Source: Lachnospiraceae bacterium (GTDB lineage: Bacteria > Bacillota > Clostridia > Lachnospirales > Lachnospiraceae). Taken from it: 45,276 bases of DNA. The stretch spans positions 1 to 45,276 of the forward strand of contig JAILEM010000016.1 in NCBI GenBank assembly GCA_024687745.1, given 5' to 3'. The notes under the pieces are model-generated. The model was not told the DNA's origin, ran no database searches, and saw only the letters and a list, made by a program, of their open reading frames with translations. Below, in pieces: positions 1 to 45,276 of this stretch. The number at the start of each line of letters is the position of its first letter. Position 1 is the first letter of the stretch. A program made the position numbers and the translations under genes.

Positions 1-713
1 GCACCATTAAGTGTCCCTATGGCGTCCTCTATATCTGCACCATCTTCTGCAGTCATAGAAAAAGTTAATCCTTTATAGGACATACTATACGTGTCCGCAG
101 TAATTGGATCATCAGCAATAGAATTTGAAGATGATCCCTTAAACTCACTCCATGCAAATGATTGTCCATCAAATCTTACTCCATTTCTATCAGCAGTTAT
201 GACATATGTTTGGGCGGCAAATCCCGATGGTTCTCCTGTAACAGCAAACCCACTAAAGGTTGTATCCTGATATACAGCAGGAATAACCTCATAACTGCCA
301 CCAGAAAAGATTTTTTGCGTATTAAACTCTGTAGTATCAGAAATTCTATCTATTTCTGACATAATCTGGTTTATTTCCTGTTGTATAACATCCCTATCCT
401 CCTTAGTGTTAGTATCATTTGCTGCTTGCACAGATAATTCCGTAACTCTATGAAGCATGTCATGAACTTCGCTTAAGGCTCCATCAGCCACCTGTAAAAG
501 GGATATTCCATCCTGGGTATTACGGGCTCCTTGATCAAGTCCTCTGATCTGTCTCCGCATCTTTTCAGATATAGCAAGACCAGCCGCATCGTCAGCAGCT
601 CTGTTAATCTTATAACCAGATGCAAGCTTTTCAGTGGACTTTTTCTTGTTGGTTCCAGTTATATTAAATTGTCTTTGGGCATTCATAGCCAATAAGTTAT
701 GACTGATTACCAT
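1..713 (-). CDS. fliC: Flagellin, N-terminal part (runs off window start)
   Basis: Filament subunit secreted by the flagellar type III apparatus. The visible 237 residues are the N-terminal D0/D1 helices plus the start of the variable domain. They open MVISHNLLAMNAQRQ and continue through SGYKINRAADDAAGLAIS and LSVQAANDTNTKEDR, which are hallmarks of the flagellin N-terminal domain family. The 3' end lies outside the window, so C-terminal D1/D0 helices cannot be checked. The ATG at 713 has a GAGGTG ribosome site about 8 nt upstream and is the only sensible start. A sigma-28-like promoter (767-793) and a leader hairpin (742-758) precede it, so it is probably a late-class flagellar gene transcribed as its own unit. 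The gene is divergent from the XRE regulator at 880. Family assignment is certain; which flagellin paralogue it is cannot be told. Confidence 0.96.
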   Translation of the reverse strand, partial: MVISHNLLAMNAQRQFNITGTNKKKSTEKLASGYKINRAADDAAGLAISEKMRRQIRGLDQGARNTQDGISLLQVADGALSEVHDMLHRVTELSVQAANDTNTKEDRDVIQQEINQIMSEIDRISDTTEFNTQKIFSGGSYEVIPAVYQDTTFSGFAVTGEPSGFAAQTYVITADRNGVRFDGQSFAWSEFKGSSSNSIADDPITADTYSMSYKGLTFSMTAEDGADIEDAIGTLNG

Positions 714-741
714 AAGACACCTCGATTAGTAGCATGATTAG

Positions 742-758
742 CGAGATGCAACATCTCG
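742..758 (-). promoter_or_regulatory. 5' leader hairpin of flagellin mRNA
   Basis: A perfect 7-bp inverted repeat CGAGATG-CAA-CATCTCG. With the promoter at 767-793, transcription should start near 760, so the hairpin would form at the very 5' end of the flagellin transcript. That is the typical position of an mRNA-stabilising 5' stem-loop. It has no T-tract and is not a terminator. The function is inference. Confidence 0.5.
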
Positions 759-766
759 TATCTTTT

Positions 767-793
767 ATATCGTCATAATGATACATATTCTTA
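767..793 (-). promoter_or_regulatory. Sigma-28 (FliA/SigD)-like promoter of flagellin
   Basis: Read on the minus strand, a -35-like TAAGAATA (786-793) and a -10-like GACGATAT (767-774) are separated by exactly 11 nt. The sigma-28 consensus is TAAAGTTT-N11-GCCGATAA, so the -10 matches at 6 of 8 positions and the -35 is weaker. Position and spacing fit the flagellin start at 713. Confidence 0.6.
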
Positions 794-819
794 ACATGTT
801 CGCCGTCAAAATGATACAG
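771..819. repeat. Two direct repeats in the flagellin/XRE divergent region
   Basis: CGTCATAATGATACAT (771-786) and CGTCAAAATGATACAG (804-819) match at 14 of 16 positions and start 33 bp apart, about three helical turns. The first copy covers the flagellin -10 and spacer. The pair could be operators for the adjacent XRE regulator or a duplicated, decayed flagellin promoter. Confidence 0.55.
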
Positions 820-823
820 AACG

Positions 824-854
824 TTGAATAAAAAAATATGCCGACATTTATACT
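824..854 (+). promoter_or_regulatory. Weak candidate promoter of XRE regulator
   Basis: TTGAAT (824-829) and TATACT (849-854) resemble sigma-A boxes but are 19 bp apart, longer than ideal. The transcript would begin only a few bases before the ribosome site at 866-874. This is the best candidate seen upstream of the regulator, at low confidence. Confidence 0.25.
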
Positions 855-879
855 AAAAAAGTGTAAAGGCGGTGATTTT

Positions 880-1311
880 ATGGCAAATTCATTACTACCT
901 CAAAGGCTCAAAGAGCTACGCAAAGTTAACAATTATACTCAGGATTATGTAGCAGAAGTATTAGGGACGACAAGACAAACCTATTCGCATTATGAAACCG
1001 GTAGACGTAAGCCATCCCCAGAGACAATATATAAACTTGCTCTACTTTATAATGTCTCCGCCGATGACCTCCTCCACCTATCCATTGAATTTGACGAAAA
1101 AGTCTTCTATGAAGCTCCAGGTCCCTCTCAAAGCAGCGATGATCTGGCAGCATACCTCGAATACTTCAACAATCCAAAGAACCAGAAGAAGTATCAATAC
1201 CATACAAACCTTGAGAAAGAGCTTCTATACTACTTCCAAAAGATAACTGATAAAGATAAGCGAGAATTGATAGAAATCGCCAAAATCAAGTATAAAAGCA
1301 AGAGCCAGTAA
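880..1311 (+). CDS. XRE-family (Cro/C1) transcriptional regulator
   Basis: A 143-residue DNA-binding protein. Residues 6-65 form a complete helix-turn-helix of the XRE/HTH_3 family (RLKELRKVNNYTQDYVAEVL, then TRQTYSHYETGRRKPS and the usual LALLYNVSADDLL). The remaining 75 residues are charged and helical, of no recognised domain, and may mediate dimerisation. I chose the ATG at 880 because AAGGCGGTG lies at 866-874; an in-frame ATG at 838 lacks a ribosome site. It is the only plus-strand gene here, divergent from flagellin and convergent with the recombinase, sharing a terminator with the latter. Direct repeats 60-110 bp upstream are possible operators. Whether it controls flagellin, itself or the mobile island is unknown. 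Confidence 0.88.
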   Translation: MANSLLPQRLKELRKVNNYTQDYVAEVLGTTRQTYSHYETGRRKPSPETIYKLALLYNVSADDLLHLSIEFDEKVFYEAPGPSQSSDDLAAYLEYFNNPKNQKKYQYHTNLEKELLYYFQKITDKDKRELIEIAKIKYKSKSQ

Positions 1312-1352
1312 AACATCAGCATGGATGTTACTGGCTCTTATCGTCTTTTTCC
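1300..1352. terminator. Bidirectional terminator between XRE regulator and recombinase
   Basis: AAGAGCCAGT (1300-1309) pairs with ACTGGCTCTT (1330-1339), extended by AACATC/GATGTT inside. T-rich tails follow in both directions (TCGTCTTTTT on plus, GCTTTTAT on minus). The stop codon of the regulator lies inside the stem. The position between convergent genes supports use by both. Confidence 0.85.
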
Positions 1353-1358
1353 TCATTG

Positions 1359-1988
1359 TTATGCCTTAACTCTCTCAACACAACGGTAGTAGGTACTTTT
1401 ACTGATTCCAAGCTGCTTCATCAGTTCAGTAGGACGGATCTGTCCGTCAATAACCTTCTGATAATGGATCTTGAAATCTTCAATATCAATAGCAGATGGT
1501 CTGCCGTAATCATCCCAGTCTCCTCTTGCTTTCTTTGCTTCGATACCCTCACGCTGACGTTTCTCTTTCTTCTCGATCTCTGCCTGAGCCATAGCAGCAT
1601 AAAGCTCGATCAGCATATTATTGACGGTTTCCATTAGCATCTGAGCCATGGTATTGTCTAACTTGGATATATCCATAAGTGTTGTTGGTAGCTCCAATAT
1701 TTTGACTCTGATATTATGTTCACGAAAATACTGTAACTCACTAAGAGTCTCCTTTTTATTTCTGCCAAGGCGGTCAACCTCTGTGATGATCAGCTCGTCT
1801 CCAGACCGTAAGACATCCTCTTTAAGGACTTGGTATCTGGGACGGTTGAAATTCTTACCAGTCTGCTGATCGGTATATATCCTCTCTAGCTCCAACTGAT
1901 TCTGTTCGCAGTAAGCTGTGATCTCAGCGATACCTCGATCCAGATGCTGCTCCCTCGTGCTTGTTCTGTGATAACCATAACGTTTCAT
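1359..1988 (-). CDS. Serine recombinase (resolvase/invertase family)
   Basis: A 209-residue small serine recombinase. The N-terminal catalytic domain (1 to about 140) starts MKRYGYHRTSTREQ with the nucleophile Ser10. It continues with DQQTGKNFNRPRY and the family signature EVDRLGRNKKE, which carries conserved arginines. A long E-helix with KKEKRQREGIEAKK follows, then a C-terminal Hin-like helix-turn-helix ending GISKSTYYRCVERVKA. The length suits a resolvase/invertase rather than a large serine integrase. ATG 1988 is preceded by AAAGGAG (1998-2004); the in-frame extension to 2036 has no ribosome site. A 31-codon ORF with an embedded terminator lies directly upstream. The gene sits between a regulator and a restriction island, which suggests mobility, but no res or crossover sites were identified. 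Confidence 0.92.
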   Translation of the reverse strand: MKRYGYHRTSTREQHLDRGIAEITAYCEQNQLELERIYTDQQTGKNFNRPRYQVLKEDVLRSGDELIITEVDRLGRNKKETLSELQYFREHNIRVKILELPTTLMDISKLDNTMAQMLMETVNNMLIELYAAMAQAEIEKKEKRQREGIEAKKARGDWDDYGRPSAIDIEDFKIHYQKVIDGQIRPTELMKQLGISKSTYYRCVERVKA

Positions 1989-2014
1989 AAAAATGTTCTC
2001 CTTTCTGTGAGTTC

Positions 2015-2110
2015 CTAAATGTGTACATTTCGGCACAACAAAAAAAGGACTATAAAATAGTCCCTAAAACTATGGACAAACCCTTTCGGGACGTCCCACT
2101 TGATGTGCAT
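2015..2110 (-). CDS. Candidate leader peptide upstream of the recombinase
   Basis: A 31-codon ORF, MHIKWDVPKGFVH then SFRDYFIVLLLLCRNVHI, preceded by AAAGGAGGTGG with 11-13 nt to the ATG. It ends 27 nt before the recombinase start, just upstream of that gene's ribosome site. An intrinsic terminator (2040-2063) lies inside codons 16-24. A ribosome translating these codons would mask the hairpin, which is the layout of a translation-dependent attenuator. I do not recognise the peptide. It may be a regulatory leader, a small hydrophobic protein or a chance ORF. The arrangement is seen; the function is inference. Confidence 0.4.
   Translation of the reverse strand: MHIKWDVPKGFVHSFRDYFIVLFLLCRNVHI
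2040..2063 (-). terminator. Intrinsic terminator in the recombinase leader
   Basis: On the minus strand GGACTAT-TTT-ATAGTCC is followed by seven T residues. This is a compact rho-independent terminator 52 nt upstream of the recombinase start and inside the 31-codon leader ORF. It could also back up the AIPR-gene terminator at 2145-2194. Confidence 0.75.
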
Positions 2111-2144
2111 ACTTTTCGGTACCACCTCCTTTGTTTCGTATGCT

Positions 2145-2194
2145 CAATAACATAAATAAAAGCCCAGGCAGTAGCTCTCACTACCGCTTGGGCT
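2145..2194 (-). terminator. Terminator of the defence operon
   Basis: Minus-strand stem AGCCCAAGCGGTAG / CTACTGCCTGGGCT (2181-2194 with 2161-2174) has a 6-nt loop, one mismatch and one G-U pair, and is followed by TTTATTTATGTT. It lies 25 bp after the AIPR stop codon. Confidence 0.85.
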
Positions 2195-2218
2195 CTTATG
2201 GATATTATTGAACCACAA

Positions 2219-4150
2219 TCAATGCTTGAAGTTCTTAATATACTCCTTATATTTGTTTTCAAGACTCATATCTATCTGCAAACGTTCTTCGATTTTGTCA
2301 AGAAATACACCTGTACTCTTTTTGTCGCGTACCCATGTATTCAAGTTCGGCGTTGATGCAGTAACATCTTTAATACTCTCTATAGTTCCAACAAGGAATA
2401 AATCTCTAAATCCCTCTATCAGTTGATTCTGAAAGATCTTATCTGAATAAAAATCTTCATATCTGTAGTGTAAATTTTTATCAGCATTGGGAAAATCTTC
2501 TTTATATCCGTAATAATATGCTACACAATAGAACACACAGATATTTGCAATAGCTTTAAGTTTTTCGTAACTAGCTATACTACTCTCATACTTTGATTTC
2601 TTGCTTTCATCGCATTTTTCTATTTGTTCTTGAGCTTCATTAATCCTTTTCTTATACTCCGCAATAAGGTTTTTCTTGCTCATTTTATACAAATAATGAA
2701 CGAAAAGCAGTTCATTGATTTCTTCTTTTGACTTTTTAAATAGTATTCCTTGAGATTCATCACCAGAAGCATAATGAAATAATCTATGGTAATACTCGTT
2801 CAGCAGATACCCTTCCGTCTGTTTGTAATCTGTGTCAAAGATTGCATTTTTCTTATCTTTTGCAATAAAAGGATCTCTTAAAAAGCCAGCATAAGCAAGC
2901 TGAGCCATTTCCACATTTGTTGTATACTGATGTTTATAAAGCTTAACATCAGAAGGTGCCTTCATTCCTCTACGTATTTCCATATAGATATTAGGGGCTA
3001 TTCCATCAATTAACCCATGATACAATTGCAATTGTTCTTCTCTGTTGGATGCCATATCACGTGTCGTGATTGGATTCTGAGTATTGTTAAATATTGCAAT
3101 CTGCGATTTGAAATCATCATCGGTGACCTTCAAAATTCTAGCTAGAACATATACCTTTTTAAGTTGGTCAATATCTTCCGTATTATTATCCATCTCAGCT
3201 TCTTTCAAGAAGCGACCTAAGGCACTTGTAGTTTGAGCACCGTTGATAATCGAAAACTCACGCAGTATTACTCTCTCAACAGATCCTTTTTCGTACTTTG
3301 TATCATAATCTTCTGCAATAACCGTAATACCGTTATTATAGAACCAAAATTTTTCTGGTTCTTTACGTATTGTATCGGCCATACCATCATACGTTTTCGA
3401 TTTTGACAATGATTCTCTCAGGTTCTGACCAAATAGTATATTTCTTCCCAAAGAGGTATTTGTATATTTTATCGCCAATCTTGCCAAATCATATCCGCAT
3501 ATGTTCATTAGTATTGCAGGATTATCTTGTGATTCTTCGTAAACGATAAAATTATTGAAACTATCTGCTCCAAATGTTTCTACAGGAACTCTTGGTAATG
3601 TACTTCTTTCACCATCTCTTATAATCTCTAGTTCCGTTCCTGTGATAACTTGTTCAACACCATCTTTTTGCCCTTTAAAGAAATTAATTTCGCCTCTATG
3701 TACTAAAATATAACGACAATTCGATTTGTCTGATCTGCTAAAATCAGTCTCGCTAAGAAGTTCTTTCAGATTATTGTTTATATCGGATGGTTTTTTTAGA
3801 TACTTTTCAACAGTCTTCTCCATATAGCTTAAAGCTTGCTGAATATCAAGTTGAGATAACTCAGCATTCTTAACCTGTATAAAATCATAAGAATTGCCAT
3901 CAATATCTTCCCTTTCGATAACAATATCTATACCATCATCTGGAGGCGGAACAATGAACTTCGAAATCTTACCAACATCTGATGCACTCATTTTTTGCAC
4001 ATCGATTTCTTTTTCTTTTCCATATAGAGTCTCAAGAACAACAATTTCGAATGCATCATTCTTTTGATTCTGCCTTACAATTGGTTTACCATTTGGAAGG
4101 CCAACAAACTTTTCATAATAGTTTTCGATTAAGTCATCTAGTTTAACCAT
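2219..4150 (-). CDS. AIPR-family protein with N-terminal PD-(D/E)XK-like nuclease region
   Basis: A 643-residue protein of the AIPR (abortive infection phage resistance) family. The diagnostic blocks are FWFYNNGITVI (268-278) and IINGAQTTSAL (301-311), followed by the usual AIFNNTQNPI and ASNREEQ regions. Upstream, GIDIVIE (73-79) and DFIQVKNAE (89-97) give an acidic residue at 75 followed by Q92-V93-K94. That is the arrangement of PD-(D/E)XK nucleases of the Mrr/restriction type. The C-terminal third is charged and helical with no recognised domain. ATG 4150 has a GGAGG site. It is the last gene of the restriction operon, 28 bp after a cytosine methyltransferase and followed by a terminator. 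That context suggests an accessory restriction or abortive-infection effector. AIPR membership is clear; nuclease activity is inferred from motifs. Confidence 0.88.
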   Translation of the reverse strand: MVKLDDLIENYYEKFVGLPNGKPIVRQNQKNDAFEIVVLETLYGKEKEIDVQKMSASDVGKISKFIVPPPDDGIDIVIEREDIDGNSYDFIQVKNAELSQLDIQQALSYMEKTVEKYLKKPSDINNNLKELLSETDFSRSDKSNCRYILVHRGEINFFKGQKDGVEQVITGTELEIIRDGERSTLPRVPVETFGADSFNNFIVYEESQDNPAILMNICGYDLARLAIKYTNTSLGRNILFGQNLRESLSKSKTYDGMADTIRKEPEKFWFYNNGITVIAEDYDTKYEKGSVERVILREFSIINGAQTTSALGRFLKEAEMDNNTEDIDQLKKVYVLARILKVTDDDFKSQIAIFNNTQNPITTRDMASNREEQLQLYHGLIDGIAPNIYMEIRRGMKAPSDVKLYKHQYTTNVEMAQLAYAGFLRDPFIAKDKKNAIFDTDYKQTEGYLLNEYYHRLFHYASGDESQGILFKKSKEEINELLFVHYLYKMSKKNLIAEYKKRINEAQEQIEKCDESKKSKYESSIASYEKLKAIANICVFYCVAYYYGYKEDFPNADKNLHYRYEDFYSDKIFQNQLIEGFRDLFLVGTIESIKDVTASTPNLNTWVRDKKSTGVFLDKIEERLQIDMSLENKYKEYIKNFKH

Positions 4151-4178
4151 TATCGTATCCTCCTCGTATTTATTATCT

Positions 4179-5369
4179 TCAAGAAATTGACTCCAAATAT
4201 TCTTTTATGCTTTCACCCATAGCTTTTGCCAATAGGGGCGGAACTGCATTACCAACTTGAACATATGTCTCTTGTTGATTACCTACAAATTCAAATTCAT
4301 CTGGGAACGACTGTATTCTAGCTGCTTCTCTAACCGACAGTGTACGGTTCTCCGTCGGATGAATATACATATATCCATCCATACCTATATGAGCAATCAC
4401 AGTCCAAGATGGTTGATCAGCAACTAGTCGTTTCAGTCTATCCTTAAAAATATCTTCTCTAAATGGCAATATTTGTCGGATCTCGGGTGGCAAATCCATG
4501 TATTTACTTCCCTGAGCCATATGTGGAAATACTTTTTTTGCTCTTTCATTCGACATTCTGCATATATTGTTTTTTACCGTTTTTTTAGGATTGTTCTGAC
4601 GCATAAGTTTTTGGTACTCAGATAGCCTTTTAAACTTTGAGTACTCAACCTCAGAAACTCGCCAATTATCTGTTATAGTAGGTAAATCCGCTATTGCATC
4701 TCCCATGGTTACACAGGGTTTAAGTTTTTTCGACTCTTCATCTTCCTGGTCATAATAATGTGTGGGTCTGGGATAACAGAACGAGGCATTAGTTTTTTTG
4801 TGAGCAACAAGCAGCATTCTTCTTCTCGTCTGCGGAACACCATAATAAACCGCATTCAATACTTGAACTGGTTTCTCAACAACATATATTCCTTCCCCGT
4901 TTCCTTCGTCATCCTTACCTATATTTTCAATAATTTGAACGGCAGTATTAAAAATCTTACCTTTATACTTCGTAATAAATGTCGGAACATTCTCTATTAC
5001 AAAAATTTCTGGTCTAAAGAAATCGACATACTTTAAGTATTCTAAAAAGAGCTGATTTCTAGGGTCCTCCGATGTTGGCTTTCCTGTAACTGAACGTATT
5101 TTGGCATCTCCAATTGTCGAAAATGTAGGACATGGCGGTCCTCCAATAATAACATCTACATGGTCTTTTCCTATAATTTCAGCAAATTTCTCTGGGGGTA
5201 TATTTCTAATATCTCCAGAGATCGTTTTTGAAGATTTATGGTTAAGAGCATGTGTTTTCGCTATTACTTCTTCTAGTTCAATTCCGCCTATACATGTAAA
5301 ACCTGCTTGTTCAAGGCCACACGAAAAGCCTCCTGCTCCACAAAACAAATCTATAAACTCGTATTTCAT
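4179..5369 (-). CDS. DNA (cytosine-5) methyltransferase, island copy 1
   Basis: A 396-residue m5C methyltransferase using S-adenosylmethionine. The ordered family motifs are all visible: I FCGAGG (9-14), IV GGPPCPTFS with catalytic Cys80, VI ENV (126-128), VIII QTRRR (180-184) and X VGNAVPP (372-378). Length is normal for a type II enzyme. The variable target-recognition region between VIII and X lies at roughly 200-340. Its sequence differs clearly from the second methyltransferase in the operon. The start overlaps the McrC-like gene's stop by 4 bp, so translation is probably coupled. It likely protects one strand or half of an asymmetric site from the neighbouring restriction subunits. The target sequence cannot be read from the gene. 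Confidence 0.95.
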   Translation of the reverse strand: MKYEFIDLFCGAGGFSCGLEQAGFTCIGGIELEEVIAKTHALNHKSSKTISGDIRNIPPEKFAEIIGKDHVDVIIGGPPCPTFSTIGDAKIRSVTGKPTSEDPRNQLFLEYLKYVDFFRPEIFVIENVPTFITKYKGKIFNTAVQIIENIGKDDEGNGEGIYVVEKPVQVLNAVYYGVPQTRRRMLLVAHKKTNASFCYPRPTHYYDQEDEESKKLKPCVTMGDAIADLPTITDNWRVSEVEYSKFKRLSEYQKLMRQNNPKKTVKNNICRMSNERAKKVFPHMAQGSKYMDLPPEIRQILPFREDIFKDRLKRLVADQPSWTVIAHIGMDGYMYIHPTENRTLSVREAARIQSFPDEFEFVGNQQETYVQVGNAVPPLLAKAMGESIKEYLESIS

Positions 5370-6832
5370 TTTTTGCTACCCTTCATCATTTCTTCACCCT
5401 TTAATGCATATGCAATAAGGCGTTTTATCTCTCTCTTTTGCTGCTCCTCTTTTTCACCAAAATGAAATTCGGAATACACTCTTTCAGCTCCAGATGCATT
5501 ACCTTCTTGAAGTATCAGACTATCTCCTTGGTCTTCCTCTTCTTCATTCGGTTTATTTCCATCCATCGGGAACACAAAACCACACCGTCTAACATTAAGC
5601 AGTAAAGCATAGAATAAGAGCTGGTGTGAATTATGTCTTCTAGCCTCTGTACCGACTTTCTCCGTGCTTTTTTGATATTTAACATCCATTACTGCTACAT
5701 ATTTCCAAGAAGCATCATTGTCCTTTTTCTCTGGTGTTAAGTTTATTTGAAATGCAATATCTGGAATATAATTCTTCATCAAATATGCACTGTCATTATC
5801 TATCGTGTATAATGCATCCTCACTATTTTTATTACTTCTATAAGCATCTAATCGTACTTTATTTCGTAGATTTTCCTCTTTCAAGAATTTCTTTATTCGT
5901 GTTCTTGTATAAAACTCAAACAAAGACTCCATCTTTATAGCATACGGAATCACATATCCACTCTTGGATCCATCACTATTGATGCTCATATTTGAGTGTG
6001 ATAACAGCATCTCTGCTAGATTAATCGCTGGTGAATATGCCGCATTAAACCCCTTAACATCTACGATTGTAAAATCAGACTTTTTAACCACAATATCGCC
6101 TATATTCTTTAGTCTATTATGGCAGTACGAACTCATAGATCTGATATTGTCTACACCTTCTGCCTCCATACATTTATTAATTCTAAGAATCCGATCACTA
6201 ATCTCCAATGCCTTTTTAAGTATCTGATTCTCCAGAATATTTTCTGAAAATGCTGGATACTTACAGAAAATCTGATCCTCTCGACCTCTTGCAATATTCC
6301 TTTTCACTTGATTTGTGAAATCTATTCGTCCACGGATTTTTCCCTTCAAATTCGCTGACATAAATGACATTTTTCTTTTTAGGTTTGTGGAGCATATTTT
6401 ATAGCAACACCTAATAAAAGATATCGCTAATAGAACTTCTCCTCCCGAATCATCTATGCTTAATTTTATTGGTGTTTCCGCATCTAGTATTGTATAAAGA
6501 GTTCTTTCTGACCCTTGAATATAGTCTTCATACTCTTCGTCACTCATTATCTCAGTAAGCATCTGCCATGGAGATAGAATCCTAAAGCGAGGTTTCACGT
6601 GCAATATGATTTTCTTTCCATCAGGGCCAATATAGTCTTGTCCGTCTTTTCCCTGTAAAACGCATACTCCAACATAACCACTAGACCGATATTGGTTTCG
6701 ATTATCAAGGTATATACCGAGATTATCGCTATCCACGCTATCAACGTTCTTGTAGCAGAATATTTTTTCACTATACTTTAGATTTTTAATTGAACTCCAA
6801 TCATCAACCGTGATTATTGTCGCATTATTCAT
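5366..6832 (-). CDS. McrC-like PD-(D/E)XK endonuclease subunit
   Basis: A 488-residue protein of the McrC family, which forms the nuclease subunit that docks on an McrB hexamer. The N-terminal half shows the McrC-type block GKIRGRID (164-171). MESLFEFYTR (301-310) precedes the catalytic core. The core has PDI at 357-359 and D383-V-K385 in VMDVKYQKST, matching the PD-(D/E)XK pattern. The gene overlaps the McrB-like gene by 8 bp and the downstream methyltransferase by 4 bp, so the proteins are almost certainly made together. In Lactococcus LlaJI the equivalent is R2.LlaJI, and in Bacillus BsuMI it is a McrC-like subunit. Because methyltransferases accompany it, cleavage is more likely blocked by methylation than triggered by it. 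Confidence 0.92.
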   Translation of the reverse strand: MNNATIITVDDWSSIKNLKYSEKIFCYKNVDSVDSDNLGIYLDNRNQYRSSGYVGVCVLQGKDGQDYIGPDGKKIILHVKPRFRILSPWQMLTEIMSDEEYEDYIQGSERTLYTILDAETPIKLSIDDSGGEVLLAISFIRCCYKICSTNLKRKMSFMSANLKGKIRGRIDFTNQVKRNIARGREDQIFCKYPAFSENILENQILKKALEISDRILRINKCMEAEGVDNIRSMSSYCHNRLKNIGDIVVKKSDFTIVDVKGFNAAYSPAINLAEMLLSHSNMSINSDGSKSGYVIPYAIKMESLFEFYTRTRIKKFLKEENLRNKVRLDAYRSNKNSEDALYTIDNDSAYLMKNYIPDIAFQINLTPEKKDNDASWKYVAVMDVKYQKSTEKVGTEARRHNSHQLLFYALLLNVRRCGFVFPMDGNKPNEEEEDQGDSLILQEGNASGAERVYSEFHFGEKEEQQKREIKRLIAYALKGEEMMKGSKK

Positions 6833-9581
6833 CTATACCATCTTCCTTCTCGTCAAGTCCAATAAATTGTTGAATTCCTGTCTTAATAGTAGGTGATGTC
6901 TTTATCATTTCAAGCAGCTCATTATAATTTGCGTCCCTATCATCGTCCTTAGATAAAACTAAATCGCGAACCTCTTCTAATGCATCCTTCAACGACGGAT
7001 CCTCTACTGTATTAATCCTGTCAAAATCAAGTATTCCATCCTTCTTGTATTCATATAATATAGGCAACACTTGATATATAAATCTATATTTCATCTGATC
7101 TTCTGCTGGTATTGATGTTTTATGACGAAGAAAATATGTGTGACCTAGCTGAACATCATCCATATCATAATCAACTTCATTTAAGCATTCATCAAATAGC
7201 GTCTTAATCATGTAAAATAATACAACCTCATCACACTCGAGAGGATCTACGTCACTGTCTATCTTTTTTATTGAATCAATAACTACATTTATATCTGGAA
7301 GAAGCTTAAAGAATAAAAATCTCCTTCTAATCGCATAATCAATCGTTCCTATCGATTTATCAGCCGTATTCATGGTTCCTATGATAAACATATTTCTAGG
7401 AATAATAAGCTCTGAGTTTCCGTCAACCTTATAAGGAGTATTTATCTCTTTGTCTCTGTACTCCAATGCAAATATCAATTCGCCAAATACTGTTGCTAAA
7501 TTTGCACGGTTTATTTCATCTATTACCAAGAAGAATTTAGGACAACCATCTATATCTCCATTCTCAACAGCTTTTTGATAGTATGCATTTGCTAATTTAG
7601 CCATTTTTCCAATAGCTTTATTAACACTCTTGTATCCTATTGAATCCTTTTCAACAAGCGTTATCTCCTTACCGTCAACAGTCCCTTTGATTTCATTGTT
7701 TTCTTTAGTATATACTGTTATTCCCCTTACGAAGTCTTCATAAGTATAGGACGGATGAAACTGCACAATGTCCCAATATACTTTCTCATCATCTTGGGGA
7801 ACATCATACTCATCTTCGTTTGCGATAGATGTCTTTAGCTGGTATTCCTTTAGTTTATCTTCCCAAGCATCGCCTTCAATGCTGGCCTCTTTAGCCAAGA
7901 ACTTCTTAGCACCGTATGTTTTTGATGTTCCTGGAGGGCCCTGTAATATCATCTGACGGACATCTGTAGCATTCATAATATGCATATAATCTGTACTCAT
8001 TTTTCTATACACTCCTTCTTCATTTAACATCATTTGCCATGTTGGTAATGATCTAATCAATCCTACTAGCTTTATACAATCCTGAACATCATTAGCACTG
8101 ATATAATATGGCTCTGCACTGTATTTTTTTTCTGTTGTAATCTGACTAACAAATTCTATGTCTTCAGTCACTTGTACTAGTTTACTTCGTATAACAGGGT
8201 TTTCATCATTCAACAAGTAGTTTTCAAGATTGCTCTTATATTTTTTTAAATACTTATACACAAGCATCTTGACTGTTTTAAACAGATTTCGATTTTGTGA
8301 TCCCGTTCCCGTTTCAATGCAACTACTCAGTTTATATGGACAACTGTCATTTGATGCATATTTCGAAAACATCCGATATCTTTCACCTTTATACTTAAAC
8401 AGATGAAATGTATCACTATACGGTGATAATGTTGCGTTTACTTTGTCTTTTACTGGAAACAAGGACCTTTCATCTTCTTTTACAAATAATCGTCCACCCA
8501 ACCTACCATTTGGTGCTGCAATATCATTCCTAAATGTGAGAATCTGTTCATCACTGATAAACATATCAAACAGATCCATCTGATTAATCAAGGAGTGGGC
8601 TATCATTTCTTGTACCAAAAATGAAATGGTTACATATCGGGGATTGGCTTGTAAACCGCCCTTTCTCTCAACTCCATACGGCAACGGCAACCCATTAACA
8701 AAGGTATCCTCTTCCTGCTTTGCATAGTAGGGTACTTTATCTATCTGAATATTCTCTTCCTTAATGTGATTAATAACAAATTTCGTGTCATTGATTTCTT
8801 CGTCTGGTATATATTCTTTCTTTATAACACCATCAGCTGCATACTGTTCTAGCAGTGGTCTTACTTGATGGCGAATCTTATTCTGAATACAGTCTCCCCA
8901 GAACACTACTGGAACATGGTTACTCGGCAAGAAATAACCATATCCTATTTCAAAATCTCTCCGATCCTTTGCATATTCTTTCGTAAATACGCAAAACTCA
9001 TTTTTATATCTTTCATATTCTCTTCTTAACTGTTCGACTAAGTCCCCGAACTCCAATGAACTTAATGTACAGTTGTATTCATCTTTTAAGTCTCTTAAGA
9101 CAAGCACATATCTGTTCGAGTCATTATCAATATGTCTAATTTCATCAAATAAACCTTCAATATTGTTATTAACCGAATGCATATCTGATGTACACATCGT
9201 AGCAATCAAAGAAACATTATTTGGAACTATTATGCGTCTACCACTTTTGAGCGTTATTTCCGTATTCTTATTTTGGAAAGCAAAAAACAACTCTCCTAAA
9301 ACAGACGATAAATCTACACGATTGATGTCGTCTAAGATTACGCAGTAGTCCTTGTCCTCTTCTATTTTTTCTATAAAACTAAGCAGTACTTGTGGCTTTT
9401 GAATATACTGAGCGGAATTAAGTTCCGTCTCAATCTGGATCCCTTCAACCAAATTTTCATATGTTACATTCTCATTCATATGAATAAACAACATATGGTA
9501 ATCTTTGGCCATTTTTCTGGCAATATATGTTTTTCCGCATCCAGCTGGGCCCACAAGCAAAATATTCTTACTTGTCATCAT
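6825..9581 (-). CDS. McrB-like NTPase with two AAA+ modules
   Basis: A 918-residue motor subunit with two McrB-type AAA+ modules. Module 1 (about 1-250) has Walker A GPAGCGKT (11-18), Walker B VILDDINR (81-88) and sensor-like LIATMCTSD, but no IRRRF-type arginine block. Module 2 (about 540-800) is complete: GPPGTSKT (548-555), QFHPSYTYEDFV (607-618), VIDEINR (686-692), GTMNTADKS (735-743) and IRRRF (751-755). The 300-residue linker between them matches nothing I recognise and may be the DNA-recognition part. Classical McrB has one AAA module after an N-terminal DNA-binding domain, so this duplication is unusual. It overlaps the methyltransferase upstream by 14 bp and the McrC-like gene by 8 bp. 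McrB relatives hydrolyse GTP; the nucleotide used here is not known. Confidence 0.93.
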   Translation of the reverse strand: MMTSKNILLVGPAGCGKTYIARKMAKDYHMLFIHMNENVTYENLVEGIQIETELNSAQYIQKPQVLLSFIEKIEEDKDYCVILDDINRVDLSSVLGELFFAFQNKNTEITLKSGRRIIVPNNVSLIATMCTSDMHSVNNNIEGLFDEIRHIDNDSNRYVLVLRDLKDEYNCTLSSLEFGDLVEQLRREYERYKNEFCVFTKEYAKDRRDFEIGYGYFLPSNHVPVVFWGDCIQNKIRHQVRPLLEQYAADGVIKKEYIPDEEINDTKFVINHIKEENIQIDKVPYYAKQEEDTFVNGLPLPYGVERKGGLQANPRYVTISFLVQEMIAHSLINQMDLFDMFISDEQILTFRNDIAAPNGRLGGRLFVKEDERSLFPVKDKVNATLSPYSDTFHLFKYKGERYRMFSKYASNDSCPYKLSSCIETGTGSQNRNLFKTVKMLVYKYLKKYKSNLENYLLNDENPVIRSKLVQVTEDIEFVSQITTEKKYSAEPYYISANDVQDCIKLVGLIRSLPTWQMMLNEEGVYRKMSTDYMHIMNATDVRQMILQGPPGTSKTYGAKKFLAKEASIEGDAWEDKLKEYQLKTSIANEDEYDVPQDDEKVYWDIVQFHPSYTYEDFVRGITVYTKENNEIKGTVDGKEITLVEKDSIGYKSVNKAIGKMAKLANAYYQKAVENGDIDGCPKFFLVIDEINRANLATVFGELIFALEYRDKEINTPYKVDGNSELIIPRNMFIIGTMNTADKSIGTIDYAIRRRFLFFKLLPDINVVIDSIKKIDSDVDPLECDEVVLFYMIKTLFDECLNEVDYDMDDVQLGHTYFLRHKTSIPAEDQMKYRFIYQVLPILYEYKKDGILDFDRINTVEDPSLKDALEEVRDLVLSKDDDRDANYNELLEMIKTSPTIKTGIQQFIGLDEKEDGIDE

Positions 9582-10800
9582 TTTGGTTTTTCTCTTTTTT
9601 CTCGATTATGTTCAAATATGATCTGATAGTTTCTGCAAACGCTTGTGCCATAAGTGGAGGAACAGCATTTCCAACCTGTTTATATTGGTCGGTTCGAGAT
9701 CCTTCAAACACAAAATCATCAGGAAACGATTGTATTCTTGCTGCTTCACGAACCGTAAATGTTCTTGCTTGTGTACAATCTGGATGAATAAAAAGGTTTC
9801 CGTCCTTATACAAATGAGCTACGACCGTTCTTCCTGGCTTATCATATTCTTGTACTGTGTATCTATTACCAAAATGCTTAGGATCATGATGAATTAAATC
9901 GGGACGAACTTCTTGCAAATCCTTTAGCTGCCAATTTTGATGTTCACTTAGTATCCTATACCTTTCGCGATCTGTATCATTATGAATTCTAGCTTGGTGA
10001 TTGTATACTACATCATCTTTATTCCTTACTTTCTCAAGAAAGGCATTGTTTATATCATAATTAATTCCATGCTGTACCTCATCGCCCTGTCCTGGTTCTA
10101 ATCTTGGCAAATCAGTTATAGCTTGTCTTACGGTAACATAATCGGGCAAGCTATCATCAGTTTCTGAATGCGTAGGTTTTAATGATTTATATATTTCAAG
10201 CGGATCCAAGTCACTAATATCATTTCTTACGCCAATTAGAATTACTCTCTCTCTTATTTGAGGTACACCGTAGTCTGCTGCATTTAATGTTATAATCTCT
10301 GGAATATCTACAACCTTATACGTCTTCCTCATTTCTGAGATGACCTTCGGGAAAATTCTAACCCCATTAGGATGTGCAGAAAGAATTCCTTTAACATTTT
10401 CAAAGATAAACATCTTTGGCTTTATGTGGTTAAGAATAAGTAAATAGTTCTCAAACAGATAGTTTCTGGGATCATTATTCATACTATCTGGAGATTGTGC
10501 CCTTCCTACACTTGAATATGCTTGGCATGGAGGGCCACCTATGATAATATCAACCTCTTGTTTAACACGCTGATCAATTACTTTTAAAACATCATCGTCA
10601 GTAATATCCTTGCATAATACCGCTCGTTCGATATCTTTATCAGAATACTTATAATATTTCATTCTAGTACAAAGAGTCTTACAAGCCGTCGGATCGATTT
10701 CGAGGTGCAATAAGGCCTTATATCCATTCTTATAAAAGCCTTCGCTTAGTCCCCCGCATCCCGCAAACAAATCCACAAATGTATATTTTTTTTGTGACAT
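9568..10800 (-). CDS. DNA (cytosine-5) methyltransferase, island copy 2
   Basis: A 410-residue m5C methyltransferase with motif I FAGCGG (12-17), motif IV GGPPCQAYS with catalytic Cys92, ENV (134-136), QIRER (181-185) and VGNAVPP (376-382). It is the first enzyme gene of the operon, 9 bp after the small regulator and overlapping the McrB-like gene by 14 bp. Translating a methyltransferase before the nuclease subunits suits safe establishment in a new host. It differs throughout from the other island methyltransferase (FAGCGG versus FCGAGG, PCQAYS versus PCPTFS), so the two are not a recent duplication. They probably modify different strands or different targets. Confidence 0.95.
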   Translation of the reverse strand: MSQKKYTFVDLFAGCGGLSEGFYKNGYKALLHLEIDPTACKTLCTRMKYYKYSDKDIERAVLCKDITDDDVLKVIDQRVKQEVDIIIGGPPCQAYSSVGRAQSPDSMNNDPRNYLFENYLLILNHIKPKMFIFENVKGILSAHPNGVRIFPKVISEMRKTYKVVDIPEIITLNAADYGVPQIRERVILIGVRNDISDLDPLEIYKSLKPTHSETDDSLPDYVTVRQAITDLPRLEPGQGDEVQHGINYDINNAFLEKVRNKDDVVYNHQARIHNDTDRERYRILSEHQNWQLKDLQEVRPDLIHHDPKHFGNRYTVQEYDKPGRTVVAHLYKDGNLFIHPDCTQARTFTVREAARIQSFPDDFVFEGSRTDQYKQVGNAVPPLMAQAFAETIRSYLNIIEKKEKNQNDDK

Positions 10801-10809
10801 AACAAGCTC

Positions 10810-11010
10810 CTATTCCCATTTGAACTCTGCAACATCTCCAATATCACAGTTAAGCTCTTTACATATTTTTTCCAAGACCTCTATGGATACAATCTCATTT
10901 TTACCCATTTTTGCCATGGTACTGCTGCTTATACCTGTTTTGTTACAAAGTTCTGTTTTGTTGATTCCTTTGTCTATTAGCTTATGCCATAATTTGTCGT
11001 ATACTATCAT
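10810..11010 (-). CDS. Small Cro/C1-type HTH regulator, probable controller of the island
   Basis: A 66-residue single-domain helix-turn-helix protein. LIDKGINKTELCNKTGISSS is a Cro/C1-type HTH, followed by TMAKMGKNEIVSIEVLEKIC, and LNCDIGDVAEF is the usual end of the domain. Such short regulators often precede restriction-modification genes and act as controller proteins. It is the first gene of the operon, transcribed from the strong promoter at 11050-11078. Three CCAGTT repeats lie over and upstream of the -35, so autoregulation is likely. The start at 11010 is preceded by AGGAAAAAGAG. HTH identity is firm; the role is inferred from context. Confidence 0.88.
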   Translation of the reverse strand: MIVYDKLWHKLIDKGINKTELCNKTGISSSTMAKMGKNEIVSIEVLEKICKELNCDIGDVAEFKWE

Positions 11011-11049
11011 CTCTTTTTCCTACGAAAACTACTACAATAAACAAAGCTT

Positions 11050-11078
11050 ATTATATCACAAGTTATTTTCCAGTTCAA
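11050..11078 (-). promoter_or_regulatory. Sigma-A promoter of the defence operon
   Basis: TTGAAC (11073-11078), a 17-bp spacer and a perfect TATAAT (11050-11055), with TG one base before the -10 (extended -10). It is followed after about 40 nt by the regulator start codon. It is one of the best promoters in the window. Confidence 0.85.
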
Positions 11079-11140
11079 ATAAATTCTTTGACCAGTTAAA
11101 GATTTTTGACAAAATAATACCCTACAGCGACCAGTTTAGA
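11070..11140. repeat. Three CCAGTT direct repeats at the island promoter
   Basis: CCAGTTCAAA (11070-11079), CCAGTTAAAG (11092-11101) and CCAGTTTAGA (11131-11140) are in the same orientation. The last two share GACCAGTT. The first covers the -35 box and the second starts 22 bp (two turns) further. Spacing and position suggest operators for the small HTH regulator. Confidence 0.5.
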
Positions 11141-11154
11141 TAGATCACTGTAGG
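11111..11154 (-). terminator. Hairpin between lysS and the island promoter
   Basis: CCCTACAGTGA (11144-11154) pairs with TCGCTGTAGGG (11120-11130) with one mismatch and a 13-nt loop. It is followed on the minus strand by TATTATTTTG, a weak T-tract. It lies just after the possible integrase remnant and would shield the island promoter from lysS transcription. Confidence 0.55.
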
Positions 11155-11164
11155 GCTGTTATCA

Positions 11165-11254
11165 TCATATTGCCACTTCCAATAGTTTCAAAGTGTTCTG
11201 TTTCGCATCAAAAATCCTGCACGTTTTGGCGTAAGATTGGCGTATGGTATACTC
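11165..11254 (-). pseudogene. Possible C-terminal remnant of a tyrosine integrase
   Basis: A 29-codon open stretch with no start codon, bounded upstream by a TAG. It reads EYTIRQSYAKTCRIFD then AKQNTLKLLEVAI and a stop, followed by a terminator-like hairpin. The composition looks like a genuine protein tail. Integrase genes often end a mobile element next to a housekeeping gene, here lysS. I cannot confirm homology without a search. It may be non-coding. Confidence 0.25.
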
Positions 11255-11270
11255 CTAAACACCCATCAAA

Positions 11271-11299
11271 TCCAGTAAATACAAGCATTTCTTACTGGA
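11271..11299. repeat. Inverted repeat across the lysS stop codon
   Basis: TCCAGTAA (11271-11278) and TTACTGGA (11292-11299) are perfect inverted 8-mers with a 13-bp gap. The right arm contains the lysS stop codon. It could be a weak terminator or part of an attachment site at the lysS 3' end. No long T-tract follows. Confidence 0.4.
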
Positions 11300-12797
11300 T
11301 GCTTTTCAGCGTCGGGAACAACAACACATCCCTTATCGCTGGTGAGTCGGTTAAGAGCATTACCATCCTGTCTATGCCAAATCCTATACCGCCTGTGGGG
11401 GGCATTCCGATCTCGAGGGCATTCATGAAGTCCTCATCGGTCGTATTTGCTTCCTCGTCTCCCTGGGCAAGGAGCTCCTCCTGGGCCTTGAACCTCTCCC
11501 TCTGATCTATGGGATCGTTAAGCTCTGAATATGCATTTGCCATCTCCCAGCCATTCATGAAGAATTCGAATCTCTCTACATAGTCGGGATTAGAGGGCTT
11601 TCTCTTGGTAAGAGGAGATATCTCAACCGGATGATCCATAAGGAAGGTAGGCTGGATAAGATGTTCCTCCACAAAGGTCTCAAAGAAGAGATTGAGGATA
11701 TCACCCTTTTTATGTCTCTCCTCAAATTCCACATGATGCTCCTTTGCCACAGCCCTTGCTTCTTCCAGGGTATGTATCTCATTAAAATCAACGCCTGAAT
11801 ACTTTTTAACGGCATCCACCATGGTGATCCTCTCAAAGGGTTTGGAAAGATCCATCTCTATACCGTTATAGGTTATGGTCGTGGTTCCGAGTACTTCCTG
11901 AGCCACATGACGGTAAAGCTTTTCCGTAAGGTCCATCATACCCTCATAATCGGTATATGCCTGATATAGCTCCATAAGAGTGAATTCGGGATTATGTCTT
12001 GTATCAAGTCCCTCATTCCTGAATACTCTTCCTATCTCATATACCCTCTCAAGTCCTCCGACTATAAGTCTCTTTAAGTATAATTCCAGAGATATCCGAA
12101 GCTTAAGATCCTCATCAAGAGCATTAAAATGTGTCTCAAAGGGTCTTGCTGCGGCACCGCCGGCATTTGATACGAGCATCGGCGTCTCAACCTCAAGGAA
12201 GCCCTGGTTATTGAGGTAATTCCTTATAGAGCTTATGATCTTTGAACGTTTTACAAAGGTTTCCTTTACTTCCTCATTCATTATAAGATCGACGTACCTC
12301 TGACGGTATCTAAGATCTGTATTTGTAAGTCCGTGATATTTCTCAGGCAGCACCTGAAGACTTTTTGACAGAAGGATAATCTCTGATGCATGAACGGAGA
12401 TCTCACCCTTCTGTGTCTTAAATACCTCTCCCCTGACACCTACGATGTCTCCCACATCAAATTTCTTAAAGGCAGCATATGGTTCCTCACCAACAGCATC
12501 CCTTGCAACATATACCTGTATGTTACCTTTAAGGTCGGCAACATTGCAGAAGGAAGCCTTACCCATTACACGCTTTAACATCATCCTTCCGGCTATGGAT
12601 ACGCTTTTTCCTTCCATTTCTTCAAAGTTATCCTTAATATCCACGCTGTGATGGGTCTGATCATATTTCATTATCTGAAAAGGATCCTTACCCTCTTCCT
12701 GAAGAGTTTTAAGCTTTTCCCTTTTATTCTTTAATATCTGGTTAAGATCCTGTGTCTGTACCTTCTGTTGTCCGTTTTCCCTGTTTTCTTCTGCCAC
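11292..12797 (-). CDS. lysS: Lysyl-tRNA synthetase, class II
   Basis: A 501-residue class II LysRS that charges tRNA-Lys in the cytoplasm. The N-terminal OB-fold anticodon-binding domain (about 60-170) includes [18 protein letters not shown]. The catalytic domain has motif 1 near [10 protein letters not shown], motif 2 [16 protein letters not shown] and motif 3 [20 protein letters not shown] close to the C-terminus. Length matches bacterial LysRS. The start is GTG at 12797 with GAGGAG 7 nt upstream. It follows greA with a 78-bp gap, the common Firmicute greA-lysS pairing, and probably shares the promoter at 13526-13555. The 3' end adjoins the mobile island. Confidence 0.97.
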
Positions 12798-12875
12798 GTA
12801 TTTCTCCTCTGTAATCTGATCATAGATAATATCAAATTGTTTATATATGCCTGTTTTTGATCCGTGTATGATTCT

Positions 12876-13361
12876 TTACTTCTTTTCTTTTTTTATCTCA
12901 AGTACCTTATACTTGATAACTCCGGAAATAGTCTCTACAGTCACTGTCTGTCCCTTCTTGGCTCCAAGAAGTGCCTTTCCTACAGGCGACTCATTTGAGA
13001 TTTTTCCGTTAAGGCTGTCTGCCTCTATGGAACCTACTATCTTATACTCTTCTTCTTCCTTAAGTTCCATATCTTTTATCTTTACTACACAACCGATACT
13101 TACCTTTGTAGTATCAACTTCCTCATCAAGAACAACCTCAGAATTCTTAAGAATCCTCTCTATTTCTTCTATCCTTGAATGGATCATTCTCTGCTCATCT
13201 TTAGCGGCGTCATACTCTGAGTTCTCGGAAAGGTCGCCCTGCTGCCTTGCCTCATTCAGCTTCTGGGCATTCTCTGCCGTCTTGTTTACTTTAAGGTCAT
13301 GTAATTCCTCTTCTAATGCCTTACGTCCCTCATAAGTAAGAATGTTCTTCTTTTCCTCCAT
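12876..13361 (-). CDS. greA: Transcription elongation factor GreA
   Basis: A 161-residue GreA. It rescues backtracked RNA polymerase by stimulating cleavage of the nascent RNA. The N-terminal coiled coil (residues 1-75) carries the acidic tip in GDLSENSEYDAAKDEQ. The C-terminal globular domain includes NESPVGKALLGAKKGQTVTV. I start it at ATG 13361, preceded by GGAGGG; an 11-residue extension to 13394 is possible but has no ribosome site. It forms an operon with lysS downstream. Confidence 0.97.
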   Translation of the reverse strand: MEEKKNILTYEGRKALEEELHDLKVNKTAENAQKLNEARQQGDLSENSEYDAAKDEQRMIHSRIEEIERILKNSEVVLDEEVDTTKVSIGCVVKIKDMELKEEEEYKIVGSIEADSLNGKISNESPVGKALLGAKKGQTVTVETISGVIKYKVLEIKKEKK

Positions 13362-13471
13362 CTTAATATCCCTCCAAACTAATTCATGATACATTTGCTT
13401 CAGTCCGGGTCACACCTTTAAGTCCCGTCCATCCGACAGATCCTTCCTTTATCAAGCCCTTTCTTAAGGGT

Positions 13472-13498
13472 TAAAAAATAAAGGCGGATCAACCCGCC
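13472..13498 (-). terminator. Terminator between dusB and greA
   Basis: On the minus strand GGCGG-GTTGAT-CCGCC is followed by TTTATTTTTT. It lies downstream of dusB but also about 20 nt downstream of the -10 of the greA promoter. Transcripts from that promoter would therefore have to read through it, so it may act as an attenuator as well as the dusB terminator. Confidence 0.75.
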
Positions 13499-13525
13499 AG
13501 ACCTTTCCTGAAATCAACTTTATAT

Positions 13526-13555
13526 ACTATACATCATAGTATATTTTTATGTCAA
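13526..13555 (-). promoter_or_regulatory. greA-lysS promoter overlapped by a palindrome
   Basis: A perfect TTGACA (13550-13555) and TATAGT (13526-13531) are 18 bp apart. A 9-bp inverted repeat ATATACTAT / ATAGTATAT (13522-13530 and 13536-13544) covers the -10 and half the spacer, as an operator would. Confidence 0.65.
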
Positions 13556-13621
13556 GAAGGCATATATGCTCCTTTCAGGCAAAGTCCTCTTACCCTTTAC
13601 CTGGTAAATATATCGGTCTCT

Positions 13622-14575
13622 CTATCTAAGACTCTCTATAAGGGCTTTAAGTTCATCAAAGCTTTCCGTCTCGTTTATCTTACCCCTTACCTTTGCGGCA
13701 TTTCTGATACCTGTCATATAGAAGGATGCATGCTTTCTCATCTCTCTTATACCTGTATATTCCCCTTTATATTCGATGAGCATCTCTGCATGTCTTAATA
13801 CCATATCAAGTATTTCATCGGTTTTGGGTCTTATATATTCCTTTCCGGCTGCCCTTGTATTTAATTCCTCAAATATCCAGGGGTTGCCTCTTGCCGCTCT
13901 TCCTATCATAACTGCATCGGCCTTTGTCTTTCTTATCATTTCGACTGCAGTTTCATAGGATGATACGTCTCCGTTACCTATAACAGGGATACTGACTCTT
14001 TCCTTTACTTTTCTTATTATGTCAGGGTCTGCTTTACCTGAATAATACTGCTCCCTTGTCCTTGCATGGACTATAACGGCCGAGGCTCCGGACTCCTGTG
14101 CTATGTATGCTATCTCTGCCGCATTTATGTTTCCTTCATCAAAGCCCTTCCTTATCTTTACGGTGACAGGCTTTACTGTTGAGGATGCGACTCTCTCTAT
14201 GATCCTTCCGGCAAGTACAGGATCCTTCATGAGGGCAGATCCCTCATGGTTATTAACAACCTTTGGAACCGGACATCCCATATTTATATCAAGGATATCA
14301 TGAGGATTATCCTCGATCCTTTTTGCTATCTCACCCATTATCTCAGGATCCGATCCAAAGATCTGCATAGAGACCGGATGCTCATTTTCGCCTATGGTCA
14401 TGAGCTCCTTTGTATTTTTGTTATTATATAATATGGCCTTTGCACTTACCATCTCCGTACATACAAGGGAAGCTCCCTTTTCCTTGCATAACAAACGAAA
14501 TGGCAGGTCACATATACCTGCCATTGGTGCCAGTATCCATGGATCAGAAAGTTCTACATTACCTATTTTTATCAT
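13622..14575 (-). CDS. dusB: tRNA-dihydrouridine synthase (DusB type)
   Basis: A 317-residue FMN-dependent enzyme that reduces uridines in tRNA D-loops, with a TIM-barrel catalytic domain. Visible signatures are [12 protein letters not shown] near the N-terminus, [11 protein letters not shown] with the catalytic Cys, [31 protein letters not shown] and [11 protein letters not shown]. The C-terminal helical tRNA-binding domain follows. The start is the ATG at 14575, inside the end of coaX (17-bp overlap), with AGGAT upstream; a longer frame to 14620 would overlap coaX further. The coaX-dusB coupling indicates one operon, ending at the hairpin at 13472-13498. Confidence 0.95.
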
Positions 14576-15326
14576 ACAATATCCTGAGTCCGTCAAGGGT
14601 AAGCTGTGCGCTGTACTCATCTATCGCCTTTGTTTCGTTGGCGATAAGTCTTCCGAGTCCGCCTGTGGCTACCACCTTAAGATCCTTATATCCTGTTTCT
14701 TTTTTTACCTGCTTGATTATATATTCTGTCTGTCCTATCTGTCCGTACATAAGTCCTGCCTGCATACTGCTTATTGTTTCATTTGCAAGTATGGACTTGG
14801 GCTTTACTATTTCAATCTCGGGAAGCTTAGCCGTATCCTCCCAGAGAGCCTTTGCAGAAATCCTTATACCCGGTGCGGTTATACCAACCGTAAATCTTCC
14901 GTCCTTTTCCACAAGATCATAGGTTGTGGCTGTACCAAAATCAAGCACGAGTATGGGTCCGCCGTATTTTTCATATGCAGCTACCGCATCAACTATCCTG
15001 TCAGGCCCTATCTCCTTGGGGTTTGGGGTATCTATCCTTATTCCCGTCTTGATCCCGGGGCCCACTATTATGGGATTTGTCTTGACATACTTTATCACGG
15101 CACTAATAAGGGAATGCATGACTGCCGGAACCACACTTGCGATTATCGAGCCCTTTATCTTCCCGGGATCTATATTATCATCACGTAAAAGCTCCATTAT
15201 GAGGATACCGTATTCATCTGATGTCCTTGGTATCTTAGTCGTTATCCTGTAGGTGTTCAGTAATTTCTCCTTATCATAAACACCCATGGTTATATTTGTA
15301 TTTCCAACATCCAATGCTAATAACAT
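14559..15326 (-). CDS. coaX: Type III pantothenate kinase
   Basis: A 255-residue CoaX that phosphorylates pantothenate in the first step of coenzyme A synthesis. The type III (ASKHA-fold) signatures are present: N-terminal phosphate loop [37 protein letters not shown] and [12 protein letters not shown], with GGLGRLIA near the C-terminus. The start is the ATG at 15326 after GAGG; nine more residues are in frame upstream without a better site. It is tightly packed between a DUF6145-like gene and dusB, so co-transcribed. This enzyme class resists feedback by CoA and pantothenate antimetabolites. Confidence 0.96.
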
Positions 15327-15342
15327 ATCTTTAACCTCTTTC

Positions 15343-15702
15343 TTATTCCTCATACAGAAGATCCGACGGATCCTGCTTTAATATAAAAACCTTATAATAT
15401 ATTGTCAATGCATTAAAAAGCTCCTGCTTGTTTTTAAGGACTTCTTTTATAAGCAGTCCCGAGCCTATATCATCGTAGAGAAGGTCTCCCTCATCTGCTT
15501 CAGTTTCAAGTGATAGCTCACCCTCCTCATCATAAACAAAGGTCAGTACCCCTCCCACCTCTTCCGTAAAAAGGACACAGATTATGTTGAGCTCCTTTTT
15601 GATGGAATCAGGCAGTCCGTCAAAATCCTTGTTGAAATAATATTTTTTTTCGTATGCGCTTGCTCCGCAAAGTACCGTTTTTTCCTTCATTTCCTTACCC
15701 AT
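15343..15702 (-). CDS. Conserved small protein, DUF6145-like
   Basis: A 119-residue acidic cytoplasmic protein. The block [17 protein letters not shown], then [20 protein letters not shown] and [15 protein letters not shown], resembles the Lachnospiraceae family I know as DUF6145; I am fairly but not fully sure of the number. No signal peptide or membrane segment is present. It precedes coaX with a 16-bp gap and follows a small membrane protein, so it is part of a housekeeping operon. No function is known. Confidence 0.8.
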
Positions 15703-15753
15703 CTGTTATCCTGTAATGCATTATCAAATATATTAACCTTATCACAGAGATCC

Positions 15754-16041
15754 CTACAGCACTATGATGCAGAGTATGACAAGGATTAAGGTGATGACTG
15801 CAAAGATAAAATACATGAACTTCGTAGGCGCATTATTCTTATACCCCTTATATGCATTAAGTGCTGACAGGATAAAAGCCATGACAAAAATATATTTTAT
15901 CAGATTCATAAGGCTGTCGTTTAATAAAACGACCGCTGTACTTATGCATATAAGACCTGCAAGCAGAACACTTACCAGATCAATATGAAAGCTCTCTTTT
16001 TTTACTATGTTTTTAATATATGATAGTGTCTCTTTTCTCAT
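15754..16041 (-). CDS. Small three-helix membrane protein
   Basis: A 95-residue protein with three hydrophobic segments at about 20-40, 46-62 and 75-95 and a positively charged N-terminus (MRKETLSYIKNIVKKE), consistent with an inner-membrane protein. The domain is not recognised. It begins 2 bp after the argF stop and lies 51 bp upstream of the DUF6145-like gene. It is therefore probably translated from the argF transcript. Function unknown. Confidence 0.75.
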   Translation of the reverse strand: MRKETLSYIKNIVKKESFHIDLVSVLLAGLICISTAVVLLNDSLMNLIKYIFVMAFILSALNAYKGYKNNAPTKFMYFIFAVITLILVILCIIVL

Positions 16042-16043
16042 CT

Positions 16044-17030
16044 CTACCCAAGTGTAGCTGCTATGACTGCCTTGATGGTATGCATACGGTTTTCGGCCTC
16101 ATCAAATATTACATTTGCATATTTTTCAAAAACCTCATCTGTCACTTCCATTTCGGTAAGGTTGAATCTTTCTCCCATTGTCTTGCCTATCTCAGTCTTA
16201 AGATCATGGAAGGCCGGAAGGCAGTGAAGGAAGATGGCATTTTCATTAGCCATGTTCATTATATCCATAGTTACCTTATACGGAGTAAGATCCCTTATCC
16301 TCTCTTCCCATACCGCATCAGGTTCACCCATGGATACCCATACATCGGTATATATGATATCAGCATTTGTAACTGCCTTCTTAACATCCTCTTCAAAGCT
16401 TATACTTGCTCCTGATCCCTTTGCAAATTCCCTGCATTCATTTACCAGGGAATCCTCCGGAAAATACTTTTTGGGTGCAGCTGCAACAAAATGCATTCCC
16501 ATCTTTGCACAGGCTATCATAAGTGAATTACCCATATTATATCTTGCATCTCCCATATATACCAGCTTCTTTCCCTCTAAGGTCCCAAGATGCTCTCTGA
16601 TAGTTAACATGTCCGCAAGCATCTGTGTCGGATGGTATTCATTGGTAAGTCCGTTCCAGACAGGAACATCCGCATATTTTGCAAGTTCTTCCACTATATC
16701 CTGTCCGTAGCCCCTGTATTCTATTCCATCATACATCCTTCCAAGAACTCTTGCCGTGTCTGCAATACTTTCCTTTTTACCCATCTGGGAGAGCTTGGAA
16801 TCAAGATAGGTGGTTCCTATTCCCATGTCATGAGCCGCTATCTCAAAGGAACACCTTGTCCTTGTACTTGTTTTTTCAAATATGAGGGCTATATTCTTTC
16901 CCGTATATACCCTGTCGAATATACCCTTTTTTTTCTTTTCCTTAAGTTCTCCGGCAAGATCTAAGAACTCTCCTATCTCTTCCTTTGTAAAATCCTTAAG
17001 TGTTAAAAAATCCCGTCCTTTTAAACTCAT
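16044..17030 (-). CDS. argF: Ornithine carbamoyltransferase
   Basis: A 328-residue OTCase that makes citrulline from carbamoyl phosphate and ornithine in arginine synthesis. The carbamoyl-phosphate loop STRTR occurs near residue 53 in [17 protein letters not shown] in [21 protein letters not shown] in the middle, and the ornithine-binding HCLP in [10 protein letters not shown] near 268. No arcA or arcC is nearby, so an anabolic role is more likely than the deiminase pathway. The start is ATG 17030 with GGGAGAAG. A strong terminator sits only 20-60 bp upstream with no clear promoter between, so expression must come from readthrough or an upstream start. Confidence 0.96.
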
Positions 17031-17050
17031 CAATCTTCTCCCTGTCCAAG

Positions 17051-17088
17051 TTAAAAACATTAAGGGCGACTGTTATCCAGCCACCCTT
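17051..17088 (-). terminator. Terminator between the SleB-like gene and argF
   Basis: AAGGGTGGCTG (17078-17088) pairs over 11 bp, with two G-U pairs, with CAGTCGCCCTT (17062-17072) across a 5-nt loop. It is followed by AATGTTTTTAA on the minus strand. It ends about 20 nt before the argF start. Confidence 0.8.
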
Positions 17089-17118
17089 ATAAATCTCATA
17101 TTTACATCAGATCCCATT

Positions 17119-18312
17119 TTACCAGAAAACATGATTTCCTATTACTATACCCAAATGTCCGGATTTTACATTCCTGAAGGATGTAGCAGTACCGATATTT
17201 GATGCTCCGGAAAGTGCTTCCGTTGCTGCCTGGATACAAACAGCCTTGGGACCGCTTGCCGCTACCTGAGCTACCATTCCCGAACCTGCCGGTCCGAACT
17301 GACTCTTTGCATATATTACCGAATACAGGGAATTTCCATACTTTCCTGTCTTAAGTCTGTTTACAACTGCTGAACCGACGGCAACCTGACCTTCATATAT
17401 CTCGTTTCCGGCTTCGCATTGTATAAGAGCTGCCAATAAGGTAACATCATCAAATGCGCTTGGTGCAGGAGATGTGCTGACTGTTCCCGTACTCTGCTCC
17501 TTTGTACTGTTTGATGTTTCCTGCTTTGAGGATGATGAAGCACTTTCTGAAGCAGCTTCTTCAATAGCCTTCTGTTCTGCCTCTTCCGCATTTATAGTCT
17601 CCATATCCTTACCGTATGTAAGCTCATAGGATATGGTAACATAGTCTGCCGATACATAGCACTGGGTACCATCCGAATATTCTACCTTTACCCAGTCATC
17701 ATTCTCTTCAATTACATCGATCTTGTCTCCCTCGGCTAAAAGATCAAGTACCTTAGCATTCTCATTGGGCTCCATTCTCAGCCTCAACGCACTTGTTGTG
17801 GATGTGGCAACCTTTGCCACAACTGAATCCGCAAGTTCTTTTGCTTCCCTGCCAAATAAGAGATAATCATTATTTACCCAGCCGGTCACTTCTCCGGTTT
17901 TTATCTTAGTCCAGCCGGTTACAGAATCTAAAACCTGACCCCCGCAGTCTTTAAAAAGCTTTCCTATTATCGATGAATCTTCCGATGCTTCGCTCCTGAT
18001 ATTGACAGCCTCGTGAACATTTGCCATTACCAGTTCATCATAGGGTATACCGGCAACCGAACCCTCCTCTGTTGCGGTATCATCCTCTGAACCGACTGTT
18101 ATTTCGATCGTCGGCATCGTCTTATCGGAAGTTTTATTGCTGCTATTACTGCTGCTGTTTGTATTTGAAGCCTTTTTTACAACAATAACCGCTTTGCTGC
18201 TTCCGTTTTTCTTTACGGCTGCATAAACATCATGCATACTCCCCAATACTATTGCTGCTGTCATTATCATTGTAATAATGACCGACAACAAAGCATGCAT
18301 TTTGTTTCTCAT
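17119..18312 (-). CDS. Secreted cell-wall hydrolase, SH3-SH3-SleB/Hydrolase_2
   Basis: A 397-residue exported protein. An N-terminal signal peptide (about 1-32) ends near VYAAVKK. Two bacterial SH3-like domains follow: VHEAVNIRSEASEDSS to TGWVNNDYLLF, and TSALRLRMEPNENAKV to CYVSADYVTI. A Ser/Thr/Glu-rich linker (about 240-290) leads to the C-terminal SleB/CwlJ hydrolase domain. That domain has the catalytic Glu in ALIQCEAGNEIYEGQVAVGS and SAVVNRLKTGKYGNSLY. SleB-type enzymes are lytic transglycosylases of spore cortex, but SH3-bearing versions also occur in non-sporulating Lachnospiraceae, so a vegetative wall role is possible. It has its own sigma-A promoter at 18367-18395 and a terminator after it. 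Confidence 0.92.
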   Translation of the reverse strand: MRNKMHALLSVIITMIMTAAIVLGSMHDVYAAVKKNGSSKAVIVVKKASNTNSSSNSSNKTSDKTMPTIEITVGSEDDTATEEGSVAGIPYDELVMANVHEAVNIRSEASEDSSIIGKLFKDCGGQVLDSVTGWTKIKTGEVTGWVNNDYLLFGREAKELADSVVAKVATSTTSALRLRMEPNENAKVLDLLAEGDKIDVIEENDDWVKVEYSDGTQCYVSADYVTISYELTYGKDMETINAEEAEQKAIEEAASESASSSSKQETSNSTKEQSTGTVSTSPAPSAFDDVTLLAALIQCEAGNEIYEGQVAVGSAVVNRLKTGKYGNSLYSVIYAKSQFGPAGSGMVAQVAASGPKAVCIQAATEALSGASNIGTATSFRNVKSGHLGIVIGNHVFW

Positions 18313-18366
18313 AAACCCTCCTGTTTTGCAGCGAAAAAAACATTACATTTTCGCATATACCAGAAA

Positions 18367-18395
18367 AGTGTATCAAAATAACAGCTGTTTGTCAA
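18367..18395 (-). promoter_or_regulatory. Sigma-A promoter of the SleB-like gene
   Basis: TTGACA (18390-18395), a 17-bp spacer and TACACT (18367-18372), with the start codon about 55 bp further at 18312. The spacer contains the palindrome CAGCTG. Confidence 0.75.
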
Positions 18396-18418
18396 ATTTA
18401 TCAAATACATGTGCTATT

Positions 18419-19213
18419 TTACAGTCTCCTGGATTTATCGGCACAGGCCTTCATTGCCTCTATGAGAGATGAACGAAATCCCATATTTTCAAGCACTGCC
18501 ACTGCATCTATAGTGGTTCCTGAAGGTGAGCATACCATATCCTTAAGCTTTGCCGGATGCTCTCCTGTATCAAGAACCATCTTAGCCGATCCGTATACTG
18601 CCTGCGCTGCCATCTCATAGGCTGTCTTTCTGGGAAGTCCCTCTGCAACAGCTGCATCTGCCATAGCCTCTATCATCATAAATACATATGCCGGAGAGCT
18701 CCCGCTTACGGCAACTACGGCATCTATCTGTGACTCGCTCACTTCATAAGCCTTTCCGAAGCTTTCAAGAACTCTCAGCACTGTCTTAAATTCATCATCT
18801 GTTACATTTTTTCCTCTCACTACCCCAGTACATCCTTCCATTACAAGTGCCGGGGTATTTGGCATACATCTTACAAGTTTTATATCCCTTCCAAACCTTT
18901 CCGTTATCCAGTTAAGTGTCTTTCCGGGTGCTATGGAGACGATCACTGTCTCTTTTTTTACTGAATCCTTTATATCATTTATTACTGTCTCATATACCTG
19001 GGGTTTCACCGATAATATCAGGATATCCGCACTTCCTGCAGCCTCTTTGTTTGAGGTAGTGGTATTGATCCCATACTTCTCCTTTACTTCACTGCATCTT
19101 TTTTCGCTTAATTCCGCACCGGTTATATCAGAACAGCTTACGATGTTCTTTTTAATTAGGCCGCCTATCATGGCGCTTCCCATATTTCCAAGTCCTATAA
19201 ACGAAAGCTTCAT
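18419..19213 (-). CDS. proC: Pyrroline-5-carboxylate reductase
   Basis: A 264-residue ProC, the last step of proline synthesis (P5C to proline with NAD(P)H). The N-terminal Rossmann motif is FIGLGNMGSAMIGGL. VKPQVYETVI and VRCMPNTPALV are typical. The C-terminal dimer domain contains the P5CR signature, seen here as AVSGSSPAYVFMMIEA and the run toward MVCSPSGTTIDAVAVL. Length is normal. It follows the SpoU methyltransferase by 19 bp on the same strand and ends at the SleB-like promoter region. Confidence 0.97.
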   Translation of the reverse strand: MKLSFIGLGNMGSAMIGGLIKKNIVSCSDITGAELSEKRCSEVKEKYGINTTTSNKEAAGSADILILSVKPQVYETVINDIKDSVKKETVIVSIAPGKTLNWITERFGRDIKLVRCMPNTPALVMEGCTGVVRGKNVTDDEFKTVLRVLESFGKAYEVSESQIDAVVAVSGSSPAYVFMMIEAMADAAVAEGLPRKTAYEMAAQAVYGSAKMVLDTGEHPAKLKDMVCSPSGTTIDAVAVLENMGFRSSLIEAMKACADKSRRL

Positions 19214-19232
19214 AATTGATACTCTCCTCTCT

Positions 19233-20009
19233 TTATCTTATACTGTTATACATTAATATTGCCGCAGCAACAGAAGCGTTAAGAGATTCTACCTTTCCGC
19301 ACATCGGTATCCTGATAAGCTTGTCCGCTAAGGCAGTGATCTCATCACTTAATCCGTTTCCCTCATTCCCTATAATAAAGGCTGCCTTGTCTCCGTATTC
19401 CTCCTCACAGTAATCCCTTTCTCCCTTAAGGTGTGCGGCATATATGACTGTTCCTGTATTTTTGAGCATTTTTATGCTTTCCTTCAGATCCTCCGTATAG
19501 CAGATATTTACCCTGAATACAGAACCCATGGTGGATCTTATTACCTTGGGATTGTACACATCCGCTGTCCTTCTGTCGGCAATTATAAGATCAAAGCCGG
19601 CACCCTCCGCAGTCCTTATCATGGTACCCAAATTTCCGGGATCCTGTACTCCCTCAAGCAAAAGCACCCTTACCCTGTTATCAAGAGATGAAATGATCTT
19701 ATTAAGGTCATATGATGGTTGCCTTAACACAACAAGTATACCCTGAGGTGTTTTTGTATCTGTTATTTTATTGAATACATGGGATGCTGTCAGCTCATAT
19801 CCGGTTTTTTCAAGCTTTATGCGGGCTTCTTCCGAGCATTTGTCCGGATAGGTCTCTGAAATAAACACACTGTCTATTTGATCGACAGGTGCTTCTGTAA
19901 AAATTTTTTCACCTTCTGCCACATAAAGTCCCGATTCCCTTCTTGACCTTGCTGATGACATAAGGCTTATTATATCTTTGATTCGTCCGTTAGATCTGCT
20001 TGTGATCAT
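19233..20009 (-). CDS. SpoU/TrmH-family RNA 2'-O-methyltransferase
   Basis: A 258-residue SPOUT-fold methyltransferase. The N-terminal substrate-binding domain (about 1-95) contains RRESGLYVAEGEKIF and DTKTPQGILVV. The C-terminal catalytic knot has motif 1 LLEGVQDPGNLGTMIRTAEG, motif 2 AAFIIGNEGNGLS and motif 3 IPMCGKVESLNASVAAAILM. It resembles RlmB/TsnR-type rRNA methyltransferases, but the target nucleotide cannot be assigned. It lies between pfkA and proC in the dnaE-pfkA-spoU-proC run, with a 42-bp gap from pfkA. Confidence 0.92.
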   Translation of the reverse strand: MITSRSNGRIKDIISLMSSARSRRESGLYVAEGEKIFTEAPVDQIDSVFISETYPDKCSEEARIKLEKTGYELTASHVFNKITDTKTPQGILVVLRQPSYDLNKIISSLDNRVRVLLLEGVQDPGNLGTMIRTAEGAGFDLIIADRRTADVYNPKVIRSTMGSVFRVNICYTEDLKESIKMLKNTGTVIYAAHLKGERDYCEEEYGDKAAFIIGNEGNGLSDEITALADKLIRIPMCGKVESLNASVAAAILMYNSIR

Positions 20010-20051
20010 GTTATACCTGAGACTTTACGAAAGACTTTAAATAGATCATTA

Positions 20052-21026
20052 TCAGATAGAAAGGGCTCTGCTGACTTCATATTCATATTCAGAGATCTGC
20101 TTCTGCATCTCAAGTGCTTCATCTATATCAAAGTCTACCCATTCACCGTGTTTCTGCCCGACTACCCTGTTTGTCTTTCCTTCACATAAAAGGTCCACCG
20201 CATATGAACCCATCATTGAAGCATAAAATCTGTCCTTACAGGTGGGGGATCCGCCTCTTTGCATGTAACCAAGTATGGTGGCTCTTGTTTCAACGCCTGT
20301 TGCCGCCTCTATCCTTCTGGCCATTGAGGTAGAGTGCCCGATACCCTCTGCATTGATTATCAGATGGAAGGTCTTGCCCTTCTTTCTGTTGGCTATTATG
20401 TTATCTATGATCTCCTGCTCATTATACTGATATTTCTCGGGCAGAAGTATATCCTCTGCTCCTGTGGATACACCGCACCATAGTGCTATAAATCCTGCAT
20501 TTCTTCCCATTACCTCTACTATACTGCATCTTTCATGCGAGGAAGATGTATCCCTTATCTTATCTATTGCCTGCATCGCCGTATTTATCGCTGTATCAAA
20601 GCCTATGGTATAATCCGTACATGCGATGTCAAGATCTATGGTTCCCGGTACCCCTATCGTATTAATCCCAAGCTTTGACAAGGCCTGGGCACCTCTGTAT
20701 GAACCGTCACCACCTATTATGACAAGACCGTCTATGCCAAATTTCCTGCAGACCTCAGCACCCTTTTTCTGGCCTTCGAGAGTCTTGAATTCTTCGCATC
20801 TTGCGGTTCTTAATATGGTTCCGCCCCTCTGTATAGTATCGGATACATTTCTTGGCTCCATATCAGATATCTCTTCATTCAGAAGACCCTGATAGCCCTT
20901 CTGTATTCCCTTTACAGTCTTTCCTTTGGAGATCGCCCTTCGTACAACTGCCCTTATTGCCGCATTCATACCCGGTGCATCACCGCCGCTTGTCAATACT
21001 CCGATAGTTTTAATCTCTTTATCCAT
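20052..21026 (-). CDS. pfkA: ATP-dependent 6-phosphofructokinase
   Basis: A 324-residue PfkA that commits fructose 6-phosphate to glycolysis. GVLTSGGDAPGMNAAIRAVV is the N-terminal nucleotide loop and GGDGSYRGAQAL the ATP-site signature. PGTIDLDI carries the catalytic aspartates. Gly in PGTID and in GGDGS points to ATP rather than pyrophosphate as donor. VMGRNAGFIALWCGVSTGAE is also typical. The Asn usually found in TIDND is Leu here; both aspartates are kept. The start has GGAAGG upstream. It follows dnaE by 105 bp, a conserved clostridial order. Confidence 0.97.
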   Translation of the reverse strand: MDKEIKTIGVLTSGGDAPGMNAAIRAVVRRAISKGKTVKGIQKGYQGLLNEEISDMEPRNVSDTIQRGGTILRTARCEEFKTLEGQKKGAEVCRKFGIDGLVIIGGDGSYRGAQALSKLGINTIGVPGTIDLDIACTDYTIGFDTAINTAMQAIDKIRDTSSSHERCSIVEVMGRNAGFIALWCGVSTGAEDILLPEKYQYNEQEIIDNIIANRKKGKTFHLIINAEGIGHSTSMARRIEAATGVETRATILGYMQRGGSPTCKDRFYASMMGSYAVDLLCEGKTNRVVGQKHGEWVDFDIDEALEMQKQISEYEYEVSRALSI

Positions 21027-21131
21027 AGGTTTTTCCTTCCGTTTTCAATGATTATAACTTATCACTTTTACCTGAGCTTTTCAATATTATTCATATCATC
21101 AGGTCCGATGTTTATAACAAATTATCCGTTA

Positions 21132-24100
21132 TCACCTGATCTGTATATTTTCTTTTCCAAAGGCTTTGGATAATTCTTCCACGAGCTCTGTATCTGCATT
21201 TACCGTCATATTGTTACCAAGCTTTTTTATCTTCTTTGTTTCGGCATCAAAGATTATGACATTATCCCTGCCGTCGGATCTTTTGATTATCCCGTTTAAT
21301 TCGTCCCTTCTTTTTTCATATTCAGAGATTGTTGAAAATCTTATATACAGCTTCTTTGGAAGATCATCAAAGAGCATTATCCTGTTACATATGACCTGGG
21401 CGTCCCTTCCTTCCGTCGTCTGGGCTCTTCCCTCTATGAATACCTTATTATCCATGTTCAGAAGAGAAGCATATTTTTCATAATCATTGGGCCATACTAT
21501 GACCTCCACTGTCCCTACAAGATCTTCTATGAGCAAACGGCACATGGTCTTGCCGTTCTTTGTATAAATAACCTTTTTATCGGTAATGATACCGCCTATA
21601 GTCACATTCTGCCCGTCATTTATCTTTACGGAAACTTCTGCCTCACCGTTTTCATCTTCACCTTCATACATGAAATCCATCGTGGTGTTGGTTATAGTCC
21701 TTTTCCACAGTGCTTCATCCTCATCTAAGGGATGACCGCTTACATATACTCCCATGTATTCCTTTTCAAAGGCAAGCAGGGTCGGCTTATCATATTCCCC
21801 TACATCGGGAAGCTTTATCTCATAATCTGACCTCGAATCATCCTCAACCAGGTCAAATAACGATACCTGACCCTCCATATTATTCTTTTTATCTTTACTT
21901 ATCTCCTCCAGTATCTCTCCGTAAACGCTCATGAACTGTTTTCTGGTGCCCGGAAGCGAATCAAGGGCGCCCGCTTTTATAAATCCCTCTATTGTCCTCT
22001 TATTGACATCCTTTCCGGTAACTCTCTCAAGCAGGTCATTTATACTCCTGTATTTCCCGTTTTCTTCCCTCTCCTTAACTATCGTATCCACTACAGACCA
22101 TCCTACTCCCTTAATGGATGCAAGTCCGTATCTTATCTTCCTGTCAGGTGTCACGGAAAACCCTCCGACTCCTTCATTGATATCGGGAGGTAACACCTCT
22201 ATCCCTATGGATCTGCAGGTATATATGTAGAAAGCTACCTTACTCGTACTGTCTATAACAGATGTCATAAGAGCCGCCATATATTCCACGGGATAATAGT
22301 GCTTAAGCCAGGCTGTCTGATAAGCAACCACCGCATATGCGGCAGCATGGGATTTATTAAAGGCATACTTTGCAAAATCCATCATCTCATCATAGATCTT
22401 GTTTGCCACCTTTTCATCTATACCCTTAGAGACACAGCCCGGAACCCCTTCCTCCTTATTGCCGTATACAAAGTTCTGTCTCTCCTTGATCATAACTGCC
22501 TCTTTTTTCTTTGACATGGCACGTCTTACAAGGTCACTCCGGCCCAGAGTATATCCGCCAAGATCCCTTACTATCTGCATTACCTGTTCCTGGTATACTA
22601 TACATCCATAGGTAGGCTTAAGAATAGGCTCTAATTCCGGACAGTCATAGAGTATATCATCCTTTGAATTCTTTCCTCTGATATATTGTGGGATAAAATC
22701 CATGGGACCGGGTCTGTAAAGTGATATACCCGCGATAACATCCTCCATGCTCTGAGGCTTTAACTCCTTCATAAAGTTCTTCATTCCCGCACTTTCAAGC
22801 TGGAATATACCATCCGTATGCCCTGTACACAGGGAATCGAAGACTTCCTTATCATCGTAGCTTAAGTTATCCATATCTATCTTCTTACCCGATATTTCGG
22901 ATGCAAACTCTGCGGCATTCTTTATTACAGTAAGGTTTCTGAGACCGAGAAAGTCCATTTTAAGTAACCCCAGCTCCTCAAGTGTTGTCATTATATACTG
23001 GGTTGTTATCGTACCGTCGGAGCCTCTTGAAAGCGGAACATACTCATCTGCTGCCTCGGGACAGATAACAACACCTGCCGCGTGCATGGATGTATGCCTT
23101 GGAAGTCCTTCGAGTTTTATACACATGTTGATGAGATTATGCATGGTCTCATCTTCATCATATTTCTTTTTAAATTCCTCGTTTTCCATAGCTCCCTTAA
23201 GAGTTATGTTTAATTCATTGGGAACCATCTTGGCTATCGTGTCACAGTATGAATAAGGAAGATCCATCACTCTTCCCACATCCCTTATCACACCCTTTGC
23301 AGCCATGGTACCAAAGGTAACTATCTGGACTACCTTTTCCTTTCCGTACTTTTTTACAACATAATCTATGACCTCCTGCCTTCCCTCAGGCATAAAGTCA
23401 ACGTCTATATCAGGCATTGTAACTCTTTCGGGATTTAGGAATCTCTCAAAGAGCAGATCATACTTTATGGGATCAATGTTTGTTATCTCAAGGCAGTAAG
23501 CAACGATCGACCCCGCTGCGGAGCCTCTTCCGGGTCCCACCGATATATCATGTGTCTTTGCATAGTGTATGAAATCCCATACTATAAGGAAGTAATCGAC
23601 AAACCCCATATCGTGTATGGTATTGAGCTCATATTTCAATCTTTCATCAAGCTCAGGGCCATGGTCAGGGTATCTTTTTTCAAGTCCCTCTTTACACAAC
23701 ATTTGTAAATACTCCCATGCACTGAGTCCATCCGGCACATCAAATCTCGGTAGTTTGCTCTCCCCGAATTTTATCTCCACATTACATCTGTCCGCTATCT
23801 TCTGTGTATTGTCAAGAGCCTCGGATGCGTATTTAAAGAGCTCTCTCATCTCTGCCTCTGACTTCACATAGAACTGTCCTCCCTCATAACGGAGCCTGTC
23901 TTCATCCTGTAATTTCTTGCCTGTCTGTATACACAACAAAATATCATGAGCCTCTGCATCCTCTGCATAGGTATAGTGGGCATCATTTGTCGCAACCAAT
24001 GGAATATCCAGTTCCTTACTCATCTTTAAAAGGGCTGCATTGACCTTTCTCTGTAAGGGGATACCGTGATCCTGAAGCTCAAGAAAGTAATTTCCCTTTC

Positions 24101-24605
24101 CAAAGCAAGCCTCGTATCTCTTTGCTGCCTCCTTTGCTTCCTCATACATATCCCTTGATATAAGGCGCTGCACCTCTCCGGCAAGGCAGGCCGAGGTACA
24201 GATTATCCCCTCATGAAATTCTCTTAATACCTCCATATCTACCCTTGGCTTATAATAGAATCCCTCAGTAAACCCCTTAGACACGATCTTGATAAGATTT
24301 GAATAGCCCTTATTATTCTCTGCCAGAAGGATAAGGTGATAATATCTGTCATTATCCTCCCCCTTACCCGGCTCCCTGTCGAATCTCGAATTGGGAGCCA
24401 CATATACCTCACAGCCTATGATCGGCTTTATCCCTTCCTTTATCGCCGCCCTGTAAAAATCTATGACCCCGTACATAACCCCGTGATCGGTTATCGCTGC
24501 GGCATTCATCCCCAGCTCCCTTACTCTTTTAACATATTCGGTTATCTTATTTGATCCGTCTAACAGTGAAAACTCTGTATGTGTATGTAAATGTACAAAT
24601 GCCAT
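21132..24605 (-). CDS. dnaE: DNA polymerase III alpha subunit
   Basis: A 1157-residue C-family replicative polymerase. The PHP domain is at the N-terminus (FVHLHTHTEFSLLDGSNKI; ITDHGVMYG). The palm has GPGRGSAAGSIVAYCLEI and the catalytic aspartates in MPDIDVDF. The fingers region (DLVRRAMSKKK) is followed by a helix-hairpin-helix stretch. An OB-fold near 1000-1080 includes VTIGGIITDKKVIYTKNGK. It lacks the exonuclease insertion of PolC, so it is DnaE-type; Firmicutes usually also carry PolC elsewhere. The start is ATG 24605 with AGGGAG upstream. A candidate promoter lies at 24670-24697. Confidence 0.97.
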   Translation of the reverse strand: MAFVHLHTHTEFSLLDGSNKITEYVKRVRELGMNAAAITDHGVMYGVIDFYRAAIKEGIKPIIGCEVYVAPNSRFDREPGKGEDNDRYYHLILLAENNKGYSNLIKIVSKGFTEGFYYKPRVDMEVLREFHEGIICTSACLAGEVQRLISRDMYEEAKEAAKRYEACFGKGNYFLELQDHGIPLQRKVNAALLKMSKELDIPLVATNDAHYTYAEDAEAHDILLCIQTGKKLQDEDRLRYEGGQFYVKSEAEMRELFKYASEALDNTQKIADRCNVEIKFGESKLPRFDVPDGLSAWEYLQMLCKEGLEKRYPDHGPELDERLKYELNTIHDMGFVDYFLIVWDFIHYAKTHDISVGPGRGSAAGSIVAYCLEITNIDPIKYDLLFERFLNPERVTMPDIDVDFMPEGRQEVIDYVVKKYGKEKVVQIVTFGTMAAKGVIRDVGRVMDLPYSYCDTIAKMVPNELNITLKGAMENEEFKKKYDEDETMHNLINMCIKLEGLPRHTSMHAAGVVICPEAADEYVPLSRGSDGTITTQYIMTTLEELGLLKMDFLGLRNLTVIKNAAEFASEISGKKIDMDNLSYDDKEVFDSLCTGHTDGIFQLESAGMKNFMKELKPQSMEDVIAGISLYRPGPMDFIPQYIRGKNSKDDILYDCPELEPILKPTYGCIVYQEQVMQIVRDLGGYTLGRSDLVRRAMSKKKEAVMIKERQNFVYGNKEEGVPGCVSKGIDEKVANKIYDEMMDFAKYAFNKSHAAAYAVVAYQTAWLKHYYPVEYMAALMTSVIDSTSKVAFYIYTCRSIGIEVLPPDINEGVGGFSVTPDRKIRYGLASIKGVGWSVVDTIVKEREENGKYRSINDLLERVTGKDVNKRTIEGFIKAGALDSLPGTRKQFMSVYGEILEEISKDKKNNMEGQVSLFDLVEDDSRSDYEIKLPDVGEYDKPTLLAFEKEYMGVYVSGHPLDEDEALWKRTITNTTMDFMYEGEDENGEAEVSVKINDGQNVTIGGIITDKKVIYTKNGKTMCRLLIEDLVGTVEVIVWPNDYEKYASLLNMDNKVFIEGRAQTTEGRDAQVICNRIMLFDDLPKKLYIRFSTISEYEKRRDELNGIIKRSDGRDNVIIFDAETKKIKKLGNNMTVNADTELVEELSKAFGKENIQIR

Positions 24606-24669
24606 GGCAACTCCCTGTAATTTTTATAGACTGTGTTTGCTGCGATCATTTTCTATCATCACGATTTTT

Positions 24670-24697
24670 ATTTTATGATAACATAATTCACGTCCAA
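24670..24697 (-). promoter_or_regulatory. Candidate dnaE promoter
   Basis: TTGGAC (24692-24697), a 16-bp spacer and TAAAAT (24670-24675), about 65 bp before the dnaE start. The rest of the 24606-24884 gap holds the metK terminator and an isolated AGGAGG with no start codon after it. Confidence 0.45.
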
Positions 24698-24785
24698 ATA
24701 AACGGTCTACTTAATTTTTTGAACTTTTATTTATCCTCCTGTATTATCCGGATCGATATCAGATAAACAGGATCTTTATTTAAAG

Positions 24786-24816
24786 ACGAAAACAAGCAGC
24801 CTGATTCCGGCTGCTT
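24786..24816 (-). terminator. metK terminator
   Basis: A perfect 8-bp stem AAGCAGCC / GGCTGCTT (24794-24801 and 24809-24816) with a 7-nt loop, followed on the minus strand by GTTTTCGTCTTT. It lies 69 bp after the metK stop, with no other gene between. Confidence 0.75.
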
Positions 24817-24884
24817 ATTTTCTGTTTCCTTTTTTATGACCGGCTCCGGCCATATTCTTAAATTTCTGTCTCAGAGACTGTTAA

Positions 24885-26072
24885 TTAAAGATACTTCTTT
24901 AATGCATCTACCTTGTCAAGTGCTTCCCAGGGAAGATTTAAGTCATTACGTCCGAAATGTCCGTAAGCTGCCGTCTGCTTGTAAATAGGACGGCGAAGGT
25001 CAAGCATCTTTATGATACCTGCAGGACGAAGGTCAAAGTTCTCTCTGATGATCTCAACTATCTTTTCATCTGAAAGCTTTCCTGTTCCAAAGGTATCAAC
25101 CATGATAGATGTAGGCTGTGCAACACCGATAGCATATGAGAGCTGTATCTCACACTTATCTGCTATACCTGCTGCCACAATGTTCTTTGCAACATATCTT
25201 GCTGCGTATGCGGCAGAACGGTCAACCTTGGTGCAGTCCTTTCCGGAAAAAGCTCCGCCGCCGTGACGGGCATATCCGCCATAGGTATCAACTATTATCT
25301 TACGTCCTGTCAGTCCTGCATCTCCGTGAGGTCCGCCTATTACAAAACGTCCGGTAGGATTGATAAAGAACTTTGTATCCTTGTCGATAAGCTCCTTTGG
25401 AAGAATGGGATCAAATACATACTTCTTTATATCCTCATGTATCTGCTCCTGGGTCACATCATCATCATGCTGTGTGGATAATACGACCGCCTCTAATCTT
25501 ACGGGCTTTCCATTCTCATCATACTCAACCGAAACCTGGCTCTTCCCGTCAGGTCTTAAATATTTAAGGGTTCCGTCCTTACGTACATCTGTCAGCCTCT
25601 TTGCAAGCTTATGGGCAAGTGAGATGGAATAAGGCATATATTCCTCTGTCTCATTTGTTGCATAACCAAACATCATACCCTGGTCACCTGCACCTATTGC
25701 CTCTATCTCTTCATCTGACATTTTGTTCTCTTTTGCCTCAAGAGCCTTATCGACTCCCATTGCTATATCGCTTGACTGCTCGTCAATTGCAACAAATACT
25801 GCACAGGTATTTCCGTCGAAACCATATTCCGACTTTGTGTAACCTATCTCTTTTACGGTATCTCTTACTATCTTCTGAAAATCTACAAATGCGTTTGTGG
25901 TTATCTCACCTGTGATAAGCACAAATCCCGTACATGTAGCTGTCTCGCAGGCTACACGGCTGTTGGGATCCTGTTCCATGCAGGCATCAAGCACTGCATC
26001 TGAAATGGCATCGCATACCTTGTCGGGATGTCCTTCAGTAACCGATTCTGATGTGAATAAATATTTTTCCAT
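24885..26072 (-). CDS. metK: S-adenosylmethionine synthetase
   Basis: A 395-residue MetK that makes S-adenosylmethionine from methionine and ATP. It starts [20 protein letters not shown], the ATP/methionine-site signature. [12 protein letters not shown] and the P-loop-like [20 protein letters not shown] follow, with [19 protein letters not shown] near the metal site. ATG 26072 is preceded by AAGGAGG. The frame extends to 26138 but runs through the riboswitch terminator, so the longer start is rejected. Expression is controlled by the SAM-I riboswitch directly upstream, a product-feedback arrangement. Confidence 0.98.
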
Positions 26073-26090
26073 CTGCAATTCCTCCTTAAA

Positions 26091-26115
26091 ATAAAAAATC
26101 CGCTTTATAGCGGAT
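26091..26115 (-). terminator. Riboswitch expression-platform terminator
   Basis: AGCGGAT / ATCCGCT 7-bp inverted repeat (26109-26115 and 26098-26104) with a 4-nt loop, followed by six T residues on the minus strand. It ends about 10 nt before the metK ribosome site. Confidence 0.88.
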
Positions 26116-26239
26116 AAGATTAAAAATCTGATAATCAAATCCCCTTATTGTTCGAACTGTCTCGCTCAGGTTGGCACCTTCCTTCCGGGGTTGCCGTGGC
26201 TTCTCAGATCCTATGTATCTCCACCACTCTGAATAAGAG
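26091..26239 (-). promoter_or_regulatory. SAM-I (S-box) riboswitch upstream of metK
   Basis: On the minus strand the aptamer starts CTCTTATTC at 26239 and closes with GAACAATAAG (ending 26144), which form P1. Between them are the conserved AGAGTGGTGGAGA, the AAGCCACGGCAACC block of P2/P3 and AAGGTGCCAACCTG. A GAGCGAGACAGTTCG stretch forms P4. A terminator (26091-26115) follows as the expression platform, then the metK ribosome site. Binding of SAM is expected to favour termination. The aptamer is read from sequence; switching is established for this class. Confidence 0.93.
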
Positions 26240-26291
26240 AAAATTATTACAATATGAAATTGTCATATCATGCATTACTGCTTACAAAAGG

Positions 26292-26320
26292 AACATATCA
26301 CTATATATATTTCCTGTCAA
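26292..26320 (-). promoter_or_regulatory. metK promoter
   Basis: A perfect TTGACA (26315-26320), 17-bp spacer and TATGTT (26292-26297). The -35 sits 8 bp downstream of the murA stop codon. Transcription would start near 26285, about 45 nt before the SAM aptamer. Confidence 0.8.
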
Positions 26321-26327
26321 GCATTAT

Positions 26328-27623
26328 TTATCCGACTTTAAGCTTAAATTTATTTATCTCCTGATCTGAAGAAACGATCTCTATCATAGCTCCGAGATTT
26401 TTAAGCTTTTCAGGGAAGTCCTCGTACCCTCTTTCTATATATACGATATCGTCTATCGTCGAGATACCGTCTGCAGCCAGTGCCGCAAGAACAAGTGCTG
26501 CACCTGCCCTTAAGTCCGGCGCTGAGAGTGAAGCGCTTGTCAGCCTGTCGACTCCCTCTATTATGGCCGAGTTACCCTCAACCTTTATTCTCGTTCCCAT
26601 CTTGGTAAGCTCATCCACATATTTGAACCTGTTCTCAAAGATGCTTTCGGTTACTATACTTGTTCCATCACACACCGATAAAGTTGCGACTACCTGAGGC
26701 TGCATATCCGTGGGAAATCCCGGATAGGGTAAGGTTTTTACCTGGGTATGCTTCAATCTCTTGGAAGCCACTACTCTTAAGGATTCATCGAACTCTTCTA
26801 TCTGGCATCCCATTTCTATGAGCTTTGCGCTTATCGATTCAAGGTGCTTGGGGATGATATTTTTTATCATCACATCACCCATCGTTATCGCAGCGGCAAA
26901 CATATATGTTCCGGCCTCTATCTGGTCAGGGATTATTGAATAGGTAGTACCGTGAAGCTTTTCAACTCCCTTTATCCTGATAACATCAGTACCTGCACCC
27001 TTTACATTGGCACCCATACTGTTTAGGAAGTTTGCTACGTCTACGACGTGAGGTTCCTTGGCGGCATTCTCTATCGTTGTCTTTCCTTCAGCCAAAGCCG
27101 CTGCCATCATGATATTTATAGTGGCTCCGACCGTAACTACATCAAGATAGATATGATTACCGTTAAGCTTTCCTGTCTTGGCTGTCGTTATATGTCCATG
27201 TGAAATGTCTACATCTGCACCAAGTGCCTTAAAGCCCTTGGTATGCTGGTCGATGGGTCTGCTTCCTATATTACATCCACCGGGAAGAGCAACCTCTGCC
27301 CTGCCATACTTTCCAAGTAATGCTCCCAGCATATAATAAGAAGCTCTGATCTTCTTAATATATACAGAATCTACAGTAGTGGAATTAATCATAGAACTGT
27401 TTATCTTAACAGTGTGTCTGTCAAGATGTTCTACGATGACTCCTATGCTTTCCATAGCCTGTATCAATACTTTAATATCACTAACATCAGGAAGATTCTC
27501 TATGACCACTGTTTCATCGGTCATTAAGGATGCAGCCAGTATTCCAAGCGCAGCATTTTTTGCTCCGCATATCTCCACATCCCCTACAAGAGGATTTCCT
27601 CCTTTGATGATATACTGTTCCAA
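26328..27623 (-). CDS. murA: UDP-N-acetylglucosamine 1-carboxyvinyltransferase
   Basis: A 431-residue MurA that transfers enolpyruvate to UDP-GlcNAc, the first committed step of peptidoglycan synthesis. KNAALGILAASL near the N-terminus and RASYYMLGALLGKYGRA precede the fosfomycin-reactive Cys in LPGGCNIGSRPID (about 116). FPTDMQPQ and DLRAGAALVLAALAA follow. The Cys (not Asp) means natural fosfomycin resistance by the classical replacement is not expected. The start is TTG at 27623, with only a weak GGGGT site. It has its own promoter at 27701-27729. Confidence 0.97.
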   Translation of the reverse strand: MEQYIIKGGNPLVGDVEICGAKNAALGILAASLMTDETVVIENLPDVSDIKVLIQAMESIGVIVEHLDRHTVKINSSMINSTTVDSVYIKKIRASYYMLGALLGKYGRAEVALPGGCNIGSRPIDQHTKGFKALGADVDISHGHITTAKTGKLNGNHIYLDVVTVGATINIMMAAALAEGKTTIENAAKEPHVVDVANFLNSMGANVKGAGTDVIRIKGVEKLHGTTYSIIPDQIEAGTYMFAAAITMGDVMIKNIIPKHLESISAKLIEMGCQIEEFDESLRVVASKRLKHTQVKTLPYPGFPTDMQPQVVATLSVCDGTSIVTESIFENRFKYVDELTKMGTRIKVEGNSAIIEGVDRLTSASLSAPDLRAGAALVLAALAADGISTIDDIVYIERGYEDFPEKLKNLGAMIEIVSSDQEINKFKLKVG

Positions 27624-27700
27624 AAGTCGTTACCCCGGTCTGTCCGTTATATTTACCCCAGCCATTACATATTTCTACTCTCAAGAACCCAATCAAAAAG

Positions 27701-27729
27701 ATTATATACCACTGCCCTTACTTTGTAAA
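27701..27729 (-). promoter_or_regulatory. murA promoter
   Basis: TTTACA (27724-27729), 17-bp spacer and a perfect TATAAT (27701-27706), about 78 bp upstream of the murA TTG start and just after the M23 peptidase stop codon. Confidence 0.8.
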
Positions 27730-27737
27730 TGTGAATT

Positions 27738-29321
27738 TTACTGTGGTACATAGGTGAGAGGATTTACCTGTACTCCGTCCACTAGGATCTCAAAGTGAAG
27801 ATGCGGTCCGGTACTGACACCGGTATTACCGCTCAGGGCTATCTTTTCTCCCTGCCTTACTGTCTGTCCGGTCTTTACAAGTACCTTTTTAAGATGTCCG
27901 TACCTTGTCATCATTCCGTTTGGATGCTGGATATATACACAGTAACCGTAGCCGGATCCCCATCCTGCTCTCACCACGGTTCCGCCTGATGATGCAAATA
28001 TACTTGTTCCTACAGGAACAGCCCAGTCCACACCCCTGTGATATGTGCTTGCTCCCTTCTTTGGCGCCTTACGTCTTCCAAAGCCTGAGGATAATCTTCC
28101 GCCTGAAAGAGGTTTTATGAATGTGGGCGGTGACTTGGTTCCTCTCTCGATCACCTTGGCTACCGCTTCTACTACCTGATCCTCATATATTATATCTACA
28201 TTTGACTTTTTATCGTTTCTGTATGTTATATCGGCAACGACCTTTCTGAAGCCCTCTACCGGTTCCCTTCTTACGACACTTTCCGTGGTATACCATTCAT
28301 CATTGTCTATATATTCCACGGGTGCATTATAATTTTCTTCATAATATACCTTCTCGGTTCTTAAAACCGAAAGCTTGGGTTCCGGCGATGTGATGTTTAA
28401 TACATCACCGATCATAAGGGATGCTTCTTCATTGGGGATCGTCTCCTGATTAAGTGCTATCAGTTCACTTACCGTCGTATCTGTTTTTTCCGCTATCGTA
28501 GATAGCGTATCTCCGGATACAACTTCATATGTAACATTTCTCTCGGATTCCAGGGTTACCATGTCGATAGCCTCTTCGAGGGTGCTTATATCCGAAGGAT
28601 CTGCATATGCCTGTACAACCTCTACGTTCTCTCCAAAATCCAGTTCAAATATTCCAAACTCATAGCTGTCAACGCCCTGACTCTCCGCTTTATCAAACAT
28701 TTCATCAAGCTTTTTTGTTGCTCCTGCCATGGGAAGGGAAAACTCCTTATTCTCCTCCTTCTTAGCTTCAAGCTCTGCTTCTTCTGTTTTTCTTATATTT
28801 GTTGTCAGGACATTTAATTCCCTGGTCGGATCCAAAACTATCTCTATGTTAAAATCATTATCTTCATCATAGGGCTTTTTGGATGCATTTAGAAGTGCGA
28901 GAACCTCCTGTGTTGTCCTTAGATTTATGGTAAGCTCGTTGATCTTTACCTCGTATACCGGTTCCTTTGTTTTCTGGATATTTTCCTTAAAAACATTATA
29001 GATGTTTTCCACTATCTTATCTTCTCCGTCTACGGAACCAAATATCTTATTTGTACCGCTCAATACCAGATCATAATTGATAAGTACAAGTCCTTCATTT
29101 TCCCTTGCTATTTTTTTCCTGGCTAAGGTTATATAATCATTTACCTTTGTACTGTCATTGACAGAGCCAACACTTACTCCGTTAATAAAAATGGTCACCA
29201 GATTGTTGGCTTCATTCCCCAGCTTTATTCCCGGAATAAGCACAAAAACGAGCAATGCTGAAATCAGCATTGCTCCTATATGGCTGTATTTGATTGATCT
29301 GGAATATTTAGTTAACCGCAA
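27738..29321 (-). CDS. Membrane-anchored LysM-G5-M23 cell-wall endopeptidase
   Basis: A 527-residue exported protein. The basic N-terminus and one hydrophobic segment (about 16-33) act as signal anchor. A repeat-poor extracellular region follows. Next come a LysM domain (YEVVSGDTLSTIAEKTD, about 285-330), a G5 domain (about 335-425, ending VDIIYEDQVVEAVAKVIERG) and a C-terminal M23 metallopeptidase. Zinc ligands are visible in YHRGVDWAVP and HLHFEI. M23 enzymes cut peptide cross-bridges in peptidoglycan. The start appears to be TTG at 29321, 12 bp after the preceding gene's stop, suggesting coupling. An internal ATG further on would lose the basic residues of the anchor. The gene is followed by the murA promoter. 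Confidence 0.93.
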   Translation of the reverse strand: MRLTKYSRSIKYSHIGAMLISALLVFVLIPGIKLGNEANNLVTIFINGVSVGSVNDSTKVNDYITLARKKIARENEGLVLINYDLVLSGTNKIFGSVDGEDKIVENIYNVFKENIQKTKEPVYEVKINELTINLRTTQEVLALLNASKKPYDEDNDFNIEIVLDPTRELNVLTTNIRKTEEAELEAKKEENKEFSLPMAGATKKLDEMFDKAESQGVDSYEFGIFELDFGENVEVVQAYADPSDISTLEEAIDMVTLESERNVTYEVVSGDTLSTIAEKTDTTVSELIALNQETIPNEEASLMIGDVLNITSPEPKLSVLRTEKVYYEENYNAPVEYIDNDEWYTTESVVRREPVEGFRKVVADITYRNDKKSNVDIIYEDQVVEAVAKVIERGTKSPPTFIKPLSGGRLSSGFGRRKAPKKGASTYHRGVDWAVPVGTSIFASSGGTVVRAGWGSGYGYCVYIQHPNGMMTRYGHLKKVLVKTGQTVRQGEKIALSGNTGVSTGPHLHFEILVDGVQVNPLTYVPQ

Positions 29322-29333
29322 CTCAGTTCTCTT

Positions 29334-30146
29334 TTACAGTATCCTGAATATGTACAATATCAGTAATATCAGATTAACCGTCGTGAGAGCCAACTGTATG
29401 ATCGAGAAGATCTTAACAGTTCCTACATTCTTTGCGACCTTATCTTCGGAATCCTTATCCTTATCCTCAAGAGCGCCCATTACATTCCTGTAACACTTTA
29501 CACTCTCCTTGTGTACATGATCCTCAAGTCCTGAAATAAGATCTTCCAGCGAAGGCTTATCATCAGCCTCTTCTTCGCTTTCCTTCTTCTCGTTCAGAAG
29601 GGCCTTCTCTTCCTCAGCCCTCTTCTCAAGCTCTTCTTTTAATGCTCCTATCAGATTTGTATTATTTAAGATCGCTTCTAAGATCTCTTCTTTATTCTTA
29701 TGTGACAGTTCTTCTATATCGATGGTCTCAGCTTCGCTCTCCTGACTTACGACCTTGTTGACACTCTCCTTGAGTTCATCGAGAACCTCAAGGCTCTTGT
29801 CGATCTTCTTTGAATTTCCGTCAACAGCATGGATTATCTCTTTTCCTGTGGCTCTTCTGTCTTCATTAGCCTCCTCAAGATAATCCTGTATAAGATCAAG
29901 CTGCCTTGAACTGCCAAAATCAGACTGGGGATTCCTTCTGCCTCTGGGGTCTATATAACTACGGTCCAGATATTCATCTCTTCCGGCATAATCATAATCA
30001 CCCTCGTATCTGTCGTTTCGATCCATTCCCCTCTCCGGAGTCCTGTCATTACTCATTCTTTCAGCATTGTTTGTTCTTCCCTGGCTGTTCCTAGTAGTAT
30101 TGTTCCTATCATACCTGCTCCCAAAGCGATCTCTGAAACCGTCCAT
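29334..30146 (-). CDS. Tail-anchored coiled-coil protein with Arg/Asn-rich head
   Basis: A 270-residue protein of unknown family. Residues 1-90 are low-complexity, rich in Arg, Asn, Asp and Tyr (RDRFGSRYDRNNTTRN and similar) and probably disordered. Residues 95-225 are a highly charged helical or coiled-coil stretch (EEANEDRRATGKEI; KEELEKRAEEEKALLNEK). The last 25 residues form a single hydrophobic segment, IFSIIQLALTTVNLILLILY, ending FRIL. The layout suggests a tail-anchored cytoplasmic protein. ATG 30146 has GGAGG 6 nt upstream. It is co-transcribed with the M23 peptidase from 30190-30218, so a role in envelope growth is possible. No catalytic motif is seen. Confidence 0.85.
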   Translation of the reverse strand: MDGFRDRFGSRYDRNNTTRNSQGRTNNAERMSNDRTPERGMDRNDRYEGDYDYAGRDEYLDRSYIDPRGRRNPQSDFGSSRQLDLIQDYLEEANEDRRATGKEIIHAVDGNSKKIDKSLEVLDELKESVNKVVSQESEAETIDIEELSHKNKEEILEAILNNTNLIGALKEELEKRAEEEKALLNEKKESEEEADDKPSLEDLISGLEDHVHKESVKCYRNVMGALEDKDKDSEDKVAKNVGTVKIFSIIQLALTTVNLILLILYIFRIL

Positions 30147-30189
30147 TATATCCTCCTTATTAATCAAAAAAGAAATGAAATCCTGTAAC

Positions 30190-30218
30190 ATTTTAACACT
30201 TTCACCCCATAATTACAA
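30190..30218 (-). promoter_or_regulatory. Promoter of the tail-anchored protein/M23 operon
   Basis: TTGTAA (30213-30218), 17-bp spacer and TAAAAT (30190-30195), about 45 bp upstream of the ATG at 30146. Confidence 0.6.
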
Positions 30219-30243
30219 CTGTTACGAATATTTGACCATATAC

Positions 30244-31086
30244 TCAGGCTTTTTTCAAGAGGGTTTGTTTTACCGATCTTAATATCGTCATTGCCGAATT
30301 TCTTATATCTGCCCTGTATACCGCATTGGATGCTGCCTTTGTAAAGTAAAAGAGGGTACTCGAATAAGCCCTTCTCTTCTGCCAGGTATGATAAAGCTCC
30401 TTATACGAAACAGTTGCCATCCTTCCCCATGTCGACATCTTTAATACCGGCTCGTTTTTATCATTGTATAAAATTTCCGTAACTGTGGCAAAATGTGATC
30501 TCATCGATGACTCGGATGTCTTTTTATCCTCTTCATTTGAGTAAAGCTTCAGGGGATGTCTGTTAAAGGATGTAAGTATGGTAACGGCTCCGCAGTCACT
30601 CAGTCCCTCTTTTATAAATTCCAGTGCCTTATCATATGAACAGTATGTGGTCGTAAGGATATGTGAATGCAAAAGGATACCGTTTTCTTTGGCATAGGAG
30701 AGCAGCCCTCTTATAAATGTCCCCTGACTCATCCCAAAGCTCGGGATTATTATCTTTGTCCATTTTGCATTTCTTTTGACTGCATTATATATCCTGTTTA
30801 TGATGGGAACCTCAAATACCATCATCTTTTTATACATATTGTTCATGACACGGATATAATCATCCTTTGTAACTTCTGTATCCTTAAGCTTCTTAAGCTC
30901 CTCTCCTTTAACCTCTATGGAATCATCCTTTAACAGTATCGTCCTTAGCATATTTGTCCCGGCCACCACACCGCAGCCACCGTAGGCCCTGGTATTTTCC
31001 TTAAACCAGGCCTGGTCCCCGCCGTAATACTTTCTTCCTGTACCTTTATCGGTTATTGTTAAAGGATCCGTATCTTTTATGTTCAT
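30244..31086 (-). CDS. Possible C39-like (papain-fold) cysteine peptidase
   Basis: A 280-residue cytoplasmic protein; I recognise no named family. AYGGCGVVAGTNML (about 34-47) resembles the Cys-box of papain-like and C39 peptidases, where CG is followed by a small-residue helix. Much later SHFATVTEILYN (about 203-214) resembles their His-box, and MSTWGRMATVSYKEL could hold the third residue. So the Cys-His order and spacing fit a C39-like fold. No signal peptide or transmembrane segment is present. The start at 31086 has GTAGGAGC upstream. Its neighbours are unrelated, and a long 224-bp leader region precedes it. Activity is inference only. Confidence 0.78.
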   Translation of the reverse strand: MNIKDTDPLTITDKGTGRKYYGGDQAWFKENTRAYGGCGVVAGTNMLRTILLKDDSIEVKGEELKKLKDTEVTKDDYIRVMNNMYKKMMVFEVPIINRIYNAVKRNAKWTKIIIPSFGMSQGTFIRGLLSYAKENGILLHSHILTTTYCSYDKALEFIKEGLSDCGAVTILTSFNRHPLKLYSNEEDKKTSESSMRSHFATVTEILYNDKNEPVLKMSTWGRMATVSYKELYHTWQKRRAYSSTLFYFTKAASNAVYRADIRNSAMTILRSVKQTLLKKA

Positions 31087-31260
31087 TTGCTCCTACCCTT
31101 TGTGAAAAATACACAATGAATTTCCCTGATGAAAACTTTTTTTGTTTATTTTAACCTTTAATTCACGCCTTGTTCATATTTTGTTCATATATTACTGTTA
31201 ATATTTACTTAGCTTCAGAAATACTTAGTTCGAATTTCAGATAAATTTTTTCATAATATT

Positions 31261-31287
31261 GCCCAGGTGATTCTCATCCACCTGGGC
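31261..31287 (-). terminator. Hairpin after the alarmone synthetase gene
   Basis: A perfect 9-bp stem GCCCAGGTG / CACCTGGGC with a 9-nt loop, 24 bp after the stop of the minus-strand gene. The tail (AATATTATGAAAAAA) is not T-rich, so termination would be weak. The rest of the 31087-31310 gap shows GTTCATA repeated twice (31172-31187) and no gene. Confidence 0.5.
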
Positions 31288-31310
31288 ACTCCTCATTTTT
31301 ATGATCTTTT

Positions 31311-31946
31311 TTATTCTCTTGCCGATTTCTGGATCTCTTCGTTCAGCTTAAGCATCCGCTCATCAAGCTCCGACACCATGAGCGAACAGTCATATAATTC
31401 CTTTTTGATCTGTTCAGGTGCGTTATGAGCAAATTTATAATTCATCTTATGCTCCAGACTTGCCCAGAAGTCCATCGCAACTGTCCTTATCTGTATCTCA
31501 ACCTTCGTATCGTATACCGAATCCGACAGAAAGATAGGTACGGTAACTATCATATGGTAGCTCTTATATCCGCTGGATTTGGGATTTTTGATATAGTCCC
31601 TGGTATCAAGGATCTTAATGTCACTCTGGTTAGTGATCATATCCGCCAGCCTGTAGATATCCGATGTAAATGAACAGATTATGCGTACGCCTGCTATATC
31701 ATTTACATATTTCTGCATATTCTCGATCGTGGACTCAAGCTCTTTCTTCTTAAGCTTTCTCACAATGCTTTCAGATGTCTTGATCCTCATCTTTATATGC
31801 TCTATGGGATTATACTGGTGTATGTGCTGAAATTCATCATTTAAGATCTCCAGCTTGGTACCCATTTCTTTTAATGCGGAATTATACAGAAGTATAAGTG
31901 TTTCCCAGTCTTCAACTTCTGATTTTCCCTGTATCTTATATTCCAA
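31311..31946 (-). CDS. Small alarmone synthetase (RelA/SpoT synthetase domain, RelP/RelQ type)
   Basis: A 211-residue single-domain (p)ppGpp synthetase. YVNDIAGVRIICSFTSDIYR, KNPKSSGYKSYHMIVTVPIF and VEIQIRTVAMDFWASLEHKM are the hallmark blocks of the RelA_SpoT fold. No HD hydrolase, TGS or ACT domain is present, so this is a stand-alone synthetase regulated by transcription or oligomerisation. A helical C-terminal tail (LDERMLKLNEEIQKSARE) is typical of RelQ-like tetramers. The start is TTG at 31946 with AGGTGA upstream. Its extended -10 promoter (TATAAT at 31984-31989) overlaps the divergent promoter of the 90-residue gene. Confidence 0.94.
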   Translation of the reverse strand: MEYKIQGKSEVEDWETLILLYNSALKEMGTKLEILNDEFQHIHQYNPIEHIKMRIKTSESIVRKLKKKELESTIENMQKYVNDIAGVRIICSFTSDIYRLADMITNQSDIKILDTRDYIKNPKSSGYKSYHMIVTVPIFLSDSVYDTKVEIQIRTVAMDFWASLEHKMNYKFAHNAPEQIKKELYDCSLMVSELDERMLKLNEEIQKSARE

Positions 31947-31969
31947 CTTATTTCACCTGCTGATTATTT

Positions 31970-31998
31970 TTGACATTTATAAAATTATACCATATATT
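31970..31998 (+). promoter_or_regulatory. Promoter of the 90-residue protein, overlapping the alarmone synthetase promoter
   Basis: Plus strand: perfect TTGACA (31970-31975), 17-bp spacer, TATATT (31993-31998). On the minus strand a perfect TATAAT (31984-31989) with TG one base upstream lies within the same spacer and serves the alarmone synthetase. Both polymerases cannot bind at once. Confidence 0.7.
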
Positions 31999-32052
31999 AA
32001 TCCTGTATTGTATATTTTTTTAGTGTGCTAAAGTGCTTGGGAGAGGTATTTA

Positions 32053-32325
32053 ATGTTCAGATTATGGGCCAGAGAATTTAAAAATAATAAAATGCTGCGT
32101 GATATCACCGTATGTAATGACAAGGATGACACAAGGACACACAAGGTCTTTGATGCCATGGATGAAATATGCTCTGCCTTCGATCTTGCCAAGCCTCTCT
32201 GGCTCGATAACATCGTCGAAGATTTCAGGCTCCATGCAACAGCCCGTTTCTATCAGGACAGCTTCATAGAGCCTGTTGAATTTGACTTTTTAGAGATCCG
32301 GGTGATCGAAGAGGATGATCAATAG
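32053..32325 (+). CDS. Conserved small acidic protein, unknown function
   Basis: A 90-residue protein beginning MFRLWAREFKNNKML and ending FLEIRVIEEDDQ. It has GGGAGAGG 7-8 nt before the ATG and a strong promoter at 31970-31998. It is one of few plus-strand genes. The mixed alpha/beta pattern (DITVCNDKDDTRTHKVFDAM; FYQDSFIEPVEFDFLEI) looks like a folded cytoplasmic protein. I have an impression of similar proteins in Lachnospiraceae but cannot name a family. No membrane segment or catalytic motif is visible. Confidence 0.8.
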   Translation: MFRLWAREFKNNKMLRDITVCNDKDDTRTHKVFDAMDEICSAFDLAKPLWLDNIVEDFRLHATARFYQDSFIEPVEFDFLEIRVIEEDDQ

Positions 32326-32367
32326 GATCCGTCCCTTTTTAAATTGAAGGATCCCCCCGAAAAGCCT

Positions 32368-33396
32368 TCAGGCAAGCAGCTCCTTAGCCAGATCAAGATG
32401 CTGCACGGTTCCGACATTCCCGTTTTCATAAAGAAAGATCCCTGTCTTTCTTATCGCAGCATTTACCTTATTTGTTTTTAAGTCGTTTAACGAAAAGTCA
32501 GTCCTTACATTCGCAAGACCGATAGCACCCACATCCTTATCCTTTAGCTTATACAAGGTCTGTTTCCCGTCTTTATCAAAGACACAGATCCTTAGCTTAT
32601 CAAAGACAGCGTCTGCCTCATCTATGAATCCGTTCCCGTCTTCATCATATTTACTGAGGTCATAAAACCCATCGCCTGTCTTAGTTCCAAAGAGTTCACT
32701 GCCGTCGTTTATCACACCGTCTCCGTTAAGATCAAGTGAGAGATATCCGCTTGAGGATGCAAGCAGCGGGATATTATCCTCTTTTCCGTCGACATCCAAG
32801 TCAAAGAGAAATCTCTGGTCGGAAACCTCCGCAACATCAGTATCAAGATTTATCACAAGGGGATCGCACATAAGCGGGATCATTGATACCTCTTCCTTAC
32901 TGTAGTATGTTTCAAAGCTTCTGCTCATCTCAAGTGATAGGTTAAACTCAAGCTCTCTCCCGTCAGCCGTTACCACCTTACCGGTCGTACTGAAGGCTGT
33001 TTCCTCACTTTCCGCGTAATAGTGTTCTTCCTTTCTGTTCTGGATGAGATATCCGTTATTGCCGGCTTTTCCGCTTGTTATCTCCGTAAGGGTAAAATTA
33101 CCGGCATCAGTCTGTCCGTCGATCTTATCCCCCAGAAGGATCCTTATGAGGTAAAAGATACATTCATTTCTGATCCTTGATATAGCATCCTGTTCCAGCT
33201 TGTCATACCCCGGTGTATTTCCTGTCTTAACCGTCTTATCGGACTTTCCGAACAGATCCTTCATTGAGTTTTCAAAACTGTCATCCTTTTCCCCGTCTTC
33301 ATTTATACGGGCGTTACTTGAAAAATACGCATCCCTGCGCACAGAATTATACTTTCTGGCAGACTCCATTCCTATTTCGCTGTTAGTGATTATCAA
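32368..33396 (-). CDS. EF-hand/dockerin-like calcium-binding protein
   Basis: A 342-residue protein with no signal peptide. The C-terminal half has two calcium-loop-like segments: DLNGDGVINDGSELFG and DEDGNGFIDEADAVFD. They follow FLFDLDVDGKEDNIPLL, a third Asp-rich loop. The pattern 'SLDLNGDGVINDGSELFG ... DGFYDLSKYDEDGNGFIDE' recurs in a poorly characterised bacterial family often seen near motility genes. The N-terminal half is Ser/Lys/Asp-rich and unassigned. The start is TTG at 33396 with GGAGGG 5 nt before it. A terminator with its T-tract immediately precedes that ribosome site. Calcium binding is inferred. Confidence 0.82.
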   Translation of the reverse strand: MIITNSEIGMESARKYNSVRRDAYFSSNARINEDGEKDDSFENSMKDLFGKSDKTVKTGNTPGYDKLEQDAISRIRNECIFYLIRILLGDKIDGQTDAGNFTLTEITSGKAGNNGYLIQNRKEEHYYAESEETAFSTTGKVVTADGRELEFNLSLEMSRSFETYYSKEEVSMIPLMCDPLVINLDTDVAEVSDQRFLFDLDVDGKEDNIPLLASSSGYLSLDLNGDGVINDGSELFGTKTGDGFYDLSKYDEDGNGFIDEADAVFDKLRICVFDKDGKQTLYKLKDKDVGAIGLANVRTDFSLNDLKTNKVNAAIRKTGIFLYENGNVGTVQHLDLAKELLA

Positions 33397-33410
33397 ATTC
33401 TCCCTCCTTT

Positions 33411-33470
33411 AAAAAATTAAAAGGGCATATAATGAACATTGATTCCCTTCCTGTTCATTGATATGCCCTT
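33411..33470 (-). terminator. Terminator between the aconitase-like gene and the EF-hand-like gene
   Basis: A long stem, about 18 bp with one bulge: AAGGGCATATCAATGAACA (33452-33470) pairs with TGTTCATTATATGCCCTT (33421-33438), with a 13-nt loop. It is followed on the minus strand by TTTTAATTTTTT. The T-tract runs straight into the ribosome site of the downstream gene. Confidence 0.85.
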
Positions 33471-33509
33471 CCATGGCTCTGTCTGATGACAGATGATAAT
33501 CTTTTTAAC

Positions 33510-33527
33510 AGACTTAAGGCCTTAAGT
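33510..33527. repeat. Perfect 18-bp palindrome
   Basis: GACTTAAGGCCTTAAGTC is fully self-complementary. It lies in the 107-bp stretch between the aconitase-like stop and the terminator at 33411-33470, upstream of the EF-hand-like gene. It could be an operator or a 7-bp hairpin with a GGCC loop. Confidence 0.6.
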
Positions 33528-33575
33528 CATCTCTATAAAAGATATATCGGAAGAATCTGTAAAAAAATAACTCTT

Positions 33576-35867
33576 TTATTTACTGTTAGCGTAAAAATTG
33601 ATGAGACATCCGTCAAGTATTATCTTTCTCTCATCATCAGTGAGATCTCCGAGCTTTAAGGTAAATTCCTTCATCCCTTCATCGGCCACATAGGCTTTTA
33701 TCTCACTGTTCTTATTCTCAACTGCCTTTCTTATATCCGGTATGAAGATATATTCAAGCTTCTTAAAAGGAAGATCTCCCTCATCTATAATAAAGGGAAG
33801 CATTCCCCAGTTTATAAGGTTTGATCTGTATCTCTTGGTGGCATATTCATTTGAGATATTGGCCCAGCCGCCAAGAACCTTCTGGCAGGATGCAGCCTGC
33901 TCCCTTGCCGACCCGTCTCCGGGCTTTACGGCAAAGATCGTGCTTCCGATACCTGTATTTTCGCTTGAAACATCAGAGAACTTATCCTTAACGGCATTGT
34001 AGATCTCCTTGATATCCTCTATCTTTGAAAGGTCTTCTCCGCTTTCCCTTGCTTCTTCCACCTTCTTCATTTCCTTTGCTCTTCCCACATATTCAGGATC
34101 CTTCCTTGAAAGGGCAAATTCTGCAAGACCTAATGGATTGGATCTGTAGGATGAGGTTTCTCCGGAAGGAATGAGCTCATCAGTCGTCGTTACAGGATCA
34201 TGTATCTCTGAAACTACTCTTAAGATAAGATTATCGGTAAGGGGACACATCTTAGGCCAGTCCTTGATGTTTGGCCCAAGCTTTATCTCTGCTGTGGGAT
34301 CTGCCTTACCCTTTGAGTCAAATACTCTGTTTTTATAAATATTTTCATCAAAGTGATATCTGTATTTCTTTAATGTATCTGCTTCTATCTGCTTATCGGC
34401 AGGTGTCAGGAATCCCTTGTTTGCAGCTGTTGCAGCAATAGACCTTGCATCCATTAAGGCTACTGAGGATATCTGACCGTTCTGAAGCTTGGATCCTTCT
34501 CTGTTTGGGAAGTTTCTCGTTGAATGCCTTATGGAGAAGGCATTGTTTGCAGGTGTATCTCCCGCTCCAAAGCAGGGACCGCAGAATGCCGTCTTCAGTA
34601 CAGCACCTGTTTCAAGTATCTTAGCGGCACAGCCGTTCTTTATTATCTCCATATATACAGGCATGGATGCAGGATAGATGCTTAGGGTAAACTCATCTGA
34701 ACCGATATTTGTTCCGTCAAGTATATCGGCGGCAGCACAGATATTTTCAAAGCCGCCTCCGGCACATCCCGCTATGATACCCTGCTCCACATAGAACCTT
34801 CCGTCTACGATCTTATCCTTAAGTGAGTACTCTACCTGGTTATCAAGACTTACCTTTGCTCTTTCCTCTACGTCATGGAGAACATCCTTGAGATTCTCAT
34901 TTACCTCATCTATCGTATAGGTATTGCTTGGATGGAAGGGCATTGCTATCATGGGCTTTACCGATGAGAGATCGACCTCAACCATTCCGTCATAATATGC
35001 AATATCTCCGGGCTTTAATTCCTGATAACTCTCTGACCTGCCGTGTATATCATAGAAGTCCTTTATCTCATCATCTGTCTGCCATATCGAAGAAAGACAG
35101 GTCGTCTCCGTAGTCATTACATCTATTCCGATCCTGAAGTCGGCAGAAAGCTCCTTAACTCCCGGTCCTACGAATTCCATCACCTTATTCTTAACATATC
35201 CGTTCTTAAATACCGCACCGATTATGGCAAGTGCCACATCCTGCGGACCTACTCCCGGATTCGGGCTTCCCTTAAGATATACGGCTATAACGCCCGGTCT
35301 GTCTATATCATAGGTTCTTGATAAAAGCTGCTTTACAAGCTCAGGTCCTCCCTCTCCCACAGCCATGGTTCCAAGAGCACCATACCTTGTATGGGAATCA
35401 GAGCCAAGGATCATCTTGCCGCACTCTGCAAGCATTTCTCTTGCGAACTGATGTATAACGGCCTGATGAGGGGGTACATAGATCCCACCGTACTTTCTCG
35501 CACAGGAGAGTCCAAACATATGATCATCCTCATTGATAGTCCCTCCTACGGCACAGAGCGAATTATGACAGTTCGTCAGAACATAGGGAATAGGAAATCT
35601 TTCAAGTCCCGATGCCCTTGCAGTCTGTATTATTCCAACAAAGGTGATGTCATGGGAGGTGAGCTTATCGAATTTAACCTTAAGCTTATCCATATTTCCC
35701 GAAGTATTGTGATCCTTCAATATCCCATAAGCTATGGTATTCTTTAAAGCCTCTTCTTTTCCCGTATTCTTACCAAGAGAAGATAACTTATCCTTAGCAT
35801 CATTATTATCCTCAACAATCTCTGTCCCGTTTACCAGATACACTCCGTTATCGTAGAGTCTGATCAT
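33576..35867 (-). CDS. Aconitase-superfamily hydratase (divergent, YbhJ-like)
   Basis: A 763-residue protein with the aconitase catalytic fold plus C-terminal swivel domain. [24 protein letters not shown] is cut here as [20 protein letters not shown], the classic aconitase block. The cluster cysteines appear as [12 protein letters not shown] (about 428 and 431). Where canonical aconitases carry the SCTNSS-type loop for the third cysteine, this protein has [11 protein letters not shown] (about 367-377). [13 protein letters not shown] is kept. It resembles the 'hydratase' group around E. coli YbhJ more than AcnA or LeuC, so substrate is uncertain; citrate/isocitrate is only one option. ATG 35867 follows GGAGG and lies just after the glgP terminator. 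Confidence 0.88.
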
Positions 35868-35888
35868 TTGTATTTCCTCCGTTTTCTC

Positions 35889-35922
35889 AAAAAAAGGTGC
35901 CTTAACCTTTCATTAAGGCACC
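35889..35922 (-). terminator. glgP terminator
   Basis: A perfect 10-bp stem GGTGCCTTAA / TTAAGGCACC (35896-35905 and 35913-35922) with a 7-nt loop, followed by seven T residues on the minus strand. It is only about 10 nt upstream of the aconitase-like gene's ribosome site. Confidence 0.9.
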
Positions 35923-35955
35923 CTTATTACTGTTCTTGATCTTATCCCTTCAGTC

Positions 35956-38421
35956 TTACTTAATTGTTACCTTGTCAAGATGCCATATATCATCCACATA
36001 TTCCTGGATGGTACGGTCTGATGAGAACTTTCCGCTGCAGGCTATATTAAGTATAGCCATCTTCGCCCATTTCTTCTCATCCTTATAAGCAAGCTCCACT
36101 CTTCTCTGGGCTTCCGCATAGGACTTGAAATCCTTTAAGATAAAGTAGGTATCAGCCTTTGAAGTTGACTGTGTGTTCAAAAGTGAATTATACAGATCTC
36201 TGAACCTGTCGGGATCGTTCTGACAATAGGTTCCGTTGATAAGCTGCATAAGTACCTTTCTTATATCCGGATCATTGTTAAAGATCTCTGTCGGATTGTA
36301 TCCACCGTAATTTTCATAGTTTATTACTTCCTGGGAGGAAAGTCCGAAGATGAATGCATTCTCTTCACCAACCTCCTCTACTATCTCCACGTTTGCACCA
36401 TCCATGGTACCTAAGGTAACAGCACCGTTTAACATAAACTTCATGTTACCTGTTCCGGATGCCTCCTTACTGGCTGTGGAGATCTGTTCCGAAACGTCTG
36501 CTGCGGCAAATATCCACTCAGCATTGGATACGCAGTAATCCTCTATAAATACGACCTTGATCTTTCCGTTTATCGAGGCATCATTATTGATAACATTGGC
36601 AACCGAATTTATGAGCTTGATGGTAAGCTTTGCATTTCTGTAGCCTGCTGCCGCCTTGGCTCCGAAGATAAATGTCCTCGGATAGAATTCCATATCGGGA
36701 TGTTCCTTGAGATTATTGTATAGATACATGATATGGAGGATGTTAAGAAGCTGCCTCTTATATTCATGAAGTCTCTTTACCTGAACATCAAAGATCGAGC
36801 GGGGATCAACCTCTATTCCGTTATTTGCAAGGATGTACTTTGCAAGACGAACCTTATTCTGATACTTGATGTTCATGAACTCCTGCTGAGCCTTGTTGTC
36901 ATCGGCATATACCTTTAACTTGTTGATCTTGGGAAGATCTGTGATCCAGTCATCTCCGACATGAGCCGTTACCCAGTCTGCAAGAAGCGGATCGCCGTGT
37001 AAGAGGAATCTTCTCTGTGTGATACCGTTTGTCTTATTGTTGAACTTCTCAGGCATCATCTCATAGAAGTCCTTAAGCTCCTGGTTCTTAAGTATCTCTG
37101 TATGAAGCCTTGCAACACCGTTAACTGAAAAGCCTGCACAGATAGCAAGATGGGCCATCTTAACCTGTCCGTCATATATGATAGCCATCTTTCTGACCTT
37201 ATCCTCGTTTCCGGGATACTGAGCCCTTATCCTGTCTATGAATCTCCTGTTTATTTCTTCTATTATCTGATAAACCCTGGGAAGCAGTCTTGAGAAGAGC
37301 TCTATAGGCCATTTTTCAAGTGCTTCTGACATGATGGTATGGTTTGTGTATGCACAGGTCTTTGTGGTTACCGCCCATGCCTCATCCCACTCAAGGAAAT
37401 AATCATCCATTAAGATCCTCATAAGCTCCGCAACCGTTACTGTGGGATGGGTATCATTTAACTGGAATACCACTTTTTCATGAAGCTTTCTGATATCCTT
37501 ATGGGTTCTCATGTATTTCTCAACAGCTTCCTGTATGCTTGCGGAAATGAAGAAGTACTGCTGTTTAAGTCTTAATTCCTTACCTGCATAGTGGTTATCG
37601 TTGGGATATAAGACTTCGCAGATATTCCTTGCAAGGTTATCCTGCTCTACTGCCTTTCTGTAATCACCCTTATCAAAGGAGTCAAGAGAGAAGCACTCAA
37701 CCGGCTGTGCATCCCAGATCCTTAAGGTATTGACTATACCGTTACCGTAGCCGACGATAGGAAGGTCATAGGGGATAGCCTGAACCGACTGGTAATTTTC
37801 CTGTGAAAAGTGGTTCCTTCCGTTCTCATCAACATCCACCCTTACGTTACCGCCGAATTTAACGATCTTGGCATACTCTGATCTTCTTAACTCAAACGGA
37901 TATCCGTCCTTTAACCAGTTATCGGGTACCTCTATCTGATAACCGTCTCTTATCTCCTGCTTGAACATTCCGTATCTGTAACGGATACCGCATCCGTATG
38001 CACTGTATCCAAGGGTTGCCAGTGAATCCAAAAAGCAGGCTGCAAGTCTTCCAAGACCTCCGTTACCAAGTGCGGGATCTCTTTCCTGATCCTCTATCTC
38101 ATTAAGATTTACTCCAAGCTCATCAAGTGCCTGGGCAACTTCTTTATACTCCTTAAGATTTATAAGGCTGTTTCCGAGTGCTCTTCCCATAAGGAATTCC
38201 ATTGAAAGGTAATAGACAGTCTTTGGATCCTTTTCATCATAAGCCTTCTGAGTCTCCATCCAGTTCTCGATAATGGTATCCTTAACCGCATAACACACCG
38301 CCTGAAAGATCTGCTGGGATGTAGCTTCCTCCAGAGTCTTTCTGTATAAGGTTTTTACGTTGTTTGTAACTTCCTTCTTAAAGGCCACCTTATCAAATTT
38401 GGTTCCCTGCTTTTTCATCAT
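35956..38421 (-). CDS. glgP: Glycogen/maltodextrin phosphorylase
   Basis: An 821-residue PLP-dependent GT35 enzyme that releases glucose 1-phosphate from alpha-1,4-glucans. YYLSMEFLMGRALGNSLINL at the N-terminus, DPALGNGGLGRLAACFLDSL, KKVVFQLNDTHPT-like VVFQLNDTHPTVTVAELMRI and the cofactor lysine in ASGTGNMKFMLNGAVTLGT (about 657) are diagnostic. Length matches bacterial GlgP. The ribosome site is AAGGAGG; GTG 38424 and ATG 38418 are alternative starts in the GTG-ATG-ATG run. It lies downstream of ileS and ends at a strong terminator. Confidence 0.96.
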   Translation of the reverse strand: MMKKQGTKFDKVAFKKEVTNNVKTLYRKTLEEATSQQIFQAVCYAVKDTIIENWMETQKAYDEKDPKTVYYLSMEFLMGRALGNSLINLKEYKEVAQALDELGVNLNEIEDQERDPALGNGGLGRLAACFLDSLATLGYSAYGCGIRYRYGMFKQEIRDGYQIEVPDNWLKDGYPFELRRSEYAKIVKFGGNVRVDVDENGRNHFSQENYQSVQAIPYDLPIVGYGNGIVNTLRIWDAQPVECFSLDSFDKGDYRKAVEQDNLARNICEVLYPNDNHYAGKELRLKQQYFFISASIQEAVEKYMRTHKDIRKLHEKVVFQLNDTHPTVTVAELMRILMDDYFLEWDEAWAVTTKTCAYTNHTIMSEALEKWPIELFSRLLPRVYQIIEEINRRFIDRIRAQYPGNEDKVRKMAIIYDGQVKMAHLAICAGFSVNGVARLHTEILKNQELKDFYEMMPEKFNNKTNGITQRRFLLHGDPLLADWVTAHVGDDWITDLPKINKLKVYADDNKAQQEFMNIKYQNKVRLAKYILANNGIEVDPRSIFDVQVKRLHEYKRQLLNILHIMYLYNNLKEHPDMEFYPRTFIFGAKAAAGYRNAKLTIKLINSVANVINNDASINGKIKVVFIEDYCVSNAEWIFAAADVSEQISTASKEASGTGNMKFMLNGAVTLGTMDGANVEIVEEVGEENAFIFGLSSQEVINYENYGGYNPTEIFNNDPDIRKVLMQLINGTYCQNDPDRFRDLYNSLLNTQSTSKADTYFILKDFKSYAEAQRRVELAYKDEKKWAKMAILNIACSGKFSSDRTIQEYVDDIWHLDKVTIK

Positions 38422-38450
38422 CACTCTCTCCTCCTTGTGCTGATTTGTTT

Positions 38451-38479
38451 ATTATAAAGAAAAGTATATGCCCTGTATC
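38451..38479 (-). promoter_or_regulatory. Candidate glgP promoter
   Basis: A perfect TATAAT (38451-38456) with a poor -35 (GATACA, 38474-38479) at 17 bp, overlapping the ileS stop codon. Distance to the glgP start is about 30 bp. Confidence 0.35.
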
Positions 38480-41400
38480 ACTTCTTTTTAACACCAAGGA
38501 CTACCTTTTCCTCATTTATATTCCATTCCTTTTCATAACCTTCTGTCTCTCCGGTTACTACTTCAACGGCCAGTACATCCTTCATGATAGCATCCCTGCA
38601 TTTACTTAAGACTTCTTCTATCTTTGCATTTCCCTTTTCATAAACGATGATCTTATCCATTACCTCAAACCCCGCTTCCTTACGCATGGTCTGGATCTTT
38701 GATATAATCTCACGCACAAAGCCCTCTTCGATAAGCTCTTCTGTAAGATTTGTATCAAGAACAACTGTAACCTGGTTGTCATTTTCGGATACATAGCCTT
38801 CCTTCTGAACCATCTCGATAAGAAGATCCTCTTCTGCAAGAACTACCTCTTCACCCCTGATATCAAACTTAAGGCTTCCCTCACTCTTTAACTTCTCCAT
38901 TGCCGCATTTCCGTCAAGGGCATCAAGCTCATTCCTGATACCGCCAAGAAGCTTTCCGTATTTGGGACCTACTGTCTTTAACTGGGGCTTGAAGTTATAG
39001 GATGTAAACTCTCTTACATCATCGGTAAACTCAACGCTCTTAACATTAAGCTCATCCTCTATTATCTCCACATAGAACTTTGGAAGTGAATTCTCAGCCT
39101 TTACAAACATCCTGGCAATGGGCTGTCTGTTCTTTATATTGGCTGCATTTCTGCAGGCTCTACCCATAACAACTATCTTAAGGACAGCATCCATGTTCTT
39201 CTCAAGCTCTCTGTCTATATAGGCTTCGTTTACCTTAGGGAAATCACATAGGTGAATGCTCTCGGGAGCACTCTTATCTATCTCCCTTACTATATTCTGA
39301 TAGATCTCTTCTGTTATGAAGGGAACCATGGGCGCAGCAGCCTTGCTTATCTCAACAAGTGAAGTATAGAGAGTCATGTAGGCATTTATCTTATCCTGCT
39401 CCATGCCCTTAGCCCAGAAACGCTCCCTGCTCCTTCTTACATACCAGTTAGAAAGATCATCCACAAAGTCCTGAAGAGCTCTTGCTGCTTCGGGTATCCT
39501 GTATGACTCAAGATTCTTATCAACCTCTCCTATCACAGTATTAAGCTTAGAGAGTATCCATTTATCCATAACAGTAAGCTTATCATACTCAAGCTTATAT
39601 TTTGTAGCATCAAAATCATCTATGTTTGCATAAAGTACAAAGAAGGCATAGGTATTCCAAAGAGTTCCCATGAACTTACGCTGACCTTCCTGAACAGCCT
39701 TTCCATGGAACCTGTTAGGAAGCCAGGGTGCTGAATTTATGTAAAAATACCATCTTATGGCATCAGCCCCGTACTCCTTTAAGGCATCAAAAGGATCCAC
39801 GGCATTACCCTTTGACTTACTCATCTTCTGTCCGTTCTCATCCTGAACGTGACCCAATACTATAACATTTTCATAGGGAGCCTTGTTAAAAAGTAAGGTT
39901 GACTCCGCAAGCAGCGAATAGAACCATCCCCTTGTCTGATCCACAGCCTCTGAAATAAACTGGGCCGGGAACTGCTGCTTAAATAATTCCTCATTTTCAA
40001 AGGGATAATGGTGCTGTGCAAAGGGCATGGCTCCCGAATCAAACCAGCAGTCTATAACCTCAGGCACTCTTCTCATAACCTTACCGCACTTTGGACAGAT
40101 ACCTGTTATCTCATCAATGTAAGGTCTGTGAAGCTCAACAGTCTTTGCCTTCTCATTTCCCGAAAGCTTATAAAGATCTTCCCTTGAACCTATGGCAACC
40201 TGATGACCGCAGTCCTCACATTCCCAGATATTTAAGGGAGTTCCCCAATAACGGTTCCTTGAAATACCCCAGTCCTGGATATTCTCAAGCCAGTCTCCGA
40301 ACCTTCCCTTACCTATGGATTCAGGGATCCAGTTGATCGTATTGTTATTTCTTATAAGATCATCCTTAACCTCAGTCATCTTTATGAACCAGGATTCTCT
40401 TGCATAATAAAGAAGCGGGGTATCGCATCTCCAGCAATGAGGATAATCATGCTCAAACTTTGGAGCAGAGAATAATATCCCCCTCCTGTCAAGATCCTTT
40501 AATACCTCGGGATCACAGCTTATGGCACCTGCCTTTAACTCATCCTCTGTAGGCTTACATCTCTGACCGGCAAAGGGAGTCTCCTCCCTCATAACACCAT
40601 GTTCATCGACCATCTGGACAAAGGGTGCGTCATATCTTCTTCCAACTCTTGCATCATCCTCACCAAAGGCCGGAGCTATATGAACTATTCCCGTACCGTC
40701 GGTCATCGTTACATAATTATCTACATATATAAAGAAGGCTTTTTTATTCTGTTTATCGGCACTGTCCTTGGCACACTGATATAAAGGCTCATATTCCTTA
40801 TACTCAAGATCAGTGCCCTTATATGTTTCCAGTATCTCATATGCGGGAGCTCCTTCTTCTCTCTCGATGGAACCAAGAACGTTATCAAGAAGGGCCTTTG
40901 CCATATAGTAGGTATAACCGTCTGCTGCCTTAACCTTTGCATACTCATCATCGGGATTAACACAAAGAGCTATATTTGAGGGCAGTGTCCAGGGAGTTGT
41001 CGTCCACGCAAGGAAATAAGCATCCTCATCCTTAACCTTGAACCTTACTATGGCAGATCTTTCCTTTACGGTCTTATAACCCTGTGCCACCTCGTGTGAG
41101 GACAGGGGAGTTCCGCATCTCGGACAGTAGGGTACTATCTTAAAGCCCTTATATAACAGGCCTTTATCCCAGATATTCTTAAGTGCCCACCACTCTGATT
41201 CGATGAAATCATCATGATAGGTTACGTAAGGATCATCCATATCAGCCCAGAATCCTACTGTTGCGGAAAAGTCTTCCCACATTCCCTTATATTTCCATAC
41301 GGACTCCTTACAATGCTCTATGAAGGGCTCCAGTCCGTATTCCTCGATCTGTTCCTTACCGTCAAGCCCGAGCATCTTCTCAACCTCAAGCTCTACCGGA

Positions 41401-41669
41401 AGTCCGTGTGTATCCCATCCGGCCTTTCTTGGAACCATATATCCCTTCATGGTCCTGTATCTTGGGATCATGTCCTTGATAACACGGGTAAGGACATGGC
41501 CTATATGAGGCTTTCCGTTAGCTGTCGGAGGCCCGTCATAAAAGGTATAGGTCTCACCCTCCTTACGATTTTCCATACTCTTTCTGAAAATATCATTATC
41601 GGCCCAGAACTTCTCGACTTCCTTCTCTCTGTCTACAAATCCCAGGTCTGTGGATACCTTCTTGTACAT
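38478..41669 (-). CDS. ileS: Isoleucyl-tRNA synthetase, eukaryote-like (IleS2) type
   Basis: A 1063-residue class I synthetase. YDGPPTANGKPHIGHVLTR carries HIGH at 55-58. An editing CP1 domain follows (LAWTTTPWTLPSNIALCVNP). The KMSKS loop is in NGQKMSKSKGNAVDPFDALK at about 612-616. The PPTANG-PHIGH form and the tail without the classical zinc-finger are typical of the IleS2 group, which is less sensitive to mupirocin than IleS1. ATG 41669 has GGGAAAG upstream; an extension to 41735 lacks a site. No T-box leader fits in the 73-bp gap after pncB, unlike many Firmicute ileS genes. Confidence 0.96.
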   Translation of the reverse strand: MYKKVSTDLGFVDREKEVEKFWADNDIFRKSMENRKEGETYTFYDGPPTANGKPHIGHVLTRVIKDMIPRYRTMKGYMVPRKAGWDTHGLPVELEVEKMLGLDGKEQIEEYGLEPFIEHCKESVWKYKGMWEDFSATVGFWADMDDPYVTYHDDFIESEWWALKNIWDKGLLYKGFKIVPYCPRCGTPLSSHEVAQGYKTVKERSAIVRFKVKDEDAYFLAWTTTPWTLPSNIALCVNPDDEYAKVKAADGYTYYMAKALLDNVLGSIEREEGAPAYEILETYKGTDLEYKEYEPLYQCAKDSADKQNKKAFFIYVDNYVTMTDGTGIVHIAPAFGEDDARVGRRYDAPFVQMVDEHGVMREETPFAGQRCKPTEDELKAGAISCDPEVLKDLDRRGILFSAPKFEHDYPHCWRCDTPLLYYARESWFIKMTEVKDDLIRNNNTINWIPESIGKGRFGDWLENIQDWGISRNRYWGTPLNIWECEDCGHQVAIGSREDLYKLSGNEKAKTVELHRPYIDEITGICPKCGKVMRRVPEVIDCWFDSGAMPFAQHHYPFENEELFKQQFPAQFISEAVDQTRGWFYSLLAESTLLFNKAPYENVIVLGHVQDENGQKMSKSKGNAVDPFDALKEYGADAIRWYFYINSAPWLPNRFHGKAVQEGQRKFMGTLWNTYAFFVLYANIDDFDATKYKLEYDKLTVMDKWILSKLNTVIGEVDKNLESYRIPEAARALQDFVDDLSNWYVRRSRERFWAKGMEQDKINAYMTLYTSLVEISKAAAPMVPFITEEIYQNIVREIDKSAPESIHLCDFPKVNEAYIDRELEKNMDAVLKIVVMGRACRNAANIKNRQPIARMFVKAENSLPKFYVEIIEDELNVKSVEFTDDVREFTSYNFKPQLKTVGPKYGKLLGGIRNELDALDGNAAMEKLKSEGSLKFDIRGEEVVLAEEDLLIEMVQKEGYVSENDNQVTVVLDTNLTEELIEEGFVREIISKIQTMRKEAGFEVMDKIIVYEKGNAKIEEVLSKCRDAIMKDVLAVEVVTGETEGYEKEWNINEEKVVLGVKKK

Positions 41670-41742
41670 AACTTCTTTCCCTTTCTTTCTTTTCAATAAA
41701 TCTGCTTTTCTATTTTTATCAGAACGGCTTAACAAGCCTTAT

Positions 41743-43203
41743 TTACATATACTCAGATCCCATCTCGTCAAGGAGCTGCATCTTAACATCATAGAGCTTC
41801 TTGGAAAGATCGACATACATCTCATGAGGATTATAAAATCTCTTGGTCTCCTCCCAGAGCGTATCCTTTTCCCTTGTACAGAAATCTCTGATATCCATTG
41901 TCTTTGGAGATTCATATACACATTTGCCGTCTATGAATACGGGTACCATTATTTCAGTGAGAGTAAATTCACCCGGATTAAGCTTTGTCCTCTTCCAGGG
42001 TTCGTTCGGATCAAATAAAAGCAGAGCTTCATCCTCTGTGAATATCTCATCCTCAAGACAGATAAGATCTGCCTTCATCTTACCCGTAAACTTCTCATAT
42101 ATCCTGTAGATCTTCTTATTTCCGGGATTGGTTACCTTTTCTGAATTCTCCGAAAGCTTGATCTTAGGTATGAATTCTCCGTTTTCACCCTTAACGGCCG
42201 CAAGCTTATATACACCGCCAAAGGCCGGATTATCCTTAGAGGTTATCAGATTGGTTCCGACACCCCAGGAGGTTATCTTACATCCTTCAGTCTTTAAGGC
42301 TTCTATAAGATATTCATCAAGATCATTTGATGCTGAGATCACTGCATCCTCAAAGCCTGCCTCATCAAGCATCTTCCTTGCCTTCTTGGATAAGTAGGAA
42401 AGATCCCCGCTGTCAAGTCTTATACCGTAATAGGAAAGCTCAATGCCTGCCTCCCTCATCTCCTTAAATACCCTTATGGCATTGGGTATTCCGGATTTAA
42501 TTGTATCATAGGTATCAACCAGTAAAATGCAGGCAGTCGGATACATCTCCGCATAGGTCTTAAAGGCCGTGTATTCATCGGGAAAACTCATTATCCAGCT
42601 GTGTGCATGTGTTCCCTTTACCGGTACGTCAAAGAGCTGTCCGGTAAGAACATTCGAGGTTCCTATACATCCTCCGATGACTGCTGCCCTTGCACCATAA
42701 ATCCCGGCATCGGGGCCCTGAGCCCTTCTTAGTCCAAACTCCATTATCCCGTCACCCTTTGCGGCATAGCATACTCTTGCCGCCTTGGTGGCTATAAGAC
42801 TCTGGTGGTTAATTATATTTAAGATAGCCGTCTCCACAAGCTGAGCCTCCATTATGGGTGCTATGACCTTAACAAGCGGCTCCCTTGGGAAGATGACCCT
42901 TCCCTCTTCTATGGCATAAATGCTTCCCGAAAACTTAAAGTTGCTTAAATACTCAAGGAAATCATCCTCAAAGATGTTAAGACTCCTTAAGTATTTAATA
43001 TCCTCTTCATCAAAATGCAGCTCCTTTATATAATTGATGAGCTGCTCAAGACCCGCACAGATAGCATATCCTCCGCCACAGGGATTATTCCTGTAAAAAG
43101 CATCAAAGACAACTGTCTCATTCCTGTCCTTATGCTTAAAGTATCCCTGCATCATTGTAAGCTCGTACAGGTCTGTCATAAGTGTTAGATTCTGTCTGTC
43201 CAT
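41743..43203 (-). CDS. pncB: Nicotinate phosphoribosyltransferase
   Basis: A 486-residue enzyme that recycles nicotinate into NAD synthesis. NLTLMTDLYELTMMQGYFK at the N-terminus, MEFGLRRAQGPDAG (phosphoribosyl site), VKGTHAHSWIMSFPDEYTAF with the phosphorylated His region, and GIRLDSGDLSYLSKKARKML are family blocks. The C-terminal domain continues with GVGTNLITSKDNPAFGGVYK. Length fits the Gram-positive PncB2-like group. AGAGG precedes the ATG. It has a TATAAT promoter at 43284-43311 and is followed by ileS after 73 bp, so the two may be co-transcribed. Confidence 0.96.
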   Translation of the reverse strand: MDRQNLTLMTDLYELTMMQGYFKHKDRNETVVFDAFYRNNPCGGGYAICAGLEQLINYIKELHFDEEDIKYLRSLNIFEDDFLEYLSNFKFSGSIYAIEEGRVIFPREPLVKVIAPIMEAQLVETAILNIINHQSLIATKAARVCYAAKGDGIMEFGLRRAQGPDAGIYGARAAVIGGCIGTSNVLTGQLFDVPVKGTHAHSWIMSFPDEYTAFKTYAEMYPTACILLVDTYDTIKSGIPNAIRVFKEMREAGIELSYYGIRLDSGDLSYLSKKARKMLDEAGFEDAVISASNDLDEYLIEALKTEGCKITSWGVGTNLITSKDNPAFGGVYKLAAVKGENGEFIPKIKLSENSEKVTNPGNKKIYRIYEKFTGKMKADLICLEDEIFTEDEALLLFDPNEPWKRTKLNPGEFTLTEIMVPVFIDGKCVYESPKTMDIRDFCTREKDTLWEETKRFYNPHEMYVDLSKKLYDVKMQLLDEMGSEYM

Positions 43204-43283
43204 TATATTTTTACCTCTGTTTTACATAAATGATGTGCTTATCCACTCAGTTATGTATATTTTACACCTTGTTTATCCTTCGG

Positions 43284-43311
43284 ATTATACTGTCTGCAAA
43301 TGTCATGCAAA
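43284..43311 (-). promoter_or_regulatory. pncB promoter
   Basis: A perfect TATAAT (43284-43289), 16-bp spacer and TTTGCA (43306-43311), about 80 bp before the pncB start. Confidence 0.55.
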
Positions 43312-43353
43312 ATTTAACCTCAGTAAATTCATCTTACCGCGCACAACTGTCTG

Positions 43354-43554
43354 TCAGTCACAGCCAAAGTTTCCGACAGAGCCGTCCGCAAAGGGACTTC
43401 CGATATCGCATCTTCCGTGATGATGCACTTCCTTTACAAAGTCCTCTCTCTCAGTCTCAACCCTGTGTATCCCGATACGGCTGACACCTTCCTCTGTCTT
43501 TGAATCAAGCATTCTTATAACTTCATCTATTTCATTATCTGTGGGGTTTGTCAT
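43354..43554 (-). CDS. Small His/Cys-containing protein, unknown function
   Basis: A 66-residue protein from ATG 43554, preceded by AAAGGAAATTA; the longer frame to 43599 has no site. The N-terminal half is acidic and helical (TDNEIDEVIRMLDSKTEEG). It is followed by VSRIGIHRVETERED, a VHHHGRCDIGSPFADGS block and the end VGNFGCD. Two Cys residues and the His cluster could bind metal, or the layout could be leader plus core of a modified peptide. No modifying enzyme lies nearby. It probably has its own transcript, upstream of pncB. Confidence 0.65.
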   Translation of the reverse strand: MTNPTDNEIDEVIRMLDSKTEEGVSRIGIHRVETEREDFVKEVHHHGRCDIGSPFADGSVGNFGCD

Positions 43555-43767
43555 AATTAATTTCCTTTTATCAGTGATATACAAGACAATATCAGCCAAA
43601 AAACATTAAATCTGACAAGGATCCCTTATAAAGTAACTCTTCATAAATGATCCGGCAGGCATAATACTTCTGACTGTACGAATTACATTATATTTTCAGT
43701 AAGGAATAATTACAAGCAAAAAGTGCTTTTTTCTATGATTTTACTATGGTTCATCAGCGTTTATGAT

Positions 43768-43995
43768 CTATGGATGCATACCCTTTAAGGTTTCAAAAAG
43801 CTCAAGATCGGATGGGGTGACCTTCACATTTGTCTCTATGGTCTTCCCCTCCGGATCGGTTATCGATATGGCTACGATGGTATCTTCCTTAATGCCTGCC
43901 TGTTTTGCGGCATTTAAAAAGGCCGGAAACTTCGGGTGATTAGCCGTAAAAGTATCCCAGGCCGTCTTTAATTTCATTATATCCTGAATATTCAT
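43768..43995 (-). CDS. Conserved small protein of Clostridia, unknown function
   Basis: A 75-residue protein starting MNIQDIMKLKTAWDTFTANH and continuing PKFPAFLNAAKQAG, then an alternating stretch ending TIETNVKVTPSDLELFETL. I recall closely similar short proteins in many clostridial genomes but no function. AAAGGATC precedes the ATG. There is no membrane segment, Cys or catalytic motif. It is a single gene between a 168-bp and a 314-bp gap. Confidence 0.8.
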   Translation of the reverse strand: MNIQDIMKLKTAWDTFTANHPKFPAFLNAAKQAGIKEDTIVAISITDPEGKTIETNVKVTPSDLELFETLKGMHP

Positions 43996-44146
43996 CTGTC
44001 TGATCCTTTCGAATATATTTATGATAATTATCTGTCATACGGAGTTTTCTGATCGTTATCTGATGTCTTAAGAATAGAAATAATCCTATAATGATCCTAA
44101 GGATATATTATGATGTAAAATTCTGCTTGACATTTGCACCTGGAAT

Positions 44147-44279
44147 ATGTCGGGAGGTGTGACGGGAAACCTGACGGGAATCAGAAGCTACGCTCAAAGA
44201 ACTGACGTTCGATTGTAAGGGCAAAAAATACCTCAGTGCGCCGTGGAACCGAATCAGCGGCTCGAACGCCTGAGGAAAT
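44147..44279 (+). mobile_element. Candidate insertion-sequence 3' remnant with folded RNA
   Basis: Within the 314-bp gap 43996-44309 a 23-codon open tail (MSGGVTGNLTGIRSYAQRT then DVRL, stop at 44218) is followed by a strong fold. CCTCAG-GCG-CCG (44231-44243) pairs with CGG-CGC-CTGAGG (44258-44275) around a CTCGAA bulge, with a CCGAATCAG loop, then GAAATAGAAGC. A short C-terminal coding tail followed by a compact hairpin is what an IS200/IS605 tnpB end with its guide-RNA scaffold would leave. This is inference; it could instead be a cis-regulatory RNA of the next gene. The gap left of 44130 shows nothing certain. Confidence 0.25.
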
Positions 44280-44309
44280 AGAAGCTTAAAAGGAGTTAAA
44301 AATTTTATT

Positions 44310-44516
44310 ATGAACTACGATGAGCTGACCGGAATTATCGGAGAACTGGAATTCAATACAGACCTGCTTGAAAATATAATGAACAACGGCAAAAATGCCA
44401 AGGCAAATCGCTACATCAAAAACGCAATCGTTGAACTGCGCCACGCCCTCTCAGATTTATCCGATGCGGATTTTGAGACCTCAACATCATCAGATGAGGA
44501 CAATTACGGGGAATGA
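44310..44516 (+). CDS. Small acidic ORF upstream of the signal peptidase
   Basis: A 68-residue hypothetical protein starting MNYDELTGIIGELEFNTDLL with a helical N-terminus and an acidic Ser/Thr-rich end (DADFETSTSSDEDNYGE). AAAAGGAG lies 14 nt before the ATG, longer than usual, so the start is uncertain. It is on the same strand as the S26 peptidase, 225 bp upstream. No family is recognised. Confidence 0.55.
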   Translation: MNYDELTGIIGELEFNTDLLENIMNNGKNAKANRYIKNAIVELRHALSDLSDADFETSTSSDEDNYGE

Positions 44517-44678
44517 TCGTGTGGCCATCTTAATCATGCCGCATTCCTGCCAGGAACTACCCGCACTCTTTCCGCACTCTTCCCGGAGAATAATTCCAAG
44601 GTGGACAACTGGACATGTGGACAAGCAAAATGGGATAGTGCTATGCTCTGCCGGCCAACCACTGCCATGACTGCTATG

Positions 44679-44719
44679 ACCACACGCCGCATCAAGCACC
44701 TGCACCACTCTCGTGTGGT
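44679..44719 (+). promoter_or_regulatory. Hairpin upstream of the signal peptidase ribosome site
   Basis: ACCACACG (44679-44686) and CGTGTGGT (44712-44719) are perfect 8-bp inverted repeats with a 25-nt loop, directly before AAAGGGG. There is no T-tract. It may affect translation of the peptidase. The rest of 44517-44741 holds a CGCACTCTT-type short repeat and no gene. Confidence 0.35.
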
Positions 44720-44741
44720 TATCAGAAAGGGGATACTCACA

Positions 44742-45276
44742 ATGGATGAAAAGACACCGCCAACTCATCCCTCAAAAATAGCCACAACTTTGCTGAAAAT
44801 CTTACGACCAATCACCGCTGTGATGATTTTCATCACCCTCCTATCCTCTATCTTCATCCTCATCGATGCCCTTCTCCCACACTTCGGCCTCATGCTGAAC
44901 TTCACCAATTACGGACATTCTATGGAGCCCAGTATTAGAGGTAATGCGCTGATATTGATCTCAACTCCTGACCGTACCCCGTTCGAAGAGCTGACCCCCG
45001 GTGATGTGATAATGTTCAAAGAACCGAAGGGTCTTAACACAGCTACTGATAGTATTAAAGTCCATATACACCCCATCTCTGACGACTCTACTTGCTCTTC
45101 CATCTCTACTTCTGACGGTGCGGACGGTGCGAACGGTGCTTACTTCTCTTCCACATCTGATATAACCACACCAGACATGCCACCCGAAGATGAAATGCAT
45201 GAGATGGAAAACATCGAATACCTGCCTGACCGTGCTGTTCTACACCGAATAATTGATATTGTGGAAATCAACACCC
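44742..45276 (+). CDS. S26 signal peptidase, ER/SipW-like type (runs off window end)
   Basis: The first 178 residues of a membrane serine peptidase; the 3' end is outside the window. A cytoplasmic N-terminus and a hydrophobic anchor (about 25-51) precede box B, YGHSMEPSIRGNAL, with the nucleophile Ser60. Box C is GDVIMF (87-92) and box D is VLHRI with His168. A His where bacterial Lep has Lys marks the ER-type group that includes SipW. Between boxes C and D is an unusual Ser/Thr/Asp-rich insert (about 97-160, e.g. ISTSDGADGANGAYFSSTSD). The start has AAAGGGG 10 nt upstream. Codons here are C-rich (CTC, ACC, TCT), unlike the rest of the window, which suggests a different origin. Confidence 0.85.
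   Translation, partial: MDEKTPPTHPSKIATTLLKILRPITAVMIFITLLSSIFILIDALLPHFGLMLNFTNYGHSMEPSIRGNALILISTPDRTPFEELTPGDVIMFKEPKGLNTATDSIKVHIHPISDDSTCSSISTSDGADGANGAYFSSTSDITTPDMPPEDEMHEMENIEYLPDRAVLHRIIDIVEINT

Follow-up and report, generated by a model that had tools for sequence, protein, structure and literature searches.

The locus described here raises the question of whether a McrB–McrC pair that is encoded together with two m5C DNA methyltransferases attacks modified DNA or is blocked by the marks of its own methyltransferases. It lies in a stretch of 45,276 nucleotides from a Lachnospiraceae bacterium (assembly GCA_024687745.1, contig JAILEM010000016.1), in the following called the window. 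We consider it probable that the operon encodes a modification-blocked (type II-like), GTP-driven restriction–modification (RM) system, timed by an HTH protein and with McrBC as the cutting unit and an AIPR protein as accessory. It can be regarded as a rare structural variant or offshoot of known LlaJI-type systems.

Operon layout and genomic setting

Six open reading frames are found on the minus strand at 2219-11010 in the order HTH, methyltransferase, McrB, McrC, methyltransferase, AIPR, and none of them contains a frame break. The features are:

11191-11164, minus strand: alternative promoter-like match, also 10/12
11050..11078, minus strand: sigma-70-like promoter preceding the first gene, TTGAAC-17-TATAAT, 10/12 consensus matches
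10810..11010, minus strand: Cro/C1-type HTH protein, 66 aa (HTH_26 PF13443, 70.6 bits)
9568..10800, minus strand: m5C DNA methyltransferase M1, 410 aa (DNA_methylase PF00145, 215.8 bits)
6825..9581, minus strand: double-AAA McrB, 918 aa (AAA_5, 86 bits; two AAA_5 stretches plus motifs)
5366..6832, minus strand: McrC-like PD-(D/E)XK nuclease, 488 aa (McrBC PF10117, 71.7 bits)
4179..5369, minus strand: m5C DNA methyltransferase M2, 396 aa (DNA_methylase PF00145, 223.2 bits)
2219..4150, minus strand: AIPR protein, 643 aa (PF10592, 119.8 bits with a cut-off of 25, residues 240-578)
2045..2065, minus strand: terminator-like hairpin with T tail, 3' of AIPR (hairpin scan)

This operon had been proposed in a first-pass annotation and is borne out by the listing of open reading frames and by Pfam matches above the cut-offs. 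All proposed junctions were reproduced, namely a 9-bp gap between HTH and M1, overlaps of 14 bp (M1–McrB), 8 bp (McrB–McrC) and 4 bp (McrC–M2), and a 28-bp gap between M2 and AIPR. The “one strong promoter” claimed in addition stands only in part: the listed site is a likely promoter, but the alternative match scores equally and the promoter scan returned six sites versus 2.3 in shuffled sequences. Terminator-like hairpins occur three times in 1300-4300 (1.2 expected).

The operon looks acquired by its host, since its GC content is 35.1% over 2219-11010 versus 42.2% in 11292-45276. The contig itself belongs to the host because its lysS gene is 75-93% identical to those of the congeners listed. 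In this draft genome (256 contigs, 95% complete) one McrC-family match and four m5C methyltransferase loci were found, two of the latter in the operon. No clean empty site was seen in seven stretches at lysS: five contigs break off no more than 250 bases away from lysS, one of them inside the gene, that of L141 ends after about 1.7 kb and that of L137 continues with other genes.

A McrB with two AAA domains

The first-pass annotation overlooked that McrB has two AAA domains and lacks the N-terminal half described for LlaJI R1, so that it is no ordinary LlaJI member. AAA1 (residues ~1-255) shows the Walker A motif GPAGCGKT at position 11 and DDINR at 84, and neither NxxD nor RRRF is present in it. 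It is followed by a linker (~270-525) and by AAA2 (~540-860) with DEINR, MNTADKS, YAIRRRF and the variant Walker A motif GPPGTSKT, where Ser replaces the Gly of the P-loop consensus. There is no N-terminal DNA-binding domain, as AAA1 begins at the first residues, and the open frame of 926 aa leaves no room for a hidden one.

In all six whole double-AAA proteins, AAA2 has its Walker B, NxxD and finger. Across the double-AAA loci AAA1 retains Walker A, has Asp in place of the Walker-B Glu and is devoid of NxxD in 7/7 cases. Judged by these motifs AAA2 probably hydrolyses nucleotide, which is made less certain by the Ser in GPPGTSKT, and AAA1 probably binds nucleotide without hydrolysing it. In the phylogenetic tree, which was reconstructed without L012 (McrB in two ORFs) and without L006 and L035 (rows without motif match), the AAA1 domains fall into one group (97/92) and the AAA2 domains into another (98/94), so a single old AAA–AAA fusion is likely at the root of this McrB subfamily. 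A topology with AAA1 and AAA2 as one clade stays acceptable (p-AU 0.106), which fits duplication as well as the joining of two lineages.

The linker is the least conserved segment of McrB in 21/21 locus pairs, 1 to 13 points below AAA1, in a comparison that is rough with identities near 25%. Low conservation would fit a specificity region, and the linker is our guess for this role. The window linker matches no Pfam family and finds only weak matches among PDB sequences (best E 0.13, a coiled coil); the best PDB matches of McrB are 6ut5, 6ut3 and 6hz4. An AlphaFold2 model of the double-AAA McrB (4 alignment rows) has a mean pLDDT of 40.7 and is too poor for use.

The partners of McrB are intact in the motifs checked. 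Residues P357, D358, D383 and K385 of McrC (PD...DVK) are invariant in 5/5 alignment rows; by sequence McrC has one PDB match (E 0.86) and none in the plasmid records. M1 and M2 contain all motifs sought, i.e. I, IV (PPC), VI (ENV), VIII, IX and X.

Related loci and co-occurrence with methyltransferases

Seven double-AAA McrB loci were found, comprising the window, three viral contigs, one phage and two other genomes. McrC and two DNA methyltransferase genes adjoin McrB in 7/7 of them, a count that amounts to about three independent cases since the loci represent only three lineages. For comparison 50 other McrB loci were selected (omitting L105, L108 and short survey loci; L087/L089 are duplicates). 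At least two methyltransferases accompany McrB in 4/50, and 40/50 have no methyltransferase match within 6 kb, some flanks being short; the queries for this scoring include the methyltransferases of the double-AAA loci themselves, which biases it in favour of those loci. Gene content and this difference (7/7 versus 4/50) support the proposal of the first-pass annotation that the methyltransferases of the operon block the McrBC engine and do not trigger it.

One methyltransferase of the pair is of the Eco57I/N6 type in L018, L095 and L096, a combination compatible with an asymmetric site whose strands are modified by one enzyme each. It would add pairs of m5C and N6-type methyltransferases to McrBC-type restriction. 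In the other six double-AAA loci both methyltransferase genes stand together upstream of McrB. The co-occurrence check on the six families, as the first-pass annotation had suggested it, recovered the six-gene order at no other locus. At the related split-McrB locus L103 no methyltransferase match was seen, hence this McrB branch can also exist without one.

The search with alignment A3 yielded 44 loci including L014, L015 and L018, and those with A4, A5, A8 and A9 gave no additional double-AAA locus. Viral scans (window McrB; alignment A2) confirmed no relative, no plasmid record covered 80% of McrB from the window, L018 or L014, and the scan of genome contigs returned L013 alone, whose McrB showed no second AAA. 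The genome surveys used samples that overlap one another. With McrB, 195 relatives gave ten others besides the window genome, none of them showing a second AAA; with AAA1 plus linker, 391 genomes of the class gave 17 others, all matching only residues 2-136. The McrC profile detected two others, both double-AAA, in 397 genomes of the family (E 1e-15), four others (one split pair and three weak) in 398 of the phylum (E 1e-12), two weak others in 391 of the class (E 1e-12) and no others in 181 of the order (E 1e-30).

The AIPR protein

The last gene product belongs to the AbiU1/AIPR family (PF10592) by its score of 119.8 bits and shares with it the setting in RM operons. In the parts of the literature covered, AIPR was called common in numerous RM operons, in print by 2008 (PMC2292703), and the same association appears in PMC3506569 and PMC5608340. 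For the N-terminus PMC3506569 predicts, in the portion covered, a HEPN RNase, whereas the window protein has the nuclease-like motif GID-x15-IQVK there, with K94 as the Lys of IQVK. The HEPN motif Rx4-6H was matched once, by RYILVH at residue 146; it is not kept in the AIPR of L109 and absent from that of L058, and by this motif the protein would not count as an AIPR with N-terminal HEPN toxin. AIPR has no match in PDB by sequence, and its AlphaFold2 model (2 alignment rows, mean pLDDT 34.2) is too poor for use.

AIPR could nevertheless be a full member of the system, either as second nuclease of the restriction complex or as a dedicated abortive-infection fallback working only with the genes of this operon. 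The 28-bp gap places it by spacing in the same transcription unit, which is closed by the terminator-like site; the GID...QxK motif is common to the AIPR proteins of the window, L109 and L058, and in L013 (Nocardioides) the genes for McrB, McrC, AIPR and a caspase-domain protein are consecutive. Against this we set the lack of any AIPR match in the 6-kb vicinity of McrB in all six other double-AAA loci (in L018 only about 1.6 kb beyond McrC), the nearest AIPR found (L109, 48-50% identity), which adjoins a simple NgoPII-type RM system, and the reported abundance of AIPR in RM operons. Full membership thus appears unlikely, and a place for AIPR in a conserved set is not supported. AIPR is probably an exchangeable accessory.

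Comparison with known systems

As far as the covered part of PMC1459862 describes it, LlaJI of the Lactococcus plasmid pNP40 comprises two m5C methyltransferases, a subunit R1 that binds the site and a subunit R2 with PD...D/ExK, both R subunits being needed in vivo. R1.LlaJI (585 aa) has an N-terminal DNA-binding half and a single C-terminal GTPase domain, and the McrB-like subunits of LlaI and BsuMI (337 and 343 aa) are encoded in three-ORF cassettes (PMC1459862). The window operon resembles LlaJI (taken from this description), LlaI and BsuMI in its adjacent genes for two methyltransferases, a McrB-like GTPase and a McrC-like PD...D/ExK nuclease. It differs from LlaJI as described there in having a McrB with two AAA domains and an internal linker in place of an N-terminal domain, in the position of M2 after McrC and in the added AIPR. 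The assignment to a LlaJI/BsuMI-like class in the first-pass annotation is therefore to be kept for the two methyltransferases, the GTPase with Walker B and NxxD (Walker A being a variant) and the nuclease motif of McrC, and to be given up for the R1-type domain layout.

With type IV McrBC (E. coli, Thermococcus gammatolerans) the window shares DEINR, NxxD and the RR finger helix of AAA2 as well as the nuclease motif of McrC; it differs in its two methyltransferases, the GPPGTSKT Walker A, the degenerate second AAA and the missing N-terminal base-reading domain. A CoCoNuT is not indicated, as these show the NxD GTPase signature and AAA2 has MNTAD, i.e. NxxD. According to a census of McrBC systems, which leaves much of this to a later paper, McrB GTPases carrying NxxD, NxD and NxxxD are associated with DNA methyltransferases (PMC11090510). 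In the main text of the census the terms “AIPR”, “LlaJI” and “two GTPase” are absent, and the main-text portions covered contain no description of a double-AAA McrB.

If the operon were a type IV system, McrBC would attack modified phage DNA and the methyltransferases would either belong to something different or modify sites invisible to McrBC. McrC and most AAA2 motifs are indeed those of type IV McrBC, and both the majority of comparison loci and L103 have no methyltransferase match. On the other hand, the two methyltransferases recur in every double-AAA locus, their genes overlap McrB by 14 bp and McrC by 4 bp, and besides McrBC only AIPR comes into question as an operon nuclease that they could serve. 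A type IV system works without cognate methyltransferase, which the gene content hardly suggests, and we regard this explanation as improbable.

Quite improbable, too, is a division of the methyltransferases between two restriction activities, in which one enzyme is paired with McrBC and its counterpart with AIPR, the latter acting as a type II-like nuclease. M2 adjoins AIPR and is apart from M1, and the AIPR of L109 is found beside a single m5C methyltransferase, but the restriction endonuclease of the latter is NgoPII-like and not AIPR, and double-AAA loci without AIPR match still carry two methyltransferases. A decayed or silent island, with intact genes unexpressed or the contig misassembled, can scarcely be assumed from the acquired-looking GC content and the 256 contigs of the draft when six open reading frames and all checked motifs are intact and lysS shows the contig to be host-derived.

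Proposed mechanism and significance

In the modification-blocked system that we prefer, the host DNA would be modified by the two m5C methyltransferases, each of which most likely acts on a different strand of an asymmetric site. With its two AAA domains, McrB may form a ring or stacked ring and recognise the unmethylated site, probably via the divergent linker between its AAA domains; it would then move DNA, whereupon McrC would cut. AIPR is the probable nuclease-like abortive-infection arm. More tentatively, and with a certain preference for doubt, this McrB could represent a distinct subfamily derived from one fusion, in which a catalytic and a nucleotide-locked AAA pre-wire the motor as an alternating pseudo-hexamer of three chains or as stacked rings, with the site reader between the AAA domains. 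The stacked form is favoured because the window AAA1 lacks RR finger and NxxD, and an alternating ring would leave the AAA2 sites without a trans finger.

In McrBC, according to the covered part of PMC7680126, McrC stimulates one active site at a time in an asymmetric McrB hexamer. How much of this asymmetry the motor requires would be probed by a natural McrB that contains a degenerate partner domain of its own, and such a protein could also reveal at which position of the chain the site reader can be placed. For Cdc48, a two-domain AAA protein, the reason for two domains is described as unclear in the portion covered of PMC5039278.

Expression would be timed by the HTH protein, a probable controller. 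BLAST matches to it are found near McrB of L144 (L014 contig), L143 (L018 contig) and L095 and also near the other McrB loci L034 and L055, with identities of 50% (L014), 50% (L018), 56% (L034) and 44% (L055).

Occurrence of a McrB with two AAA domains

McrBC systems accompanied by methyltransferases (MTases) are already known, namely LlaJI, LlaI and BsuMI. A census of nearly 34,000 McrBC proteins describes MTase-associated McrB groups, the details of which it defers to a later paper (PMC11090510). The system of the window, in which McrB carries two AAA domains joined by a linker (double-AAA McrB), is a variation on these MTase-linked McrBC systems. In the literature searched, mostly outside subscription journals and without supplements, no mention of such a protein was found. 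Besides the genome of the window, the McrC profile detected double-AAA loci in 2 genomes out of 397 drawn from the family and in none from the class (391), the phylum (398) and the order (181), these draws being overlapping and having different E limits. Among 72,556 plasmid records none covers 80% of any of three double-AAA McrB queries.

Organization of the operon and its surroundings

Six open reading frames on the minus strand, from 11010 down to 2219, constitute the operon, and all six products match Pfam families above the cut-off (HTH_26, DNA_methylase, AAA_5, McrBC, DNA_methylase and AIPR). The spacings reported in the first-pass annotation (a 9-bp gap, overlaps of 14, 8 and 4 bp and a 28-bp gap) were reproduced on the listing of these frames. 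Each MTase contains the six m5C motifs sought, and all five rows of the McrC alignment have the PD...DxK residues unchanged. Accompanying features are:

11078-11050, minus strand: promoter-like TTGAAC-17-TATAAT, a motif match ahead of the operon
2065-2045, minus strand: terminator-like hairpin 3' of the AIPR gene
838-2036: serine recombinase and Cro-type HTH genes (Pfam), between the operon and a flagellin gene
24885-26239: SAM riboswitch directly 5' of an S-adenosylmethionine synthetase gene, an ordinary arrangement

A rival promoter-like match of equal quality lies 113 bases upstream of the site at 11078-11050, and the flagellin gene beyond the recombinase/HTH pair is truncated by the window start. 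The GC content of the operon is 35.1% compared with 42.2% for 11292-45276. The operon is located past the end of lysS, which shows 75-93% identity among the listed congeners (matches in 29 of 37 genomes, that of the window being one of them). In congeners the site downstream of lysS may be variable, since five of the seven draft contigs taken from relatives stop within 250 bases of this gene, and L137, which runs far past it, has other genes there (by eye, a WYL-like regulator and a DUF262-like gene). A recombinase weakly similar (26%) to the serine recombinase of the window is found close to the MTases of L096, a locus of genome G596.

Related loci and their methyltransferases

Relatives were obtained by searching with the C-terminal AAA domain of McrB (A3) and with McrC (A5). 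Double-AAA McrB proteins retrieved in this way are encoded in the viral contigs L014, L015 and L018 and in genomes G739 (L095) and G596 (L096). Ruminococcus phage NatCom_38182 (L012) encodes another, which makes seven loci with the window. In the phage the gene (3597-6359) is interrupted and split into two same-frame ORFs, and both MTase ORFs appear whole; a terminal fragment labelled "similar to DNA methyltransferase" in this record looks, by eye, like an RNA methyltransferase. The set of six families proposed in the first-pass annotation recurs in part: McrC and two MTases adjoin McrB in all seven loci, and no AIPR match was found by BLAST within 6 kb of McrB in any of the other six. A match to the HTH protein of the window lies close to McrB in three of these six; L012 has a different HTH there, L015 lies at a contig end and L096 gave no match near McrB. 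The window, L012, L014 and L015 each have two m5C MTases, of which the first in L015 lies at a contig end; the sub-branch of L018, L095 and L096 pairs an m5C with an Eco57I/N6-type MTase. By pairwise identity the seven loci form three lineages, so only about three independent cases stand behind the complete co-occurrence. When 50 other McrB loci were scored likewise (BLAST over 6 kb on either side, some flanks being shorter, with eight MTase queries, of which double-AAA loci supplied seven), at least two MTases were found in 4, one in 6 and none in 40. In the viral contig L016 (3852-10787) an m5C MTase match, an HpaII-type REase, McrB and McrC follow one another, preceded by a 141-aa ORF that, by eye, looks Vsr-like.

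Domain structure of McrB

McrB of the window comprises 918 aa. Its AAA2 domain (about 540-860) shows DEINR, MNTADKS and YAIRRRF and aligns with McrB of T. gammatolerans and of E. coli, both of known structure. The Walker A motif, GPPGTSKT, has Ser at the consensus Gly position; each of the six whole double-AAA proteins has this same string, as does the phage piece. Since AAA proteins of the MoxR type accept a small residue at this position, the serine need not signal inactivity.

AAA1 extends from the start codon to about residue 255, and since the surrounding open frame has only 926 aa, no N-terminal domain was overlooked. Walker A is kept, DDINR replaces the DEINR of McrB, and a motif check found neither NxxD nor the RRRF finger in this domain. 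In TgMcrB turnover requires Asn and Asp of NxxD, and two finger arginines work across the subunit interface (PMC7680126). As both missing elements are functional there, AAA1 should, judging from its motifs, bind nucleotide and hydrolyse it poorly or not at all. Throughout the seven loci AAA1 keeps Walker A, has Asp for the Walker-B Glu and has lost NxxD; RRR is retained in the finger helix of L018, L095 and L096, with a partial form in L015. Among the three McrB segments, the linker shows the lowest conservation in all 21 locus pairs, by a margin as small as 1 point in L014-L012, and PDB and Pfam sequence searches recognised no domain in it.

A tree of 34 AAA domains places the AAA1 domains, six in number, together on one side of a branch (97/92) and the AAA2 domains, also six, together on one side of another (98/94). 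This grouping points to a single AAA1-AAA2 fusion that would predate the split of the three lineages; the long branch of the window AAA1 (2.18) makes its placement less sure. L103 (9270-15897 in G1014, same phylum) has two adjoining McrB genes (550 and 593 aa) beside McrC, together with a WYL-domain regulator, and BLAST with the MTase queries gave no match up to 6 kb on each side of McrB. Both proteins sit next to the AAA2 group, and a heteromeric McrB ring is possible.

Proposed mode of action

In its published description LlaJI has an asymmetric site, GACGC/GCGTC, which is served by two m5C MTases and bound by the McrB-like R1; the McrC-like R2 carries PD...D/ExK, both subunits are required in vivo, and cleavage was not demonstrable in vitro (PMC1459862). 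The window operon likewise combines two m5C MTases with a McrBC engine. Such MTases overlapping McrBC would be hard to reconcile with a type IV system, since these cleave DNA that carries m5C. Owing to this poor fit, the LlaJI precedent and the m5C/N6-type pairs, the operon most likely represents a modification-blocked, GTP-driven restriction-modification system. One MTase would act on each strand of an asymmetric site, with which the m5C and N6-type pair of three relatives is consistent. Since the window AAA1 lacks NxxD and the finger, the AAA2 sites in a ring of alternating AAA1 and AAA2 would have no trans arginine; the simpler guess for this protein would therefore be stacking, with AAA2 forming a homotypic ring. 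L018, L095 and L096, with RRR kept in AAA1, do not speak for stacking.

The AIPR protein

For L018 the absence of AIPR is only local, as its contig covers no more than about 1.6 kb past McrC. The closest AIPR relative found (48-50% identical over full length) is encoded in L109 (viral contig, 6351-10950), where it adjoins an m5C MTase and a NgoPII-type REase. The N-terminal GID-x15-IQVK of the window protein is kept in L109 and has the form GID...QNK in an E. faecalis plasmid locus (L058), whose motif an automatic alignment places one position off; at the motif level it looks like a putative PD-(D/E)XK/Mrr-type motif. AIPR is best regarded as an accessory that can be exchanged. In Nocardioides lijunqiniae (L013, 6475-13614), where BLAST with the MTase queries gave no match up to 6 kb on each side of McrB, AIPR follows McrB and McrC and precedes a caspase-domain gene.
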